Shown here piece by piece: positions 1-64,000 of a stretch of DNA of 64,000 nt. Source of the stretch: Pseudoxanthomonas winnipegensis (lineage in GTDB: Bacteria > Pseudomonadota > Gammaproteobacteria > Xanthomonadales > Xanthomonadaceae); the NCBI RefSeq assembly GCF_004283755.1, contig NZ_SHMH01000001.1, positions 62,001 through 126,000 on the forward strand, given 5' to 3'. The notes beneath the pieces were generated by a model. That model did no database searches and was not told the DNA's origin. It saw only the letters and a program-made list of their open reading frames with translations. Position 1 is the stretch's first letter. Every line of letters begins with the position of its first letter. A program made the position numbers and the translations under genes.

Positions 1-512
1 ATCTGGTCGTGGATGCGCACGCCCTTGGCCATGGCGCGCAGGAACTCCTCGGTCACCGGCTTGTTGACCTCGACCAGGTACTCCTTCTCGTGGCGATTCT
101 CGGCGCGCAGGATCTGGTTGACGATGTCGCCGTTGCTGGTCATCAGGATCAGCCCTTCGGAGTCCTTGTCCAGCCGCCCGATCGGGAAGATGCGCTGCTC
201 GTGGCCGACGAAGTCGACGATGTTGCCCTTGACGCTGGCCTCGGTGGTGCAGGTGATGCCGACCGGCTTGTTCAGCGCGATATAGACGTGGCGCCGCCCG
301 CTCGACTTGGACACCGTCCGCGCGCGCAGGGGCTGGCCATCGACCAGGACCACGTCCTCCGGCCCCACCACCGCGCCCGCACCGGCCGGATGCCCGTTGA
401 CCGTCACCCGCCGCTCCCCGATCAGCCGATCGGCCTCGCGCCGCGAGCAGAAGCCGGTCTCGGCGATGTGCTTGTTGAGGCGGGTGGGGGTGGGGGGGAA
501 GGTGTCGGTCAT
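1..512 (-). CDS. rluF: 23S rRNA pseudouridine synthase, RluF-like (C-terminal part cut by window edge)
   Basis: Seen: about 170 N-terminal residues starting MTDTFPPT; the stop lies beyond base 1. An S4 RNA-binding domain comes first (RLNKHIAETGFCSRREADRL, about residues 9-60), then the RsuA/RluB/RluF catalytic core with the motif IGRLDKDSEGL, whose Asp is the catalytic nucleophile. Family knowledge: RluF isomerises U2604 of 23S rRNA (E. coli RluF also acts on tRNA-Tyr); the full protein is near 290 residues. The wording around HVYIALNKPVGITCTTE favours RluF over RluB or RluE, but without the C-terminus the specificity stays probable. The region just upstream of the start holds 6- and 7-bp tandem repeats. 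A second RsuA-family enzyme lies at 45396-46184. Confidence 0.85.
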   Translation of the reverse strand, partial: MTDTFPPTPTRLNKHIAETGFCSRREADRLIGERRVTVNGHPAGAGAVVGPEDVVLVDGQPLRARTVSKSSGRRHVYIALNKPVGITCTTEASVKGNIVDFVGHEQRIFPIGRLDKDSEGLILMTSNGDIVNQILRAENRHEKEYLVEVNKPVTEEFLRAMAKGVRIHDQ

Positions 513-523
513 GGAGGCGGTTG

Positions 524-584
524 GGGATTCGGGATTCGGGATTCGGGATTCGGGATTGGCGTTGGCGTTGGCGTTGGCGTTGGC
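524..584. repeat. Two adjacent microsatellites upstream of rluF
   Basis: GGGATTC is repeated almost five times (524-557), followed directly by GGCGTT repeated about 4.5 times (558-584). The tract begins 12 bases upstream of the rluF start codon on the minus strand, so it lies in the leader or promoter. Copy number changes by slipped-strand mispairing could alter expression; that is inference. Confidence 0.9.
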
Positions 585-612
585 AGCGTCGCGTCAGACC
601 GCGTGATCCGCC

Positions 613-641
613 CCCTCCCTTGCGCGTAGCGCAGGGGAGGG
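613..641. repeat. Stem-loop in the rluF-deaD intergenic region
   Basis: CCCTCCCTTGCGC (613-625) pairs with GCGCAGGGGAGGG (629-641) around a GTA loop, 13 bp with one G-U pair. It is followed by a G-rich stretch and a GTTGC-rich stretch resembling the centre of the repeat at 24421-24980. No gene is visible in 513-782. It may end transcription of deaD, or be one copy of a dispersed palindrome. Confidence 0.6.
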
Positions 642-782
642 TTGGGGAGGGGTCAGCTGTTGCGGTTGCTCTTGCTGTTGCTTGAGCCCAAACATCGCGC
701 GAGGGGCAAAAGCATCCCTCCCCCTCAATCGCTAGCCGCGATTTCGATCTCCCCAGCGCTGCGCGCAAGGGCGGGGCGAAGC

Positions 783-2708
783 TCAGTCCTTCGGCGGGCC
801 CTTGCGGTGCGGCTTGGCCGCCGGCTTGAAGCCGGGCTTGCCGCCCGGGCGTGGCTTGCCGGCGCCGGGGCGGGCCGAGGCCGGGCGGAAGCCGCGCGGG
901 GCCTCGTCGCCGGCGTCCTCACCGACCTTGTGGATTTTCAGCTGCTGGCCCGACACCCAGACCTTCTTCAGGTGGGTCAGGGTCTCGCGCGGCATGCCCT
1001 CGGGCAGATCCAGGATCGAATACTCGTCCTGGATGTCGATGCGGCCGATGTAGCGGCTCTCCAGCCCGGCCTCGTTGGCGATGGCGCCGACGATGTTGGC
1101 CGGCTTGACGCCATGGGCGTGGCCGACCTGGATGCGGTAACGCTCCATGCCGACCTCGGCCTCGCCGGCCGGCGCGCGCCGCGGGCGTTCGGCCGATGCC
1201 TCGTCGAAGGATGCAGGCGCCGGGCGCTCCGGGCGCGCGCGTTCGCTCCGCTCGCCCGGCTCGAAACGCGGCGGACGCTCGCCGCGTTCAGCGCGCTCGG
1301 GGCGCGGCGCACGCTCGTAGCGCTCGCTGCGCTCCGGACGCGCGGCGCGCTCGGGTCGCTCGCCGCGCGGCGCGCGGTCGGCCGACAGCAGCAGCGGCGT
1401 GTCGCCCTGCAGCAGCCGCGCCAGCGCCGCGGCGATGTCCACCGCCGGCACGTTGTGCTCGCGCTCGTAGGTCTCGATCAGCGCGCGGTACTCGCCCGCC
1501 TCGCCGGTAGCCAGCGTATCGGTGATGCGCGCCAGGAACCGCGCCACGCGGCGGTCGTTGACCGCCTCGACCGTGGGCAGCTGCATCTCGGTGATCGGCT
1601 GGCGCGTGGCGCGCTCGATCGCGCGCAGCATCGACTTCTCGCGCGGGGTCACGAACAGGATCGCCTCGCCGCTGCGCCCGGCGCGGCCGGTGCGGCCGAT
1701 GCGATGGACGTAGCTCTCGGTGTCGTAGGGGATGTCGTAGTTCAGCACGTGGCTGATGCGCTCCACGTCCAGCCCGCGCGCGGCCACGTCGGTGGCCACC
1801 AGGATGTCCAGCTTGCCGTCCTTGAGCTGGGCGATGGTCTTTTCGCGCTGCGCCTGCTGCATGTCGCCGTTGATCGCGGCGGCGGCCAGGCCGCGGGCCT
1901 GCAGCTTCTCGGCCAGTTCCTCGGTGCCGGCCTTGGTGCGGGCGAAGATGATCATCGCATCGAAGGTCTCGGCCTCCAGGATGCGGGTCAGCGCGTCGAG
2001 CTTGTGCAGGCCCGAGACGAACCAGTAACGCTGGCTGATGTTGGCCGACGTAGTGGTCTTGGACGCGATGGTGACTTCGGCCGGATCGTTGAGATAGGTC
2101 TGGGCGATGCGGCGGATCTGCGCCGGCATGGTCGCCGAGAACAGCGCCACCTGGCGGGTGGGCGGCGTCTTCTGCAGCACGGTCTCGACATCGTCGATGA
2201 AGCCCATGCGCAGCATCTCGTCGGCCTCGTCCAGCACCAGCGTGGTCAGGCCGGACAGGTCCAGCGAGCCGCGCTCCAGGTGATCGATCACCCGGCCCGG
2301 CGTGCCCACCACCACGTGCACGCCGCGCTTGAGCGCCTGCAGCTGCGGGTAGTAGCTCTGCCCGCCGTAGATGGGCAAGACGTGGAAGCCGGGGATCTTG
2401 GCCGCGTACTTCTGGAACGCCTCGGCCACCTGGATGGCCAGCTCGCGCGTGGGCGCCAGCACCAGCACCTGCGGCTTGCCGGCCGACAGGTCCAGGTTGG
2501 ACAGCACCGGCAGGGCGAACGCCGCGGTCTTGCCGGTGCCGGTCTGCGCGGTGCCCAGCACATCGCGCCCGGCCAGCATCGCCGGAATGGTGGCGGCCTG
2601 GATGGGCGAAGGCGACTCGTAGCCGACGGCGACCAGGGCGGCCTGGACCGGCGCGGACAGGCCAAGGGCGGAGAACGGCACCGCGGGTGCGGCAGTTTCG
2701 GAAGACAT
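783..2708 (-). CDS. deaD: DEAD-box ATP-dependent RNA helicase, DeaD/CsdA type
   Basis: 641 residues. Seen in order: Q-motif region (FSALGLSAPVQAALVAVGY), Walker A AQTGTGKT (about residue 47), PTRELA, TPGR, the DEAD box as VLDEADEML (about 157), SAT as LFSATMP, VATDVAARGLD and HRIGRTGRAGR (about 333). After a charged Arg/Glu/Pro low-complexity linker (about 430-500) comes a DbpA-type RNA-binding domain (RYRIQVGHAHGVKPANIV to VWVSGQQLKIHKV), then a Gly/Lys/Pro-rich basic tail. Family knowledge: DeaD unwinds structured RNA in ribosome assembly and mRNA decay, often at low temperature. The linker resembles the Arg-rich tails of RhlE/DeaD proteins in the family. Start chosen at MSSETAAP, 133 bases after the stop of the ubiM-like gene. 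Confidence 0.95.
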   Translation of the reverse strand: MSSETAAPAVPFSALGLSAPVQAALVAVGYESPSPIQAATIPAMLAGRDVLGTAQTGTGKTAAFALPVLSNLDLSAGKPQVLVLAPTRELAIQVAEAFQKYAAKIPGFHVLPIYGGQSYYPQLQALKRGVHVVVGTPGRVIDHLERGSLDLSGLTTLVLDEADEMLRMGFIDDVETVLQKTPPTRQVALFSATMPAQIRRIAQTYLNDPAEVTIASKTTTSANISQRYWFVSGLHKLDALTRILEAETFDAMIIFARTKAGTEELAEKLQARGLAAAAINGDMQQAQREKTIAQLKDGKLDILVATDVAARGLDVERISHVLNYDIPYDTESYVHRIGRTGRAGRSGEAILFVTPREKSMLRAIERATRQPITEMQLPTVEAVNDRRVARFLARITDTLATGEAGEYRALIETYEREHNVPAVDIAAALARLLQGDTPLLLSADRAPRGERPERAARPERSERYERAPRPERAERGERPPRFEPGERSERARPERPAPASFDEASAERPRRAPAGEAEVGMERYRIQVGHAHGVKPANIVGAIANEAGLESRYIGRIDIQDEYSILDLPEGMPRETLTHLKKVWVSGQQLKIHKVGEDAGDEAPRGFRPASARPGAGKPRPGGKPGFKPAAKPHRKGPPKD

Positions 2709-2841
2709 GATGCAGCTCGCTTGAAGACGCGTAACGGCCGCCTATTGTGCGCCCTGGCGGCCCGACGCGCTTTGAATGGCGCTTTCCGCCGGATTCGGGC
2801 CCTGACCCACCCGGCAGGGTCCGCGGCGCCGGACCGGCGAA

Positions 2842-3996
2842 TTAGTGCTGCAAATGGTGCTGCAAGGCATGCCGGAAGGGCGGCACCGCCGCGGCCAGGC
2901 GCAGCGCGCCGCCGCGCAGCAGGCGCGCGCCCGGGCGCTCGTCCGCGTACAGCCGCGCCACCAGCTGGGTGGCCGCGTACAGCGGCCAGGTCGCGCGCCG
3001 GTGGGCGCGGGCGTAGGCATGCAGCGGCGCCGGATCGCCCGCATCCGCGTGGCCGTCCAGCGCATCGGCCAGGCGCCCCACCCCGCCCAGGCCGAAGTTG
3101 AAGCCGTGCGCGGTCACCGGGTGCATGCCCACCGCCGCATCGCCGGCCAGGGCGAAGCGGGCCCCGGCCAGGCGCCGGGCGTAGCTGGACACGAGTGGAT
3201 AGACATGGCGCGTGCTGGCCAGGCGCATCGCGCCCAGGCGGCCTTCGCACAGGCGCGAGACCTCGGCCGAGAAGGCGGTCTCGTCCAGCTGCAGCATCGC
3301 CGCGGCGCGCTGCGGGCTCAGGGTCAGCACCAGCGAGGACACCGCGCCGGTCAGCGGCAGCAGCGCCACCGTCGCCCCGTAGGCGAACCACTCCAGCGCC
3401 ACGCCGTGGTGCGGCTGCGCGTGGGCGACGTGGCAGACCAGCATGCTGCGGCCCAGCTCGTGCAGCTCGGCGCCGACGCCCAGCTGCCGGCGCAGCGCGG
3501 ACAGGCGCCCGTCCGCGGCCACCAGCAGGTCGGCCTGCAGGACCAGACCGTCGTCCAGCGTGGCCTCGACCCGGTCGGGGTGGCGGCGCAGGCTGGCCAC
3601 GCCGGCGCCGTCGAGCAGGGTCACGCCCGGGTGCGTCAGCGCGGCCTCGAATGCCGCCTGCCGCAGGCGGTGGTTGGCCACCAGCCAGCCCAGCGGCGCG
3701 CCCTGGCCTTCCCCGCCGCCGATGTCCAGGGCGAACGGCGACACGCCGTCCTGCACCCGCGCCTGGCGCAGCGGCGAGATCTTCTGCGCGTCCAACCGCG
3801 GCCAGACCGACAGCGCCTCCAGCAGCTGCCGCGAGGCATGGGTCAGGGCGATCTCGCGGCCGTCGAAGGCGGGCGCTTCCAGCGCCGCGCGCGGCTGGCG
3901 ATCGACCACCGCGACGCGGCGCCCCTGCGCGGCCAGCGCGCGCGCCAGGCACAGCCCGACCGGGCCCGCGCCACCAATGACCACGTCGAACCGCAT
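2842..3996 (-). CDS. ubiM: FAD-dependent ubiquinone-pathway hydroxylase, UbiM-like (UbiH/COQ6 family)
   Basis: 384 residues from MRFDVVIGG; an in-frame extension to 4083 exists but the Rossmann motif starts right after this Met, so the shorter start is chosen. Seen: FAD-binding GGAGPVGL, the DG motif AADGRLSALR, and the GD motif in GDAAVGMHPVTAHGFNFGL. Family knowledge: class A flavoprotein monooxygenases of this group hydroxylate the aromatic ring of ubiquinone precursors. The HPVTAHGFN wording in the GD motif, instead of the usual HPxxGQGxN, is what I associate with UbiM (5-demethoxyubiquinol hydroxylase). UbiH or UbiF function is possible. The protein is probably peripheral on the inner membrane. 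Its neighbours give no further clue. Confidence 0.75.
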   Translation of the reverse strand: MRFDVVIGGAGPVGLCLARALAAQGRRVAVVDRQPRAALEAPAFDGREIALTHASRQLLEALSVWPRLDAQKISPLRQARVQDGVSPFALDIGGGEGQGAPLGWLVANHRLRQAAFEAALTHPGVTLLDGAGVASLRRHPDRVEATLDDGLVLQADLLVAADGRLSALRRQLGVGAELHELGRSMLVCHVAHAQPHHGVALEWFAYGATVALLPLTGAVSSLVLTLSPQRAAAMLQLDETAFSAEVSRLCEGRLGAMRLASTRHVYPLVSSYARRLAGARFALAGDAAVGMHPVTAHGFNFGLGGVGRLADALDGHADAGDPAPLHAYARAHRRATWPLYAATQLVARLYADERPGARLLRGGALRLAAAVPPFRHALQHHLQH

Positions 3997-4137
3997 GTGC
4001 GCACCTGCCAAGATGAGAATGGCTCGCATCCTAGCGGGATCGGTGCGCGCCGCATTGATCTGGCGCAAGGCCGGCTGTGACAAGCGGCGCGTCGGCGCGA
4101 ATCACCCTGGCATCGACGCACACTGCCCCCTTATTCC

Positions 4138-4665
4138 ATGGACGACCTCGCCATGCCCTCGGCCACCGCGCCTGACCCCGCTGCCCAGACGCGCTTCCAG
4201 TCCCTGCTGGAGGCCCATCGCGGCATCGTGCTCAAGGTCGCGGCCAGCTATGCCTTCCACCCCGAGGACCGCGCCGAGCTGGCGCAGGAGATCGCCGCGC
4301 AGCTGTGGCGCGCGTTTCCACGCTACGACGGCGACCGCCCGTTCTCGACCTGGATGTACCGCATCGCGCTGAACGTGGCGATCTCGCAAGTGCGCGGCCA
4401 CGCGCTGCGCCAGCGCCACGCCTTGCCGATGGACGAGGACCTGCACGACCTGGCCGATCCCAACGCGGCCGATCCCGAACGCGACCAGCAGCTGCGTTTG
4501 CTGCGCGACTTCATGGCCCGCCAGCCGCCGCTGGAGCGCGCCCTGCTGGTGCTGTACCTGGAAGACCGCCCCACGCGCGAGATCGCCGAGATCCTGGGCC
4601 TGACCCAGACCAATGTCACCACCAAGATCGCGCGGCTCAAGCAGCGCATCCGCGCCGAACTCTGA
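4138..4665 (+). CDS. ECF-type RNA polymerase sigma factor
   Basis: 175 residues. Seen: region 2 (ELAQEIAAQLWRAFPRYDGDRPFSTWMYRIALNVAI, about residues 42-80), a short acidic linker (MDEDLHDLADPNAADPERD), and region 4 with HTH (PTREIAEILGLTQTNVTTKIARLKQRIR, about 142-172). Family knowledge: extracytoplasmic-function sigma factors direct RNA polymerase to a small regulon and are usually held by a membrane or soluble anti-sigma. The next gene, 33 bases downstream on the same strand, encodes a four-helix membrane protein and is the candidate partner. Start uncertain: a second Met at 4153 is in frame, and neither has a clear Shine-Dalgarno sequence. Confidence 0.9.
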   Translation: MDDLAMPSATAPDPAAQTRFQSLLEAHRGIVLKVAASYAFHPEDRAELAQEIAAQLWRAFPRYDGDRPFSTWMYRIALNVAISQVRGHALRQRHALPMDEDLHDLADPNAADPERDQQLRLLRDFMARQPPLERALLVLYLEDRPTREIAEILGLTQTNVTTKIARLKQRIRAEL

Positions 4666-4698
4666 CCACTGCCGCCCTCCCTACCCTGGACTTCTCAC

Positions 4699-5349
4699 AT
4701 GGACCACATCATGGAACCCGACGAACTCAAGGCCGCCTGGCAAACCCTGGGCCGCCGCATCGAACAGTCCGACACGCTGGCCCGGCAGCTGCTGCGCGAA
4801 CGCGGGCTGGACCGGGTGCGCGGCAACATGCGCTGGATGTATGCGGGCAAGATCGCGCAGATCCTGTTCGGCGATGCGCTGATCTACTTCGGCATCACCA
4901 CCGGCCTCAAGCACCTGGCCACGCCGCACCTGCTGGCCTGCAGCGTGCTCATGCTGGCCTATGGCGTGCTGACCCTGGTGCTGGCCGGCCTGACGCTGAG
5001 CCGGATCTCGAAGATCGACTACGCCGCGCCGGTGCTGGACATCCAGCGACGCGCCCTGGGCCTGATGCGGCTGCAGAGCCTGTCCAACCGGTGGCTGGGA
5101 CTGCCGTGGTGGTTCCTGTGGATCGCCATCTTCGTCCTGGAGGTGAAGGCCAATCTGGGCGCGGACCTGTTCGTCACCGCGCCGGCCTTCGTCTGGGTCA
5201 ACGCCGCCGTCGGCGCGATCGGCCTGATCGCGACCCTGGCGTATCTGCGCCGCCGCGACGCCCGCCTGGGCGAGGGGAACGACGCGCCGCGCAGCCTGCG
5301 CGACGCCCGGCGCACCCTGGACGAGCTGCACGCCTTCGAACGCGAATGA
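4699..5349 (+). CDS. Four-helix membrane protein, candidate partner of the ECF sigma factor
   Basis: 216 residues. Seen: a charged N-terminal segment of about 45 residues (EPDELKAAWQTLGRRIEQ), then hydrophobic helices near residues 50-70, 76-100, 133-152 and 160-186, and a charged tail ending RTLDELHAFERE. There is no His-x3-Cys-x2-Cys zinc anti-sigma motif. Context: it follows the sigma gene by 33 bases in the same direction, so co-transcription is likely. Inference: a membrane anti-sigma or sensor whose cytoplasmic N-terminus or tail holds the sigma factor. I do not recognise the family with certainty. A Met at 4711 is an alternative start. Confidence 0.7.
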   Translation: MDHIMEPDELKAAWQTLGRRIEQSDTLARQLLRERGLDRVRGNMRWMYAGKIAQILFGDALIYFGITTGLKHLATPHLLACSVLMLAYGVLTLVLAGLTLSRISKIDYAAPVLDIQRRALGLMRLQSLSNRWLGLPWWFLWIAIFVLEVKANLGADLFVTAPAFVWVNAAVGAIGLIATLAYLRRRDARLGEGNDAPRSLRDARRTLDELHAFERE

Positions 5350-5396
5350 GCGCCGCGGCCCGGGGCGGGGCCTGTCATCCGTCCCCGCTCGGGCCC

Positions 5397-5402
5397 TAGA
5401 CT
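5397..5402 (+). promoter_or_regulatory. -10-like box TAGACT, six bases before the start codon
   Basis: TAGACT fits TAnnnT and ends six bases before the ATG at 5409, with no Shine-Dalgarno sequence between. This spacing places the transcription start at or next to the ATG, suggesting a leaderless mRNA. Confidence 0.45.
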
Positions 5403-5408
5403 GCGCGC

Positions 5409-5633
5409 ATGCAGATCCTCGAATTCGATCTCGACGACGAATACGTCGAACTCCACATCCTGCTCAAGCTGTGCGGCCTGGTCGACAGCGGCGGCATGGG
5501 CAAGCAGGTGGTCGCCAGCGGCGTGGTCAGCGTCGATGGCGCTCAGGAGCTGCGCAAGACCGCCAAGATCCGCGCCGGCCAGGTCGTGCGGGTGGAGGAT
5601 CAGGTCGAGATCCGGGTGATGGATCCGGCCTGA
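5409..5633 (+). CDS. ybcJ: Small S4-domain RNA-binding protein, YbcJ-like
   Basis: 74 residues. Seen: a single S4 fold spanning nearly the whole protein (LHILLKLCGLVDSGGMGKQV, GVVSVDGAQELRKTAKIRAGQVV). Family knowledge: YbcJ-type proteins are stand-alone S4 domains thought to bind structured RNA; their target is poorly known. The gene sits alone between the sigma/membrane pair and the convergent small gene at 5652-5876. It has no visible ribosome-binding site, and a -10-like box lies directly in front (see 5397-5402). Confidence 0.85.
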   Translation: MQILEFDLDDEYVELHILLKLCGLVDSGGMGKQVVASGVVSVDGAQELRKTAKIRAGQVVRVEDQVEIRVMDPA

Positions 5634-5651
5634 GCCCGACGGCGCGGGCCA

Positions 5652-5876
5652 TCAGGCCTGGCGTTCGCTTCCCGGCGCGTGGCGGGCAAGGATGACGCGG
5701 ATGCGGCCCTGCGCGTGTTCCGCATCCTCAGGCGCCGCCTGGGACACGATGTCCGCGCACAGCGCATCGAACTGCTTGCGGAAGATGCGCGGCTCGCGCA
5801 GATGCGTGACCCACTCGGCCACGTCGCGTTCCAGCCGATCCAGTGCGGCGTCCAGCGCCTGGCGTGTCAGGGTCAT
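5652..5876 (-). CDS. Small helical protein of unknown function, coupled to the glucan synthase gene
   Basis: 74 residues, start MTLTRQALDAALDRLERDV. The ATG overlaps the TGA of the glucan synthase gene as ATGA (5873-5876), a typical sign of translational coupling. The product is predicted mostly helical and soluble, with regularly spaced Leu and charged residues and no signal peptide or membrane segment. I recognise no family. Because it is the last gene of the transcript and tied to translation of a very large membrane enzyme, a role connected with cyclic glucan synthesis is plausible but unproven. Longer in-frame extensions upstream are shadows of the larger gene. Confidence 0.7.
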   Translation of the reverse strand: MTLTRQALDAALDRLERDVAEWVTHLREPRIFRKQFDALCADIVSQAAPEDAEHAQGRIRVILARHAPGSERQA

Positions 5877-8800
5877 GACGAACCTCCCGGCAGATTGATC
5901 TGCACCTGGTGGACCGCGCCGTCGTCGTGCAGCGCGAAACGGTTGCCCGGCTGGCGCACGCCGTCCACCGACAACGACGGTGCGGCCGCCTCCCCGTAAC
6001 GCACCGTGATGGCGTAGGTGGCCTGGCCAGCGGCGTATTGCAGGCTGAAGGCCTCCCAGCCGGCCGGCACGCGCGGTTCCAGCGTCAGCATCTGACCCTC
6101 GCGGCGCAGGCCCAGCAGCGATTCGAGCAGCAGCCGGTACATCCAGCCGGCCGAGCCGGTGTACCAGGTCCAGCCGCCGCTGCCGGCGTGGTCGCCCACG
6201 GCGTAGACGTCGGCGGCCATCACATAGGGTTCGACCCGGTAGCGCGCCACGCCTTGCGCATCGCGCGCATGGTGGATGGGGTTGATCATCTCCAGCAGCT
6301 GCCAGGCGCGTTCGACCTGACCCAGCTCGGCGAAGGCCATCACCGTCCACACCGCGGCATGGGTGTACTGGCCGCCGTTCTCGCGCACGCCAGGCACGTA
6401 GCCGCGGATATAGCCCGGGTCCGGGCCGTGGCGGTCGAACGGCGGATCCAGCAGCTGGATGATGCCCGCCTCAGGCTTGACCAGATGCGTGTCCAGCGCG
6501 GCCATCGCCTGCTGCACGCGCTGGGCCTGGCCGGCACCGGACAGCACCGCCCAGCTCTGCGAGATCGAATCGATCCGGCATTCCTGCGCCTGCGCCGAGC
6601 CCAGCGGCGTGCCGTCGTCGAACCACGCGCGCCGGTACCAGCCGCCATCCCAGGCGTGCTCCTCGATGCGCGCGGCCAGCGTGTCGGCCTGCGCCTGGCA
6701 CCAGTCCGCGAACGCGCTCTCCCCGCGCCGCCGCGCCACCGGGACGAAGGCCTTGAGCACGTGGATCAGGAAGAAGCCCAGCCACACGCTCTCGCCGCGA
6801 CCGTGCTCGCCGACCTTGTTCATGCCGTCGTTCCAGTCGCCGGTGCCCATCAGCGGCAGGCCACGCTCGCCGAGCAGGCGACAGCCGCGGCGCAGCGCCA
6901 GCACGCAGTGCTCGTACAGGCTGGCATCGCCGGCCGAGACCACCGGCAGGTCGTAGTAGGACTCCTCGTCGTCGTTGACCAGGCGGCCCTCGACGAAGCG
7001 CGCGCGCGCCTCCAGCACGCCCCAGTCCTGGGTGACGTCCAGATAGCGACAGGTCGCCAGCGGCAGCCACAGGTAGTCGTCCGAGCAGCGCGTGCGCACG
7101 CCGCGTCCGGTCGGCGGATGCCACCAGTGCATGGCATCGCCCTGCGGGAACTGCTGGGCGGCCGCGCGCAGCAGGTGTTCGCGCGCGACCTGCGGCAGGG
7201 CATGGACCATGGCCATGCAGTCCTGCAGCTGGTCGCGGAAGCCCCAGGCGCCGCCGGACTGGTAGAAGCCGCTGCGGCCGAAGTAGCGGCTGGCGATCAC
7301 CTGATAGAGCAGCCAGCCGTTGACCAGCAGGTCGAAGGCCGGATCGGGCGTGTTGACCCGGATGCCACCCAGCACGCCGCGCCAGTGGATGCGCACGCGG
7401 TCCAGCGCATCGTGCGCCGCGCCGGCGCCGCGGGTGCGCCGGGCCAGTTCGAGCGTGGCGCCGACATCGGCCGCCATGCCCAGCCGGAAGGTGGTCTCGA
7501 AGCTGCCGCCGGCTTCCAACGCGATCGGCACCTGCAGCGCGGCGCAGGCGTCCAGCCCCGGGCCGAAACGGCCGGACAGCCCCTCGCGGCGCAGTCCGGC
7601 CGGCGCGGCCAGGCTGCCGTTGCGGCCCAGGAACTCGAGCCGGTCGGCGGTGAACTGGCGCAGCAGCGTGCCGTCTTCCGGATTGACCCCGGCATCGACA
7701 TCGAAGAACGCGCAGCACCCCTCGAAATCGCCGTTGAACGGATTGCGCGCGGTGAGCACGCCGCTGGCGATGTCCACGTCGGTAATCAGATGCATCTGCG
7801 AGCGGCTGCGAAGGTCGGCCAGCACCCATTCGACATAGCCGGTGGCGCTGAGCCGGCGCGCGCGGCCGGACAGGTTGCGCAGCCTGAGCACGCTGTACTT
7901 CACCGCCAGCTCCGCATCCACGTACAGCCACAGCTCGCTGTGGATGCCGTCCTCGACGTGCTCGAACACGCTGTAGCCGAAGCCATGGCGCACCCGGTAC
8001 GCGCCGCTGCCCGAGCACGGCAGCGGCGTGGGCGACCACAGCTGGCCGCTGTCCTCGTCGCGCAGGTAGAACGCCTCGCCGCTGCTGTCGCACACCGGGT
8101 CGTTGTCCCAGGGCGTGAGGCGGTATTCGTGGGCGTTCTCGCCCCAGCTATAGCCGGCGCCGGATTCGGTCACCACCGCGCCCAGCACCGGGTTGGCCAG
8201 CAGGTTGGACCACGGCGCCGGCGTCGGCCGGCCGGGCGCCACGGTGATCACGTACTCGCGGCCATCGGCGCTGAAGCCGCCGGTGCCGTTGTCGAACTGC
8301 AGCGGCCCGGCCTGCAGCGGCTCGAACGGCCAGGGATCCTCGTCGGCCGGATCGGTCTGCACCACAGGCGGCAGCCCGGCCACGGCGCCCTCGCCCGCCC
8401 GCCAGGCGGCCGGTCGCGGCGGCTGCGCCGGCAGCGGCGCGGGCGGCTCACGCTCCAGCACCGGCAGGCGATCGACCTGCTCGGCCAGGGTGCCGGCGCG
8501 GTCGGTCAGCACCACGCGTGCCACCGACAGCAGCAGCACGCGGTCTTCCTGGCCCAGCTGCTGCACGGCGCGCACGAAGATGCCGCCGCGCCGCTCCAGC
8601 ACCTCGGCGCGCTGGTCGCGCGCCAGCAGCGCCAGGATCTGCTCCTGCAGCTGCTGGCGGTAGCCGGCCTGGCTCTCGTTCCAGATCACCAGGTCGGTCT
8701 CCAGGCCCTTCAGGCGCCAGTACTGGTGCGCCTGCACGACCTGTTCGACCAGCGGCAGGTGGTCCACGTCGGAGACCTGCAGCAGCACGATGGGCAGATC

Positions 8801-11800
8801 GCCGGAGATCGCCTGCGCCCACAGCGCCGGCTGGGCGCGGCGGTTCTGGCGCAGGGTGTCGGCGTCGGCGCGCAGCACCGGGTCGGGCTGCAGCACCAGC
8901 GCGGCCAGGCGCTCGTAGACCTGTACGTCGGCCTCGTGCGCGTTGATCTGGCGGTGCACGACCTGGCTGTGGGTCCAGGCCAGGTCGAACACGCGGTCGG
9001 CCAGGCGCCGGTCGCGGTACTTTTCGATCAGCGCATCGCAGGCGGCCTCGTCCTCGCCCACGCCGGTGACCAGGTCGAGCACGGCCTGCTGGCCGGGCTG
9101 CAGGGTGATGCGCACGCGGATGGCGACGATCGGGTCGAGCACCGAGCCTTCGCTGTTGTCCAGCGCCAGGCGCTCCATCGCCAGCGGCCGCGCCGCGCTG
9201 CGCCCGCGGCCGATGAAGCGGGCGCGGTCGGTCTCGTAGGAGATCTGTTCGATGTCGCAGTCGTGCGCGGCCACCAGATGCAGCAGCTGCGGCGGCCGCT
9301 CGCCGGCCTCGCGCGCGCGGCGCCGGCAGACGATGGCCTGCTTGGCGGCCAGGATGCGGGTCTGCACGAACAGATTGCCGAAGGCCGGGTGCGCCTCGTC
9401 GGCGCGCGGCGCCTGCAGCACGACCTCGGCATAGGTGGTGACCTCGACGGTGCGCGGATGGCGCGCGCGGTTCTTCAGCCGCAGGCGGCGCAGCTCGATG
9501 TCGTCCTCGGCCGACACGGCGATCTCCAGATGGCTGTCGATGCCGCGGTGGCGCACGCGGAACTCGGCCTTGGCCTGGGAGAAGATCGCCTCGAAGTGCT
9601 GGGTGCGCACGCAGGTGGGCTGATACGCGGCCGACCAGTACTCGCCCGATTCGGCATCGCGCAGATAGCAGAAGCTGCCGTAGGCATCGCGCGTGGGGTC
9701 CTCGCGCCAGCGCGTGAGCGCGGTGCCTTCCAGGCGCGTATAGCCGCCGCCGGCCACGGTGAGCATGGCGTGGTAGCGCCCGTTGGACAGCAGCTGCACC
9801 TCCGGGCGCGGGCCGTCGGGATCGCGCAGGATGCGCAGCTGCGGCCCGGCCGCGGCCGCTGCGCCGTCGGCGGGGCTGGGCGCCTCGGACTCGTGCGCCG
9901 GCACCACGCCGGCGGCGGGCATGCGCTCCTGCAGCAGCAGCAGGGCCGCGCGCAGTGCCGGGTCGGCGGCGAAGCGCTTCTGCATCGGCTGTTCGACCAG
10001 CAGGTGGTCCAGCGACAGCAGCGCCATGCCCTGGTGATGGGCCATGTAGGAGCGGATCACCACGTGGCGTTCGCCGCGCGGCAGGCGCTCGGCGGTGTAG
10101 TCCACCGCCTCGTACATGCCGAACGCGCCGGAGAAGCCCTGCGCGGCCATCGCCTGCAGGTTCTCCAGCGCCGCCGGCGGATGCACCATCAGCGCCATCA
10201 CCGTGGCGTAGGGCGCGATCACCGCGTCCTGCGCCAGGCCGCGCTTGAGCCCCAGTCCCGGCACGCCGAAGGCGCGGTACTGGTAGTTCATGTTCACGTC
10301 CACGGCGTTGTAGCCGGACTCGGACACGCCCCAGGGGATCTGCCGCGCCTGGCCGTATTCGATCTGCGCCTGGACCACGCCGTGCGCGGTCTGGTCGAGC
10401 AGCGAGCCGGGGTAGCTGGGCATCACCAGCTGCGGCATCAGGTACTCGAACATCGAGCCGCTCCAGGACACCAGCACCGGCTCGCCGCCGCCCTCGGTCA
10501 GCAGCCGGCCCAGGGCGAACCAGCTCTCCTGCGGCAGCTGGCCCTGGGCGATGGCCACGAAGCAGCCCAGCCGCGCCTCGGAGGCCAGCAGGTCGTAGAA
10601 GCCCGCGTCCAGGCGGCTCTCATCGACGTTGTAGCCGATCGACAGCATCCGCTGCGCCGGGTCGTAGAGGAAGCGATAGTCCTGCTCGGCGTGCCGCGCG
10701 GCCAGTTCGGCCAGCGCTTCCAGCTCGTCCAGCTGGCGCGCCGCGAGGCCGCCGGGCTCGGCATCGGCCAGCGCGCGCAACGTGGCCGGCACGGCGTGCT
10801 CGCCGGCCGGCAGGGGGCCGGCCTGTTCCAGCATCGCCAGCGCGGACTGGCAGGCCTCCAGCAGACGCGCCGGCCAGTCGATGGGCGCACGCGGCAGGGC
10901 GGCCTGCGTGGCGGCGGCGTCCAGCGCCTGCGCGCGTTCGAGCAGCGTGCGGACCTGCGGCGCAGATGCGTGCTCATCGGTGCGCAGCGGCCGCAGCGTG
11001 TCGGCGAAGGCCTGCAGCGGGGCGGCCAGCGCCTCGCCCAGACCTGCGCGCTGGGCATCGTCTTCCAGCGCGCCCAGGGTGTCGGCCAGGCCGTCGAAGG
11101 TCTTGGGCGCCAGCAGCGGCGCATCGGCCAGCTGCAGCAAGCCCTGGCGCAGGGTCAGCAGATGGCCGGTGAGGTTGCCGCTGTCCACGGTGGACACGTA
11201 GCGCGGCGCCAGCGGACGCAGCGTGTCGGTGGTGTACCAGTTGTAGAGGTGGCCGCGATGGCGTTCCAGCCGGCCCAGCGTGTCCAGCGCGCCGCGCACG
11301 CGCGTCAGCACGCCGGGCAGCTGCAGATAGCCCATGTCCCAGGCCGAGAGGTTGGCCAGCAGCGACAGGCCGATGTTGGTGGGCGAGGTGCGCCGGGCCA
11401 GCACCTGCGCCGGATGTTCCTGCAGGTTGTCCGGCGGCAGCCAGTGCTCCTGTGGGCCGACCCAGGTCTCGAAGAACGCCCAGGTGCGCCGCGCCAGCTG
11501 GCCCAGGAAGCGGCGCTGCGCGCCGTCCAGATGGGTCGAGGCCGCCGGCGGGCGCCGGCCCAGCCAGCCCATCAGCCAGGGCGAGGCCGCCCACAGCGCC
11601 AGGCACGGCACGGCCGCCGGCAGCGCCCACGGCTGCAGCAGCGCCACGGCCGCCAGCACCACCACGGCGAACACCGTCACCGGCCACATCAGCGCCACTT
11701 CCGGCATCTGCCCGCGCACGCTGCGCTCGACATCGCGCGAGACGTTCCACTGCAGCAGGTGCCGGCGCGAAACCGCCAGGCGCCACAGCGTGCGCACGAT

Positions 11801-14560
11801 CGCCAGCGCATTGCTGCCGGCCTGGTGCGGCAGGCAGGCGAAGGTCACTGCCGCCCGGCGCAGCTCGCGCAGGGTGCGCGTGCGCAGCAGCGACAGGTGC
11901 GCATCCAGCGGCAGCTCGCCCGGGCCGGCCAGCGCATCGCGCAGCGCCGCCAGCAGCGGCGGCAGCCACCACGGGCACAGCAGCCACAGCGTCCACACCA
12001 GCGGCGCGGGCACCGCGCACCAGCCGGCCACCAGCAGGGTCAGCGCGGCGATCGGCACCAGGCTGCGGCGCAGGTTGTCGGCCAGCTTGCCGCGCGAGAG
12101 CCAGGACAGCGGGCTGCGCTCCCAGCCGCGCGCGGTCGGCACGCGCGGCAGCAGCCACGGCAGCAGCTGCCAGTCGCCGCGCACCCAGCGCTGGCGGCGC
12201 TTGGCATCGGCGAAATAGCGCTCGGGATAGTCCTCGTACAGGCGCACCTGGCTGACCAGCCCGGCGCGCGCGTAGCAGCCTTCCAGCAGGTCGTGGCTGA
12301 GGATGGCGTTGTCGGGCATGCGCCCGGCCAGCACCTGTTCGAACGCCTCGACCTCGTAGATGCCCTTGCCGACGAACGAGCCCTCGGCGAACAGGTCCTG
12401 GTACACATCGGAAATGGTGCGCGTATACGGGTCGATGCCCGCCTCGCTGCCGAACATGCGCGCATAGCGCGAACGCAGCGCCATCGCGCTGCCCAGGCCC
12501 GGCTGCAGGATGCCGTAGCCGCGCACCACCGTGCGCGTGTCCGGATCGACCACCGGCCGGTTGAGCGGATGGGCCATGGTGCCCACCAGCGCGCGCGCCG
12601 ATTCCAGCGGCAGCTGAGTGTCGGCATCCAGAGTGATGACATAGCGCACCCCGCGCAGCACCTCGGTGCGCCCGACGATGCAGCTGAACGGCGCGGCGTC
12701 GCCCTCGCACAGCAGCGCGTTGAGCGCGGCCAGCTTGCCGCGCTTGCGCTCCAGGCCCATCCAGCGGCCCTCGTGCGGATTCCACTGGCGCGGGCGGTGG
12801 AACAGGTAGAACAGCTCGCCTTCGGCCGCATCGCGGCCCTGTCCATGGCGGGCGTTGAGCGCGGCGATGCGCGCCTGGGCGTGGGCCAGCACGGCCGCAT
12901 CCTGGGGCAGGTGTTCCTGCGCGGCATCGGCGAAGTCGGTCAGCAGGCCGAAGTGCAGATGCGGCCCGCGATTGGCCAGGAACCGCACCTCCAGCGCATC
13001 GACCAGTTCATCGACCGCCTCGGTGTCGGGGATCATCGAGGGCACGATCACCAGCGTGCGCGCCTGCGCCGGGATGCCGGCCTGGTAATCCAGGCTGGGC
13101 AGCGGATGCGGCGTCGCCAGGTTGCTCGCGGTCCAGTTGACCAGCGCCACGCCCAGCTCGCTGAAGGCCAGCAGCGCCAGCACCGCCGCGCCGGCCACCC
13201 AGCCCCAGGCCGGCACGGACGGGGCCAGGGTGCTGGCCAGCAGGCCGGCGGCGAACAGCGCGGCGAACACTGCGATCGGCCCGACATAGGCCAGCAGCGG
13301 CACCGGCCGCACATCGGGCAGCAGCCGGCGCCAGCCGCGGCCGGCCAGCGTGCGCGCGATCTCGCGCGCGCCGTCGCCCAGCAGCCACCAGCCGACGTGG
13401 CCGTGGCCCTCCGGCGCCGCGGCCGCGGCCGCGCGTGCGCGTTCCAGCACCATCGCCGCGATCTCGCCTTCCGGCCGCCCGGCGCGCCGGGCCACGGTCT
13501 CGACCACGCGCCGGTACTGGTCGCGGCTGGCGAAGTCCATGGCCGGATAGGTGCCGTCCGGGTCCTGGCGCAGCAGGTGTTCGATCACGCTGCAGCGCTC
13601 GACGAAGCCGCGCCAGTCCATGCTGGTGATGAAGCGCAGGCTGCCGATGCTGTTGCGGATCGAAGCCTGCGCCGCGGCCTGGCGAATGCTTTCGCGCTGG
13701 ACCACGGCCTCCAGCGAGCGCCCGCTCTCGGCCACCCACTGCTCCACCCAGTCGATCGGCATGTGCGTGGCGAAGTTGCCGCCGCGCAGGTGGCGCAGCA
13801 GTTCGGACACGAAGGCCCCGCGCACCGGCGGCTGCGAGCGCAGCATGTCGGCCAGCACCAGCACCACGTCCTTGGGCGCGCGCTGGGCGGCTTCAGCCAT
13901 GCGCTTGGCCCAGGCCTGGGCCAGGCGGTGATCGCCGACGTCGCGGGTGATGCGCGCGGCGATGCGGCGCAGGTTCTCGATCACCGCCAGGCGCAGCATG
14001 ATCGGCACCGCCCACAGCTCGCCGATGCTCAGCGCCTGTTCCTGCTGGTAGCCCTTGACCAGGCGCTCCAGGGTCTCGGCATCGACCTGGCCATCGCCGT
14101 GGGACACCGCCTGCATGGCCAGGTCGTAGACCCGCGGCAGGCCGGCCGACGGCCCGCTGGCCAGCGCCGGCAGCGCCCGGCTGTAGCCGCTGGGCAGGTG
14201 GCGCCGCGCCAGCCGCACCTGCTCGTCGATCAGGTAGTAGTTGTCCAGCAGCCATTCGCCGGCCGGGACCATCGGCAGCTTGTCGCGGGCGAAGGCGTCC
14301 AGGGCCTGGACCGCGCCCTCGAGCACCGCGCCGTTCTCGGCCAGCCGCGCCAGCATCCGCTCCGGGCCCTGCCCGGCCTGCAGCGTGTGCTGCTGGGACA
14401 GGCGCCGGCCCAGCTGTTCCATCTGGGTGGCGTTGAACAGCTGGGCGCGCAGCGGCGGCTCGGGCGTGGCGGTGCGGACCGCGTCGCGGTGGCGCTGCCG
14501 CCAACGCGCCAGCAACCGCCTCAAGATCCTCCTGCCCCGCCGCCGCCACCCTGCACGCAT
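5873..14560 (-). CDS. ndvB: Cyclic beta-1,2-glucan synthase (NdvB/Cgs)
   Basis: 2895 residues, close to the usual 2800-2900 for the family. Seen in order: a helical N-terminal region (LLDNYYLIDEQVRLARRHLP near residue 110); membrane helices near 405-470; a GT84 glycosyltransferase domain with the donor-binding motif DADTQLP near 643 and QRWVRGDWQ; more membrane helices; a glycoamylase-like domain (SIGYNVDESRLDAGFYDLLASEARL); and a C-terminal GH94 phosphorylase-like domain with GTGDWNDGMNKVGEHGRG near 2575. Family knowledge: the enzyme uses UDP-glucose at the inner membrane, starts on itself, elongates, and closes the ring; the GH94 part controls chain length. The glucan is periplasmic or secreted and matters for osmotic adaptation and, in Xanthomonas, for suppression of plant defence. 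Confidence 0.96.
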   Translation of the reverse strand: MRAGWRRRGRRILRRLLARWRQRHRDAVRTATPEPPLRAQLFNATQMEQLGRRLSQQHTLQAGQGPERMLARLAENGAVLEGAVQALDAFARDKLPMVPAGEWLLDNYYLIDEQVRLARRHLPSGYSRALPALASGPSAGLPRVYDLAMQAVSHGDGQVDAETLERLVKGYQQEQALSIGELWAVPIMLRLAVIENLRRIAARITRDVGDHRLAQAWAKRMAEAAQRAPKDVVLVLADMLRSQPPVRGAFVSELLRHLRGGNFATHMPIDWVEQWVAESGRSLEAVVQRESIRQAAAQASIRNSIGSLRFITSMDWRGFVERCSVIEHLLRQDPDGTYPAMDFASRDQYRRVVETVARRAGRPEGEIAAMVLERARAAAAAAPEGHGHVGWWLLGDGAREIARTLAGRGWRRLLPDVRPVPLLAYVGPIAVFAALFAAGLLASTLAPSVPAWGWVAGAAVLALLAFSELGVALVNWTASNLATPHPLPSLDYQAGIPAQARTLVIVPSMIPDTEAVDELVDALEVRFLANRGPHLHFGLLTDFADAAQEHLPQDAAVLAHAQARIAALNARHGQGRDAAEGELFYLFHRPRQWNPHEGRWMGLERKRGKLAALNALLCEGDAAPFSCIVGRTEVLRGVRYVITLDADTQLPLESARALVGTMAHPLNRPVVDPDTRTVVRGYGILQPGLGSAMALRSRYARMFGSEAGIDPYTRTISDVYQDLFAEGSFVGKGIYEVEAFEQVLAGRMPDNAILSHDLLEGCYARAGLVSQVRLYEDYPERYFADAKRRQRWVRGDWQLLPWLLPRVPTARGWERSPLSWLSRGKLADNLRRSLVPIAALTLLVAGWCAVPAPLVWTLWLLCPWWLPPLLAALRDALAGPGELPLDAHLSLLRTRTLRELRRAAVTFACLPHQAGSNALAIVRTLWRLAVSRRHLLQWNVSRDVERSVRGQMPEVALMWPVTVFAVVVLAAVALLQPWALPAAVPCLALWAASPWLMGWLGRRPPAASTHLDGAQRRFLGQLARRTWAFFETWVGPQEHWLPPDNLQEHPAQVLARRTSPTNIGLSLLANLSAWDMGYLQLPGVLTRVRGALDTLGRLERHRGHLYNWYTTDTLRPLAPRYVSTVDSGNLTGHLLTLRQGLLQLADAPLLAPKTFDGLADTLGALEDDAQRAGLGEALAAPLQAFADTLRPLRTDEHASAPQVRTLLERAQALDAAATQAALPRAPIDWPARLLEACQSALAMLEQAGPLPAGEHAVPATLRALADAEPGGLAARQLDELEALAELAARHAEQDYRFLYDPAQRMLSIGYNVDESRLDAGFYDLLASEARLGCFVAIAQGQLPQESWFALGRLLTEGGGEPVLVSWSGSMFEYLMPQLVMPSYPGSLLDQTAHGVVQAQIEYGQARQIPWGVSESGYNAVDVNMNYQYRAFGVPGLGLKRGLAQDAVIAPYATVMALMVHPPAALENLQAMAAQGFSGAFGMYEAVDYTAERLPRGERHVVIRSYMAHHQGMALLSLDHLLVEQPMQKRFAADPALRAALLLLQERMPAAGVVPAHESEAPSPADGAAAAAGPQLRILRDPDGPRPEVQLLSNGRYHAMLTVAGGGYTRLEGTALTRWREDPTRDAYGSFCYLRDAESGEYWSAAYQPTCVRTQHFEAIFSQAKAEFRVRHRGIDSHLEIAVSAEDDIELRRLRLKNRARHPRTVEVTTYAEVVLQAPRADEAHPAFGNLFVQTRILAAKQAIVCRRRAREAGERPPQLLHLVAAHDCDIEQISYETDRARFIGRGRSAARPLAMERLALDNSEGSVLDPIVAIRVRITLQPGQQAVLDLVTGVGEDEAACDALIEKYRDRRLADRVFDLAWTHSQVVHRQINAHEADVQVYERLAALVLQPDPVLRADADTLRQNRRAQPALWAQAISGDLPIVLLQVSDVDHLPLVEQVVQAHQYWRLKGLETDLVIWNESQAGYRQQLQEQILALLARDQRAEVLERRGGIFVRAVQQLGQEDRVLLLSVARVVLTDRAGTLAEQVDRLPVLEREPPAPLPAQPPRPAAWRAGEGAVAGLPPVVQTDPADEDPWPFEPLQAGPLQFDNGTGGFSADGREYVITVAPGRPTPAPWSNLLANPVLGAVVTESGAGYSWGENAHEYRLTPWDNDPVCDSSGEAFYLRDEDSGQLWSPTPLPCSGSGAYRVRHGFGYSVFEHVEDGIHSELWLYVDAELAVKYSVLRLRNLSGRARRLSATGYVEWVLADLRSRSQMHLITDVDIASGVLTARNPFNGDFEGCCAFFDVDAGVNPEDGTLLRQFTADRLEFLGRNGSLAAPAGLRREGLSGRFGPGLDACAALQVPIALEAGGSFETTFRLGMAADVGATLELARRTRGAGAAHDALDRVRIHWRGVLGGIRVNTPDPAFDLLVNGWLLYQVIASRYFGRSGFYQSGGAWGFRDQLQDCMAMVHALPQVAREHLLRAAAQQFPQGDAMHWWHPPTGRGVRTRCSDDYLWLPLATCRYLDVTQDWGVLEARARFVEGRLVNDDEESYYDLPVVSAGDASLYEHCVLALRRGCRLLGERGLPLMGTGDWNDGMNKVGEHGRGESVWLGFFLIHVLKAFVPVARRRGESAFADWCQAQADTLAARIEEHAWDGGWYRRAWFDDGTPLGSAQAQECRIDSISQSWAVLSGAGQAQRVQQAMAALDTHLVKPEAGIIQLLDPPFDRHGPDPGYIRGYVPGVRENGGQYTHAAVWTVMAFAELGQVERAWQLLEMINPIHHARDAQGVARYRVEPYVMAADVYAVGDHAGSGGWTWYTGSAGWMYRLLLESLLGLRREGQMLTLEPRVPAGWEAFSLQYAAGQATYAITVRYGEAAAPSLSVDGVRQPGNRFALHDDGAVHQVQINLPGGSS

Positions 14561-14700
14561 CTGACATCCCGTTGATCAGTGGAAGGAAGGCGCGCACCTC
14601 TTGCCGGGCAACGATGCGCGACCGCTGCCTTGAAGAGACCAAGCACCTTCCGGAGATCCTTGATCCCCCGTCCACGCCCTGGGCAGGGAGCCAAAGACAA

Positions 14701-14728
14701 ACAGGCCGAAGCGAATGCCTCGGCCTGT
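14701..14728 (-). terminator. Rho-independent terminator after the CsbD-like gene
   Basis: ACAGGCCGA (14701-14709) and TCGGCCTGT (14720-14728) form a perfect 9-bp stem. On the minus strand it is followed by TTTGTCTTT. It lies 59 bases past the csbD-like stop and upstream of the glucan synthase gene. Nothing else is visible in 14561-14787. Confidence 0.75.
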
Positions 14729-14787
14729 CAGCTGATACGCCAGCACGCGTGATCGCCCCGTGGCGGACGCGTCGGGCCTGCCCGCAC

Positions 14788-14967
14788 TCAGTGCTTGGGG
14801 CGACGGGCCGCGTCTGCCGCCTTGCCCACGTCCTGCTGGACCTTGCCGGCGTTCTTCTCCAGCTTGCCGGCCGCTTCCTTGGTCTTGTTGCCGGTCAGCT
14901 TGCCGGCGGCTTCCTTCAGGCCGCCCTTGACCTGGTGCTTGGCACCTTCCACGCGATTCTTGTCCAT
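14788..14967 (-). CDS. CsbD-family stress-response protein
   Basis: 59 residues from MDKNRVEGAKHQVKGG. Seen: the CsbD pattern of Lys/Gly/Ala/Glu-rich amphipathic repeats (GGLKEAAGKLTGNKTKEAAGKLEKNAGKVQQDVGKAAD). Family knowledge: CsbD/YjbJ proteins are small, very hydrophilic, abundant under general stress and stationary phase; their molecular role is unclear. The start was chosen at MDKNRVEG because the in-frame upstream extension is unlike the family. A terminator follows at 14701-14728. Confidence 0.88.
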   Translation of the reverse strand: MDKNRVEGAKHQVKGGLKEAAGKLTGNKTKEAAGKLEKNAGKVQQDVGKAADAARRPKH

Positions 14968-15155
14968 CGTGCGTACTCGCTCGAGCTCACCACACATGTG
15001 GCGCAGACCGTGTAGACCCGCGCGCGCAATGCAGGAGTGAAAGAAGTGCACGGACGCCTTCACGCGCACCGATGGATCGGCGTGCGGCACCGGTCCGCCG
15101 TGCGCCGGTCATGGCTTTCTGCCAAGCTCGAAGGCCCTCATCGCCTGTGTCCCGC

Positions 15156-16403
15156 ATGTTTTCGTCTGCTTTTCGGGCCGCGTGGCTGGCCGGCCTGTTG
15201 CTGCTGTCGGCCTGCGCCTCCGCGCCGACCCGGCCCGCGCCCCCCGACCCGGTCCTGCTGATCTCCATCGACGCCCTGCGCGCCAGTTACCTGGGCCGGG
15301 GCGACACGCCGCACCTGGACGCGCTGGCGCGCGACGGCGTGCGCGCGCAGTGGATGACACCCTCGTATCCGTCGCTGACCTTCCCCAACCACTACACCCT
15401 GGTCACCGGCCAGCGCCCGGACCACCACGGCGTGATCCACAACTCCATGCGCGAGGCAGGCCTGGGCGAATTCAAGGTCGCCGACACCCAGGCCACCGGG
15501 GATGCGCGCTGGTGGAGCGAGGCCACGCCGATCTGGGTCACCGCCGAACAGCACGGCCTGAAGACCGCGATCTGGGCCTGGCCCGGCAGCAGCGCGCCCA
15601 TCGGCGGCGTGCGCCCCAACGAATACCGCCTGTTCGATACCGCCATCCCGGCCGCCACCCGCGCCGCCGATGTGGCCGGCTGGCTGACCGGACCGGTCCA
15701 GGCACGGCCGGCGCTGGCCGCGCTGTACATGGAGGACGTGGACGAGGAGGGCCACAACCACGGCCCCGATTCGCCGCAGGTGCGCGAGGCCCTGCGCCGT
15801 GTGGACGCCGCCGTGGGCGCGCTGCTGGACACGCTGAGGGCGCACGGCCAGCTGGAGCGCACCAACATCGTGATCGTCTCCGACCACGGCATGGCCACCG
15901 TCGCCCCCGAGCACGTGATCGCGGTGGAGGACATGGTCAGCAAGCAGGAGGCAGTGGTGGTGTCGGTCGGCCAGGTGGTCGGCGTGCAGCCCAACCCGGG
16001 CTTCGAGGCGGCGGTCGAAGCCCGCCTGCTCGGCCGCCACCCGCCGTACACCTGCTGGCGCAAGGGCGAACTGCCGGCGCGCTGGCACTACGGCAGCAAC
16101 GCGCGCATCCCGCCGATCGTGTGCCAGATGGACGAGGGCTGGGACGCCCTGCCGGCCGAACAGGCCGCGCGCCGCCGCCTGCTCGGCCACGACCGCGGCT
16201 CGCATGGCTACGACCCGGCACTGGAATCGATGCGCGCCATCTTCATCGCCCACGGCCCGGCGTTCCGGCGCGGCGTGGTGCTTCCGGCGTTCGACAACGT
16301 CGATGTTTATCCGCTGCTGGCGCGCCTGCTGCAGGTGCCGCCCCAGCCCAACGACGGCACGCTGGCGCCGCTGCAGGCAGGACTGCAGCCGCCCGCGCAT
16401 TGA
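15156..16403 (+). CDS. Lipoprotein nucleotide pyrophosphatase/phosphodiesterase (NPP family)
   Basis: 415 residues from MFSSAFRAAW. Seen: a lipoprotein signal with lipobox LSAC (Cys20), then the alkaline-phosphatase-superfamily core: Asp39 in ISIDALRASY, nucleophile Thr75 in PSLTFPNHY, Asp196/His200 in EDVDEEGHNHG, Asp243/His244 in SDHGMA, and the late His in GSHGYD. These are the two-zinc ligands and nucleophile of NPP enzymes, as in the structurally studied Xanthomonas NPP. Role: hydrolysis of phosphodiesters or nucleotides on the periplasmic side of the envelope. The start was chosen for the signal peptide; an in-frame Met at 15111 would add 15 residues before it. A monocistronic arrangement is likely. 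Confidence 0.92.
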   Translation: MFSSAFRAAWLAGLLLLSACASAPTRPAPPDPVLLISIDALRASYLGRGDTPHLDALARDGVRAQWMTPSYPSLTFPNHYTLVTGQRPDHHGVIHNSMREAGLGEFKVADTQATGDARWWSEATPIWVTAEQHGLKTAIWAWPGSSAPIGGVRPNEYRLFDTAIPAATRAADVAGWLTGPVQARPALAALYMEDVDEEGHNHGPDSPQVREALRRVDAAVGALLDTLRAHGQLERTNIVIVSDHGMATVAPEHVIAVEDMVSKQEAVVVSVGQVVGVQPNPGFEAAVEARLLGRHPPYTCWRKGELPARWHYGSNARIPPIVCQMDEGWDALPAEQAARRRLLGHDRGSHGYDPALESMRAIFIAHGPAFRRGVVLPAFDNVDVYPLLARLLQVPPQPNDGTLAPLQAGLQPPAH

Positions 16404-16440
16404 TGTCCGAAAACGGCCAGTAGGGCCGCATGGCCGGTGC

Positions 16441-16446
16441 TAGCCT
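16441..16446 (+). promoter_or_regulatory. -10-like box TAGCCT seven bases before alkA start
   Basis: TAGCCT fits TAnnnT, is followed by GCCGGCC and then the ATG at 16454. There is no Shine-Dalgarno sequence. It supports the 16454 start over the upstream in-frame Met at 16430 and suggests a leaderless or near-leaderless transcript. Confidence 0.45.
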
Positions 16447-16453
16447 GCCGGCC

Positions 16454-17962
16454 ATGTCCTCGCCCCTGCCCGATGCCGCCCTGTGCGAACGCGCCCGCCT
16501 GAGCCGCGATGCGCGCTTCGACGGGCTGTTCTTCACCGCCGTGTCCAGCACCGGCATCTATTGCCGCCCGGTGTGCCCGGCGCCGGCGCCGCGGCGCGAG
16601 AACGTCAGCTACTTCCCCTCCGCCGCCGCGGCCGAGGCCGCCGGCTATCGCCCCTGCCTGCGCTGCCGCCCCGAGCTGTCGCCCGAGCACGGCGCCTGGC
16701 GCCGCGGCGACGACGCGGTGGCGCGCGCGCTCAAGCTGATCGACGCCGGCCTGCTGACCGATGCCCCACTGGCGGCGCTGGCGCAGCGCCTGGCCTTGAG
16801 CGAACGCCAGCTGCGGCGGCTGTTCGCCGATCGCCTGGGCACCTCGCCGCTGGGCGTGCACGCCACGCGCCGGCTGCTGTTCGCCAAGCAGCTGCTGACC
16901 GAGACCGCCCTGCCGATCACCGATGTTGCCATGGCCGCCGGCTTCGGCAGCCTGCGGCGCTTCAACACCGTGTTCAAGGAGGCCTATCGCATGGCCCCGC
17001 GCGAGCTGCGCAAGCGCGAGGTGCCGGCGGCGGCCAACGAGACCCTGGTGCTGCGCCTGGGCTATCGCCCGCCGTACGACTTCGGCGCGATGCTCGACTT
17101 CCTGCGCGGGCGCGCGCTGCCGGGCGTGGAGCATGTCGATGCGATCTCCTACGCGCGCGTGGTCGGCCCGATCGAATCCCCGGGCTGGCTGCGTATCAGC
17201 GCCTGGCCCCGCGGCGAACACGCACTGCGGCTGGAACTGCAGCGGATCGCGCCGGCGCGGATGCTGGGCGTGGTCGCGCGGCTGCGTCGCATGTTCGACC
17301 TGGACGCCGATCCGCAGGCGATCGCCGCGGCGCTGGGCCACGACCCGCGCCTGGCGCCGCTGCTCGAGCGAAGGCCCGGCCTGCGCATCCCCAGCGGCTG
17401 GGATGGCTTCGAGATCGCGGTGCGCGCGGTGATCGGCCAGCAGGTCAGCGTGGCCGCCGCGCGCACCTTCACCGCCCGGCTGGCGCAGGCCTTCGGCGCG
17501 CCGCTGCCCGAGCCGCTGCGCAGCGAGGCCCACACGCATCTGTTCCCCACCCCCGAGGCGCTGGCCGACGCCGATCTCACCGCGATCGGCCTGACCCAGG
17601 CGCGCGCGGCCACCGTGCGCACGGTGGCGCAGGCCGTGCTGGACGGGCGCGTGGACTTCCGCCCAGACGCGCCGCTGGACGACTTCGTCGCGCGCTGGGT
17701 CGCCCTGCCCGGCATCGGCCCGTGGACCGCGCACTACCTCGCGCTGCGCGGGCTCGGTCATCCCGACGCCTTCCCGGCCGAGGACCTGGTGCTGCAGCGG
17801 GCCCTGCCCAACGACGGCATGCGCCTGAGCGCGCGCGCACTGGCCGCGCATGCGCAGGCCTGGCGCCCCTGGCGCGGCTACGCCGTGCTGCACCTGTGGA
17901 AGGACGCCATGCCGGCCACGCCCCCCCGATCGCCCGAACGCCCTGCCAAGGACCTGCCATGA
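16454..17962 (+). CDS. alkA: Ada-type activator fused to AlkA DNA-3-methyladenine glycosylase
   Basis: 502 residues from MSSPLPDA. Seen: an Ada N-terminal metal-binding domain with four cysteines (YCRPVC at 37/41, CLRC at 68/71); an AraC-type helix-turn-helix (LAALAQRLALSERQLRRLF and ITDVAMAAGFGSLRRFNTVFKEAY, about 85-180); then an AlkA glycosylase with helix-hairpin-helix LPGIGPWTAHYLALRGLG and the following catalytic Asp in FPAEDLVLQ. Family knowledge: the first Cys accepts a methyl group from phosphotriesters and turns the protein into an activator; the glycosylase excises 3-methyladenine. The stop overlaps the ATG of ogt (ATGA), so the two repair genes are coupled. Self-activation on alkylation damage is expected. 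The whole adaptive response is thus rebuilt in two genes. Confidence 0.93.
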   Translation: MSSPLPDAALCERARLSRDARFDGLFFTAVSSTGIYCRPVCPAPAPRRENVSYFPSAAAAEAAGYRPCLRCRPELSPEHGAWRRGDDAVARALKLIDAGLLTDAPLAALAQRLALSERQLRRLFADRLGTSPLGVHATRRLLFAKQLLTETALPITDVAMAAGFGSLRRFNTVFKEAYRMAPRELRKREVPAAANETLVLRLGYRPPYDFGAMLDFLRGRALPGVEHVDAISYARVVGPIESPGWLRISAWPRGEHALRLELQRIAPARMLGVVARLRRMFDLDADPQAIAAALGHDPRLAPLLERRPGLRIPSGWDGFEIAVRAVIGQQVSVAAARTFTARLAQAFGAPLPEPLRSEAHTHLFPTPEALADADLTAIGLTQARAATVRTVAQAVLDGRVDFRPDAPLDDFVARWVALPGIGPWTAHYLALRGLGHPDAFPAEDLVLQRALPNDGMRLSARALAAHAQAWRPWRGYAVLHLWKDAMPATPPRSPERPAKDLP

Positions 17963-18471
17963 CCATCTTCGAACGCCACTTCCCCAGCCCGGTCGGCCCG
18001 CTGCGCGTGGCCGCCAGCGATGCCGGCCTGCACGGCATCGAGTTCCCGGAGAACCGGCACCCGGTCAGGCGGCTGGAAGCCTGGGAACAGGGCGATCATC
18101 CGCTGCTGCGCGAGGCCCAGGCCCAGCTCGACGCCTATTTCGCCGGGCGCCTGCAGGCCTTCGACCTGCCGCTGGCGCCGCACGGCACCGCCTTCCAGCG
18201 CCAGGTCTGGCTGGCGCTGGCGCAGATCCCCTTCGGCGCCACCTGGAGCTACGCGCAGCTGGCCCAGCGCGTCGGTCGCCCCGGCGCCAGCCGCGCGGTC
18301 GGCGCGGCCAACGGCCGCAACCCGCTGCCGATCGTGCTGCCCTGCCATCGGGTGATCGGCGCCGACGGCGCGCTGACCGGCTTCGGCGGCGGCCTGCCGA
18401 CCAAGCAGTTCCTGCTGCAGCTGGAGGGCGCGCTGCCGCCCGTGCCGCAGCGCGCCGGCCTGTTCAACTGA
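17959..18471 (+). CDS. ogt: Methylated-DNA--protein-cysteine S-methyltransferase
   Basis: 170 residues. Seen: active site LPCHRVIG (Cys129), the DNA-binding helix region WSYAQLAQRVGRPGASRAVGAANGRNP, and the closing FGGGLPTKQFLLQLE. Family knowledge: it removes the methyl group from O6-methylguanine irreversibly onto its own cysteine. It begins in a 4-base ATGA overlap with alkA, so it is expected to be co-induced by alkylation. A 7-bp stem-loop (18479-18502, CGCCTGC/GCAGGCG) follows the stop by a few bases and may end the transcript, although it has no T-run. Confidence 0.95.
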   Translation: MTIFERHFPSPVGPLRVAASDAGLHGIEFPENRHPVRRLEAWEQGDHPLLREAQAQLDAYFAGRLQAFDLPLAPHGTAFQRQVWLALAQIPFGATWSYAQLAQRVGRPGASRAVGAANGRNPLPIVLPCHRVIGADGALTGFGGGLPTKQFLLQLEGALPPVPQRAGLFN

Positions 18472-18634
18472 CCAGGCGCGCCTGCCGGCGATGTCGCAGG
18501 CGGGCCATGGATCGCCACGCGCGGCGCGCTACCATGCGCCTGCCTGCGGACACCGCTCCGCTCCTGCGCGCACGCCAGCCCCCCGGGCACCGCCCCGCCC
18601 CTGGCCGCTGCGCGATCGAGCTGGAGTTCAATGC

Positions 18635-19015
18635 ATGTCCCTGACCTCATCCCCGCACCCCTTCGCCTTCGGCCGGATCGCCCCGACGCTGCCGGTCGCC
18701 GACATCGCGCGGGCGCTGGCGTTCTACGTCGGCGTCCTGGGCTTCGCCAAGACCTTCGAGAACGGCAGCCCGGTGGGCTTCGTGATCCTCAAGAAGGACG
18801 CCGCGGAGCTGCATCTTTCGCTGGACCGGACGCACAAGCCGGACCGGCGCAATCTGGCGCATCTGCTGGTCGACGACGCGGCCGGGCTCTACGCGCATCT
18901 GCAGCAGGCCGACACGCGCATCATCAAGGCGCTGCGCGATGCGGACTATGGGCTGCGCGGCTTCGTCTTCGCCGACCCGGATGGCAACCGGATCGACGTC
19001 GGCCAGCGGCTTTAG
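18635..19015 (+). CDS. Glyoxalase/bleomycin-resistance fold (VOC) protein
   Basis: 126 residues. Seen: PTLPVADIARALAFYVGVLGF at the start of the fold, FVILKKDAAELHLSL, and the closing GLRGFVFADPDGNRIDVGQ. This is the beta-alpha-beta-beta-beta VOC module in the layout of bleomycin-resistance-like proteins. Function is not fixed by the sequence: the superfamily includes antibiotic-binding proteins, lyases and dioxygenases. The start is supported by GGAG at 18622-18625, about nine bases before the ATG; upstream in-frame sequence looks non-coding. It probably has its own promoter (TACCAT near 18529). Confidence 0.85.
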   Translation: MSLTSSPHPFAFGRIAPTLPVADIARALAFYVGVLGFAKTFENGSPVGFVILKKDAAELHLSLDRTHKPDRRNLAHLLVDDAAGLYAHLQQADTRIIKALRDADYGLRGFVFADPDGNRIDVGQRL

Positions 19016-19108
19016 CGGCTGAAGCAGGCAGGAAGGAAGCCGCTCTCGCGCATCAAGGGATCTTGGCGCGTGCGCGTGTTCTGACTTCGGAGGGGGCAGC
19101 GGTCCGGC

Positions 19109-19194
19109 GGGCAGTGGCCGCTTATCCCTCGATCAGGGCATCCTGCCCTGACTCGGGCGCTCGGCTCCTGCCTCGCTAGGCGCGGCCACTGCCC
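19109..19194. other. Nested inverted repeat, possible structured RNA or repeat element
   Basis: GGGCAGTGGCCGC (19109-19121) and GCGGCCACTGCCC (19182-19194) are perfect 13-bp arms. Inside them TCAGGGCA/TGCCCTGA (19133-19151) makes a second perfect 8-bp hairpin with a 3-base loop. No open reading frame is credible here. It adjoins the palindromic repeat of 19190-19360, so it may be part of that repeat or an independent RNA. Confidence 0.6.
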
Positions 19195-19360
19195 GGTAAA
19201 GCCTCATCGCCGCCTTAGCGGCTCCCACCTGTAGAGCGGAGCTTGCTCCGCTGCTCTTCGTTCGGTTCATGGGAAAAGCCCCAGCGGAGCAAGCTCCGCT
19301 CTACAACAAGGCGGCGGCTTGAACTGAGAGACAGTTGCTCCCACCGAAGCATGCGGCGCC
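19190..19360. repeat. Composite palindromic repeat, locus 1 (REP/BIME-like)
   Basis: Two inverted hairpins GCGGAGCTTGCTCCGC (19235-19250) and GCGGAGCAAGCTCCGC (near 19284-19299), bounded by TGTAGA and TCTACA, are separated by CTGCTCTTCGTTCGGTTC and similar sequence. One flank carries CCCGGTAAAGCCTCATCGC and the other GAGACAGTTGCTCCCACCG. Read on the opposite strand, the same order of modules occurs at 47061-47290; a shortened form is at 27821-27985. Apart from this repeat, the nested repeat before it and the THX terminator, the 522-base gap 19016-19537 holds nothing I recognise. Confidence 0.9.
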
Positions 19361-19483
19361 GTCAGTCCTTTCCCATCCCGGTGTCGGTAGACCTAGCCGA
19401 GGAGGCACGCCCGACCGGATCGAGGCTGGCCGGCGAAGTCCGCTTCACCGACCTCGCACGCCAGCCGAAAACCCAAAAGAAAA

Positions 19484-19506
19484 CGCGGCGCCCAAGGGGC
19501 GCCGCG
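19484..19506 (-). terminator. Rho-independent terminator after THX gene
   Basis: CGCGGCGCCC (19484-19493) and GGGCGCCGCG (19497-19506) form a perfect 10-bp stem with a 3-base loop. On the minus strand it is followed by TTTTCTTTTGGGTTTT. It lies 31 bases past the THX stop. Confidence 0.9.
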
Positions 19507-19537
19507 CTTCTGTCTGCAGAGCGATGGAAGGCGGCGA

Positions 19538-19705
19538 TCAGCCGGCCTTGGCCACCGTCTTCTTCGCCACGGCCTTCTTGGCCGGCGACTTGGCGACCGA
19601 CTTGGCGGTCACCGGCGCGGCGACGGCGGCGCCGTGCTTGCGCGAATTGCCATAGCTGGCGTTGTAGCGCTTGCCCTTGGCGGTTTTGCGATCACCCTTG
19701 CCCAT
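19538..19705 (-). CDS. 30S ribosomal protein THX with extended basic tail
   Basis: 55 residues. Seen: the THX signature at the N-terminus (MGKGDRKTAKGKRYNASYG), followed by an Ala/Lys/Val-rich tail (VAKSPAKKAVAKKTVAKAG) that resembles histone-like or HU-type basic extensions. Family knowledge: THX is a tiny basic protein buried in the head of the 30S subunit. The start is supported by a strong GAGGAG Shine-Dalgarno sequence eight bases upstream, and a terminator follows directly. The tail roughly doubles the length of the core. Tail function (RNA contacts outside the core site) is inference. Confidence 0.88.
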   Translation of the reverse strand: MGKGDRKTAKGKRYNASYGNSRKHGAAVAAPVTAKSVAKSPAKKAVAKKTVAKAG

Positions 19706-19827
19706 CTGCGTACTCCTCGTGTTGGTGGCCCGCCGGTTGCGGCGAGTGCGCGGCCGACGTGAAGGCCGGCGCGCAGGGCCGGAGAGGCTACCACAGCCCC
19801 GCGGGGCACCACAGACCGGCCAGGCCC

Positions 19828-20235
19828 TCAGTGCGCGCAGCGCGCGTCGTGGACGTGGCCGTGGTTCAGCCGCAGATTCACCAGATGCGCCACGCCCACC
19901 AGCGTGCCGCCGAAGGTCATGGCCACCGCATGCGGCACCAGACTGTGATGCAGCGGCGGGTACAGCACCGCGATCCACAGCACCCCCAGCCCGACCAGCA
20001 GCACGCCCAGCGCGCGCAGCACCCGATGCCGGCGATAGCCCGCGGCCAGACTGAACACCCCCAGCAACGAAGCGAACACCACGAAGATCCGCTCGAAGCC
20101 CTCGCCCAGCCAGGCCGACAGCCCCAGCGCCGGCAGCAGCGCGATCAACAGCGGCAATACCGCGCAGTGCACGGCGCAGACCAGGGAGCCGGTGGCGCCG
20201 ATGCGGTCCAGCCAGGAACGGAAGGGAGAGCTCAT
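19828..20235 (-). CDS. MerC-domain membrane protein, probable metal-related
   Basis: 135 residues. Seen: CAVHCAVLPLLIALLPALGL near the N-terminus with the Cys-x3-Cys pair in the first helix, three further hydrophobic segments, and a His-rich end (HLVNLRLNHGHVHDARCAH). This matches MerC-family proteins of four helices at the inner membrane. Family knowledge: MerC takes up mercuric ion in mer operons, but stand-alone MerC-like proteins are common and often zinc-linked. Here it is divergent from a ZnuD-like receptor across a Zur-box-like dyad, so zinc handling is the more likely role than mercury. No other mer genes are present. Confidence 0.8.
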   Translation of the reverse strand: MSSPFRSWLDRIGATGSLVCAVHCAVLPLLIALLPALGLSAWLGEGFERIFVVFASLLGVFSLAAGYRRHRVLRALGVLLVGLGVLWIAVLYPPLHHSLVPHAVAMTFGGTLVGVAHLVNLRLNHGHVHDARCAH

Positions 20236-20278
20236 GCGGGTGGAGTATGACTTTCGGGCCAGGCACCGAGTTGATGTC

Positions 20279-20291
20279 GATATATTATAAC
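20279..20291. promoter_or_regulatory. Zur-box-like operator between merC-like and znuD-like genes
   Basis: GATATA-T-TATAAC is an interrupted dyad with one mismatch from the ideal GTTATA-N-TATAAC core of proteobacterial Zur boxes. Read on the other strand, the neighbourhood gives AACGTTATAATATATC, very close to the znu operator of E. coli. It stands in the only AT-rich stretch of the 99-base divergent region, 43 bases before the receptor ATG. The window also encodes Zur (25060-25554). Confidence 0.75.
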
Positions 20292-20334
20292 GTTAATGTT
20301 TCCTGATGACCTCCCTCCCCAGAAGTTGCCATTT

Positions 20335-22392
20335 ATGACGCGATCTTCCTTCCGCAGCGCCGGTGTGTCCGCGCTGTCACGCGCCCCGCTCGCCGCCGCC
20401 CTCGGCCTGGCCCTGATCGGCTTCGGCGCCCATGCCCAGGAGGCGACCACCGCCCCGTCCAGCGACAGCCGCCACGGCCGCGCCGAGCATCTGCATGCCA
20501 AGGACCTGGACGCGATCAAGGTGACCGCCGACCCGTTCCGCAGCGCCGCCGACGACCTGAGCCAGCCGGTCAACGTGCTGGCCGGCGAGCGGCTCGACGA
20601 GGCGCGCGCCTCCAGCCTGGGCGAGACCCTGCAGGGCATCCCCGGCGTGCAGTCGTCCAACTTCGGCCCCGGCGTGGGCCGGCCGATCATGCGCGGCCTG
20701 GACGGCCCGCGCGTGGCGGTGATGTCCGACGGCATGATCACCCAGGACGTGTCCACCGTGAGCCAGGACCACTCCCCGGCGATCGAGCCCTTCCTGGCCG
20801 ACCAGATCGAGGTGCTCAAGGGCCCGTCCACCCTGCTCTACGGCAACGGCGCCATCGGCGGCGCGGTGAACGTGGTCGACGGCCGCATCGCCGAGACGCC
20901 GGTGCAGGGCGTCACCGGCCGCGCCGAGACGCGCGTGGACTTCGGCGACAAGGACGGCCAGACCAGCATGGCGCGCATCGACGCCGGCAACGGCGGCCTG
21001 TCGATCCACGCCGACGGCGTCTACCGCAACGCCAAGGACTACGACACGCCCAAGGGGCCGCAGGCCAACACCTTCCAGGACACCAAGACCGGCTCGTTCG
21101 GCGCGTCGCTGTCGGGTGACTGGGGCTTCTTCGGCGCGTCGATCTCGCGCTTCAACGACAGCTACGGCAACCCCGGCGAACCGGGCGACCTGGCGCAGGG
21201 CGAGCGCGGCGTGCACCTGGAGCTGCACCAGGACCGTTTCGACGTGAAGGGCGGCCTCAACGATCCCTGGGGCGCCGGCAGCGGCCTGCGCTACAGCTTT
21301 TCGCACACCCGCTACGACCACACCGAGTTCGAGGGCGAGGAAGTCGGCACCAGCTTCTTCAAGCGCGCCAACGAGGGCCGCGTGGAAGCGACCTTCAGCG
21401 CCGACAGCGGCTGGCAGAGCGCGATCGGCCTGCAGGGCACCGACAGCACCTTCCGCGCCGTGGGCGAGGAATCCTTCGTGCCCAAGACCGACACCAAGTC
21501 GGTCGGCCTGTTCGCGGTGACCAAGAACACCTGGGGCCGCTTCTCCACCGAGCTGGGCGCGCGCATCGACCGGGTCAAGTACGAGACCGATACCGGCCTG
21601 TCGCCCGACTTCAAGCCGACCAGCTTCTCGGCCAGCTTCGGCTTCGGCCTGGCCGAAGGCTGGCGCCTGACCGCCAACCTGGACCACTCCGAGCGCGCGC
21701 CGGTGGAAGAGGAGCTGTTCGCCGACGGCCCGCACATCGCCACGCTGGCCTACGAGATCGGCGATGCGACCCTGGACAAGGAAAAGGCCAACCAGGCCGA
21801 GCTGGGCCTGCAGTACAGCAACGACTGGATGGATGCCAAGGTCTCGGCCTACTACAACCGCTACAACAACTTCATCTACGTGGCCGACACCGGCGGCCAG
21901 TGGTACCACGAGGAGGACGACGACTACCTGCCGATCCGCCAGTGGACCCAGGCCGATGCGACCTTCCACGGCTTCGAGGGCGAGGCCGACTTCCACCTGG
22001 CCAAGTCCGACACCGCCGGCGACTGGGATCTGCACGTCTTCGGCGACACCGTGCGCGCCCGTCTGAACGACGGGGGCAACGTGCCGCGCATCCCGCCGGG
22101 CCGTTTCGGTGCGCAGCTGCGCTGGCAGGCCACCAACTGGCGCGCCTCGCTGGGTGCCACGCGCTACATGAAGCAGGACAAGCTGGGCGCCAACGAGACG
22201 CAGACCGCCGGCTACACCATGGTCGATGCCCACCTGGCCTACCACATCGATACCGGCTCGACCGCGTGGGAAGTGTTCCTGGACGGCAACAACCTGCTCG
22301 ACCAAGACGCGCGCGTGCACACCTCCTTCCTCAAGGACGATGTGATGCTGCCCGGGCGCAACGGCACCTTCGGCGTGCGCGTGTTCTTCTGA
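20335..22392 (+). CDS. znuD: TonB-dependent receptor, ZnuD-like zinc uptake
   Basis: 685 residues from MTRSSFRSAG. Seen: signal peptide ending GAHAQEA; a His-containing segment right after it (SRHGRAEHLHAKDLDAIKVTADPF); plug domain with LGETLQGIPGVQSSNFGPGVGRPIMRGLDGPRVAVMSDG and IEVLKGPSTLLYGNGAIGGAVNV; a 22-strand type barrel; and terminal LPGRNGTFGVRVFF ending in Phe. Family knowledge: ZnuD imports zinc across the outer membrane under zinc shortage. The Zur-box-like dyad upstream and the nearby zur and MerC-like genes support zinc rather than iron or sugar. The Met at 20296 lies inside the operator, so 20335 is the better start. Confidence 0.85.
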   Translation: MTRSSFRSAGVSALSRAPLAAALGLALIGFGAHAQEATTAPSSDSRHGRAEHLHAKDLDAIKVTADPFRSAADDLSQPVNVLAGERLDEARASSLGETLQGIPGVQSSNFGPGVGRPIMRGLDGPRVAVMSDGMITQDVSTVSQDHSPAIEPFLADQIEVLKGPSTLLYGNGAIGGAVNVVDGRIAETPVQGVTGRAETRVDFGDKDGQTSMARIDAGNGGLSIHADGVYRNAKDYDTPKGPQANTFQDTKTGSFGASLSGDWGFFGASISRFNDSYGNPGEPGDLAQGERGVHLELHQDRFDVKGGLNDPWGAGSGLRYSFSHTRYDHTEFEGEEVGTSFFKRANEGRVEATFSADSGWQSAIGLQGTDSTFRAVGEESFVPKTDTKSVGLFAVTKNTWGRFSTELGARIDRVKYETDTGLSPDFKPTSFSASFGFGLAEGWRLTANLDHSERAPVEEELFADGPHIATLAYEIGDATLDKEKANQAELGLQYSNDWMDAKVSAYYNRYNNFIYVADTGGQWYHEEDDDYLPIRQWTQADATFHGFEGEADFHLAKSDTAGDWDLHVFGDTVRARLNDGGNVPRIPPGRFGAQLRWQATNWRASLGATRYMKQDKLGANETQTAGYTMVDAHLAYHIDTGSTAWEVFLDGNNLLDQDARVHTSFLKDDVMLPGRNGTFGVRVFF

Positions 22393-22494
22393 TCCAAGAC
22401 AGAGCGCGTCCCCTCCCACCGGAGGGGCGCGCGCTACAAGCGCACCCCGTGCGTGGCGCATCTGCTCTCTCCCCGCGCTGCCGCACGGGATTGC

Positions 22495-22533
22495 GGGCCG
22501 GAAGACGTTCCCCTGTCTTCCGGCCCGTTTTTT
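22495..22533 (+). terminator. Rho-independent terminator after znuD-like gene
   Basis: GGGCCGGAAGAC (22495-22506) and GTCTTCCGGCCC (22515-22526) form a perfect 12-bp stem with an 8-base loop, followed by GTTTTTTC. A second short hairpin of CCCCTCC/GGAGGGG lies at 22410-22427, between the stop and this terminator. Confidence 0.92.
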
Positions 22534-22626
22534 CTTGCGCGCATCACAAGCGGGACTGAGGTCGCTTGGGTAAAGGCCTGATCCGCCAGCGGCGCTGGCG
22601 CGACGTCGCCAGGCCCGCATGCGTAT

Positions 22627-22674
22627 GGAATCCGGCGTTGCGGAAAGTCGGATTCCAGAATACGTGCATATGCA
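22627..22674. promoter_or_regulatory. Candidate operator region of the MarR-family gene
   Basis: GGAATCCG (22627-22634) and CGGATTCC (22649-22656) are perfect inverted arms 14 bases apart, and TGCATATGCA (22665-22674) is a perfect 10-bp palindrome immediately before the marR gene. MarR proteins bind such dyads and usually repress their own operon. Which of the two is used cannot be told from sequence. Confidence 0.45.
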
Positions 22675-22710
22675 TGCATCATGCGGACCGACACCCGCCG
22701 GAGCCCCGCC

Positions 22711-23151
22711 ATGCCCCTGCCCCCGGACACCGCCTGCACCTGCTTCCGGCTGCGCCGCGCCGCGCGCCAGGCCTCGCAGCTCTATGACCGCGCCCTGGCG
22801 GCGATCGGCCTGAGCCTCAACGAATACTCCATCCTGCGCCGCGCGCAGAAGGGCACGCGCACGCTGGGCGAACTGGCCGAGGTCTGCGGCATGGACCGCA
22901 GCACGCTCACCCGCAACCTCAGGCCGCTGCTCGCCCGTGGCCTGCTGCGCGAGGCGCGCGGCGAAGACGCGCGCCAGCGCCTGATCCAGCTCACGCCCAA
23001 GGGCGAGCGCGCCATCGCCCAGGCGATCCCGCTGTGGCAGCAGGCCCAGGCGCAGATGACCGCGCTGTTCGGCGCCGGCCCGATGCGGCGCCTCAACGAC
23101 GACCTGGATGCCCTGCATGCGGCGCTGCGTCCGCTGCGGGAGGCCGCATGA
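22711..23151 (+). CDS. MarR-family transcriptional regulator
   Basis: 146 residues. Seen: N-terminal DTACTCFRLRRAARQASQLYDRAL with two cysteines in a C-T-C arrangement, the winged HTH (TLGELAEVCGMDRSTLTRNLRPLLARGLL, then RGEDARQRLIQLTPKGERAI as wing), and a helical dimerisation tail. Start chosen at 22711 because CGGAG stands eight bases before it; a Met at 22681 is in frame but has no such signal. The stop overlaps the ATG of the transporter gene (ATGA). Likely role: repressor of the transporter, released by its ligand. The cysteine pair could allow redox control; that is inference. Confidence 0.9.
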   Translation: MPLPPDTACTCFRLRRAARQASQLYDRALAAIGLSLNEYSILRRAQKGTRTLGELAEVCGMDRSTLTRNLRPLLARGLLREARGEDARQRLIQLTPKGERAIAQAIPLWQQAQAQMTALFGAGPMRRLNDDLDALHAALRPLREAA

Positions 23152-24377
23152 GCACGACCGCCCCGCGCACGCCGTGGCTGCTGCTGGCGGTGGCCTCGAC
23201 GATGCTGCTGCTGACCATGGGCGTGCGCCAGACCACGGGCCTGTTCGTCAAACCCATCGCCGCCAGCACCGGGATCGGCATCGCCTCGATCAGCTTCGCG
23301 CTGGCCATCGGGCAGTTGGTGTGGGGCGCGGTGCAGCCGGTGTTCGGCGCGATCGCCGACCGCCACGGCCCGGCGCGCGTGCTGGTGTTCGGCGGCCTGC
23401 TGATGGCCGCCGGCTGCGCGCTGACCCCGTTCATGACCAGCCAGGCCGGCCTGATCCTCAGCCTGGGGCTGATGGCGGCGGCCGGCGCGGGGGCCGGCAG
23501 TTTCTCGATCCTGATCGGCGCCACCGCCCAGCACATCCCGGCGGCCCGGCGCTCCTTCGCCTCCGGCGTCATCAATGCCGGCGGCTCGCTGGGGCAGTTC
23601 CTCTTCGCACCGCTGGTGACGCTGGGCATCAGCGTGGCCAGCTGGTCGGCGGCCATGTTCGGCCTGGCCTTCGCCTCGCTGCTGACGCTGCCGCTGATCG
23701 CGCCGCTGCTGAAGCCACGCCGGGGCGACCCGGCCGCGGCGATCGCCCACGCCGCCGAGGCCGCCCACCTGACCCTGCGCGAACAGCTGCGCCTCGCCCT
23801 GCACGACCGCAGCTACTGGCTGCTGCATCTGGGCTTCTTCACCTGCGGCGTGCACATCGCCTTCCTGGTCACGCACCTACCGGGCGAAGTGGCGCTGTGC
23901 GGCCTCTCGCCCAGCGTTGCCGGCACCGCGATCGCCCTGATCGGCCTGTTCAACGTCGCCGGCAGCCTGACCGCCGGCGCGCTCGGCCAACGCATGCCGA
24001 TGAAGTACGTGCTGGCCGCGATGTACGGCAGCCGCGCCCTGCTGATCGCGCTGTACCTGATCTCGCCGCCCACGCCGATGACCTTCTACCTCTTCGCCGC
24101 GGCGCTGGGCTTCACCTGGCTGGCGACCGTGCCGCCCACGGCCGGCATCATCGGCAAGCGCTTCGGACCGCGCTACCTGGGCACGCTGTTCGGCCTGACC
24201 CTGCTCTCGCACCAGATCGGCGGCTTCTTCGGCGCCTGGCTGGGCGGCGTGGCGCTGGAGCGCTCGGGGAGCTACACGTGGATGTGGTATGCGGACATGG
24301 CGCTGGCGCTCGTCGCGGCGGTGGCGAATCTGCCGATCCGGGAGCGGGCTTTGGAAGCACGACCAGCGCTGGCGTGA
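23148..24377 (+). CDS. Major facilitator superfamily transporter
   Basis: 409 residues with about 12 hydrophobic helices. Seen: the loop 2-3 motif in form GAIADRHGPARVLVFGGLL, an Ala/Gly-rich fourth helix (GLMAAAGAGAGSFSILIGATAQ), a central charged loop (KPRRGDPAAAIAHAAEAAHLTLREQLRLAL), and the second-half loop GALGQRMPMKYVLA. The protein resembles inner-membrane MFS carriers of organic acids or drugs, but the substrate cannot be inferred. It starts in the ATGA overlap with the MarR gene, so it is almost certainly controlled by it. Confidence 0.9.
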   Translation: MSTTAPRTPWLLLAVASTMLLLTMGVRQTTGLFVKPIAASTGIGIASISFALAIGQLVWGAVQPVFGAIADRHGPARVLVFGGLLMAAGCALTPFMTSQAGLILSLGLMAAAGAGAGSFSILIGATAQHIPAARRSFASGVINAGGSLGQFLFAPLVTLGISVASWSAAMFGLAFASLLTLPLIAPLLKPRRGDPAAAIAHAAEAAHLTLREQLRLALHDRSYWLLHLGFFTCGVHIAFLVTHLPGEVALCGLSPSVAGTAIALIGLFNVAGSLTAGALGQRMPMKYVLAAMYGSRALLIALYLISPPTPMTFYLFAAALGFTWLATVPPTAGIIGKRFGPRYLGTLFGLTLLSHQIGGFFGAWLGGVALERSGSYTWMWYADMALALVAAVANLPIRERALEARPALA

Positions 24378-24420
24378 GGCTCAGACCACGCGCTTCTTGT
24401 TGTGAGTTCAAGCAAAAGCT

Positions 24421-24980
24421 TTCGTGCCGCTTCGCGGCCCGACCTACTTTCTTTGCTCGTGCAAAGAAAGGTAGGCAAAGAAACACGCCCCGAGGCGGCA
24501 CGCCTGCGCTGCGCGCAGGTCCGCTGCGGGGCGAGGGATTTTCCAAGGGGACATCCTGTCCCCTCGGAAAACGCCGCACATCCCTGTGCGGCGCCCTGCG
24601 GGTCTTGTCCTCGCCCCTCCGCCGTGCCTCACGGGGGTCTGAAAGTCCAAAGCAGAAGCAACCGCAACAGCCGAAGCCGTAGTGCTTTGGTTTTTGCTTT
24701 GGTTCTTGCTTCTGCTGTTGCCTACCCCTCTCCCTTGAGGTCGGGCGGAGGACGACGGGTCAAACCCGAAGGGCGACGCGCAGGACGCGCGTCGTTTTTG
24801 GAAGGGACATGGATGTCCCTTCCAAAAATTCCCGGCGGCCGGAGCGGACCTTTCGCGCAGCGAAAAACCGACCGCCGGGGTGTGCTTGACCAGACATTCG
24901 TCTGTGGAAAAGCGCTTCTTTGGCCTACCTTTCTTTGCACAAGCAAAGAAAGGTAGGTCGGGCGGCGAAGCCGCACGAAA
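24421..24980. repeat. Pair of inverted hairpin-rich repeat elements filling the MFS-zur gap
   Basis: The outer arms are inverted copies: CCTACTTTCTTTGC-TCGT-GCAAAGAAAGGTAGG (24443-24475) with flanking GTGCCGCTTCGCGGCCCGA on the left, and a perfect 15-bp hairpin around ACAA (24924-24957) with the matching TCGGGCGGCGAAGCCGCAC on the right. Inside are TTTTCC-GGGGACA/TGTCCCC-GGAAAA (24539-24571) and a perfect 16-bp palindrome around GG (24795-24828, arms with GGAAGGGACAT). The centre has CAGAAGCAACCGCAACAG and the inverted-like CTTGCTTCTGCTGTTG. No gene is credible in 24378-25059; reading frames there are by-products of the repeat. Confidence 0.88.
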
Positions 24981-25059
24981 GCCCTTGCTCCAGAAGCTTA
25001 AGGCCGTTGCTTATAAAGAAAAGCCCGCGAACCGCGGCCCCCAGCACAAGTGAAGCGAA

Positions 25060-25554
25060 CTACTGCGCCTCCGCGCACCGCGCACACAACCCATGCACTT
25101 CCAGCGTCTGCGCCTGCGGCTGAAATCCCAGCGCCTTGGCCCGTGCCTCCAGCTGATCCACCACCACCCGATCCTCCAGCTCCACCGCCGAATGGCAGCG
25201 GTCGCAGATCAGGAACGGCACCGAATGCGCGGCGCTGTTGGGGTGGTGGCAGGCGACGAAGGCGTTGACCGACTCGAGCTTGTGCACGAAGCCGTTGGCC
25301 ATCAGGAAATCCAGCGCGCGGTACACCGTGGGCGGCGCGTCGGCGCCCACGCCCTTGGAAGCGCGCACCAGGTCGAGCAGCTCGTAGGCCTTGATCGGCT
25401 TGCCGGCCTCGGCGATCAGGCGCAGCACGCGCGCGCGGATCGGCGTCAGGCGCAGGCCGCGCTCGCCGCAGGCGTGCTCGACCGCATGCACGAAGCCTTC
25501 GGCGTTGTGCACATGATGATGGGGCGCGATGCAGGCGGGCTTGGCGGCGGCCAT
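25060..25554 (-). CDS. zur: Zinc uptake regulator Zur (Fur family)
   Basis: 164 residues. Seen: winged-helix region ([33 protein letters not shown], then [22 protein letters not shown]), a His-rich middle ([30 protein letters not shown]), and two Cys-x2-Cys pairs (CDRC, CARC) for structural zinc. The N-terminal His cluster (HHHVHN), the length and the PPTVYRAL wording fit Zur better than Fur. Role: represses zinc uptake genes when zinc is sufficient; the dyad at 20279-20291 is a probable target. Start supported by AAGGAACGAG upstream. It lies 20 bases beyond the gltX stop on the same strand, so it may also be read from the gltX transcript. Confidence 0.9.
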
Positions 25555-25574
25555 GGGGCTCGTTCCTTACGGGA

Positions 25575-26981
25575 TCAGTCGGCTTGCGCGGTCTTGATAA
25601 GCGCCGCGTCGATGCGTTTCAAGGCCTGCTCGCGGCCGGCCAGGTACACGGTATGGGAAATGTCCGGGCTGACCTGGGTGCCGGTAATGGCCACGCGCAG
25701 CGGCTGGGCGACCTTGCCCATGCCCAGCTCCAGGGCGGCGGCGGCCTCGTGCAGCGCGGCCGAGACCGACTCGACCTGCCACTCGCGCAGCGCCACCAGC
25801 AGCTCACGCGCCTTGGCCAGCGGCGCGGCGGCGGCGGGCTTGAGGTGCTTGGCCACGGCGGCCTCATCGTACTCGGTCAGCGGCTGGTACCAGACCACGG
25901 CCTTCTCGGCCATTTCCTTCAGGGTCTGGACGCGCTCGCGCAGGGCGATCACCACGTCCACCGGCGCCGGGCCGGCGGCCAGGTCCACGCCCAGCTTCTC
26001 CAGCTGGTAGACCAGCTGCGGGGCGATGGTCTCCGGCGCGTCGGTCTTGAGGTAGTGCTGGTTGACCCAGCCCAGCTTGGCCATGTCCAGGCGCGCGGCC
26101 TTGGAGTTGACGTCCTTGACGTCGAACAGCTCGATCAACTCCTGGCGCGAGAACAGCTCCTGATCGCCGTGCGACCAGCCCAGTCGCGCCAGGTAGTTGA
26201 TCAGCGCGTGCGGCAGGTAGCCGGCGTCCTTGTACTGCATCACGTCGGCCGCGCCGGTGCGCTTGGACAGCTTGGCGCCCTGCTCATCCAGGATCATCGG
26301 CATGTGCGCGAACTTCGGCACCGGCGCGCCCAGCGCCTGGTAGATGTTGATCTGGCGCGGGGTGTTGTTGATGTGGTCGTCGCCGCGGATGACCTCGGTG
26401 ATGCCCATGTCCCAGTCGTCCACCACCACGGCGAAGTTGTAGGTCGGGTAGCCGTCCGGGCGGAAGATCACCATGTCGTCCAGCTCGGCATTGGCGATCT
26501 CGATGCGGCCCTTGATCAGGTCGTCGAACACCACGCTGCCATCGAGCGGGTTCTTGAAGCGGATCACGCGGTTGGGATCGTCGCGGTACGGCAGGTTCAG
26601 CTCGCGCGCGGCGCCGTTGTAGCGCGGCTTCTCCTGCCTGGCCATGGCGGCCTCGCGCATGGCGTCGAGCTCCTCGCGCGTCTCGTAGGCGTAGTAGGCC
26701 TTGCCCTGCGCCAGCAGCTGCTCGGCCACCTCCTGGTAGCGCGCGATGCGCTGGGTCTGGTAGACCGGGCCCTCGTCGTAGTCCAGGCCCAGCCAGTCCA
26801 TCGCCTCCAGGATCGCGTCGATGGCCGCCTGCGTGCTGCGCTCGCGGTCGGTGTCTTCGATGCGCAGGACGAACTGCCCACCGCGGTGGCGCGCCTCCAG
26901 CCAGCAGTACAGCGCGGTGCGCGCGCCGCCGATGTGCAGGTAGCCGGTGGGACTGGGGGCGAAGCGGGTACGGCAGGTCAT
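25575..26981 (-). CDS. gltX: Glutamyl-tRNA synthetase
   Basis: 468 residues, the usual length. Seen: class I signature HIGH as [17 protein letters not shown] (residues 9-24), the metal-free middle typical of many GltX proteins, KMSKS as [11 protein letters not shown] (about 237), and a C-terminal anticodon-binding helical domain. Role: charges tRNA-Glu with glutamate in the cytoplasm. Divergent from lpxH with 81 bases between; zur follows downstream on the same strand. No clear Shine-Dalgarno sequence precedes the ATG. Confidence 0.97.
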
Positions 26982-27050
26982 GAAGAGCCCAAGGGAACGT
27001 GCGAACGGGGAATGGCCGCCATTTTACCCGGCGCCACGCGGCCGGGCCGG

Positions 27051-27056
27051 TATCAT
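27051..27056 (+). promoter_or_regulatory. -10-like box TATCAT six bases before lpxH start
   Basis: TATCAT is followed by GCGCCG and the ATG at 27063. There is no Shine-Dalgarno sequence. Together with similar arrangements at 5397 and 16441 it points to leaderless transcription. Confidence 0.5.
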
Positions 27057-27062
27057 GCGCCG

Positions 27063-27806
27063 ATGACCACGCTGTTCATCTCCGACCTGCACCTGGACGC
27101 CAGCCGTCCGGCCATCACCGACCTGTTCCTGCGGTTCCTGCGCCAGGAGGCGCTGCAGGCCGAGGCGCTGTACATCCTGGGCGACCTGTTCGAGGCCTGG
27201 GTGGGCGACGACGACCCGTCCGAGCTGGCTACCCAGGTCGCCCAGGGGCTGCGCGCAGTCAGCGAGGCGGGCGTGGCAGTGTTCTTCATCCACGGCAACC
27301 GCGACTTCCTGCTCGGCCAGGACTACGCCGAACGCTGCGGCATGCGTCTGCTGCCCGACCCGGCCGTAGTCGAACTCTACGGCGAGCCGGTGATGCTGCT
27401 GCACGGCGATCTGCTGTGCACCTCGGACGTGGCCTACCAGCAGGTGCGCGCGCAGACCCGCAATCCGGCCTGGCAGGCGCATATGCTGGCCCAGCCGCTG
27501 GCCGCGCGCATCGCCTTCGCCGCGCAGGCCCGTGCGGCCAGCGCCGCGCATCAGGGCGGCATGAAGAACGACAGCGCCAAGTTCGAGACGCTGACCGACG
27601 TCACCCCGGCCGAGGTCGAGACCAGCTTCGTGCGCTACGGCCTGACGCGCATGATCCATGGCCACACCCATCGCCCGGCCGTGCACGAACTCACCGTCGA
27701 CGGGAAGGCCTGCACGCGCATCGTGCTGGGCGACTGGTACGAGCAGGGCTCGGTGCTGCGGGTGACGCCGCAGGGCTATGACCTGCAGTCGCTGCCGGTG
27801 CAATAG
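27063..27806 (+). CDS. lpxH: UDP-2,3-diacylglucosamine diphosphatase
   Basis: 247 residues. Seen: the calcineurin-type metallophosphatase motifs in order: FISDLHLD (Asp8, His10), [22 protein letters not shown], and [12 protein letters not shown]. Role: hydrolyses UDP-2,3-diacylglucosamine to lipid X at the inner membrane face in lipid A synthesis. The sequence [17 protein letters not shown] is characteristic of LpxH rather than other phosphoesterases. Start chosen at the ATG following the -10-like TATCAT; a long upstream in-frame extension is the antisense of gltX. REP-like repeats follow directly. Confidence 0.95.
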
Positions 27807-27820
27807 CGGCGAAGCCTGGC

Positions 27821-27985
27821 GGGGAGCAACTGTCTCCACAACTCCCGCGGCCTGCCTGTAGAGCGGAGCTTGCTCCGCTGCTCTTCGTTCGGTTCGTGGG
27901 GGAGGCTCCAGCGGAGCGAGCTCCGCTGCTCTTCGTTCGGTTCGTGAGGAAAGCTCCAGCGGAGCAAGCTCCGCTCTACAGGTGG
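27821..27985. repeat. Composite palindromic repeat, locus 2 (three hairpins)
   Basis: GGGGAGCAACTGTCTCC is followed by CTGCCTGTAGAGCGGAGC and then three hairpins: GCGGAGCTTGCTCCGC, AGCGGAGCGAGCTCCGCT and AGCGGAGCAAGCTCCGCT, separated by two copies of GCTCTTCGTTCGGTTCGTG. It ends TCTACAGGTGGGG. This is the same family as 19190-19360 and 47061-47290, with one unit duplicated and the outer GAGGCTTTACC module missing. It fills the gap between lpxH and the DUF455 gene and may end transcription from both sides. Confidence 0.92.
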
Positions 27986-28022
27986 GGCCTCACTCCATCG
28001 CATTTTCCCAACGCGCTCGGGC

Positions 28023-28844
28023 TCAGGGCGCTTCCAGCGCCGCCAGCTCGTCCTCGTCGAAGCCGGCCTGCAGGCGGGCCTCCAGATTGAACGGGCCGCG
28101 CAGGTAGCCGCCGGCGTACTGGCGCAGCAGCTCGCGGAAGCGCGCGCGCGGCTCGACGCCCTCGCGGGCGCAGTACCAGCGGTACCAGCGCGAGCCGGCC
28201 GCCACGTGCGCCACTTCCTCGCGCAGGATCAGCTCCAGGATCGCGACGGTATCGGTGTCGCCCAGCGCGCGCAGCTTGCCGATCATGCCCGGGGTGACGT
28301 CCAGCCCACGCGCCTCCAGCACGCGCGGCACCAGGGCCATGCGCGCCAGGCCGTCGTGGGCGGTCTTCTCGCACATCTCCCACAGGCCGTGATGCGCATC
28401 GAAGTCGCCGTAGTCGTAGCCCAGCGCCTGCAGCCGCGTGCGCAGCAGCATGAAGTGGCGCGACTCGTCGTGCGCCACGCCCACCCAGTCGGCGTAGAAC
28501 GCAGCCGGCAGGCCGCGGAAGCGGTAGACCGCGTCCCAGCCCAGGTCGATGGCATTGAGTTCGATATGGGCGATGGCATGGACGAAGGCCGCGCGCCCCT
28601 CCACGCTGCCCAGGCCGCGCTTGGGCACTTCGCGCGGATGCACCAGCCGCGGTCGCAGCGGGCGGCCGGGCATGCGGATCGGATCGGGCGGCGGCGCGTC
28701 CTCGGGCAGCGGCAGCTCGCCGCGCGCGAAGGCCGCCGCATAGCGCTGGGTCAGGGCGACCTTCTCGGCCGGATCGGCCGCGTCCAGGCACTGGCGCGCC
28801 GCGGCGAACAGCTCGCGCGCGGGGCTCGCGACCGCCGCGCTCAT
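28023..28844 (-). CDS. DUF455 ferritin-like protein
   Basis: 273 residues. Seen: helical, with metal-binding-type motifs AHIELNAIDLGWDAVYRF, HDESRHFMLLRTRLQ and ILREEVAHVAAGSRWYRW, i.e. the Glu/Glu-x2-His pairs of a di-iron ferritin-like four-helix bundle. The family is DUF455; its substrate is not established. The ATG overlaps the stop of the preceding small gene (TCAT on the plus strand at 28841-28844, i.e. ATGA), so it is translated after it, at the end of the folC-purF transcript or a shorter one. The protein is cytoplasmic: no signal peptide. Confidence 0.85.
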   Translation of the reverse strand: MSAAVASPARELFAAARQCLDAADPAEKVALTQRYAAAFARGELPLPEDAPPPDPIRMPGRPLRPRLVHPREVPKRGLGSVEGRAAFVHAIAHIELNAIDLGWDAVYRFRGLPAAFYADWVGVAHDESRHFMLLRTRLQALGYDYGDFDAHHGLWEMCEKTAHDGLARMALVPRVLEARGLDVTPGMIGKLRALGDTDTVAILELILREEVAHVAAGSRWYRWYCAREGVEPRARFRELLRQYAGGYLRGPFNLEARLQAGFDEDELAALEAP

Positions 28845-29329
28845 TCGAGCGCGTGGGAGAGATCGTCGACGGTCACGCCCGGCGGCAATGAGGCGACCTG
28901 CGCGTGCAGCTGTCCGGTCAGCGACAGGTAGGCCTTCAGGTCGGTCGGCTCCAGCGCCTCGCTGCTGCGCGCGCCGCCCAGCACCGGCGGCAGGCGGAAG
29001 GCCCAGACCTGGCCCGCGGCGAGCGCCTCGCCGGCGCGCAGCCGCGGCGCGACCAGGTCGAAGCGGAAGCAGTGCGCGACGAACTCGGCATCGCCCAGCC
29101 GCTGCAGGAACTCAGGCAGATCGTCGGCGACCTTCTCCAGCACGCCGTCGACGCAGTCCAGGAAATACACGGCCTGTTCCTGCCGTGCCTGCACGAAGGC
29201 ATCGCCGGCCACGCTGAGCATCAGCGGCTGCATGCCGCCGCCGGTCAGCCAATCCCAGTCGGTCAGCAGCGTGGCGCGGTCGATGTCCTCGCCCAGCGCC
29301 ACGCACAGGTCTTCCAGGGTGATCGCCAT
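28841..29329 (-). CDS. Small cytoplasmic protein, DUF1851/Tdi1-like
   Basis: 162 residues. Seen: MLSVAGDAFVQARQEQAVYFLDCVDGVLEKVADDLPEFLQRLGDAEFVAHCF, a layout I associate with the DUF1851 (T6SS immunity Tdi1 C-terminal) type, then a Pro/Gly-rich tail. Family knowledge: such domains include immunity proteins to type VI effectors, but many stand-alone members have no known role. Here it starts 14 bases after the purF stop and is coupled to the DUF455 gene, with no effector or T6SS gene in sight, so a housekeeping role is at least as likely. Family assignment is tentative. Confidence 0.65.
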   Translation of the reverse strand: MAITLEDLCVALGEDIDRATLLTDWDWLTGGGMQPLMLSVAGDAFVQARQEQAVYFLDCVDGVLEKVADDLPEFLQRLGDAEFVAHCFRFDLVAPRLRAGEALAAGQVWAFRLPPVLGGARSSEALEPTDLKAYLSLTGQLHAQVASLPPGVTVDDLSHALE

Positions 29330-29344
29330 CGACGCGAGGCAGCC

Positions 29345-30814
<1,470 letters not shown>

Positions 30815-30857
30815 GGGTGTTCTCCGCTCGGGTTTACTGCGAGGTGACGTGACGAAA

Positions 30858-31634
30858 CTAGCGCGACCGTTCCTGGCCCTTGGGCGTTGGCACGACCCGC
30901 GCCGGGTCGCCTTCGTTGGGATGCACCTGGGCCGGATCGCCCGGTGCGGGGTCTTCAAGGGGCTGGGGCCAGCGGCCGGCACTGCGTCCGCCGTCGCCCT
31001 TCAGAGCCTCGGACACCGTCTGCCCGAGTTGCGGCAGCTGCGCGGCCGCCTGCTGGAACTTGTCGTTGAGGGCGCCATTATCGCCTGACAAGGCCGGATT
31101 GTTGAGATCCAGGTTGCGTAACCGGTCCACGTTCATGTCCCGCAGATCGGGCATCGCCGGCATTTGCGGCACGGATAGTTCCGGCAGCTGGGCGCGCATC
31201 CAGGCCGCGCCGGGCGCGATCAGGGGCATCAGATGCGACTGGCGCCAGGCCGCCTCGTGCGGCAGCGGGGTGAAGGACAGCAGCAGCACCAGCACACAGG
31301 CGAAGAACCCGCCGCGCACCAGCCCCAGCCCGCCGCCGGCCAGGCGGTCCACGCCCGAGAGGCTGGTGTTGCGCACCGAGGCCTTGATCACCATGCCGAT
31401 CAGCGCCACCACGATCATCACCCCGACGAAGGTCAGCGCGTAGCCGCCCAGGTAGTCGGTCATGCCCGGCGTCCCGCCGTCGGCGAACTGGCGCGCGGCG
31501 CGGTCGCCGAACAGGAAGGCCGCCAGGCCCGCCAGCACCCAGGACAGGGTGCCGACCACGATCCCGACGAAGCCGCGCAGCAGCCCCAGCAGGGTGGACA
31601 CCACGATCACCGTGCCCAGGACCAGATCGATCAC
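30858..31634 (-). CDS. cvpA: CvpA family inner-membrane protein
   Basis: 258 residues. Seen: four hydrophobic helices in the first 125 residues ([60 protein letters not shown]), with the CvpA signature [18 protein letters not shown] hydrophilic tail of about 130 residues rich in Pro, Asp and Leu follows, longer than in E. coli CvpA (162 residues). Family knowledge: named for colicin V production; it supports envelope integrity, mechanism unclear. It stands between the SPOR gene and purF, as in E. coli. Confidence 0.93.
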
Positions 31635-31728
31635 GGGCTACTCCCGGCGCCGTGAAGAGATGGACGGATTGGCGCGCTTCGAAGTCATCGGTCTTCCTCC
31701 CTGGACCAACCGGCGTCCTTCAAGGCCT

Positions 31729-32745
31729 CTAAGGGTGCGGGCGGACGATGCCGGTCAGGCCGTTGCGCGCGGCGACCTGCGCCTTGAGCTGGTCGGCCTC
31801 GGCGCGGGTGGACACCGGCCCGACCCGCACCCGGAACAGCCGGCCGCTGTCGGTGGACACCGGCTCGACGAAGGCGCTGAAGCCGTTGCCGCGCAGCTTG
31901 TCGCGCAGGCTGTTGGCATCGGCTTCCTTGCCGAACGCGCCGACCTGCACGGCGAAGCCCACGCCGGTGGCGGCCGGCTTGGGCACGGCGGCGACCGGGG
32001 GCTTGGATTCGACCGGCGCGGCCGGCTTGGCCGGCGTCGGCGCCGGCTTGGCGGCCGGTTCAGGCTTGGCCGCGGGCGCGGGCTTAGCCGCCGGCGGCGC
32101 CTCGGAGGCCAGCTGGGCCGCGTCGGGATTGGACGTGGCCGGCGTGGCCGCAGGCGGCGTGGAGGCCGCGGGCGCGGTGGCCGGCGCGTCGCCGCCAGCG
32201 TCCAGCGCGATCACCTCGGCCTTCACGTCGCTGCGCACCTTGACCGCGGCCAGGCGCGCGATCTCGGCCTGCGCGCGGTCGGCATACGGCCCCACGCGCA
32301 CGCGCCAGGCCGGCTTGCCGCCGATGGTGGCCTCCTGGCGGAAGGCCTCGAGCCCGGACTGGCGCAGGCGGTCGATGACCACATCGGCATCGGCCTGGCT
32401 GGCGTAGGCGCCGAAGGTCACCGCGTAGTCGCCGCCGGCGGTGGCCAGTGGCAGGCCCTGGGCGTTGGTGGCCGGCTTGGGCGCGTCGGCGGGGGTCAGC
32501 GTCTCGGTGGCCGGCTTGGGCTGGGCAGGCATGCCGGTGGCGCCGTTGGCGCCGGGCTGGCCGGGGGTCACCAGCGGCAGGTCGCGGGTCTCGAACTGGC
32601 CCTCCGGCGCCTTGGGCACATCGGTGGAGACATCCGAGACGCCGCTGTCGCTGGCGGGGCCCTTGATCAGCATGGGCAGGAAGATGACGGCCAGGGCGAC
32701 CAGGACGATGGCGCCGATGATGCGGTTTCTCAAAGCGGTATCCAT
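31729..32745 (-). CDS. dedD: SPOR-domain membrane protein (DedD-like) with two SPOR repeats
   Basis: 338 residues. Seen: a cytoplasmic N-terminus with one membrane helix (RIIGAIVLVALAVIFLPMLI, about 8-27); a first SPOR module at about 104-180 (YAVTFGAYASQADADVVIDR, WRVRVGPYADRAQAEIARL); a Pro/Ala/Lys linker at about 185-260; and a second SPOR module at about 262-336 (FAVQVGAFGKEADANSLRDK, LFRVRVGPVSTRAEADQLK). Family knowledge: SPOR domains bind septal peptidoglycan stripped of stem peptides; DedD helps cell constriction. E. coli DedD has one SPOR domain; the pair here is a variation. It follows folC by 65 bases. Confidence 0.88.
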   Translation of the reverse strand: MDTALRNRIIGAIVLVALAVIFLPMLIKGPASDSGVSDVSTDVPKAPEGQFETRDLPLVTPGQPGANGATGMPAQPKPATETLTPADAPKPATNAQGLPLATAGGDYAVTFGAYASQADADVVIDRLRQSGLEAFRQEATIGGKPAWRVRVGPYADRAQAEIARLAAVKVRSDVKAEVIALDAGGDAPATAPAASTPPAATPATSNPDAAQLASEAPPAAKPAPAAKPEPAAKPAPTPAKPAAPVESKPPVAAVPKPAATGVGFAVQVGAFGKEADANSLRDKLRGNGFSAFVEPVSTDSGRLFRVRVGPVSTRAEADQLKAQVAARNGLTGIVRPHP

Positions 32746-32810
32746 CGTCTTGGGCGACGGCTTTGGTGATGAAGTGGCGAATTATAAGCGCGCGCGCCGC
32801 GGCGCTTTCC

Positions 32811-34085
32811 TCATGCGCCTGAATCCAGCACCGCCAGCGCCTCGGCCACGGTGTGGAAGGAGCCGAACACCAGCACGCGCTCGCCCGGCGCGGCGGCCTT
32901 GAGCGCGGCGTGCAGCGCCTCGGCGATGCCGGCAAAACGTTCACCCGCCGCGGCCGGCGTGCCGGCCAGGCGCGCGGCGAGCGCGTCGGCGTCCTGCCCG
33001 CGCGGCGCGCCGGGCTCCAGCCCGGCCAGGAACCAGCGCGCCACGCGCTCCGCCAGCGCGGTGGCCACGCCGGCGGCGTCCTTGTCCGACAGCGCGGCGT
33101 AGACCGCCAGCGTGCGCGCCGGGTGCCGGTCCAGGAACGCGGCCAGTTCGCGCGCGGCCTGGGGGTTGTGGCCCACGTCCAGGCGGATCTCGATGCCCGC
33201 GCGCTGCAGCCGCTGCAGGCGCCCGGGCACGCGCGCCTGGGCGATGCCGGCGGCGAAGGCGCTGGCCGGCAGCTCCTCGGGCAGCGCGCGCAGCGCGGCG
33301 ATCGCGGTGGCGGCGTTGGCGCGCTGGGCCGGCGCGTCCAGCGGCAGCGCCGGCAGCAGCAGCTCGGTGCCGACCTCGCGCCAGCGCCACTGGCCATCCT
33401 CGGGCGCTTCATGGAAGAAGTCGTTGCCCAGCTGGATCACCGCCGCGCCGATGGCGTAGGCGTGGCCGAGCACGCTGGAGGGCGCGGTGACCTCGCCCAG
33501 CACCAGCGGCGTCCACGGCCGGGCGATGCCGGCCTTCTCCTTGCCGATGGCCTCGCGGTCGGCGCCAAGCCAGTCGGTGTGGTCGATGTCCACGGTGGTG
33601 ATTACCGCCACGTCCGGGTCGATCACGTTGACCGCGTCCAGCCGGCCGCCCAGGCCGACTTCCAGCACGGCCAGGTCCAGCCCGGCGCGCTGGAACAGCC
33701 ACAGCGCGGCCAGCGTGCCGTATTCGAAATAGGTCAGCGGCGTATGGCCGCGCGCGGCCTCGACCGCCTCGAACCCCTCCACCAGCGCCGCGTCGTCGGC
33801 CTCCACGCCGTCGATGCGCACCCGCTCGTTGTAGCGCCGCAGGTGCGGCGAGGTGTAGGCGCCGACCTTCCAGCCGCCGGCGCGGGCGATGGCCTCGAGG
33901 AAGGCCACGGTCGAGCCCTTGCCGTTGGTGCCGCCGACCGTGACGACCTGGCGCGCCGGCTTGCCCAGGCCCATCGCCTCGGCCACCGCGCGCACGCGCT
34001 CCAGGCCCAGTTCGATGGCGCTGGGATGCTGGGCCTGGATGTAGCTGAGCCAATCGGCCAGGGAGCGGGAGGTGGAGACGGACAT
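32811..34085 (-). CDS. folC: Bifunctional folylpolyglutamate synthase/dihydrofolate synthase
   Basis: 424 residues from MSVSTSRSL. Seen: P-loop VTVGGTNGKGSTVAFLEAI, YTSPHLRRYNERV, TYFEYGTLAALWLF, LEVGLGGRLDAVN, VDIDHTDWLG, and LDVGHNPQAARELAAFL. These are the Mur-ligase-like folate motifs in order. Role: adds glutamate to dihydropteroate and to folates in the cytoplasm. The Met at 34115 is in frame, but the first ten residues (MAPPNAPYRP) are unlike the family. First gene of the folC-SPOR-cvpA-purF cluster; accD, upstream of folC in E. coli, is replaced here by a phospholipase C gene. Confidence 0.95.
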   Translation of the reverse strand: MSVSTSRSLADWLSYIQAQHPSAIELGLERVRAVAEAMGLGKPARQVVTVGGTNGKGSTVAFLEAIARAGGWKVGAYTSPHLRRYNERVRIDGVEADDAALVEGFEAVEAARGHTPLTYFEYGTLAALWLFQRAGLDLAVLEVGLGGRLDAVNVIDPDVAVITTVDIDHTDWLGADREAIGKEKAGIARPWTPLVLGEVTAPSSVLGHAYAIGAAVIQLGNDFFHEAPEDGQWRWREVGTELLLPALPLDAPAQRANAATAIAALRALPEELPASAFAAGIAQARVPGRLQRLQRAGIEIRLDVGHNPQAARELAAFLDRHPARTLAVYAALSDKDAAGVATALAERVARWFLAGLEPGAPRGQDADALAARLAGTPAAAGERFAGIAEALHAALKAAAPGERVLVFGSFHTVAEALAVLDSGA

Positions 34086-34158
34086 CGGGCGGTAAGGAGC
34101 GTTGGGGGGCGCCATTGTGACCGCACCCCGCCCGCGCCGCGAAGCGCGCCGGCCACGT

Positions 34159-36216
34159 TCAGCTCATCCGCCCGATCGCCGGGTCGCTGCGGCTGGGGCG
34201 GCCGGTTTCCAGGTGCCCGGCCAGGCGGCGGCGGAAGGCGCCGCCCGGCTGGGTGAGCTCCAGGTCGTACCAGTGGTCGGCCTGGGCCACCTCGATGCGC
34301 ACGGTCTGCCGCTCGCCCGGGCTCAAGCTGATCCTGCGCGGCGCCGGGTCGGCGTAGTCCAGCGCGCGCAGCTGCAGCGCGACCGCCGTGCGCGTGGGAT
34401 TGGACAGCTGCAGCACCAGCGTCTCGCCGTCCTGGATGGCCTCGACCACCGGCGCGGCATGGCCCTCGCCGGCGAACTCGCGCAGGAAGCCGTTCGGCCC
34501 GTGCACCGCCAGCGCGTAGGCGCCGGCCGGCAGCGCATGCGGCGCGTCCTCCAGCGTGCGGCCCGGCAGCACCGTGTAATACCAGGGCCCGGCCGCGCCG
34601 CCGTCGGCGTAGACGTTGAACACCGCCGCCGCCGGCCCGTCGTTGACGAAGACCAGGCGCAGCCCGTCCTCGCCGTGGCGCGCATGCACCTGCAGCGCGT
34701 ACGGCAGGGCGCGCGCCGGGCGCTGGCCGGGCTCCTGCTTTGGCTGCGCGCCCGGCACCGGCACCACCGGCGCGGGCTGGCGCGCGGCGGCCTGCATGCG
34801 CTGCAGATAGTCGGCGGTGGACGGCAGGGCCGAGAGCGCCGAGTCGTCGGGCGTGGCGAAGTCGAACACGCTGGTCAGATCGCCGGCTACCGCGCGCCGC
34901 CACGGGCTGATGTTCGGCTCGGCCACGCCGAAGCGCGCCTCCAGCAGCCGCAGCACCGAGGTGTGGTCGAACACCTGCGAATCGACCCAGCCCCCGCGCG
35001 TCCACGGCGAGACCACCGTCATCGGCACGCGCACGCCCAGGCCGACCGGCGTGCCCTTGTAGCTTTCGCCGCGCACCTCGACCTGGCTGGCGCCCATGCG
35101 CGCATCCAGCGCGGGCAGCGGCGCGGGCACATGGTCGAAGAAGCCGTCGTTCTCGTCGTAGTTGATGATCAGGCAGGTCCGCGCCCAGACCTCGGGCACG
35201 GCGGTGAGCGCATCGAGGATGCGCGAGGCCAGCGACTCGCCATGGGCCGGCGTGGCCTCGGGATGCTCGCTGTACGGATACGGCGCGACGATCCACGACA
35301 CCTGCGGCAGCTTTCCGTCACGCACGTCGGCGGCGAAGGCATCGACCAGGTGCTGGGCGGTGCTGTGCTGCGCATTTTCGGCGTCGGAACCGGGCACGAT
35401 CCCGCGCCCTCGCCGGTACAGCGGGTCGCGCACGTCCATGGCGCGGAAGCGCGCGAACGAGGACAGCGGGTTGTCGCCGTAGTTGTCGTACTCCTGGTAG
35501 ACGCGCCAGTCGATGCCGGCCTCCTGCAGGCGTTCGGCATAGGTGGTCCAGCGCAGGCCGACAAAGTCGGCCCGGTCGCGCTTCATGTCCGCGGTCCAGT
35601 TGCCGTCGTCCACGTTGTCCACCGCCTGATCGCCGTCGTTGCCCACGCTCAGCCCGCTGCTGCCGGTGAACAGATACATGCGGTTGGGATTGGTCGGCCC
35701 GTGCAGCGAGCAGAAGTAGCCATCGCACACGGTGAAGGCATCGGCCAGCGCGTGATAGAACGGGATGTCCGCGCGCTGCAGATGCCCCATGCTCAGCGCG
35801 CCCTTGTACGGCACCCAGCAGTCGTACTGCTGCCAGCGCGCGGCGTCCTGGCCGCGCGCGCCTTTCCAGTTGTGGTCCAGGCTCTTCATCACCGCCGCGC
35901 TGGTGGCGCGCGTGTCCAGGTGGAAGGGCAGCACGGGCGCGCCGCCGTCCTGGCGCTGCTGCCACACCGGCGCGCCATCGCGCAGCCGCAGCGGGCGCGG
36001 GTCGTCGAAGCCGCGCACCCCGCGCAACGTGCCGAAGTAATGATCGAAGGCGCGGTTCTCCTGCATCAGGATCACCACATGCTCCATGTCCGCCAGCGTG
36101 CCGCTGCGCACCTGCGCCGGCAGCGCCAGCGCGCGGCCGATGGAGGCAGGCAGCAGGCCGGCGGCGGTCAGCGCCGAGAGGCGCTGCAGGAAATCGCGAC
36201 GCGAAAGTTTGTGCAT
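34159..36216 (-). CDS. Tat-exported phosphocholine-type phospholipase C
   Basis: 685 residues. Seen: twin-arginine signal SRRDFLQRLSALTAAGLLPAS at the N-terminus; catalytic core of the PLC/acid phosphatase AcpA family (EHVVILMQENRAFDHYFGTLRGVRGFDDPR; LHGPTNPNRMYLFTG; INYDENDGFFDHVPAP; VSPWTRGGWVDSQVFDHTSVLRLLEARFGV); then two C-terminal beta domains (about 480-680) of the PLC-C type. Role: exported hydrolysis of phosphatidylcholine or sphingomyelin, releasing phosphocholine. It is divergent from a TonB receptor across a Pho-box-like repeat, suggesting phosphate scavenging. A terminator-like hairpin lies in its leader. Confidence 0.92.
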   Translation of the reverse strand: MHKLSRRDFLQRLSALTAAGLLPASIGRALALPAQVRSGTLADMEHVVILMQENRAFDHYFGTLRGVRGFDDPRPLRLRDGAPVWQQRQDGGAPVLPFHLDTRATSAAVMKSLDHNWKGARGQDAARWQQYDCWVPYKGALSMGHLQRADIPFYHALADAFTVCDGYFCSLHGPTNPNRMYLFTGSSGLSVGNDGDQAVDNVDDGNWTADMKRDRADFVGLRWTTYAERLQEAGIDWRVYQEYDNYGDNPLSSFARFRAMDVRDPLYRRGRGIVPGSDAENAQHSTAQHLVDAFAADVRDGKLPQVSWIVAPYPYSEHPEATPAHGESLASRILDALTAVPEVWARTCLIINYDENDGFFDHVPAPLPALDARMGASQVEVRGESYKGTPVGLGVRVPMTVVSPWTRGGWVDSQVFDHTSVLRLLEARFGVAEPNISPWRRAVAGDLTSVFDFATPDDSALSALPSTADYLQRMQAAARQPAPVVPVPGAQPKQEPGQRPARALPYALQVHARHGEDGLRLVFVNDGPAAAVFNVYADGGAAGPWYYTVLPGRTLEDAPHALPAGAYALAVHGPNGFLREFAGEGHAAPVVEAIQDGETLVLQLSNPTRTAVALQLRALDYADPAPRRISLSPGERQTVRIEVAQADHWYDLELTQPGGAFRRRLAGHLETGRPSRSDPAIGRMS

Positions 36217-36243
36217 ACCGACATCTCGGAAACGAAAGAAAGC

Positions 36244-36258
36244 CCGGCGCAGCGCCGG
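36244..36258 (-). other. GC-rich hairpin with T-run in the phospholipase C leader
   Basis: CCGGCGC-T-GCGCCGG on the minus strand, followed by GGCTTTCTTTCG, 28-42 bases before the phospholipase start. It looks like a terminator but points into the gene. It could attenuate the transcript or stop antisense-type readthrough. Confidence 0.5.
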
Positions 36259-36308
36259 CCGCCCAGCGGTATACGCCAGATGTTTGTCAGGCGCACGACA
36301 TCGGTTGC

Positions 36309-36341
36309 GTCATCGCCCCGTCATCGCAACTTCATGAATCG
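36309..36341 (+). promoter_or_regulatory. Pho-box-like triple direct repeat
   Basis: Three units follow each other with an exact 11-base period: GTCATCGCCCC (36309-36319), GTCATCGCAAC (36320-36330), TTCATGAATCG (36331-36341). PhoB binds direct 11-base units whose conserved half is close to TGTCAT. The block ends 41 bases before the receptor ATG, a fitting place for an activator overlapping the -35 region, and lies 93 bases from the phospholipase start. Confidence 0.6.
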
Positions 36342-36382
36342 GTGACACCGTTCCGCCGCCTCCTCCCTCACGGCTTTCACCG

Positions 36383-38689
36383 ATGTCACTTTCGATTCCC
36401 ACGCCGCGCCGCAGCGCCCTGGCGCTCGCCCTGCTCTGTTCCATCTCCGGCCTGGCCCAGGCCGCCGACCCGCCGGCCGACGCGGCCGAGGCGGCACCGG
36501 CCGATGCCAAGCAGCTCGATGCGGTCTCGGTGGTCGCGCGCGGCGCGACCCGCCAGGTGCAGCGCGTCAACCAGCAGGACATCGAACGCCTGCCCGCCGG
36601 CAGCAGCGCACTGAAGGCGATCGACAAGCTGCCCGGCGTGCAGTTCCAGTCGGCCGACGCCACCGGCGCCTACGAATGGTCCACCGCGATCTACCTGCAC
36701 GGCTTCGACCAGAGCCGACTGGGCTTCACCCTGGACGGCGTGCCGCTGGGCAACATGAGCTACGGCGTCACCAACGGCCTGTCCATCACCCGCGCCATCC
36801 TCTCCGAGAACATCGCCTCGGTGGAGCTGGCGCAGGGCGCCGGCGCGCTGGGCACGGCCTCCAACAGCAACCTGGGCGGCACGCTGCAGTTCTATTCGGC
36901 CGATCCGGAGACCGAGTTCGGCGGGCGCTTCTCGCAGACCGTCGGCGACCGCAACGCCAGCCGCACCTATGCGCGCCTGGACACCGGCGAGCACAACGGG
37001 CTGTCGGCCTACGTGGCCTATGCCGATTCGGACATGGACAAGTGGAAGGGCGACGGCAGCCAGCGCTACGAGCAGTTCAACGCCAAGGCGCTGTACGCCT
37101 GGGGCGAGGGCAACCGCGTGAGCCTGTTCGTGGACAAGTCGCGGCGCAAGGAACAGGACTACATGGACCTGTCGCTGACCAGCCAGAAGGTGCTGGGCTG
37201 GGACTACGACTACCTGGTGCCGGACTGGGCCACCGCCGCGCAGATGGCGCGCGCCTACCAGCGCACCGGCACCTATGCCGGCGTGGCCAACGGCTATCCG
37301 GCCTCGCTGGCCGGCCTGCCGGCCGACTACGACTGGCTCGACGCCACCTACTACTGGGGCGCCGGCCTGCGCGACGACACCCTGGTCGCGCTGGCCGGCA
37401 GCTTCGTCTTCAGTCCCGCCGTCTCGCTGGACGTGACCGGCTACTACCACGGCGACCGTGGCGAGGGGCAATGGGTCACGCCCTACGTGCCGACCTCGGC
37501 CAGCGTGCCGCTGTCCATGCGCACCACCGACTACGGCCTGGACCGCTTCGGCGGCACCGCCGCGCTGAAGTTCAACATCGGCATCAACGAGATCGAGCTG
37601 GGCGGCTGGGCCGAGAACGCGCAGAACACCCAGGAGCGTAATTACTTCCAGCTGGGTGGGCCGTTCACCTCCATGTTCAACTTCTACGAGGCCGGCGACC
37701 CGTTCTACCGCCAGTTCCTGCAGAAGTACCAGATCCGCACGCGCATGGCCTATGCGCAGGACACGCTGCGCCTGCTCGACGACCGGCTGAGCCTCAACTT
37801 CGGCGCCAAGGCGGTGAGCACGCAGATCCAGGCGCGCTCGCTGGTGCCCAGCAGCAGCTATGCGCAGGGCACGATCAAGGCCGACGACCACTTCCTGCCG
37901 CAGGTCGGCGTCAGCTACAAGCTCGACGAGGCGCAGGACGTCTACGCCTCCTACAGCAAGAACATCGCCGCCTTCGGCTACAGCCCCTTCGCCACCAACC
38001 AGGCCACGTTCAACCAGCTCAAGAACACCCTGGACCCGGAGCAGTCGCAGACCGTGCAGGCCGGCTGGCGCACCCACGGCGAGCGCTACGAGGCCTCGGT
38101 CGGCGCGTACTACACGCGCTTCTCCAACCGCCTGCTGACCATCTCCCCGTGCAGCGCCATCCAGACCTGCTCGGCGATCCTGAGCAACGTCGGCGAGGTG
38201 GACAGCAGCGGCGCCGACCTGGCCCTGGTGTGGAAGCCGATCGACGGGCTGAGCTGGCTCAACACCCTGTCCTGGAACCGCTCCAAGTACCAGGACGACT
38301 ACCTCAACAACGGCGTGGTGGCGACCAAGGGCAAGCAGGTCGTCGGCCTGCCGGAATGGATGTTCTCCTCCAGCCTGTCCTGGCGGCAGGACGGCTGGCA
38401 CGCCTCGATCGACGGCAAGTACACCGACAAGCGCTACCTCACCTACCTCAACGACTCCAGCGTGCCCAGCTACTGGCTGTTCAACGCCGGCGGCGGCTAC
38501 GACTTCGGCCGGGTCGGCGCGCTCTCCAGCCTGGACGTCTCGGTCAACGTGACCAACCTGGCCGACAAGCGCTACTTCGCCACCACTGGCACCAATGGCT
38601 ACGTCGCCTCCGATCCGGACGGCTACAACCAGACCCTGATGGCCGGCGCCCCGCGCCAGGTGTTCTTCACGGTCGACGCGCGCTTCTGA
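36383..38689 (+). CDS. TonB-dependent receptor, possibly phosphate-starvation induced
   Basis: 768 residues. Seen: signal peptide ([19 protein letters not shown]), TonB-box-like VSVVARG, plug ([54 protein letters not shown]), a large barrel, two cysteines close together ([13 protein letters not shown]), and terminal VFFTVDARF. Role: energised import of a bulky ligand through the outer membrane. The ligand is not visible. Divergence from an exported phospholipase C and a Pho-box-like repeat in the promoter suggest an organophosphate compound. It could equally be an iron or phytate-linked receptor. A 14-bp hairpin follows 18 bases after the stop. Confidence 0.85.
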
Positions 38690-38707
38690 TCGCGCAAGCG
38701 GGGACAG

Positions 38708-38742
38708 CGGCCCGGCGTGGATGAAAGGTCCACGCCGGGCCG
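38708..38742 (+). terminator. Long hairpin after the TonB receptor gene
   Basis: CGGCCCGGCGTGGA (38708-38721) and TCCACGCCGGGCCG (38729-38742) form a perfect 14-bp stem with a 7-base loop. No T-run follows; instead the tdh -10 box begins five bases later. It may end receptor transcription or act on the tdh promoter. Confidence 0.6.
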
Positions 38743-38747
38743 CGGCT

Positions 38748-38753
38748 TATAAT
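38748..38753 (+). promoter_or_regulatory. tdh promoter -10 box TATAAT
   Basis: A perfect TATAAT 33 bases before the tdh ATG, in otherwise GC-rich sequence. No good -35 hexamer is visible 17 bases upstream, where the preceding hairpin lies. Confidence 0.65.
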
Positions 38754-38786
38754 TGGTCTCCTCTTTGTCTTCGGTTGCAACGCACC

Positions 38787-39821
38787 ATGGCGGACACGAT
38801 GAAAGCGCTGGTCAAGCGCGAGGCGGGCAAGGGCATCTGGATGGAACAGGTCGCCAAGCCCGTGCCCGGCCCCAACGAGGTGCTGGTCAAGCTGGAGAAG
38901 ACCGCCATCTGCGGCACCGACCTGCACATCTACCTGTGGGACGAGTGGAGCCAGCGCACCATCAAGCCGGGCCTGACCATCGGCCATGAGTTCGTCGGCC
39001 GCATCGCGCAGCTGGGCTCGGCGGTGACCGGCTACCAGGTCGGCCAGCGCGTCTCGGCCGAGGGCCACATCGTCTGCGGGCATTGCCGCAACTGCCGCGG
39101 CGGACGTCCGCACCTGTGCCCCAACACGGTCGGCATCGGCGTCAACGTCAACGGCGCCTTCGCCGAGTACATGGTGATGCCGGCCTCCAACCTGTGGCCG
39201 ATCCCCGACCAGATCCCCTCCGAGCTGGCGGCGTTCTTCGACCCCTACGGCAACGCGGCGCACTGCGCGCTGGAGTTCGGCGTGATCGGCGAGGACGTGC
39301 TGATCACCGGCGCCGGCCCGATCGGCATCATCGCCGCCGGCATCTGCAAGCACATCGGCGCGCGCAACGTGGTGGTCACCGACGTCAACGACTTCCGCCT
39401 GAAGCTGGCCGCCGACATGGGCGCCACGCGCGTGGTCAACGTCGCCAACACCTCGCTCAAGGACGTGATGGCCGACCTGCACATGGAAGGCTTCGACGTC
39501 GGCCTGGAGATGAGCGGCAACCCGCGCGCGTTTAACGACATGCTCGACTGCATGTACCACGGCGGCAAGATCGCCATGCTCGGCATCATGCCGCGCGGCG
39601 CCGGCGCGGACTGGGACAAGATCATCTTCAAGGGTCTGACCGTGCAGGGCATCTACGGCCGCAAGATGTACGAGACCTGGTACAAGATGACCCAGCTGGT
39701 GCTGAGCGGCTTCCCGCTGGGCAAGGTGCTGACTCATCAGCTGCCGATCGACGACTTCCAGAAGGGCTTCGACCTGATGGAGGAAGGCAAGGCCGGCAAG
39801 GTCGTGCTGAGCTGGAACTGA
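38787..39821 (+). CDS. tdh: L-threonine 3-dehydrogenase
   Basis: 344 residues. Seen: zinc medium-chain dehydrogenase motifs: [13 protein letters not shown] (catalytic zinc Cys), GHEFVGRI, structural zinc [15 protein letters not shown], and NAD-binding [12 protein letters not shown]. The HIYLWDEW wording is specific for Tdh. Role: NAD-dependent oxidation of threonine to 2-amino-3-ketobutyrate, which Kbl then cleaves to glycine and acetyl-CoA. kbl is usually adjacent but here lies at 44046, beyond the sulfate transport operon on the other strand. Own promoter (TATAAT) and a strong terminator frame the gene. Confidence 0.97.
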
Positions 39822-39844
39822 GGTCCGTCTCGGGTCATCACGCG

Positions 39845-39869
39845 AAAGGCGCCGCAAGGCGCCTTTTTC
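39845..39869 (+). terminator. Rho-independent terminator after tdh
   Basis: AAAGGCGCC-GCAA-GGCGCCTTTTT, a perfect stem followed by the T-run; it works for tdh, and on the other strand possibly also for cysA. Confidence 0.92.
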
Positions 39870-39969
39870 GTTTCATGTCCGTTCGGTGAGGACGCACAGA
39901 GTTGGCGATCCGCTGGCCAGACAGCAGCGCTCCCTCATCCGCACGCTGCCGGCGCACCGGCAAGCCAGG

Positions 39970-41013
39970 CTAGCGCTCGGCGAAGGCGCCCCAGCGCGCC
40001 GGGACCAGGCCGACGCGCTCGCCCACCTGCACGCTTTCGGTCGCGGCCGGCAGCTCCAGCTCGAGCGGCGTGCCATCGTCGAGACGCGCATGGATGCGCT
40101 GGCGCGGCCCGCTGCGCTGCACGCTTTCCACCTGCGCCTGCCAACCGCCCTGCCCCGGCGCGACCGGCTGCAGATCCTGGGGACGCACGAACAGCGCCAC
40201 CGCACCGTCGGCCAGCGCATCGCCTTGTGGCGCAGCCAGCTCCAGACCGCCGACGCGCAGCACCTCGCCGGCCTTGTGGCCGGATAGGCGGTTGGCCTCG
40301 CCGACGAAGCCGTAGACGAAGGCCGACGCGGGCTGGTCGTAGACCTGCGCCGGCGTGCCGATTTGTTCGATGCGTCCCTTGTTGAGGATGGCCACGCGGT
40401 CGGCCAGCTCCAGCGCCTCTTCCTGGTCGTGGGTGACGAACACGGTGGTCACCCCGGTCGCCTCGTGCACCTGGCGCAGCCAGCGGCGCAGGTCGCGGCG
40501 CACCTTGGCATCGAGCGCGCCGAAGGGCTCGTCCAGCAGCAGCATCTTCGGCTCGATCGCAAGCGCACGCGCCAATGCCACGCGCTGGCGCTGACCGCCG
40601 GAGAGCTGGGTGGGATAGCGCGCGCCCAGGCCCTCGAGCTGCACCAGCGAGAGCAGCTCGCGCACGCGCTCGGCGATCCGGGCCTTCGGCCAGCGCGCGC
40701 GGCCACGGCGGACCTTGAGGCCGAAGGCGATGTTCTCCTCCACCCGCATGTGCTTGAACAGCGCGTAGTGCTGAAACACCACGCCCACCTGGCGCTGCTG
40801 CACCGGCAGCACCGAGGCATCCTGGCCGTCGAACAGCACGCGCCCCTCGTCGGCATGCTCCAGCCCGGCGATCACCCGCAGCAGCGTGGTCTTGCCTGAC
40901 CCGGACGGGCCCAGCAGCGCCAGCAGCTCGCCCGGACGGATGTCCAGATCGATCGCGTCCAGCGCGGCGAAGGCGCCGAAGCGCTTGGAGAGGTGTTCGA
41001 CCGTGATGCCCAT
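39970..41013 (-). CDS. cysA: Sulfate/thiosulfate ABC transporter ATP-binding protein
   Basis: 347 residues from [13 protein letters not shown]. Seen: Walker [13 protein letters not shown]-loop [14 protein letters not shown] signature [15 protein letters not shown], Walker [15 protein letters not shown]-loop [10 protein letters not shown]; then a C-terminal TOBE-like regulatory region of about 110 residues. Role: powers uptake of sulfate or thiosulfate with CysT and CysW. It is the last gene of the minus-strand operon sbp-cysT-cysW-cysA, 20 bases after cys[30 protein letters not shown] is typical of CysA. Confidence 0.95.
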
Positions 41014-41033
41014 GGGTTGTTGCGGACCTTGAA

Positions 41034-41951
41034 TCAGTGTCGGTGTCTGGCCGCCAGCGCCTCGCCGTGGCGCCACTCCAGCCAGGACTTGAGCGCCAGG
41101 GTGACCAGCGCGCTCAGCGCCAGCAGGGAGGCGGCGGCGAAGGCCGCGCTGTAGGCGTACTCGTTGTAGAGGATTTCCACGTGCAGCGGCAAGGTGTTGG
41201 TGCGCCCGCGGATGTGCCCGGACACCACCGAGACCGCGCCGAACTCGCCCATCGACCTGGCCGCGCAAAGCAGCACGCCGTACAGCAGCGCCCAACGGAT
41301 GTTGGGCAGCGTCACGCGCCAGAAGGTCTGCCAGCCGCTGGCCCCCAGGCTGAGCGCGGCCAGCTCCTCGTCGCTGCCCTGCTGCTCCATCAGCGGCATC
41401 AGCTCGCGGGCGATGAAGGGGAAGGTGACGAAGGTCGTGGCCAGCACGATGCCCGGCAGCGCGAACACGATCTTCGGCAGCTGGATCAGCGTGTCCCCCA
41501 ACAGCGGCAGATGCACGCGCCAGCCCTCGTCGATCAGCGGCCAGGCCCAACCCTGGCGGCCGAAGATCAGCATGAAGACCAGGCCGGCCACCACCGGCGA
41601 GACGGCGAACGGCAGGTCGATCAGGCTGACCAGGATGCGCTTGCCGGGGAAGCGGTGCTTGCTCACCGCCCAGGCCGCGGCGATGCCGAAGATCAGGTTC
41701 AGCGGCACCACGATCGCGGTCACCACCAGGGTCAGCCTGATCGCCGCCAGCGCGTCGCGGTCGGTGATCGCCTTGAGGAAGGTCGGCAGGCCGCTGCGCA
41801 GCGCCTCGGTGAACACCAGCACCAGCGGCAACAGCAGGAAGGACAGCAGGAACAGCAGCGCCAGCCCCACCAGCGTCCATTTCATCCACGCAGGCTCGGT
41901 CGTCGGCGCGCGCAGCGCGCGCCGTGGCACGGGCACGGACACGGCGGCCAT
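41034..41951 (-). CDS. cysW: Sulfate ABC transporter permease CysW
   Basis: 305 residues from [11 protein letters not shown]. Seen: six hydrophobic helices and the permease EAA loop ([32 protein letters not shown]), with [34 protein letters not shown], the CysW-specific run. Role: forms the inner-membrane channel together with CysT. The ATG shares one base with the cysT stop (TGATG), so translation is coupled. Confidence 0.95.
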
Positions 41952-42811
41952 CAGGCGGGCACCTTCAGGCCGCGCCGCGCCAGCCGCGCCTGCAGCGTGT
42001 TGATCACCAGCAGCAGGACGAAGGACAGCAGCAGCATCGCCGCGGCGATCGCGGTAGCGCCGGCGTAATCGAACTCCTCCAGCTTGATGGTGATCAGCAG
42101 CGGCGCGATCTCGGACACGCCCGGCAGGTTGCCGGCGATGAAGATCACCGAGCCGTATTCGCCCACCCCGCGCGCGAATGCCAGCGCGAAGCCCGACAGC
42201 ACCGCCGGCCACACCGTGGGCAGCACCACCTGGGCGACCGTGCGCAGGCGCCCGGCGCCGAGGCTGGCGGCGGCCTCCTCCAGTTCGGATTCCACCTCGG
42301 CCAGGACCGGCTCGACCACGCGCACCACGAACGGCAGGCCGATGAACACCAGCGCCACCGTGATGCCCAGCGGGGTGTAGGCGACCTTGAGTCCGCCGGC
42401 CTCCAGCCAGCGGCCGAGCCAGCCGGTCGGGCCATAGAGCTGGGTCAGCGCGATGCCGGCCACCGCCGTGGGCAGCGCGAACGGCAGATCCACCACCGCA
42501 TCGAACAGACGCTTGCCCGGAAAGTCGTAGCGCACGAACACCCACGCCACCAGCGTGCCGGCCACCGCGTTGAATGCCGCCGCCGCCAGCGCGGTGGAAA
42601 AGCTCACCCGCAGCGCGGCCAGCACGCGCGGGTCGGTCCAGACCGCCCACAGTCCGTGCCAGCCCAGGCCGGCCGACTTGATGAACACCCCCGCCAGCGG
42701 CAGCAGCACGATCAGCCCGAGCCACAGCAAGGTGGTGCCCAGGCTGAGGCCGAAGCCGGGAATCACCCGCCTTCGGCGCGCGCGCCCTGCTGCAGGAATC
42801 GCAACGCTCAA
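41951..42811 (-). CDS. cysT: Sulfate ABC transporter permease CysT (CysU)
   Basis: 286 residues. Seen: six helices; [56 protein letters not shown] loop [32 protein letters not shown]; and [26 protein letters not shown], all as in CysT/CysU. It starts in a 4-base overlap (ATGA) with the sbp stop and ends overlapping cysW by one base. Confidence 0.95.
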
Positions 42812-43848
42812 GGCCGCTTCTTTCCCGCCAGCATCTTGTCGAACTCACCGCCGTCGGCGAAGTGCTTGGCCTGCGCCTTGGCCCAGCCACCGAACACCTG
42901 GTCCACCGTCACCAGCTGCACCTTGGGGAAGCGCGCGATGTCGGCCGCGTCGGCGAACTCGGGATGGCGCGGGCGGTAGAAGTTGTGCGCGATGATCTTC
43001 TGCGCTTGCGGCGTGTACAGGAACTCCAGGAAGCCCTGCGCCTCGGCGCGCGTGCCGTGCTTGTCCACGTTCTTGTCCACCAGCGCCACCGGCGGCTCGG
43101 CCAGGATCGACAGCTTGGGCACGACGATGTCGAACTTGTCCTTGCCCAGTTCTTCCTGCGACAGGAAGGCCTCGTTCTCCCAGGCCAGCAGCACATCGCC
43201 GATGCCGCGCTGGACGAAGGTGGTGGTCGCCCCGCGCGCGCCGGTGTCCAGCACCGGCACGTTGTTGTACAGCGCGGTCACCATGCGCCGGGTCTTGGCC
43301 TCGTCGCCCTTGAAGATGTGCAGGCCATAGGCCCAGGCGGCCAGATAGTTCCAGCGCGCGCCGCCGGAGGTCTTGGGATTGGGCGTGATCACCTGCACGC
43401 CAGGCTTGAGCAGGTCGGGCCAGTCCTTGATCTGCTTCGGATTGCCCTTGCGCACCAAGAAGACGATGGTCGAGGTGTAGGGCGCGCTGTTGTCCGGCAG
43501 GCGCTTCTGCCAGTCGGTCGGCAGCAGCTTGGCCTGGCTGGCGATCGAGTCGATGTCGTAGGCCAGCGCCAGGGTGACCACGTCGGCCTCCAGGCCATCG
43601 ATCACCGCACGCGCCTGCTTGCCCGAGCCGCCGTGCGAGCTTTCAACGCTGACCGATTCGCCGTGCTTGGCCTTCCAGTCCTGGCTGAAGGCGTCGGACA
43701 GGGCGCGGTAGAGCTCGCGCGTGGGGTCGTAGGACACGTTGAGCAGCTGCTTCTGCTGGGCCATGGCCGCTGCGGCCACGGTCAGCAGGCACGAGGCCAT
43801 GACCAGCGCGAACAGGCGAGTCAGGCGGCGGGTGCGGGCGAGGGTCAT
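42808..43848 (-). CDS. sbp: Periplasmic sulfate-binding protein
   Basis: 346 residues. Seen: signal peptide ([22 protein letters not shown]), then [73 protein letters not shown], and [12 protein letters not shown], all Sbp/CysP signatures. Role: captures sulfate in the periplasm for CysTWA. First gene of the operon; AAGGAAAT Shine-Dalgarno about ten bases before the ATG. The 197-base divergent region with kbl is expected to carry CysB control, but I cannot point to a convincing site. Confidence 0.95.
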
Positions 43849-44005
43849 GGCGGATTTCCTTGCGTAATGGACAGCGAGCGGGGCTGCATTCAGGAATGCT
43901 TATGCTGCCCAGGCATGAATGTGCCACGAAATAATGAAAGCGCGCGTGCTTATCGCCAACGGGAATCAGGCTGAACCCGCGAACCGGCCTCTGCGGGGCG
44001 GCGCG

Positions 44006-44011
44006 TAAAAT
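44006..44011 (+). promoter_or_regulatory. kbl promoter -10 box TAAAAT
   Basis: TAAAAT ends 34 bases before the kbl ATG, nearly the same spacing as TATAAT at tdh. It supports separate transcription of kbl. Confidence 0.45.
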
Positions 44012-44045
44012 GCGCCCTTCCGTTCCCGTTCCCAGGCCCGCTGCG

Positions 44046-45254
44046 ATGACCGATGCCCTCCCCGCCCTGACCCACCGCTACGCCGAGGAGCTGGACGGCA
44101 TCCGCGAGGCCGGGCTGTTCAAGTCCGAGCGCATCATCACCGGCCCGCAGTCGGCGCAGATCACTCTGGCCGACGGGCGCCAGGTGCTGAACTTCTGCGC
44201 CAACAACTACCTGGGCCTGGCCGACCACCCGGACATCATCGCCGCGGCCAAGCAGGCGCTGGACACGCACGGCTTCGGCATGGCCTCGGTGCGCTTCATC
44301 TGCGGCACCCAGGATCTGCACAAGCAGCTCGAGCAGACCATCGCGCGCTTCTTCGGCAAGCAGGACACCATCCTGTACGCGGCCTGCTTCGACGCCAACG
44401 GCGGCCTGTTCGAACCGCTGCTGGGCGAGGACGACGCGATCATCTCCGACGCGCTCAATCACGCCTCGATCATCGACGGCGTGCGCCTGTGCAAGGCCAA
44501 GCGCTTCCGCTACGCCAACTGCGACATGGCCGACCTGGAGGCGCAGCTGCAGGCGGCCGACGCCGCCGGCTGCCGGACCAAGCTGATCACCACCGATGGC
44601 GTGTTCTCGATGGACGGCTTCATCGCCCCGCTCGACGAGATCACCGCCCTGGCCGCCAAGTACGGCGCGCTGGTCCATATCGACGAATGCCACGCCACCG
44701 GCTTCCTGGGCCAGACCGGGCGCGGCTCGGCCGAGGTCAAGGGCGTGCTGGACAGGATCGACATCATCACCGGCACGCTGGGTAAGGCGATGGGCGGCGC
44801 GCTGGGCGGCTTCACCACCGCCAGCGCCGAGGTGGTCGAACTGCTGCGCCAGCGCTCGCGTCCCTACCTGTTCTCCAATTCGCTGCCGCCGCACGTGGTG
44901 GCCGCCGGGATCAAGGCCTTCGACATGCTCGACGCCGCCGGCGACCTGCGCACGCAACTGCGCGACAACACCGCCTATTTCCGCGAGCGGATGACCGCCG
45001 CCGGCTTCGACCTCAAGCCCGGCGTGCACCCGATCAGCCCGGTGATGCTCTACGACGCGCCGCTGGCGCAGCGTTTCGCCGAGCGCCTGCTGGAAGAAGG
45101 CATCTACGCGATCGGCTTCTTCTTCCCGGTGGTGCCCAAGGGCCAGGCCCGCATCCGCACCCAGATCAGCGCGGCGCACACCCGCGCGCACCTGGACCAG
45201 GCCATCGACGCCTTCATCCGCATCGGCCACGAGCTGGGCGTGCTGAAGGGCTGA
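44046..45254 (+). CDS. kbl: 2-amino-3-ketobutyrate coenzyme A ligase
   Basis: 402 residues from [16 protein letters not shown]. Seen: alpha-oxoamine synthase fold: [68 protein letters not shown], and the PLP lysine in [17 protein letters not shown]. Role: splits 2-amino-3-ketobutyrate with CoA to glycine and acetyl-CoA, the step after Tdh. The gene is 4.2 kb from tdh, in the same direction, with the sulfate operon in between on the other strand. Its own -10 box is visible. Confidence 0.97.
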
Positions 45255-45272
45255 TTCGTTTACCGCTGGCCG

Positions 45273-45292
45273 GGGCCAAACGGCCTTGGCCC
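45273..45292 (+). terminator. Stem-loop after kbl
   Basis: GGGCCAA/TTGGCCC (45273-45279, 45286-45292) with a 6-base loop, 18 bases after the kbl stop. No T-run follows, so it is a weak terminator candidate. It is the only structure seen in the 141-base gap before the pseudouridine synthase stop. Confidence 0.4.
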
Positions 45293-45395
45293 GGGCCATT
45301 GGTTGAAGGTTCCATCGGCGCAGAGGTAAAGCGCCGGGCGCGGATGGCGGCCACAAGCGCCGCCCGCGCTGGAATCCATCTAAGCCCGGATCAGG

Positions 45396-46184
45396 TCAGG
45401 GCGCGACCTTCTTTCCGGGCGGGGCCACGTCGGAAGGCGGCGCCAGCGCGCTCACCTCCTGCGGCGTCAGTTCACGCCACGCGCCCTTGGCTAATGCGCC
45501 TAGCGGCAGCTCGCCAATCGCCACACGCACAAGGCGCAGCGTGGACAGGCCGAACGCCTCGAGCAGCCGCCGGATCTGGCGGTTGCGCCCCTCGTCCAGC
45601 GTGATCTCCAGCCAGGCATTGCGCCCGCCGCTGCGCAGCAGCTGCGCGCGGGCGGCACGCAGGTGTTCGCCCTCGACCGACGCGCCCTGCTCCAGCCGCG
45701 CCAGCAGCGCGGTATCTGGAATCGCATCGATCTGCACGTGATAGGTCTTGCTCGGCCCCGTCGACGGGTCGGTGATCGCCGCCGCCCACACAGGATCGTT
45801 GCTCAGCAGCAGCAGGCCTTCGCTGGCCTTGTCCAGCCGTCCCACCGGCGCCAGCCATGGCAGACCGGCGCCGTCCAGGCAGCGATAGACCGTGTCGCGC
45901 CCCTGTTCGTCGCGCGCCGTGGTGACCAGGCCGCGCGGCTTGTTGAGCATCAGATAGCGGCGTTCGGCGCTCGCTTCCGCGTCCGCCTGGCCATCGATCT
46001 CGATCCGCGAACGGCCGGCGACGGTGGGGAACTCCGGATCGCGCACCACGCGGCCGTCCACCCGCACCCGTCCCGCCGCGATCCAGCGCGTCGCCTCGGT
46101 GCGCGAGCACAGGCCCAGCTTGGACAGCGCGCGCGCCAACCCGTGCCGCGGCGCATCGTCGCGAACCGGCTTGTGCGTCGCCAT
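45396..46184 (-). CDS. RsuA/RluB/RluE-family pseudouridine synthase
   Basis: 262 residues. Seen: S4 domain (LARALSKLGLCSRTEATRWIAAGRVRVDGRVV, about 15-50), then LMLNKPRGLVTTARDEQGRDTVYRCL, catalytic motif VGRLDKASEGLLLLSNDP, and the closing LDEGRNRQIRRLLEAFGLSTLRLVRVAIGELPLG. Role: isomerises a specific uridine of ribosomal RNA; whether 16S or 23S cannot be told. It is a second member of the family in the window beside the RluF-like gene at 1-512. The C-terminal tail (APPSDVAPPGKKVAP) is unstructured. Confidence 0.88.
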   Translation of the reverse strand: MATHKPVRDDAPRHGLARALSKLGLCSRTEATRWIAAGRVRVDGRVVRDPEFPTVAGRSRIEIDGQADAEASAERRYLMLNKPRGLVTTARDEQGRDTVYRCLDGAGLPWLAPVGRLDKASEGLLLLSNDPVWAAAITDPSTGPSKTYHVQIDAIPDTALLARLEQGASVEGEHLRAARAQLLRSGGRNAWLEITLDEGRNRQIRRLLEAFGLSTLRLVRVAIGELPLGALAKGAWRELTPQEVSALAPPSDVAPPGKKVAP

Positions 46185-46232
46185 CGGAATGCGCCCCTGT
46201 ATGCCGTCGCCGCGTGGGCCGACGGCGCGGAC

Positions 46233-46757
46233 TTACTGCTTGTCGGCGGCCGGCACTGCCGCGGCGGGCGCGGCGGCCGGGGTCGCGACCACTTCGCCCG
46301 GCGGTACGGCGACCGCAGCGGCCGGCTTGGCCTTGACCACGCGCACGCCGCGCGACTTCATCCAGGCATCGAACTCGTCGGCCGTCATGCGCTTGCCGTT
46401 CTGGTTCATGTCGAAGCGCCAGGGCGTGTTGTCGTACTGGGTCTTGGGCTGGTAGGCGGCCGGATCGTTGGCCTTCACCGCCGGCGTGGCCATGGCCAGC
46501 TCGCGGCAGCCGTCGACCTTCATCCGCAGCAGCACGCGATCGACCGACTGCGCATCGTTGTAGGACTGCGCCAGCACGCCGCTGGGCGCGCCCAGGCTGG
46601 TGGTGTTGGCGAACAGCTCCACGGCCACCGGCGAGAGCACGGTCGTGCGCTGCGGCAGCGGTTGCGGCACCACGCCGTTACAGTCCTGCGCCGCTTCGGC
46701 GTGTGCGAACGGAGCAACGGCGAGCAGGGAAACGACCGCAACGAGGGATGCGCGCAT
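46233..46757 (-). CDS. Secreted protein with one EF-hand-like loop, unknown function
   Basis: 174 residues from MRASLVAVVSLLAVAPFAHAEA. Seen: signal peptide of about 20 residues, a compact domain of about 110 residues with two cysteines (QDCNGVV, VDGCREL), an EF-hand-like segment DMNQNGKRMTADEFDAWM, and an Ala/Pro/Val-rich tail. The loop has Asp-x-Asn-x-Asn-Gly spacing of a calcium site, with acidic residues at its end. I do not recognise the family; it is periplasmic or secreted. Start chosen for the signal peptide; the in-frame Met at 46817 would add an unlikely N-terminus. 48 bases downstream of it lies the pseudouridine synthase. Confidence 0.75.
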   Translation of the reverse strand: MRASLVAVVSLLAVAPFAHAEAAQDCNGVVPQPLPQRTTVLSPVAVELFANTTSLGAPSGVLAQSYNDAQSVDRVLLRMKVDGCRELAMATPAVKANDPAAYQPKTQYDNTPWRFDMNQNGKRMTADEFDAWMKSRGVRVVKAKPAAAVAVPPGEVVATPAAAPAAAVPAADKQ

Positions 46758-47060
46758 AGGGAGTTCGCAAGGAGAAAAAGAGGGTTGCGGGAGTTTAGGC
46801 AGGCGGCGCGCAGACAATCAACCGTTACACGATGTTTTCCATGCAAATCACTGAAAGAAAAGACTGAATACGGTGCACGGAGCTCCGCGCGCGACAGAGG
46901 ATTCTTCGCCGAAGCTTAGAACCGCCAATCCGTCGGTGAAGCGCGTGCGGGCCAGTGAGCTCATCTCGTCCGGCAGCCCCGCCACGGCCAGGCGCGGCTC
47001 CACGGCTGGGCGACTCCTCCATGGCCAATGTCCGGCTGGGAAAGGCCTGATCGCGCCGCA
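46758..47060. other. Gene-free stretch upstream of repeat locus 3
   Basis: Both strands carry only short frames without credible starts or domains. The part 46900-47060 reads like repeat debris (GGCAGCCCCGCCACGGCCAG and following) continuous with the palindromic repeat after it. I see no gene, and no clear promoter for the secreted-protein gene. Confidence 0.5.
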
Positions 47061-47290
47061 TGCTTCGGTAGGAGCAACTGTCTCCTCAAATCTCGCAGCA
47101 ACCTGCCTGTAGAGCGGAGCTTGTGGCAATCCCCTCTTGGGGACTCCGCTGCGTTCCGTTCGGTTCGTGGGGAAGGCCCCAGCGGAGCAAGCTCCGCTCT
47201 ACAAGTGGAGCCGCCATGGCGGCGATGAGGCTTTACCGGGAACCCCTCGTCGCCGCCATGGCGGCTCCCACCGAGATCGGGTCGAGGCCC
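47061..47290. repeat. Composite palindromic repeat, locus 3, with interrupted first hairpin
   Basis: Order: GCATGCTTCGGTAGGAGC with AACTGTCTCC, then TGTAGAGCGGAGCTTG, then an extra piece TGGCAATCCCCTCTTGGGGA in the middle of the hairpin, then CTCCGCTGC with GTTCGGTTCGTGGGGAAGG, then AGCGGAGCAAGCTCCGCT and CTACA. The next module is a perfect inverted repeat of 19-base arms GGAGCCGCCATGGCGGCGA (47207-47225 and its complement 47250-47268) around GAGGCTTTACCGGG. Same family as 19190-19360 (opposite orientation) and 27821-27985. 47291-47445 holds nothing I recognise. Confidence 0.92.
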
Positions 47291-47445
47291 GGACAACTGT
47301 GCGCAATCGGCCACCCTGTGCACTCAGGCCACACAGCCCGGACCGCGGCACTTACGAAGCTGCGACCTCGACCGCTGCGAAACCCCGACATCGAAAGCCG
47401 CACGCTCAATCGCGGCGAGGCCTCGATTTCGGCAGAAGCACAAAG

Positions 47446-47474
47446 AAAAAGCCCGGCGCAAGGCCGGGCTTTTC
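47446..47474 (-). terminator. Rho-independent terminator after ompA
   Basis: GCCCGGC (47451-47457) and GCCGGGC (47463-47469) with flanking AAAA/TTTT pairing; on the minus strand TTTTTCTTTG follows. It lies 53 bases past the ompA-like stop. Confidence 0.92.
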
Positions 47475-47526
47475 TTAATGCTGAAGGCGGCTGCGGTATC
47501 CCGCAGCCAACCCCTGAGCGGCCAGA

Positions 47527-48615
47527 TTAGTTCTGGACGTTCAGCTCCGTACGACGGTTCTTCTCGCTCTTACAGGCCGGGAACGTGTTCGGGGTCTGCT
47601 CCAGCGGACGGCTCTCGCCGTAGCCGATCGGTCCAACCAGACGCGACGAGGACACACCATTGTTGGTGAGGAAGTCGTACACGGTCTTCGCACGACGCTC
47701 GGACAGCTTCTGGTTGTAGGTCTCGGTGCCGCACAGGTCGGTGTGACCGGCGACTTCGACGCGCAGGTCGGGGTAGCGCTTGAGGATCTCGACGGCCTCA
47801 TTCAGGATCGCCACCGCGTCAGGACGCAGGGTCGCCTTGTTGAAGTCGAAGTTCACGCCCTTCAGGTCGATGGTGACCGGAGCCGGGCAGCCGTCCGGAC
47901 CGATGGTCTGGCCAGCCTGCGAACCGGGGCACTTGTCGTCGCAGTTGTTGACGCCGTCACCGTCGTCATCCAGGTCGGCGCAGGTCTGAGCCGGCGGCGG
48001 CGGCGGCGGCGGGGCAACCGGAACGGCCTTGGTGCCCAGCGGGATCACGACGCCGACCGAAGCCAGCACGTCACCGAACCACGACTCGTCCGGAGCGCGG
48101 TGGCTCTGGTCGTTGAAGTCGCCACGGTAGGCCACTTCGGCGCGCACGGCGACGCGGCTGTCGAAGGTGGTCTGCAGACCGACGCCGACCTTGGCGGCGA
48201 AGTTGCCGTCCTTGTTCTTGGCCGGGGAATCCGGGTTCGGGAAGTTGTCGTACTCTTCCTCCGAGCGCTGGTAGCCCAGGCCCATCAGGACGTACGGGTT
48301 CCAGCCGCGGCCTTCCTGGATAAAGTGGCGACGCAGGTCGAACGAGATGCCGTACTGCGACCAGTTCAGGTTGTCTTCCGGATCCAGGCTCGGGTTCTGA
48401 TAGTTCAGCTCACCGTCCAGCGACCAGTTCGGGCTGATGAACTTGCCCAGGCCCAGGGTGGCGAACGGAGCGTCGTCGGTCTTGCGGTCGTTGTCCTGCT
48501 TGTTCCAGCCGACCGAGCCGGTCAGATACCAGCGGTCATCAAACTCCTGAGCCGAAGCGGCCTGCGCCACGCTCAGTCCGGCCAGCATCGCGGCGCAGAG
48601 AAGTTTCTTGTTCAT
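47527..48615 (-). CDS. ompA: OmpA-family outer membrane protein with calcium-type linker
   Basis: 362 residues. Seen: signal peptide cut after AQAASAQ; an N-terminal eight-strand type barrel (about 24-205; DRWYLTGSVGWNKQDND to SVGVVIPLG); a Pro run (PPPPPPP); a thrombospondin-3-like calcium segment DLDDDGDGVNNCDDKCPGSQ; and the C-terminal OmpA domain (about 250-360) with VNFDFNKATLRPDAVAIL, VEVAGHTDLCGTETYNQKLSERRAKTVYDFL. Role: links outer membrane and peptidoglycan. Strong AGGAGT Shine-Dalgarno before the ATG. A terminator follows. The abundance typical of OmpA fits the long leader upstream. Confidence 0.93.
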   Translation of the reverse strand: MNKKLLCAAMLAGLSVAQAASAQEFDDRWYLTGSVGWNKQDNDRKTDDAPFATLGLGKFISPNWSLDGELNYQNPSLDPEDNLNWSQYGISFDLRRHFIQEGRGWNPYVLMGLGYQRSEEEYDNFPNPDSPAKNKDGNFAAKVGVGLQTTFDSRVAVRAEVAYRGDFNDQSHRAPDESWFGDVLASVGVVIPLGTKAVPVAPPPPPPPAQTCADLDDDGDGVNNCDDKCPGSQAGQTIGPDGCPAPVTIDLKGVNFDFNKATLRPDAVAILNEAVEILKRYPDLRVEVAGHTDLCGTETYNQKLSERRAKTVYDFLTNNGVSSSRLVGPIGYGESRPLEQTPNTFPACKSEKNRRTELNVQN

Positions 48616-51045
<2,430 letters not shown>

Positions 51046-51108
51046 AAAACGCGCATCACGCGCGCTGCGAACGTGCTGCATCGCGGCATCAACATCGCAC
51101 TGTCATGA

Positions 51109-51133
51109 GACGCTGACTGCCGTAGTCAGCGTC
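51109..51133. other. Perfect 10-bp hairpin between fadH and the SleB-like gene
   Basis: GACGCTGACT-GCCGT-AGTCAGCGTC. No T-run follows. It lies 64 bases after the fadH stop and 24 bases before a -35-like TTGACG, so it is either a fadH terminator or an operator of the downstream promoter. Confidence 0.6.
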
Positions 51134-51156
51134 GTGATGCAAGCGTCGATATTCAG

Positions 51157-51184
51157 TTGACGTTTTGAATTCGGCCCGTACCTT
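51157..51184 (+). promoter_or_regulatory. Promoter of the SleB-like gene
   Basis: TTGACG (51157-51162) and TACCTT (51179-51184) are spaced by 16 bases. The transcript would start near 51191 and leave about 180 bases of leader. Confidence 0.55.
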
Positions 51185-51190
51185 GCGCCG

Positions 51191-51371
51191 ACTTTCCGAC
51201 CCGCCGCCCAGTTCAGGTGGGTCTTGCCTGGCCACCCTTTCATTCAAGGCCAGCATCCGGGTAGCCCGTGAGATGGCTGCCTCCCCATGACGCCCAACCG
51301 CTGTGCCGGCCGTCTTCCCCAGTTTCGTGGGACGACCCCTTCGCATGCGGCCAAACGGAGCAAGGAGTTCG
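51191..51371 (+). ncRNA. Long structured 5' leader of the SleB-like gene, possible riboswitch
   Basis: Four hairpins can be drawn in order: ACCCGCC/GGTGGGT (51199-51222), CTGGCC/GGCCAG (51228-51253), GGTAGCC/GGCTGCC around CGTGAGAT (51260-51281), and CGTC-CCCCA/TGGG-GACG (51311-51334). A Shine-Dalgarno AAGGAG stands at 51362. The arrangement of promoter, several stems and a gene for a secreted wall enzyme is like a riboswitch or thermosensor leader. I could not match it to a known class by eye. Confidence 0.45.
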
Positions 51372-51830
51372 ATGAAACTGGCCTGGATCTTATGGCTGTC
51401 GTCACACGTGATGCCACAGCCGGCCGCCGATTCGCTATGTCTGTCCACCACCGTCTATCTCGAGGCGCGGGACCAGAGCATGCGTGGACAAGAAGCCGTT
51501 GCGGAAGTCGCGCTGCGACGCCGCGACAGCGGGCTGTGGGGCAACTCGCTGTGCGAGGTGGTCACCGCACGGCATCAATTCGCCCCTGGCATCGTGCCCA
51601 GCTCCACGCGTCTGCAGAACGGCGGCGCATGGGCGCGCTCTGTGTCGGTGGCGCTGGATTCGGAGCGCAACTGGGCGCTGCCGCGCGGCGCGCGGCGCGA
51701 GATCGTCCCGGGTGCCAGTCACTTCGCCGCGCACGAACTGGTCGCACCCAGCTGGGCCAACGCCTACACCGTGGCCACGATCGGCGATCACACCTTCTAT
51801 CGCGTGCAGTCGCTCAAGCCACGCTCGTGA
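51372..51830 (+). CDS. SleB-family cell wall hydrolase
   Basis: 152 residues from MKLAWILWLSS. Seen: the SleB/Hydrolase_2 pattern CLSTTVYLEARDQSMRGQEAVAEVALRRRDSG with the likely catalytic Glu in YLEAR, CEVVTARHQFAPGI, and the closing ASHFAAHELVAPSWANAYTVATIGDHTFYRV. Role: cleaves peptidoglycan glycan strands in the periplasm; a short N-terminal hydrophobic stretch may be a signal peptide. Start set by AAGGAG at 51362, seven bases before the ATG; the upstream in-frame Met at 51303 lies in the leader. A strong terminator follows. Its leader is unusually long and structured. Confidence 0.85.
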   Translation: MKLAWILWLSSHVMPQPAADSLCLSTTVYLEARDQSMRGQEAVAEVALRRRDSGLWGNSLCEVVTARHQFAPGIVPSSTRLQNGGAWARSVSVALDSERNWALPRGARREIVPGASHFAAHELVAPSWANAYTVATIGDHTFYRVQSLKPRS

Positions 51831-51872
51831 ACACGCCGGCTTGCTGACGCAAGCGACTTCATCGCGACGCAC

Positions 51873-51913
51873 AAAGAAGGAGGGCCGGCATTGCCGGCCC
51901 TCTTTCTTTTTTT
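51873..51913. terminator. Bidirectional terminator between the SleB-like gene and prpC
   Basis: GAGGGCCGGC-ATT-GCCGGCCCTC (51880-51902) followed on the plus strand by TTTCTTTTTTT and on the minus strand by TTCTTTG. Confidence 0.93.
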
Positions 51914-51935
51914 CAGCGCCACATCGCGCGTCGCA

Positions 51936-53090
51936 TCAGCTGCGCTTGTCGATCGGCACGAAGTCGAGATCTTCCGGACCGGTGTAGTTGGCGCTGGGAC
52001 GGATGATCTTGCCGTCGATGCGCTGCTCGATCACATGCGCGCTCCAGCCCGCCGTGCGCGCGATGACGAACAGCGGCGTGAACATCGCCGTCGGCACGCC
52101 CATCATGTGATAGCTGACCGCACTGAACCAATCCAGGTTGGGGAACATCTTCTTGATGTCCCACATCACCGTCTCCAGGCGCTCGGCGATGTCATACATC
52201 TTGGTGCTGCCCTGCGCCTTGGACAGGTCGTGGGCGACCTGCTTGATCACCTTGTTGCGCGGATCGCTGACCGTGTACACCGGGTGGCCGAAGCCGATCA
52301 CCACTTCCTTACGCTCAACACGCGCCTTGATGTCGGCCTCGGCCTCGTCGGGCGTGTCGTAGCGCTTCTGCACTTCGAAGGCCACTTCGTTGGCGCCGCC
52401 GTGCTTGGGCCCGCGCAGCGCGCCGATGCCGCCGCAGATGGCGCTGTACATGTCACTGCCGGTGCCGGCGATGACGCGACAGGTGAAAGTGGAGGCGTTG
52501 AATTCGTGCTCGGCGTAGAGCACCAGCGAGGTATGCATCGCCTCGACCCATTCCTTGCGCGGCTCCACACCGTGCAGCAGATGCAGGAAGTGGCCGCCGA
52601 TCGAATCGTCGTCGGTCTCCACGTCGATGGCGCGGCCGTTGTGGCTCCAGTGATACCAGTACAGCAGCATCGAACCGAGGCAGGCCATCAGCTTGTCGGC
52701 GATGTCGCGGGCGCCGGGATGGTTGTGATCGTCCTTCTCGGGCAGCACGCAGCCCAGCGCCGACACGCCGCTGCGCATCACATCCATCGGGTGGGCCGAA
52801 GCGGGCAGCTCCTCGAGCACGGCCTTGACCGCGGCGGGCAGGCCGCGCAGCGACTTGAGCTTGGCCTTGTAGCCGCGCAGCTCGTCGCGCGTGGGCAGCT
52901 TGCCGTGTACCAGCAGGTAGGCGACTTCCTCGAACTCGCTCTTGGCCAAGTCCAGGATGTCGTAGCCGCGGTAGTGCAGATCGTTGCCGGTGCGGCCGAC
53001 GGTGCACAGCGCGGTGTTGCCCGCCGGCGTGCCGGACAGCGCGACGGATTTCTTCGGCTTGAAGCCGGTGGCGGTGGGTTGCTCGGACAC
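51936..53090 (-). CDS. prpC: 2-methylcitrate synthase
   Basis: 384 residues. Seen: citrate-synthase fold with catalytic His230 in [10 protein letters not shown], His269 in [13 protein letters not shown], Asp320 in NLDWFSAV. The N-terminus [20 protein letters not shown] and [10 protein letters not shown] are those of PrpC rather than GltA, as is the short length. Role: condenses propionyl-CoA with oxaloacetate to 2-methylcitrate. It follows prpB and a DUF1003 gene on the same strand. The usual next genes (acnD-prpF or prpD) are missing downstream, where a terminator stands. Confidence 0.95.
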
Positions 53091-53126
53091 GGTGTTTCCT
53101 CCCGGGGTTTGCTTCGATGTGACGTG

Positions 53127-53732
53127 TTAAGGCGCAGCGGTCGGCGGCGCGTCGCGCTGGACCAGCAGCTGCTGCAGCATTTCGATCTGGCGGTTCTGCA
53201 GTTCGACCAGCGTGGCCCAGTCCTGCTCGCGCAGCTGGTTGAGCTTCTCGTGCACCTGCAGGATCTCCAGCTCGGACTTGACGTTGACCTGGTAGTCGTT
53301 CTCCGCGCGCAGGCGGTCGGCGGCGGCCTGGCGGTTCTGGCTCATCATGATGATCGGCGCCTGTATCGCGGCCAGGCAGGACAGACACAGATTGAGCAGG
53401 ATGTAGGGATAGGGATCGAAGGCCTTGGCCAGCACGAAGCTGTTGATCGCCATCCATACCGCCAGGAACACGCCGAAGGCGATGATGAAGCTCCAGCTGC
53501 CACCGACCTCGGCGACCCGGTCGGCCACGCGCTCGCCCAGGCTGCGGTTCTGGCTGAACTCGCGCGCCACGTTGCGTGCGACCTGGCGCTTGGCGATGAA
53601 GCGCTCGACGATCGCGCGCTCCTCGCCCTGCAGCTTCTCCAGTTCGGTCTGCAGCAGGTGGCGCGCGGTCTCGCGCCGGTCGATGCGGGTACGGCGCTGG
53701 CGTTCTGCGGCGGGCGGACGCGAAAAGTTCAT
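53127..53732 (-). CDS. DUF1003 membrane protein inserted between prpB and prpC
   Basis: 201 residues. Seen: charged N-terminus (ERQRRTRIDRRETARHLLQTELEKL), two hydrophobic helices (WSFIIAFGVFLAVWMAINSFVL; YPYILLNLCLSCLAAIQAPIIMM) joined by the DUF1003 turn AFDPYPYILLN, then a coiled-coil-like tail (QNRQAAADRLRAENDYQVNVKSELEILQVHEKLNQL). Family knowledge: DUF1003 proteins are inner-membrane proteins without known function. It stands 33 bases after prpB and 36 before prpC on the same strand, so it is probably part of the prp transcript. No enzymatic role in propionate metabolism is suggested by the sequence. Confidence 0.88.
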   Translation of the reverse strand: MNFSRPPAAERQRRTRIDRRETARHLLQTELEKLQGEERAIVERFIAKRQVARNVAREFSQNRSLGERVADRVAEVGGSWSFIIAFGVFLAVWMAINSFVLAKAFDPYPYILLNLCLSCLAAIQAPIIMMSQNRQAAADRLRAENDYQVNVKSELEILQVHEKLNQLREQDWATLVELQNRQIEMLQQLLVQRDAPPTAAP

Positions 53733-53765
53733 GGCATGCGCAAGATCAGGTCGAAGGGAGCCCGA

Positions 53766-54653
53766 TCATGCCCGCTTGCCGGCGAACAGTGCGTCCAGCT
53801 TGTGCTCGAAGGCGTGGTAGCCGATGCGTTCGTACAGCTCCTCGCGGGTCTGCATGGTGTCCAGGACGGCCTGCTGCGTGCCGTCCTGGCGGATCGCCTG
53901 GTAGACGCGCTCGGCGGCCTTGTTGGCGGCACGGAAGGCCGACAGCGGGAACAGCTGGATCGCCACGCCCACGCTGGCCAGTTCGTCGCGGGTGAACAGC
54001 GGCGTGGCGCCGAACTCGGTGATGTTGGCCAGCACCGGCACCTTGACCGCCTCGACGAAGCGCCGATAGGTGTCCAGGTCGTAGGCGGCCTCGGCGAAGA
54101 TGCCGTCGGCGCCGGCCTCCACGCAGGCGATGGCGCGGGCGATCGCCGCGTCCACGCCCTCGGCCTGGATCGCGTCGGTGCGGGCGATCAGGAAGAAGTC
54201 CGGATCGGTCTTGGCGTCGGCCGCGGCCTTGACCCGGTCCACCATCTCGCCCTGGCTGACGATCTCCTTGCCCGGGCGATGACCGCAGCGCTTGGCGCCG
54301 ACCTGGTCCTCGATGTGGCAGGCGGCCGCGCCGGCCTTGATCAGCGACTTGATGCTGCGCTCGATGTTGAACGCGCTGGCGCCGAAGCCGGTGTCGATGT
54401 CCACCAGCAGCGGCAGCTCGCACACATCGGTGATGCGGCGGGTGTCGATGAGCACGTCTTCCAGCGTGTTGATGCCCAGGTCCGGCAGGCCCAGCGAGCC
54501 GGCCGCCACGCCGCCTCCGGACAGATAGAGCGCCTTGTAGCCGGCGCGCTTGGCCAGCAGGGCGTGGTTGGCGTTGATCGCGCCGATCACCTGCAGCGGC
54601 GACTCGGCGGCCAGGGCGGCGCGGAAGCGGGCGCCAGGGCTGGAAGTGGACAT
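53766..54653 (-). CDS. prpB: 2-methylisocitrate lyase
   Basis: 295 residues from [11 protein letters not shown]. Seen: isocitrate-lyase-superfamily barrel: [45 protein letters not shown] with the catalytic Cys, [22 protein letters not shown]. Role: splits 2-methylisocitrate into pyruvate and succinate, the final step of the 2-methylcitrate cycle. Start set by CAGGAGTT upstream. It is divergent from the HTH-citrate synthase gene and leads the prpB-DUF1003-prpC cluster. Confidence 0.95.
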
Positions 54654-54729
54654 GGCGGAACTCCTGGATCGGGACGGGCGTGCGGCGCGGCAGTGGCGCA
54701 CTCGCGGGGCGAGGCGCAATCTGGCACCC

Positions 54730-54757
54730 TGCGATGCATTGATCAATCTTGATCGCA
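54730..54757. promoter_or_regulatory. Dyad in the prpB / HTH-citrate synthase divergent region
   Basis: TGCGAT (54730-54735) and ATCGCA (54752-54757) are perfect arms 16 bases apart; TTGATCAA (54739-54746) sits almost at the centre. It is a good candidate for the operator of the HTH protein, whose gene starts 15 bases away. Regulation of both directions from one site is inference. Confidence 0.5.
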
Positions 54758-54771
54758 CAAATCAACCTGTC

Positions 54772-56001
54772 ATGGACCACGACCTGATTCCGGCCGCCAC
54801 GGCCTGCGAGCTACTCGGCATCACCAGCGCCACGCTCTACGCCTACGTCAGCCGCGGCCTGCTGGAATCGCGCCCCGGTCCTGACCATCGCAGCCGCATG
54901 TACCGGCGCCAGGACGTGGAGCGCCTGGCGCAGAACAAGCGCGCCGGCCGCGGCGCGGCGCGCGGCGCCGCGCAGAGCCTGGATCGCGGCCTGCCCGTCC
55001 TGGAGACCGGCATTTCATTGATCCAGGCCGATGGTCCCTATTACCGCGGCCGCTCGGCGGTGGCTGCGGTCCGCGAGGGCGCCACGCTGGAGCAGACCGC
55101 GCGGCTGCTGTGGGACAGCGCCGGTCACGATCCCTTCGCCGCCTCGCCAGCGGCCTGGCCGCCGACGGTGGTGCGACTGGCGCTGGACCAGGGCCTTCCG
55201 CCGCTGGAGCGCACCCTGGCCTGCATCCCGCTGCTGGCGCTGGAGGTGCGGCATTCGTTCAACCTGGCCCCGGCGGTGCGCTTCGACGTGGCCGCGCAGC
55301 TGGTGCGGCAGAACGCAGCGCTGCTGATCGGCCAGCAGCCCGCGTCCACTCCCGTGCATCTTCAACTGGCCCAGGCCTGGGTGCCGGGCGATGCGGACTT
55401 CGCCGCACTGGTGCGTGCCGCGCTGGTGCTGTGCGCGGACCACGAACTCAATGTCTCGGCCTTCGCCGCGCGCGTGGTGGCTTCCACCGGCGCGCACCTG
55501 CATGCCACGGTCTGCAGTGGACTGGCGGCGCTGTCCGGTCCTCGCCACGGCGGCGCCACCGCGCGCGCCTACGCGCTGCTGCAGGCCGGCGCCGACGAGG
55601 TGGCCGCCCGCTGGGCGCGCGGCGACGACCTGCCCGGCTTCGGCCATGCGATGTATCCGCATGGCGACCCGCGCGCGGCCGAACTGCTGTCGATGCTGCG
55701 CACCCACCGCGCCGACTGTCCGCGTCTGGCGCAGCTCGAAGCGCTGATCGCGCGCGCCGAGGAGGCCAGCGGCCTGCGCCCCAATATCGATCTGATGCTG
55801 GCGGCCCTGTGCTTTCTCTACGACCTGCCCGCCTCGCCCGCGCTGGTGGTCTTCGCCAGCGGCCGCCTCGCCGGCTGGCTGGCGCACGCGCTGGAACAGC
55901 AGACGCTGGGCAAGCTGATCCGTCCGCGGGCGCGGTACGTGGGCCTGCCGCCGGAGGAGCGAGCAGCGAGTGAGCAGCAGCGAGGAACGAAAGAGGAGTA
56001 G
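54772..56001 (+). CDS. MerR-type helix-turn-helix fused to a citrate-synthase domain
   Basis: 409 residues from MDHDLIPAAT. Seen: residues 8-56 form a MerR/excisionase-like HTH (ATACELLGITSATLYAYVSRGLL, then MYRRQDVERLAQNK); after a basic Arg/Ala linker (57-68) comes a citrate-synthase domain (about 75-395). The catalytic triad is intact: His259 in GPRHGGATA, His292 in GFGHAMYPHGDPR, Asp340 in PNIDLM. Context: divergent from prpB and convergent with prpE. Inference: a regulator that senses 2-methylcitrate, oxaloacetate or propionyl-CoA, possibly still an active (methyl)citrate synthase. Related HTH-citrate synthases are listed as uncharacterised. Start chosen at the Met just before the HTH; longer frames overlap prpB antisense. 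Confidence 0.85.
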   Translation: MDHDLIPAATACELLGITSATLYAYVSRGLLESRPGPDHRSRMYRRQDVERLAQNKRAGRGAARGAAQSLDRGLPVLETGISLIQADGPYYRGRSAVAAVREGATLEQTARLLWDSAGHDPFAASPAAWPPTVVRLALDQGLPPLERTLACIPLLALEVRHSFNLAPAVRFDVAAQLVRQNAALLIGQQPASTPVHLQLAQAWVPGDADFAALVRAALVLCADHELNVSAFAARVVASTGAHLHATVCSGLAALSGPRHGGATARAYALLQAGADEVAARWARGDDLPGFGHAMYPHGDPRAAELLSMLRTHRADCPRLAQLEALIARAEEASGLRPNIDLMLAALCFLYDLPASPALVVFASGRLAGWLAHALEQQTLGKLIRPRARYVGLPPEERAASEQQRGTKEE

Positions 56002-56043
56002 AAGCGGAAGCGTCGCTGCCGCTTTCCACGCATTCCTTTCTAC

Positions 56044-57948
56044 TCAGCTCCCCGCGTCCGGTCCGCGCGACAGCGCGCGGCGCACTTCCTCCAGCGCGTT
56101 GGGATCGTCCAGCGTGGACAGGTCGCCCGGATCGGCGCCCTGGGCCAGGGCCTGGATCGAGCGCCGCAGCAGCTTGCCCGAGCGCGTCTTGGGCAGCGCG
56201 TTGACGATATAGACCCGCGCCGGCCGCGCCACCGCGCCCAGATCGGTCTCCACGATCCTGCGCATGCCGTCGGCCGCGCTGTTGCGTGCGGCCACCTCGT
56301 CGGTGGCCTGGCGCAGGGTGGCGAACACGATCGGCACCTGCCCCTTGACCTCGTCGGCCACGCCCACCACCGCTGCCTCGGCCACCGCACCGAAGCCGGA
56401 CACCGACTCCTCGATCTCGCGCGTGCCCAGCCGGTGCCCGGCCACGTTGATCACATCGTCGGTGCGGCCGAGGATGAAGGTATAGCCGTCCTCGTCGCGG
56501 ATCGCCCAGTCCAGCGAGCTGTACAGCAGCTCCTTGAAATGGCTGAAGTAGCTGTCGAGGAAGCGCTGGTCGTCGTTCCAGATCGTGCTCATGCAACCCG
56601 GCGGCAGCGGCGGCTGCATCACCAGCACGCCCTTCTGGTTGGGCGCGACTTCTTCGCCGGTGGCCTCGTCGATGACCTTCATCCGGTAGCCGAGATTCGG
56701 GAAGCCCGGCGAGCCGAAGCGCACCGGCTTCATGTCCACGCCCGGCAGCACGCACAGCGCCGGCCAACCGGTCTCGGTCTGCCAGTAGTTGTCGATCACC
56801 GGCTTGCGCAGCGCGTCGGTGATCCAGTGCGCGGTGGGCTCGTCCAGCGGTTCGCCGGCGAGGAACAGGTACTTCAGCTCGGACAAGTCGTGGCGCCGGA
56901 TGAAGTCGACGTCGTGCTTCTTCAGCACGCGGATCGCGGTCGGCGAAGAGAACATCGTACGCACGCCGTACTGCTCGCACAGCGCCCACCAGATGCCCGG
57001 ATCGGGATGGGTGGGCAGGCCTTCGTACAGCAGCGAGGTGCAGCCGCCGATCAGCGGCCCGTACACGTTGTACGAATGCCCCACCGCCCAGCCCACGTCC
57101 GAGGTGGAGAACATCACCTGCCCCGGCGCGCAGTCGAAGATGGTGCGCATCGACTGCGCCATCGCCACCGCGTAGCCGCCGACGTCGCGCTGCACGCCCT
57201 TGGGCTTGCCCGTGGTGCCGGACGTGTAGAGCAGATAGCTGGGCTCGTTGGATTCCAGCCATTCCACCGGCACCTGCATCTGCCCGACCTGCGCGCGCAG
57301 GGTGGCGTAGTCCTCGTCGCGCCCCGGCACCTTCGGCTCGGCCGGATCCAGATCGCGCGAGACGATCAGCACCTTGGACGGTGCGAATTTGGCCTCGGCG
57401 CAGGCCGCATCGATCATCGGCTTGTACGGAATCACCTTGCCGCCGCGGATGCCCGCGTCGGCGGCGATCAGCAGCTTGGGCTTGGCGTCGTCGATGCGCA
57501 GCGCCAGGTTGTGCGCGGCGAAGCCGCCGAACACCACCGAGTGGATCGCCCCGATGCGCGCGCAGGCCAGCATGGCGAACACCGCCTCGGCCATGTTGGG
57601 CATGTACACCACCACCCGATCGCCGCGGCCGACGCCCAGCTGCTTGAGCACGGCAGCGAAGGCGTTGACCTCCTCATGCAGCTGCCGATAGGTGATCTCG
57701 CGGGTGACGTTGGTCTCGGTGGACACGGCCACCAGCGCCAACTGGTCGGGTCGCGTCTCCAGGTGGCGGTCGACGGCGTTGTAGCAGAGGTTGGTCTGCC
57801 CGCCGACGAACCACCTGCGGAACGGCGGATTGGAATAATCCAGGATCTGCTGCGGCGGGACATGCCAGTGGATGGCCTTGGCTTCCTGCGCCCAGAACGC
57901 CTCCGGTTCCTCGACCGAACGGCGGTACACCTCTTCATACGATGACAT
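56044..57948 (-). CDS. prpE: Propionate--CoA ligase
   Basis: 634 residues from MSSYEEVYRRS. Seen: acyl/acetyl-CoA synthetase motifs YTSGTTGKPKGVQRDVGG, SDVGWAVGHSYNVYGPL, YWQTETGWP, GRTDDVINVAGHRLGTREIEE, and the acylation Lys in LPKTRSGKLLRR. The PrpE-like features are the length near 630 and RDVGGYAVAMAQSM. Role: activates propionate to propionyl-CoA for the methylcitrate cycle. Acetyl-CoA synthetase activity cannot be excluded. The stop is 42 bases from the stop of the convergent HTH-citrate synthase gene. Start chosen at this Met; the frame to 58035 gives a poor N-terminus. Confidence 0.9.
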   Translation of the reverse strand: MSSYEEVYRRSVEEPEAFWAQEAKAIHWHVPPQQILDYSNPPFRRWFVGGQTNLCYNAVDRHLETRPDQLALVAVSTETNVTREITYRQLHEEVNAFAAVLKQLGVGRGDRVVVYMPNMAEAVFAMLACARIGAIHSVVFGGFAAHNLALRIDDAKPKLLIAADAGIRGGKVIPYKPMIDAACAEAKFAPSKVLIVSRDLDPAEPKVPGRDEDYATLRAQVGQMQVPVEWLESNEPSYLLYTSGTTGKPKGVQRDVGGYAVAMAQSMRTIFDCAPGQVMFSTSDVGWAVGHSYNVYGPLIGGCTSLLYEGLPTHPDPGIWWALCEQYGVRTMFSSPTAIRVLKKHDVDFIRRHDLSELKYLFLAGEPLDEPTAHWITDALRKPVIDNYWQTETGWPALCVLPGVDMKPVRFGSPGFPNLGYRMKVIDEATGEEVAPNQKGVLVMQPPLPPGCMSTIWNDDQRFLDSYFSHFKELLYSSLDWAIRDEDGYTFILGRTDDVINVAGHRLGTREIEESVSGFGAVAEAAVVGVADEVKGQVPIVFATLRQATDEVAARNSAADGMRRIVETDLGAVARPARVYIVNALPKTRSGKLLRRSIQALAQGADPGDLSTLDDPNALEEVRRALSRGPDAGS

Positions 57949-58059
57949 CCAAGCCCCCTCCCGAGCGCCGATGCCAGCGAGCATAGAGGGCGCCCGCGCG
58001 CCAGACCGTTGGACCATGGTCGATGCTTGGACCATGGTCGAAGCCGCGCCGGCCCTGCC

Positions 58060-59691
58060 TCAGCCGTCGAGCTCCCTGGCCCGGTCGCGCAGCACGAACT
58101 TCTGCACCTTGCCGGTGGCCGTGCGCGGCAGTTCGCCGAAGACGAAGGCGCGCGGCACCTTGAACCCGGCCAGGTGCGAGCGGCAATGCAGCTGCAGGGT
58201 GGCCGCATCCAGCGGGTCGGCGCCCGACTTGAGCTCGACGAAGGCGCACGGGGTCTCGCCCCACTGCTGGTCCGGCCGCGCCACCACGGCCGCGGCCATC
58301 ACCGACGGGTGCCGGCACAGTGCGTCCTCGACCTCGATGGAGGAGATGTTCTCGCCGCCGGAGATGATCACGTCCTTGGAGCGGTCGCGGATCTTGGCAT
58401 AGCCATCGGGATACACCACGGCCAGGTCGCCGGTATGGAACCAGCCGCCTTCGAACGCCCGCGCCGTGGCGTCGGGATTCTTCAGATAGCCCTTCATGGT
58501 GAGGTTGCCGCGGTACATGATCTCGCCCACGGTCGTGCCGTCCCACGGCACCGGCTCCAGCGTGTCCGGGTCGAGCACCTGCATGTCCTCCTGCAGCAGG
58601 CAGGCCACGCCCTGGCGGCTGTTGCGCTCGGCGCGCTGCGCGATGTCCAACGCATCCCATTCCGGGCGCGGAATGCACAGCGAGGCCGGCCCGTAGACCT
58701 CGGTCAGGCCATAGACGTGGGTGATGTGGAAGCCCATGCGCTCCATGCCCTCGATCACCGCCGCAGGCGGCGCGGCACCGGCGATCTGCGCCCGCACGCC
58801 GCTGATGCCCTGCTTCCACGCCTCCGGCGCGGCCACCAGCGCGCTGTGGATGATCGGCGCGCCGCAGTAATGGGTGACGCCATGCTCGCGCATCAGCGCG
58901 AACACGCGCTGGGCATCGAACCGGCGCAGGCACACCTGCAGTCCGGCCACCGCCGCCATCGTCCACGGGAAGCACCAGCCGTTGCAGTGGAACATCGGCA
59001 GCGTCCACAGATAGACCGGATGCTGCGGCATGCCCCAGTCGATGATGTTGGCCACGGCATTCAAGTACGCGCCGCGGTGGTGGTAGACCACGCCCTTGGG
59101 ATCGCCGGTGGTGCCGGAGGTGTAGTTGAGCGAGATCGCCTCCCACTCGTCCTGCGGCAGCTGCATCTCGAACCCGGCATCGCCTCCGGCGAGGAACGCC
59201 TCGTACTCGGTCTCGCCGAGGAAGGCGCCCTCGGTCACCTGCGCATCGTCCACATCGATCACCCGCGGCCGGTGCGTGCACAGTTCCAGCGCCTGGGCGA
59301 TCACCGGCGCGAACTCGCGATCGGTGAACAGCACCTTGGCCTGCGCATGGTCGAACATGAAGGCCAGCGTCGCCGCGTCCAGGCGCGTATTGAGCGTATT
59401 GAGCACCGCACCGAGCATGGCCGGGCCGTAATGCAGCTCGAACATCGCAGGCGTGTTGGGCAGCATCGCCGCCACCGTATCGCCCTTGCCCACGCCCCAG
59501 CGCTGCAGCGCGCTGGCCAGGCGTCGGCAGCGCGCGTACTCATCGGCCCAGGTCAGTTGGCGTTCGCCATGGACCAGGGCCACGCGCTGCGGATGCACCA
59601 GCGCGGCCTTGCGCAGGAAGGTCAGCGGCGAGAGCGCGGTGAAGTTGGCCGGGTTGCGCTCCAGCCCGGCGGCATAGGCCTGCTGCGACAT
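58060..59691 (-). CDS. Medium/long-chain acyl-CoA synthetase-like AMP-forming ligase
   Basis: 543 residues from MSQQAYAAGL. Seen: ANL superfamily motifs YTSGTTGDPKGVVYHHRGAYL, YGLTEVYGPAS, WFHTGDLAVVYPDGYAKIRDRSKDVIISGGENISSIEVED, and LPRTATGKVQKFVLR with the catalytic Lys. The N-terminus NFTALSPLTFLRKAALVHP is that of the AlkK/medium-chain group. Role: activates a fatty or organic acid with ATP and CoA; the substrate is not visible. It lies 111 bases upstream of prpE on the same strand, so it may be co-transcribed with it. Start chosen at MSQQAY. Confidence 0.9.
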   Translation of the reverse strand: MSQQAYAAGLERNPANFTALSPLTFLRKAALVHPQRVALVHGERQLTWADEYARCRRLASALQRWGVGKGDTVAAMLPNTPAMFELHYGPAMLGAVLNTLNTRLDAATLAFMFDHAQAKVLFTDREFAPVIAQALELCTHRPRVIDVDDAQVTEGAFLGETEYEAFLAGGDAGFEMQLPQDEWEAISLNYTSGTTGDPKGVVYHHRGAYLNAVANIIDWGMPQHPVYLWTLPMFHCNGWCFPWTMAAVAGLQVCLRRFDAQRVFALMREHGVTHYCGAPIIHSALVAAPEAWKQGISGVRAQIAGAAPPAAVIEGMERMGFHITHVYGLTEVYGPASLCIPRPEWDALDIAQRAERNSRQGVACLLQEDMQVLDPDTLEPVPWDGTTVGEIMYRGNLTMKGYLKNPDATARAFEGGWFHTGDLAVVYPDGYAKIRDRSKDVIISGGENISSIEVEDALCRHPSVMAAAVVARPDQQWGETPCAFVELKSGADPLDAATLQLHCRSHLAGFKVPRAFVFGELPRTATGKVQKFVLRDRARELDG

Positions 59692-59889
59692 GACAAGTCC
59701 CTGATGGCGGAGGCGCCAGCGTAGCGACGCACCCCAGGCGGCGCGGCTCGACCTTCGTCGAAGCCGGCGCTCCACAGCGCCGATTCCCGCCACATCGATT
59801 CTGACAATAACGTCAGGATCCTTGCCACCCGCGTGATGCGGCGCACCTACCCACCCAGCAAGACCCCACTCGCGGCGATCGTCACCCGC

Positions 59890-59903
59890 TGTTAACGCTT
59901 ACA
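59890..59903. promoter_or_regulatory. LacI-type operator candidate upstream of the receptor gene
   Basis: TGTTAACGCTTACA, a 14-base dyad with a central CG and five of seven base pairs symmetric, the layout of LacI-family operators. It lies 154 bases before the TonB receptor start. Otherwise 59692-60056 has no gene and no other site I can name. Confidence 0.4.
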
Positions 59904-60056
59904 CATACTGCAGAACGTGTCCGACGCATGTCAGGCACCGCAATAGGGGATCACAGACCGTCATCCGTCCGCGCGGCCAGCAGGCCGCGCGTCGATCCCT
60001 GCATGGCCGTAGTCGTTGTCGCGCCCTCCCCTCCCCTCGCCTGGATAGAGCCCAAC

Positions 60057-62885
60057 ATGACCACCCGCCGTCTCCGCTCCCACCGCAGCCCGCGCCCGCT
60101 CCGCCGCGCCCCCCTGACCCGCCTGATCCTCCTGGCTCTGGCGATCGCCGCCACGGCGCCCGCCCAGGCGCAGGAAACCTCCGAATCCAACGCCGCCAAG
60201 ACGCTGGACAACGTCATCGTGACCGGCACCCGCCGCGTGGGCATGTCGGTGGACGACAGCCCGGCCCCGGTCCAAGTCGTCACCGCCGAGGCGCTGGAGC
60301 AGTCCGGCGCCCCGGACCTGATGAATCAGCTGGCCTTCCAGGTCCCCAGCTTCAATGCCAGCCAGCAGGGCACCGACATGACCAGCGCCACGCTGGTGGC
60401 CAACATGCGCGCGCTCTCGCCCAACCACACGCTGATCCTGATCAACGGCAAGCGGCGGCACTTCACCTCCAACGTCGCGGTCACCGGCGGCTATGCGGGC
60501 GCGGCCTCGACCGACCTGAGCTTCATCCCGACCAGCGCGATCGCCAGCGCCGAGGTGCTCACCGACGGCGCCGCGGCGCTGTACGGCTCGGACGCCATCG
60601 CCGGCGTGATCAACCTGATCACCAGGAAGAACGCCAGCGGCGGCAGCGTCTCGGCCGGCACCTCCGGCTATGACGATGGCGGCGGCTTCACCACCAACTA
60701 TCAGGGCGACTTCGGCATCGGCGACGACACCACCTACTTCAACCTGGCCCTGGAAAGCGAACGCCGCCAGACCATCAACCGGCCCGGCGCGCCCTACGGC
60801 GCGGCCGCCTGCGTGGCCGACCGCCTGGCCAATCCGACCCGCGGCTGCCCGGCCACCGGCACCGCGACCACGCCTAGCGGCTACCCCAGCTCGACCGGCA
60901 ACGCGGCGCTGGGACGCGAGAACGAATACAACATGATCTACAACCCCTGGTTCCCCAATAACAGCCACCAGGGCGATTCGCCGGCGATCCAGCGCGATGT
61001 GGGCTTCCTGAGCGCCGGGATGTTCCTGGACGACAGCACCGAGCTCTACGGCACCGGCAGCTTCGGCAAGAAGAAGACCCAGAGCTGGCAGAGCTACCGC
61101 CGCCCCTCGCAGGACGGCGGCGTGGACCGCAATGGCGACGGCGACCGCACCGATCCCATCGGCGGCACCGGCCCGCGCAGCGGCAGGCCGCTGACCGAGG
61201 CGGACATCAACAAGTATCCCTACGGCTTCTCGCCCTCGATCGATACCGACGAGAAGGACTGGGAGGTGGGCGTGGGCATCACCGGCGAGCTGGCCGGCTG
61301 GCGCTACGACCTGTCCACCAACTACGGCAAGAACCAGATGGAAATCGACGTCACCAAGTCGATGAATTTCACCTTGTGGAACCGCACCGGCGCCTCGCCC
61401 GAGAGCTTCTACGTCGGCCGCTTCAGCGCGACGCAATGGGATACCGCGCTGGACCTGAGCCGCGACTTCGACTGGGGCCTGGCCGCGCCGACCACCATCG
61501 CGGCCGGCCTGGAGTATCGCGAGGACACCTACGGCATCGACCCGGGCGATGCGGCCTCGTACACCGGCGCGGGCTCGGCCTCCTTCCCCGGCTACAACCC
61601 GGCCGCGACCGGCAGCTGGGAGCGCAACAACAAGGCCGCCTTCGTCAACGTGATCCTCAACCCGACCGAGCACTGGATCGTCGACGCGGCCGCGCGCTAC
61701 GAGCGCTACAGCGACTTCGGCAGCAAGGCGGTCGGCAAGCTGACCACACGCTACGACTTCAACGAGCGCTTCGCCGTGCGCGGCACCTACAGCACCGGCT
61801 TCCGCGCCCCGACCATGGGCGAGAGCTACTACACCGCCATCCAGGTCGGCCCGACCGCGGCCACCGCGACGCTGCAGGCGGCCAACGTCGGCAGCGGCCT
61901 GAAGCCGGAAACCAGCCGCAACTTCAGCGTGGGCCTGGTGTTCAAGCCGCTGGACAACCTGACCACCACCCTGGATGCCTACCAGATCCGCATCGACGAC
62001 CGCATCCGCCTGGGCAGCACGCTGCTGTACTCGACCAGCCAGTCGGTGGACACCTTGTGCGGACGCACCGCCGGCTGCGTGCCCAACCCCAACCTGCCCG
62101 ACCCGGCCGACACCAACCGCGACGGTCGCCCCGACGATGCCTACAACCAGACGCTCGGCGCCGCGCTGGTCGCGGGCGGCTTCATCTCCAACGGCAGCGA
62201 TCCCACCGCGCCGGGCGGCAGCATGGACGCCACCGCGCGCGCCAACATCGGCCTGAACTTCTTCACCAACGCCATGGACACCAAGACGACCGGCGTGGAC
62301 TGGGTGACGACCTACAGCATCGCCTTCGACTGGGCCGCGATCGACTGGACCCTGGCGGCCAACTACAACAAGACCGAAGTCACCCGCGTCGGCAACGCGC
62401 CCGCCGACCTCGGCGGACGCGCGCTGCTGACCGATGCCGACGTCGCCACCATCCAGTACAACAGCCCGAAGTACCGGGTCAACCTGGGTGCGAACATCCG
62501 CTTCGGCGAGCGCCTGGCCCTGAACATCCGCGAGAACGTCTACGGCCCGCAGTACACGCTGGGCACCACCAGCGCGTATGCCGCGTTCCCGCAGATCATG
62601 AACACGCTGGATCTGACCACCATCAACGGGGTGACCTACTACAAGGCCAAGATCGGCACGCTCTACACCACCAACATCGAACTGGCCTACACCCTCGATC
62701 AGCGCCTGCGTTTTAGCATCGGCGCCGACAACCTGTTCAACGCCTACCCGGACAAGACGCCCGCGGCGATCCGCCAGTACAACATCGAGCGTTATGCCAC
62801 CACCGGCGCGCGCGACTACCTGCTCGGCAGTCCGCTGGGCTTCTTCGGCACGCGCTGGTTCGCCAAGGTGTCCTACACATGGTGA
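60057..62885 (+). CDS. TonB-dependent receptor of the TBDR-cytochrome-flavoprotein unit
   Basis: 942 residues from MTTRRLRSHRS. Seen: signal peptide (LILLALAIAATAPAQAQE), TonB box VIVTGTRR, plug with PDLMNQLAFQVPSFNASQQGTDMTSATLVANMRALSPNHTLILINGKRRHF, and SAEVLTDGAAALYGSDAIAGVINLITRK; a barrel of about 700 residues, terminal GTRWFAKVSYTW. Cys pair in LCGRTAGC. Role: energised uptake through the outer membrane; the long-loop type is usual for sugars, peptides or other organic ligands. Its stop overlaps the ATG of the cytochrome gene by seven bases, so it is the first gene of the unit. The start is chosen for the signal peptide; frames reaching 59928 are not signal-like. Confidence 0.9.
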   Translation: MTTRRLRSHRSPRPLRRAPLTRLILLALAIAATAPAQAQETSESNAAKTLDNVIVTGTRRVGMSVDDSPAPVQVVTAEALEQSGAPDLMNQLAFQVPSFNASQQGTDMTSATLVANMRALSPNHTLILINGKRRHFTSNVAVTGGYAGAASTDLSFIPTSAIASAEVLTDGAAALYGSDAIAGVINLITRKNASGGSVSAGTSGYDDGGGFTTNYQGDFGIGDDTTYFNLALESERRQTINRPGAPYGAAACVADRLANPTRGCPATGTATTPSGYPSSTGNAALGRENEYNMIYNPWFPNNSHQGDSPAIQRDVGFLSAGMFLDDSTELYGTGSFGKKKTQSWQSYRRPSQDGGVDRNGDGDRTDPIGGTGPRSGRPLTEADINKYPYGFSPSIDTDEKDWEVGVGITGELAGWRYDLSTNYGKNQMEIDVTKSMNFTLWNRTGASPESFYVGRFSATQWDTALDLSRDFDWGLAAPTTIAAGLEYREDTYGIDPGDAASYTGAGSASFPGYNPAATGSWERNNKAAFVNVILNPTEHWIVDAAARYERYSDFGSKAVGKLTTRYDFNERFAVRGTYSTGFRAPTMGESYYTAIQVGPTAATATLQAANVGSGLKPETSRNFSVGLVFKPLDNLTTTLDAYQIRIDDRIRLGSTLLYSTSQSVDTLCGRTAGCVPNPNLPDPADTNRDGRPDDAYNQTLGAALVAGGFISNGSDPTAPGGSMDATARANIGLNFFTNAMDTKTTGVDWVTTYSIAFDWAAIDWTLAANYNKTEVTRVGNAPADLGGRALLTDADVATIQYNSPKYRVNLGANIRFGERLALNIRENVYGPQYTLGTTSAYAAFPQIMNTLDLTTINGVTYYKAKIGTLYTTNIELAYTLDQRLRFSIGADNLFNAYPDKTPAAIRQYNIERYATTGARDYLLGSPLGFFGTRWFAKVSYTW

Positions 62886-63394
62886 GCGACCGGGCCGGCG
62901 TCCGCGCATCGGCCACGGCGTCCCCGCCTTCGGGCGGGGGCGCCGGCGCGCAGACGCCTTCTTCCAGTTCCAGGTCCGCTCGCCATCGCATGCCTGGCGT
63001 GTTGGCCTTCCTGCTGCTCGCTTCGCCGGCCGTGGGCGCAAGCGGGCAGGCGGCGGACGCGGTGCCTTTCACCGCGCAGCAGAGCGCACAGGGCGCACGC
63101 GTCTACGCCCAGCACTGCGCCGCCTGCCATGGCCAGCAGCTGGAAGGCTTCTCCGGGCCGGTGCTGGCCGGCCCGGCGTTCTACGGCCGCGACATGGGCG
63201 TGCCGCTGCATGCGACCTTCCAGTACATGGCCCGGGAAATGCCGGTCGGCCGCCCCGGCTCGCTGCGTCGCGAGGACTACGCCGCGCTGATGGCCCTGAT
63301 CCTGGAGAAGAACGGCTACCCCGCCGGTGACGTTGCGCTGGACTACGACACCGCCCTGCACGCCGACGCCCCGCTCTACTTCCATCGCCCCTGA
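62879..63394 (+). CDS. Exported c-type cytochrome
   Basis: 171 residues. Seen: heme site CAACH (80-84), a probable Met ligand in MAREMPVGRPGSL, and a hydrophobic export segment (PGVLAFLLLASPAVGAS, about 39-55). Single-heme class I type. Two starts are possible: the ATG at 62879 (seven-base overlap with the receptor gene) and the Met at 62990 right before the hydrophobic segment, which would leave no positive charges in front. Role: electron carrier or subunit in the periplasm, likely accepting electrons from the flavoprotein encoded 70 bases downstream. Without other electron-transfer genes nearby this is inferred. Confidence 0.88.
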   Translation: MVSDRAGVRASATASPPSGGGAGAQTPSSSSRSARHRMPGVLAFLLLASPAVGASGQAADAVPFTAQQSAQGARVYAQHCAACHGQQLEGFSGPVLAGPAFYGRDMGVPLHATFQYMAREMPVGRPGSLRREDYAALMALILEKNGYPAGDVALDYDTALHADAPLYFHRP

Positions 63395-63464
63395 GCGTGC
63401 ATGCGGCGGGTGGGGGCCAGTCTCCAGCCGCGCCGCATGAATGCCCCATCCGAGGACTGCTTCG

Positions 63465-64000
63465 ATGCAACGACGAGACTTCATGATTGGCGCGGGGGCC
63501 GCGACGCTGGCCACGCTCGGCGCGGCCGCACCGCCGGCTACTGCGGGAACGGCGACCGCACAGGCCGCGCCGCCCGGAGGGGCCTTGGCCGACCCGCTCG
63601 GCGCGCGCACGCCGCCGCCGGCGTTCGTCCCCACCTCCGGCACCATCGCACCCGTGCGTGCGCGCACCGACCGCATCGCGCGCATCACCGTCTGCACGCG
63701 CCCGTTCCGGGCGCAAGGCCCGCGCATCGAGCGCGAGAAGATCGCCGGCAGGGAGGTCATCCACAACTACGGGCACGGCGGCAGCGGCTGGTCGCTGTCC
63801 TGGGGCTCGGGCCTGGCGGCCGCGGCCGAGGTGCGCAGCACCGGCGTGCGCCAGGCCGCCGTCGTGGGCTGCGGCGTGATCGGCCTGACCACCGCCGTCG
63901 TCCTGCAGCGCCAAGGCATCAAGACCCGCATCTACACCCGCGAACGCGCCCCGGACGTGCGCTCGTTCAACGCCACCGGCCTGTGGACGCCGGACTCGCG
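63465..64000 (+). CDS. Tat-exported DAAO-like FAD oxidoreductase with apparently permuted motifs (C-terminus cut)
   Basis: About 178 residues before the window end. Seen: twin-arginine signal RRDFMIGAGAATLATLGAAA; a Pro/Ala-rich stretch; RTDRIARITVCTRPFRAQGPRIERE followed by VIHNYGHGGSGWSLSWGSG (about 98-116); and then the FAD-binding VVGCGVIGLTTAVVLQRQG (about 133-151). In D-amino acid oxidase the HNYGHGG segment is near the C-terminus and the GxGxxG segment at the N-terminus; here the order is reversed. Role: oxidation of an amine or D-amino acid in the periplasm, with electrons likely passing to the upstream cytochrome. The substrate is unknown. Follows the cytochrome gene by 70 bases. Confidence 0.82.
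   Translation, partial: MQRRDFMIGAGAATLATLGAAAPPATAGTATAQAAPPGGALADPLGARTPPPAFVPTSGTIAPVRARTDRIARITVCTRPFRAQGPRIEREKIAGREVIHNYGHGGSGWSLSWGSGLAAAAEVRSTGVRQAAVVGCGVIGLTTAVVLQRQGIKTRIYTRERAPDVRSFNATGLWTPDS

Follow-up and report, generated by a model that had tools for sequence, protein, structure and literature searches.

The flavoprotein at the end of the window, a 64,000-nucleotide stretch of Pseudoxanthomonas winnipegensis DNA, is, by sequence alignment and structural prediction, a natural circular permutation of D-amino acid oxidase (DAAO), in which the C-terminal ~60 residues stand before the first beta strand. Our best reading of this oxidase is a dehydrogenase that acts on amino acids, probably D-amino acids, in the periplasm and would be able to pass electrons to cytochrome c. 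Sequence past the window edge (L007, G000:C1:120000-139999) completes the protein to 411 residues, with the gene ending at window coordinate 64700, ~700 bases beyond 64000. The gene that follows (64888–65637) lies on the opposite strand, so the run consists of three genes. Its features are:

60057–62885, + strand: TonB-dependent outer-membrane receptor of 942 residues, from ATG 60057 to the stop at 62885 (PF00593, E = 2.7e-32; PF07715, E = 2.4e-19).
62879–63394, + strand: small exported mono-haem c-type cytochrome, given from its first ATG, with start probably at 62990 (CAACH haem motif; PF13442, E = 4.3e-8).
63465–64000, + strand: predicted Tat-type, circularly permuted DAAO-like flavoprotein, 178 of 411 residues (gene to 64700; L007:5466-6701).
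63465–63566, + strand: predicted twin-arginine signal peptide MQRRDFMIGAGAATLATLGAAAPPATAGTATAQA, read from the sequence with the cleavage site placed by eye; RR is conserved in relatives.
63666–63836, + strand: transposed segment, residues 68–124, from phmmer and profile alignments to 6rkf, 7ct4 and 2du8 and DSSP of the model.
63846–64000, + strand: start of the Rossmann FAD-binding domain AAVVGCGVIGLTTA, matching the DAAO N-terminus.

The preliminary description had called the flavoprotein a relative of DAAO, and the kinship stands (6rkf, E = 6.4e-16, along with other DAAOs), but it had overlooked the permutation. In phmmer and profile alignments alike (6rkf, 7ct4, 2du8), the aligned blocks are swapped in order: residues 68–124 match approximately DAAO residues 270–328 and bring the substrate Arg, the HNYGHGG motif and the last helix in front of GxGxxG, and the C-terminus of the chain falls at DAAO residue ~269. 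The ordinary order, with the Rossmann strand first and the HNYGHGG helix last, is not found in the window protein. The AlphaFold2 model is confident (pLDDT 89.5) and has the two-domain FAD fold of DAAO, and the closest chains are those of DAAO and DASPO. Rotating the sequence in silico restored the block order but did not merge the blocks, and the summed scores of two ordinary DAAOs were not raised (110.1 to 100.9 and 77.2 to 75.4 bits). An apparent permutation could also arise from misannotation, a frameshift or misassembly, but this is extremely improbable here: besides the confident model, 138 of the 139 proteins examined share the permuted order, each in one open frame, across several phyla and independent assemblies, although a few entries of this set are the same gene or identical. 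We found no solved structure in the permuted order and, in titles and abstract openings of the open-access literature (subscription papers and preprints lay outside the scope), no report of a natural permuted DAAO. To our knowledge, natural circular permutants are uncommon among such flavoenzyme families. The permuted branch occurs in Pseudomonadota, Acidobacteriota and one Verrucomicrobiota MAG, and in unexported form in an actinomycete; searches at E 1e-30 matched only the window’s own genome among 274 of the class, and 19 of 398 across the phylum.

Export, as claimed earlier, is supported. The oxidase N-terminus has a twin-arginine motif, MQRRDFMIGAGAATLATLG, and a hydrophobic stretch, and 133 of the 139 permuted proteins have Tat-like starts, 62 of these with a lipobox, by simple rules, that for the Tat start being permissive. 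The oxidase is therefore probably exported by Tat.

The active site is conserved in part. The carboxylate-binding Arg is R79 in RPFR, which aligns to the RP motif of 6rkf, 7ct4 and 8hy5 and which we take to be Arg283 of mammalian DAAO. It is kept in 137 of 138 proteins, and HxYGHGG is invariant except at its second position in 71 proteins. At the position of the DAAO active-site tyrosine, presumably Tyr228, which we placed by motif and not by superposition, the window protein has Ser. This position was readable by pattern in 72 of 138 proteins, 63 of which have Asn or Ser (N 37, S 26, F 4, V 2, Y 2, L 1); by eye it is Tyr in L101, L145–L150, L152, L153, L158 and L159, as in the ordinary DAAO L104, and Phe in L105. 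Since most have Ser or Asn here, the enzyme may not be a classical DAAO, and its substrate may differ. Another carboxylate-bearing amine or hydroxy acid (e.g. an opine, an N-substituted amino acid or a cyclic imino acid) would suit both this substitution and the varied neighbours of the family, which in single loci or small groups include beta-lactamase-family serine hydrolases, S15 peptidases and hydantoinase/oxoprolinase genes. We find such a substrate rather unlikely, because the Arg and HxYGHGG are so nearly invariant and because RidA and amine oxidase, as neighbours or by co-occurrence, point to amino acids and imines.

The three genes do run in one direction, as described before, with the oxidase ATG (63465) 70 bases past the cytochrome stop. 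The reported seven-base overlap of the TonB and cytochrome genes presupposes that the cytochrome starts at the first ATG of its ORF; its signal peptide, MPGVLAFLLLASPAVGA, likely starts at ATG 62990, which would leave a gap of 104 bases after the TonB gene and no overlap. A candidate Met ligand of the cytochrome, assigned by eye, lies in REMP. An Rfam scan of L007 gave nothing at the gathering threshold, and a phage search gave no match.

The pairing of TonB receptor and oxidase recurs in two other Xanthomonadaceae genera (G334 and G383), where a receptor 83.5–84% identical to the window’s lies directly upstream of the oxidase, in G383 within the same, syntenic gene neighbourhood; L067 and L092 have more distant receptors upstream of theirs. 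The oxidases of G383 and G334 are ~45% identical to the window’s, compared with 83.5–84% for the receptors, and the G383 flanking genes are 80% (AMP-ligase) and 92% (MDH) identical. We considered that the oxidase had been swapped in from another lineage, but an AU test did not reject a clade of the window protein with L134 and L135 (p = 0.144), and so we make no claim of replacement. Among same-genus genomes, a receptor of the window TonB family (E ≤ 1e-200) occurs in 6/6 with the oxidase versus 2/32 without it (hypergeometric 1e-5, phylogeny not corrected), the matched receptor in the former being mostly that of the amine-oxidase locus. This association and the pairs in G334 and G383 make it quite improbable that the three genes are neighbours by chance and that only the oxidase is of interest, even though TonB genes are numerous in Xanthomonadaceae, G015 has a 76% identical receptor without an adjoining oxidase, and an adjoining cytochrome c, as described below, is rare.

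Because small cytochrome genes escaped the simple gene caller, we searched the surroundings of the oxidases for a cytochrome motif plus a hydrophobic stretch, a method that may still miss some. Of 88 loci, 4 have a same-strand cytochrome c close to the oxidase; another 49 loci, searched with 1.5 kb flanks, have none. Besides the window, the four are those of Acetobacter (L094), Kozakia (L103) and an alphaproteobacterial MAG (L060), the last with a run of TonB, amine oxidase, cytochrome c and oxidase. Over 85 aligned positions, the window’s cytochrome is 42% identical to the one beside the permuted oxidase of Acetobacter nitrogenifigens. L059 has a cytochrome c near the oxidase on the opposite strand. 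A family-wide search (E 1e-15) matched 2 of 198 genomes: in the window genome it hit the gene of the run and a 41% identical one elsewhere, and in the other genome a 38% match. At the G334 locus and the syntenic one of G383 no cytochrome gene accompanies the oxidase. Since the cytochrome is absent from the G383 locus and nearly all loci looked at, a dedicated one may be dispensable for the enzyme. This absence would suit a true oxidase that makes periplasmic H2O2 from O2, with the cytochrome incidental or used for peroxide removal, as would the nearest chains, DAAO and DASPO both being oxidases. We hold this to be unlikely given the cytochromes of L060, L094 and L103 and the lao cluster of Gluconacetobacter diazotrophicus, which pairs a Tat flavoprotein with cytochrome c and whose host loses auxin formation in cytochrome c maturation mutants (PMC5053998).

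The exact order TonB–cytochrome–oxidase is found at no other locus examined and is thus not conserved in relatives. The earlier idea of one unit is supported in part, by the TonB–oxidase pairs of G334 and G383 and by the cytochrome neighbours of L060, L094 and L103. In the Xanthomonas and Dyella loci viewed, the oxidase adjoins no cytochrome and no TonB gene (the latter sought by similarity to three receptors). No dominant partner for the whole family emerged when the genes flanking 88 oxidases, up to five per side, were clustered, or, among the families listed (25 of 81), when Pfam was run on 68 of 85 adjacent same-strand genes (within 250 bases, one duplicate dropped), and the largest clusters of neighbours at fixed positions come mostly from related genomes. 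RidA neighbours outside the window are only sporadic. L025 has a RidA gene near the oxidase on the opposite strand.

At the genome level, the oxidase tends to co-occur with an exported amine oxidase. Across 297 Xanthomonadaceae genomes, a Tat amine oxidase from a locus similar to the published lao-cccA-ridA cluster is present in 27 of 37 with the oxidase versus 7 of 260 without it, in tests not corrected for phylogeny; 10 of the 37 have no amine oxidase. G005 has an amine oxidase. The window run contains a cytochrome c and no amine-oxidase-family gene, and RidA is found only at a second locus of this genome (L008), ordered TonB receptor (51% identical to the window’s), Tat amine oxidase, exported RidA and Tat aminotransferase.

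We think it fairly probable that the permuted enzyme works as a TonB-fed periplasmic FAD enzyme that oxidises amino acids and passes electrons to cytochrome c, a scheme in which we infer the substrate, its stereochemistry and the acceptor. The oxidase would fold first and then cross the membrane in the folded state via Tat, and the adjoining receptor would import the substrate into the periplasm. There, an alpha-amino acid, probably of D configuration, would be oxidised to an imine, to be hydrolysed spontaneously or by exported RidA, and the adjoining cytochrome c would take up all or some of the electrons and pass them to the respiratory chain, by analogy with the proposal for the Gluconacetobacter lao cluster. 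The oxidase may act alongside L008. More tentatively, and with less than even confidence, we suggest that the permutation founded a large exported DAAO branch forming the D half of a periplasmic amino-acid respiration, whose L half would be Tat L-amino acid oxidase (LAAO), cytochrome c and RidA. If so, moving the chain start off the FAD-binding first strand would have allowed a Tat signal or lipid anchor to be attached to a folded FAD enzyme. For a textbook flavoenzyme such as DAAO, the permuted branch is an experiment of nature in how FAD enzymes cope with new termini, with possible uses in biosensors and biocatalysis; it also suggests periplasmic amino-acid oxidation, perhaps of D-forms, by environmental and plant-associated bacteria.

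In comparison with known DAAO and DASPO (6rkf, 2du8, 7ct4, 1c0k), the window protein is permuted, has a Tat signal and has Ser at the Tyr228 position. Proteus L-amino acid deaminase and Pseudomonas D-arginine dehydrogenase, which are anchored otherwise, align in the ordinary order and only to residues 127–408 of the model. A released “D-amino acid oxidase” is listed for Asaia bogorensis in PMC12502724. A close parallel in gene arrangement is lao-cccA-ridA of G. diazotrophicus (PMC5053998), which encodes a Tat-signal LAAO of the amine-oxidase family (pfam01593), a cytochrome c and RidA. The window run differs in having a permuted DAAO in place of a pfam01593 LAAO and in its TonB receptor, but it likewise sets a Tat flavoprotein beside a cytochrome c; L008, with its amine oxidase and RidA, is of the lao kind in gene content rather than by direct sequence comparison, and the L060 run joins an amine oxidase and a cytochrome c to the permuted enzyme itself.

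The three same-strand genes that the preliminary description had grouped into one periplasmic oxidation unit all lie on the forward strand of the window, which spans G000:C1:62001-126000 of a 4.49 Mb assembly, in the order TonB receptor, cytochrome c, oxidase:

60057-62885, + strand, TonB receptor
end at 63394, + strand, cytochrome c
63465-64700, + strand, permuted oxidase, completed from the sequence past the window end (L007)

Read beyond position 64000, the oxidase is 411 aa long with its stop at 64700, and the gene after it is convergent. The seven-base overlap claimed for the TonB receptor and cytochrome genes holds for one start choice, and is lost with the ATG at 62990, a better match to the cytochrome's signal peptide.

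The oxidase is best read as a flavin-dependent amino-acid dehydrogenase of the periplasm that probably acts on D-amino acids; we infer its substrate, stereochemistry and acceptor, while its permutation, fold, export motif and gene linkage are computational observations. We examined 139 proteins (84 from genus and species scans, 49 from family and phylum searches, and 6 others including the window's), a few of which are the same gene or identical in sequence. The permuted order is present in 138, the order of the remaining one (L144) not being readable, and permissive rules give a Tat-like start in 133/139 and a lipobox after the twin arginine in 62/139. The Arg that in DAAO binds the substrate carboxylate keeps its position in 137/138 permuted proteins, and only the second position of the HxYGHGG motif varies across the 71 rows of alignment A2. 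Three residues before the PRRDG-type motif, at what is presumably Tyr228 of DAAO (placed by motif), 63 of the 72 proteins readable by pattern have Ser or Asn, the other 66 falling outside the pattern; the ordinary-order DAAOs L104 and L105 have Tyr and Phe, respectively. Among the Tat lipoproteins, L145-L150, L152 and L153 retain Tyr at this presumed site and have an LGG[TS] motif, and they are perhaps the likeliest true D-amino acid oxidases among the permuted members.

Tyr is also found there in a second permuted DAAO group that lacks an export signal, from Nonomuraea, Bradyrhizobium and Rhizobium:

L101, 5917-7014, signal-less permuted DAAO
L158, 5977-7029, signal-less permuted DAAO
L159, 5974-7035, signal-less permuted DAAO

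A thiamine-diphosphate enzyme is encoded downstream (an annotation for the rhizobial gene, an assignment by eye for that of Nonomuraea), and the rhizobial genes sit on conjugative plasmids with an FAD-binding oxidoreductase upstream. The tree groups L151 with this set, yet that protein has a Tat-like start.

The permuted oxidase is patchily distributed. With a threshold of E 1e-30 it occurs in 37/297 Xanthomonadaceae genomes (some matches partial), 19/398 genomes of the phylum and 1/274 evenly drawn genomes of the class, the one being the window's own. A scan with one genome per species confirmed at least 550 relatives, and the best 80, which we read, include proteins from Xanthomonadales, Caulobacterales, Sphingomonadales, Rhodospirillales, Acetobacteraceae, Burkholderiales, Acidobacteriota and one Opitutaceae MAG. 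The oxidase of G015, a same-genus genome, matches that of Pseudoxanthomonas composti exactly, and the window's genome is probably a Pseudoxanthomonas. A same-genus copy (G006:C1:2260531-2261677; L014, L019) is broken across two reading frames. The gene in a MAG labelled Klebsiella pneumoniae (L081) is placed by the tree with Pseudohongiella copies, and the label is probably wrong.

Loci were read for 29 of the 36 Xanthomonadaceae genomes with the oxidase other than the window's own. In two other genera (G334 and G383) a TonB receptor 83.5-84% identical to the window's lies directly upstream of the oxidase. The G383 flanks match the window's (AMP-ligase 80%, MDH 92% identical), but the locus has no cytochrome; G334 has an upstream aminotransferase gene, 53% identical to that at a second locus of the window's genome (L008). 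Among 38 genomes of the genus, the window's TonB family occurs in 8 (E 1e-200), including 6/6 with the permuted oxidase (hypergeometric 1e-5, kinship ignored). However, a 76% identical receptor in G015 has no adjoining oxidase, which counts against the linkage. Arrangements in more distant bacteria are:

Sphingomonas, L067: TonB receptor, oxidase, RidA
Sphingobium, L092: TonB receptor, oxidase
Alphaproteobacterial MAG, L060: TonB receptor, amine oxidase, cytochrome c, oxidase
Acetobacter, L094, and Kozakia, L103: oxidase, cytochrome c

Such arrangements are missing at most loci viewed, and a same-strand cytochrome c is near the oxidase at 4/88 loci (raw count, window included) and 0/49 further loci. 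The single-unit proposal survives in spirit for the receptor and oxidase, but was too strong for the cytochrome.

The window oxidase is only ~45% identical to those of G383 (L157) and G334 (L156), in contrast to the receptors and the G383 MDH; fast divergence or replacement may account for this at 63465-64700. An AU test did not reject a single clade of the window, L134 and L135 oxidases (p 0.144). On Kozakia baliensis plasmid pKB14400_3 (L103, 1676-14096) the permuted oxidase and cytochrome c have as neighbours serine hydrolases, a CocE/NonD hydrolase, a TonB receptor and an FAD oxidoreductase of ordinary order, a set that hints at the breakdown of amino acids held in amide or peptide linkage.

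In the mechanism we propose, the TonB receptor would deliver an amino-acid substrate to the permuted oxidase, which could pass electrons to cytochrome c and would work alongside an exported amine oxidase of L type. Both its fold and its class of chemistry are already known; no description of a permuted, exported DAAO was found in the open-access literature or PDB searched, and as far as these show the architecture is undescribed.

An amine oxidase of this kind is encoded in the same genome ~240 kb away, in one run (signals by eye) that makes up a predicted exported amino-acid oxidation cluster:

L008 (G000:C1:358000-377999), 6049-12997, - strand: TonB receptor (paralogue of the window's), Tat amine oxidase (PF01593), exported RidA, Tat aminotransferase (PRK09105/PtaA-like)

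This amine oxidase is found in 34/297 Xanthomonadaceae genomes (E <= 1e-120), 27 of which also have the permuted oxidase (Fisher p 9e-24, kinship ignored); by genus (n=54), the permuted oxidase occurs in 12, the amine oxidase in 10 and both in 8 (p 1.8e-5, kinship ignored). Nine of the 30 amine-oxidase loci were viewed with 1.5 kb flanks, and the amine oxidase has RidA beside it at 9/9, the aminotransferase at 8/9 and a TonB receptor at 6/9. By its published description (PMC5053998), the lao-cccA-ridA cluster of Gluconacetobacter diazotrophicus, whose LAAO is a pfam01593 protein with a Tat signal, resembles the L008 locus. Earlier work cited in that paper put auxin in cytochrome c maturation mutants at 5% of wild type, and its authors describe the cluster as conserved in Caulobacter and Xanthomonas.
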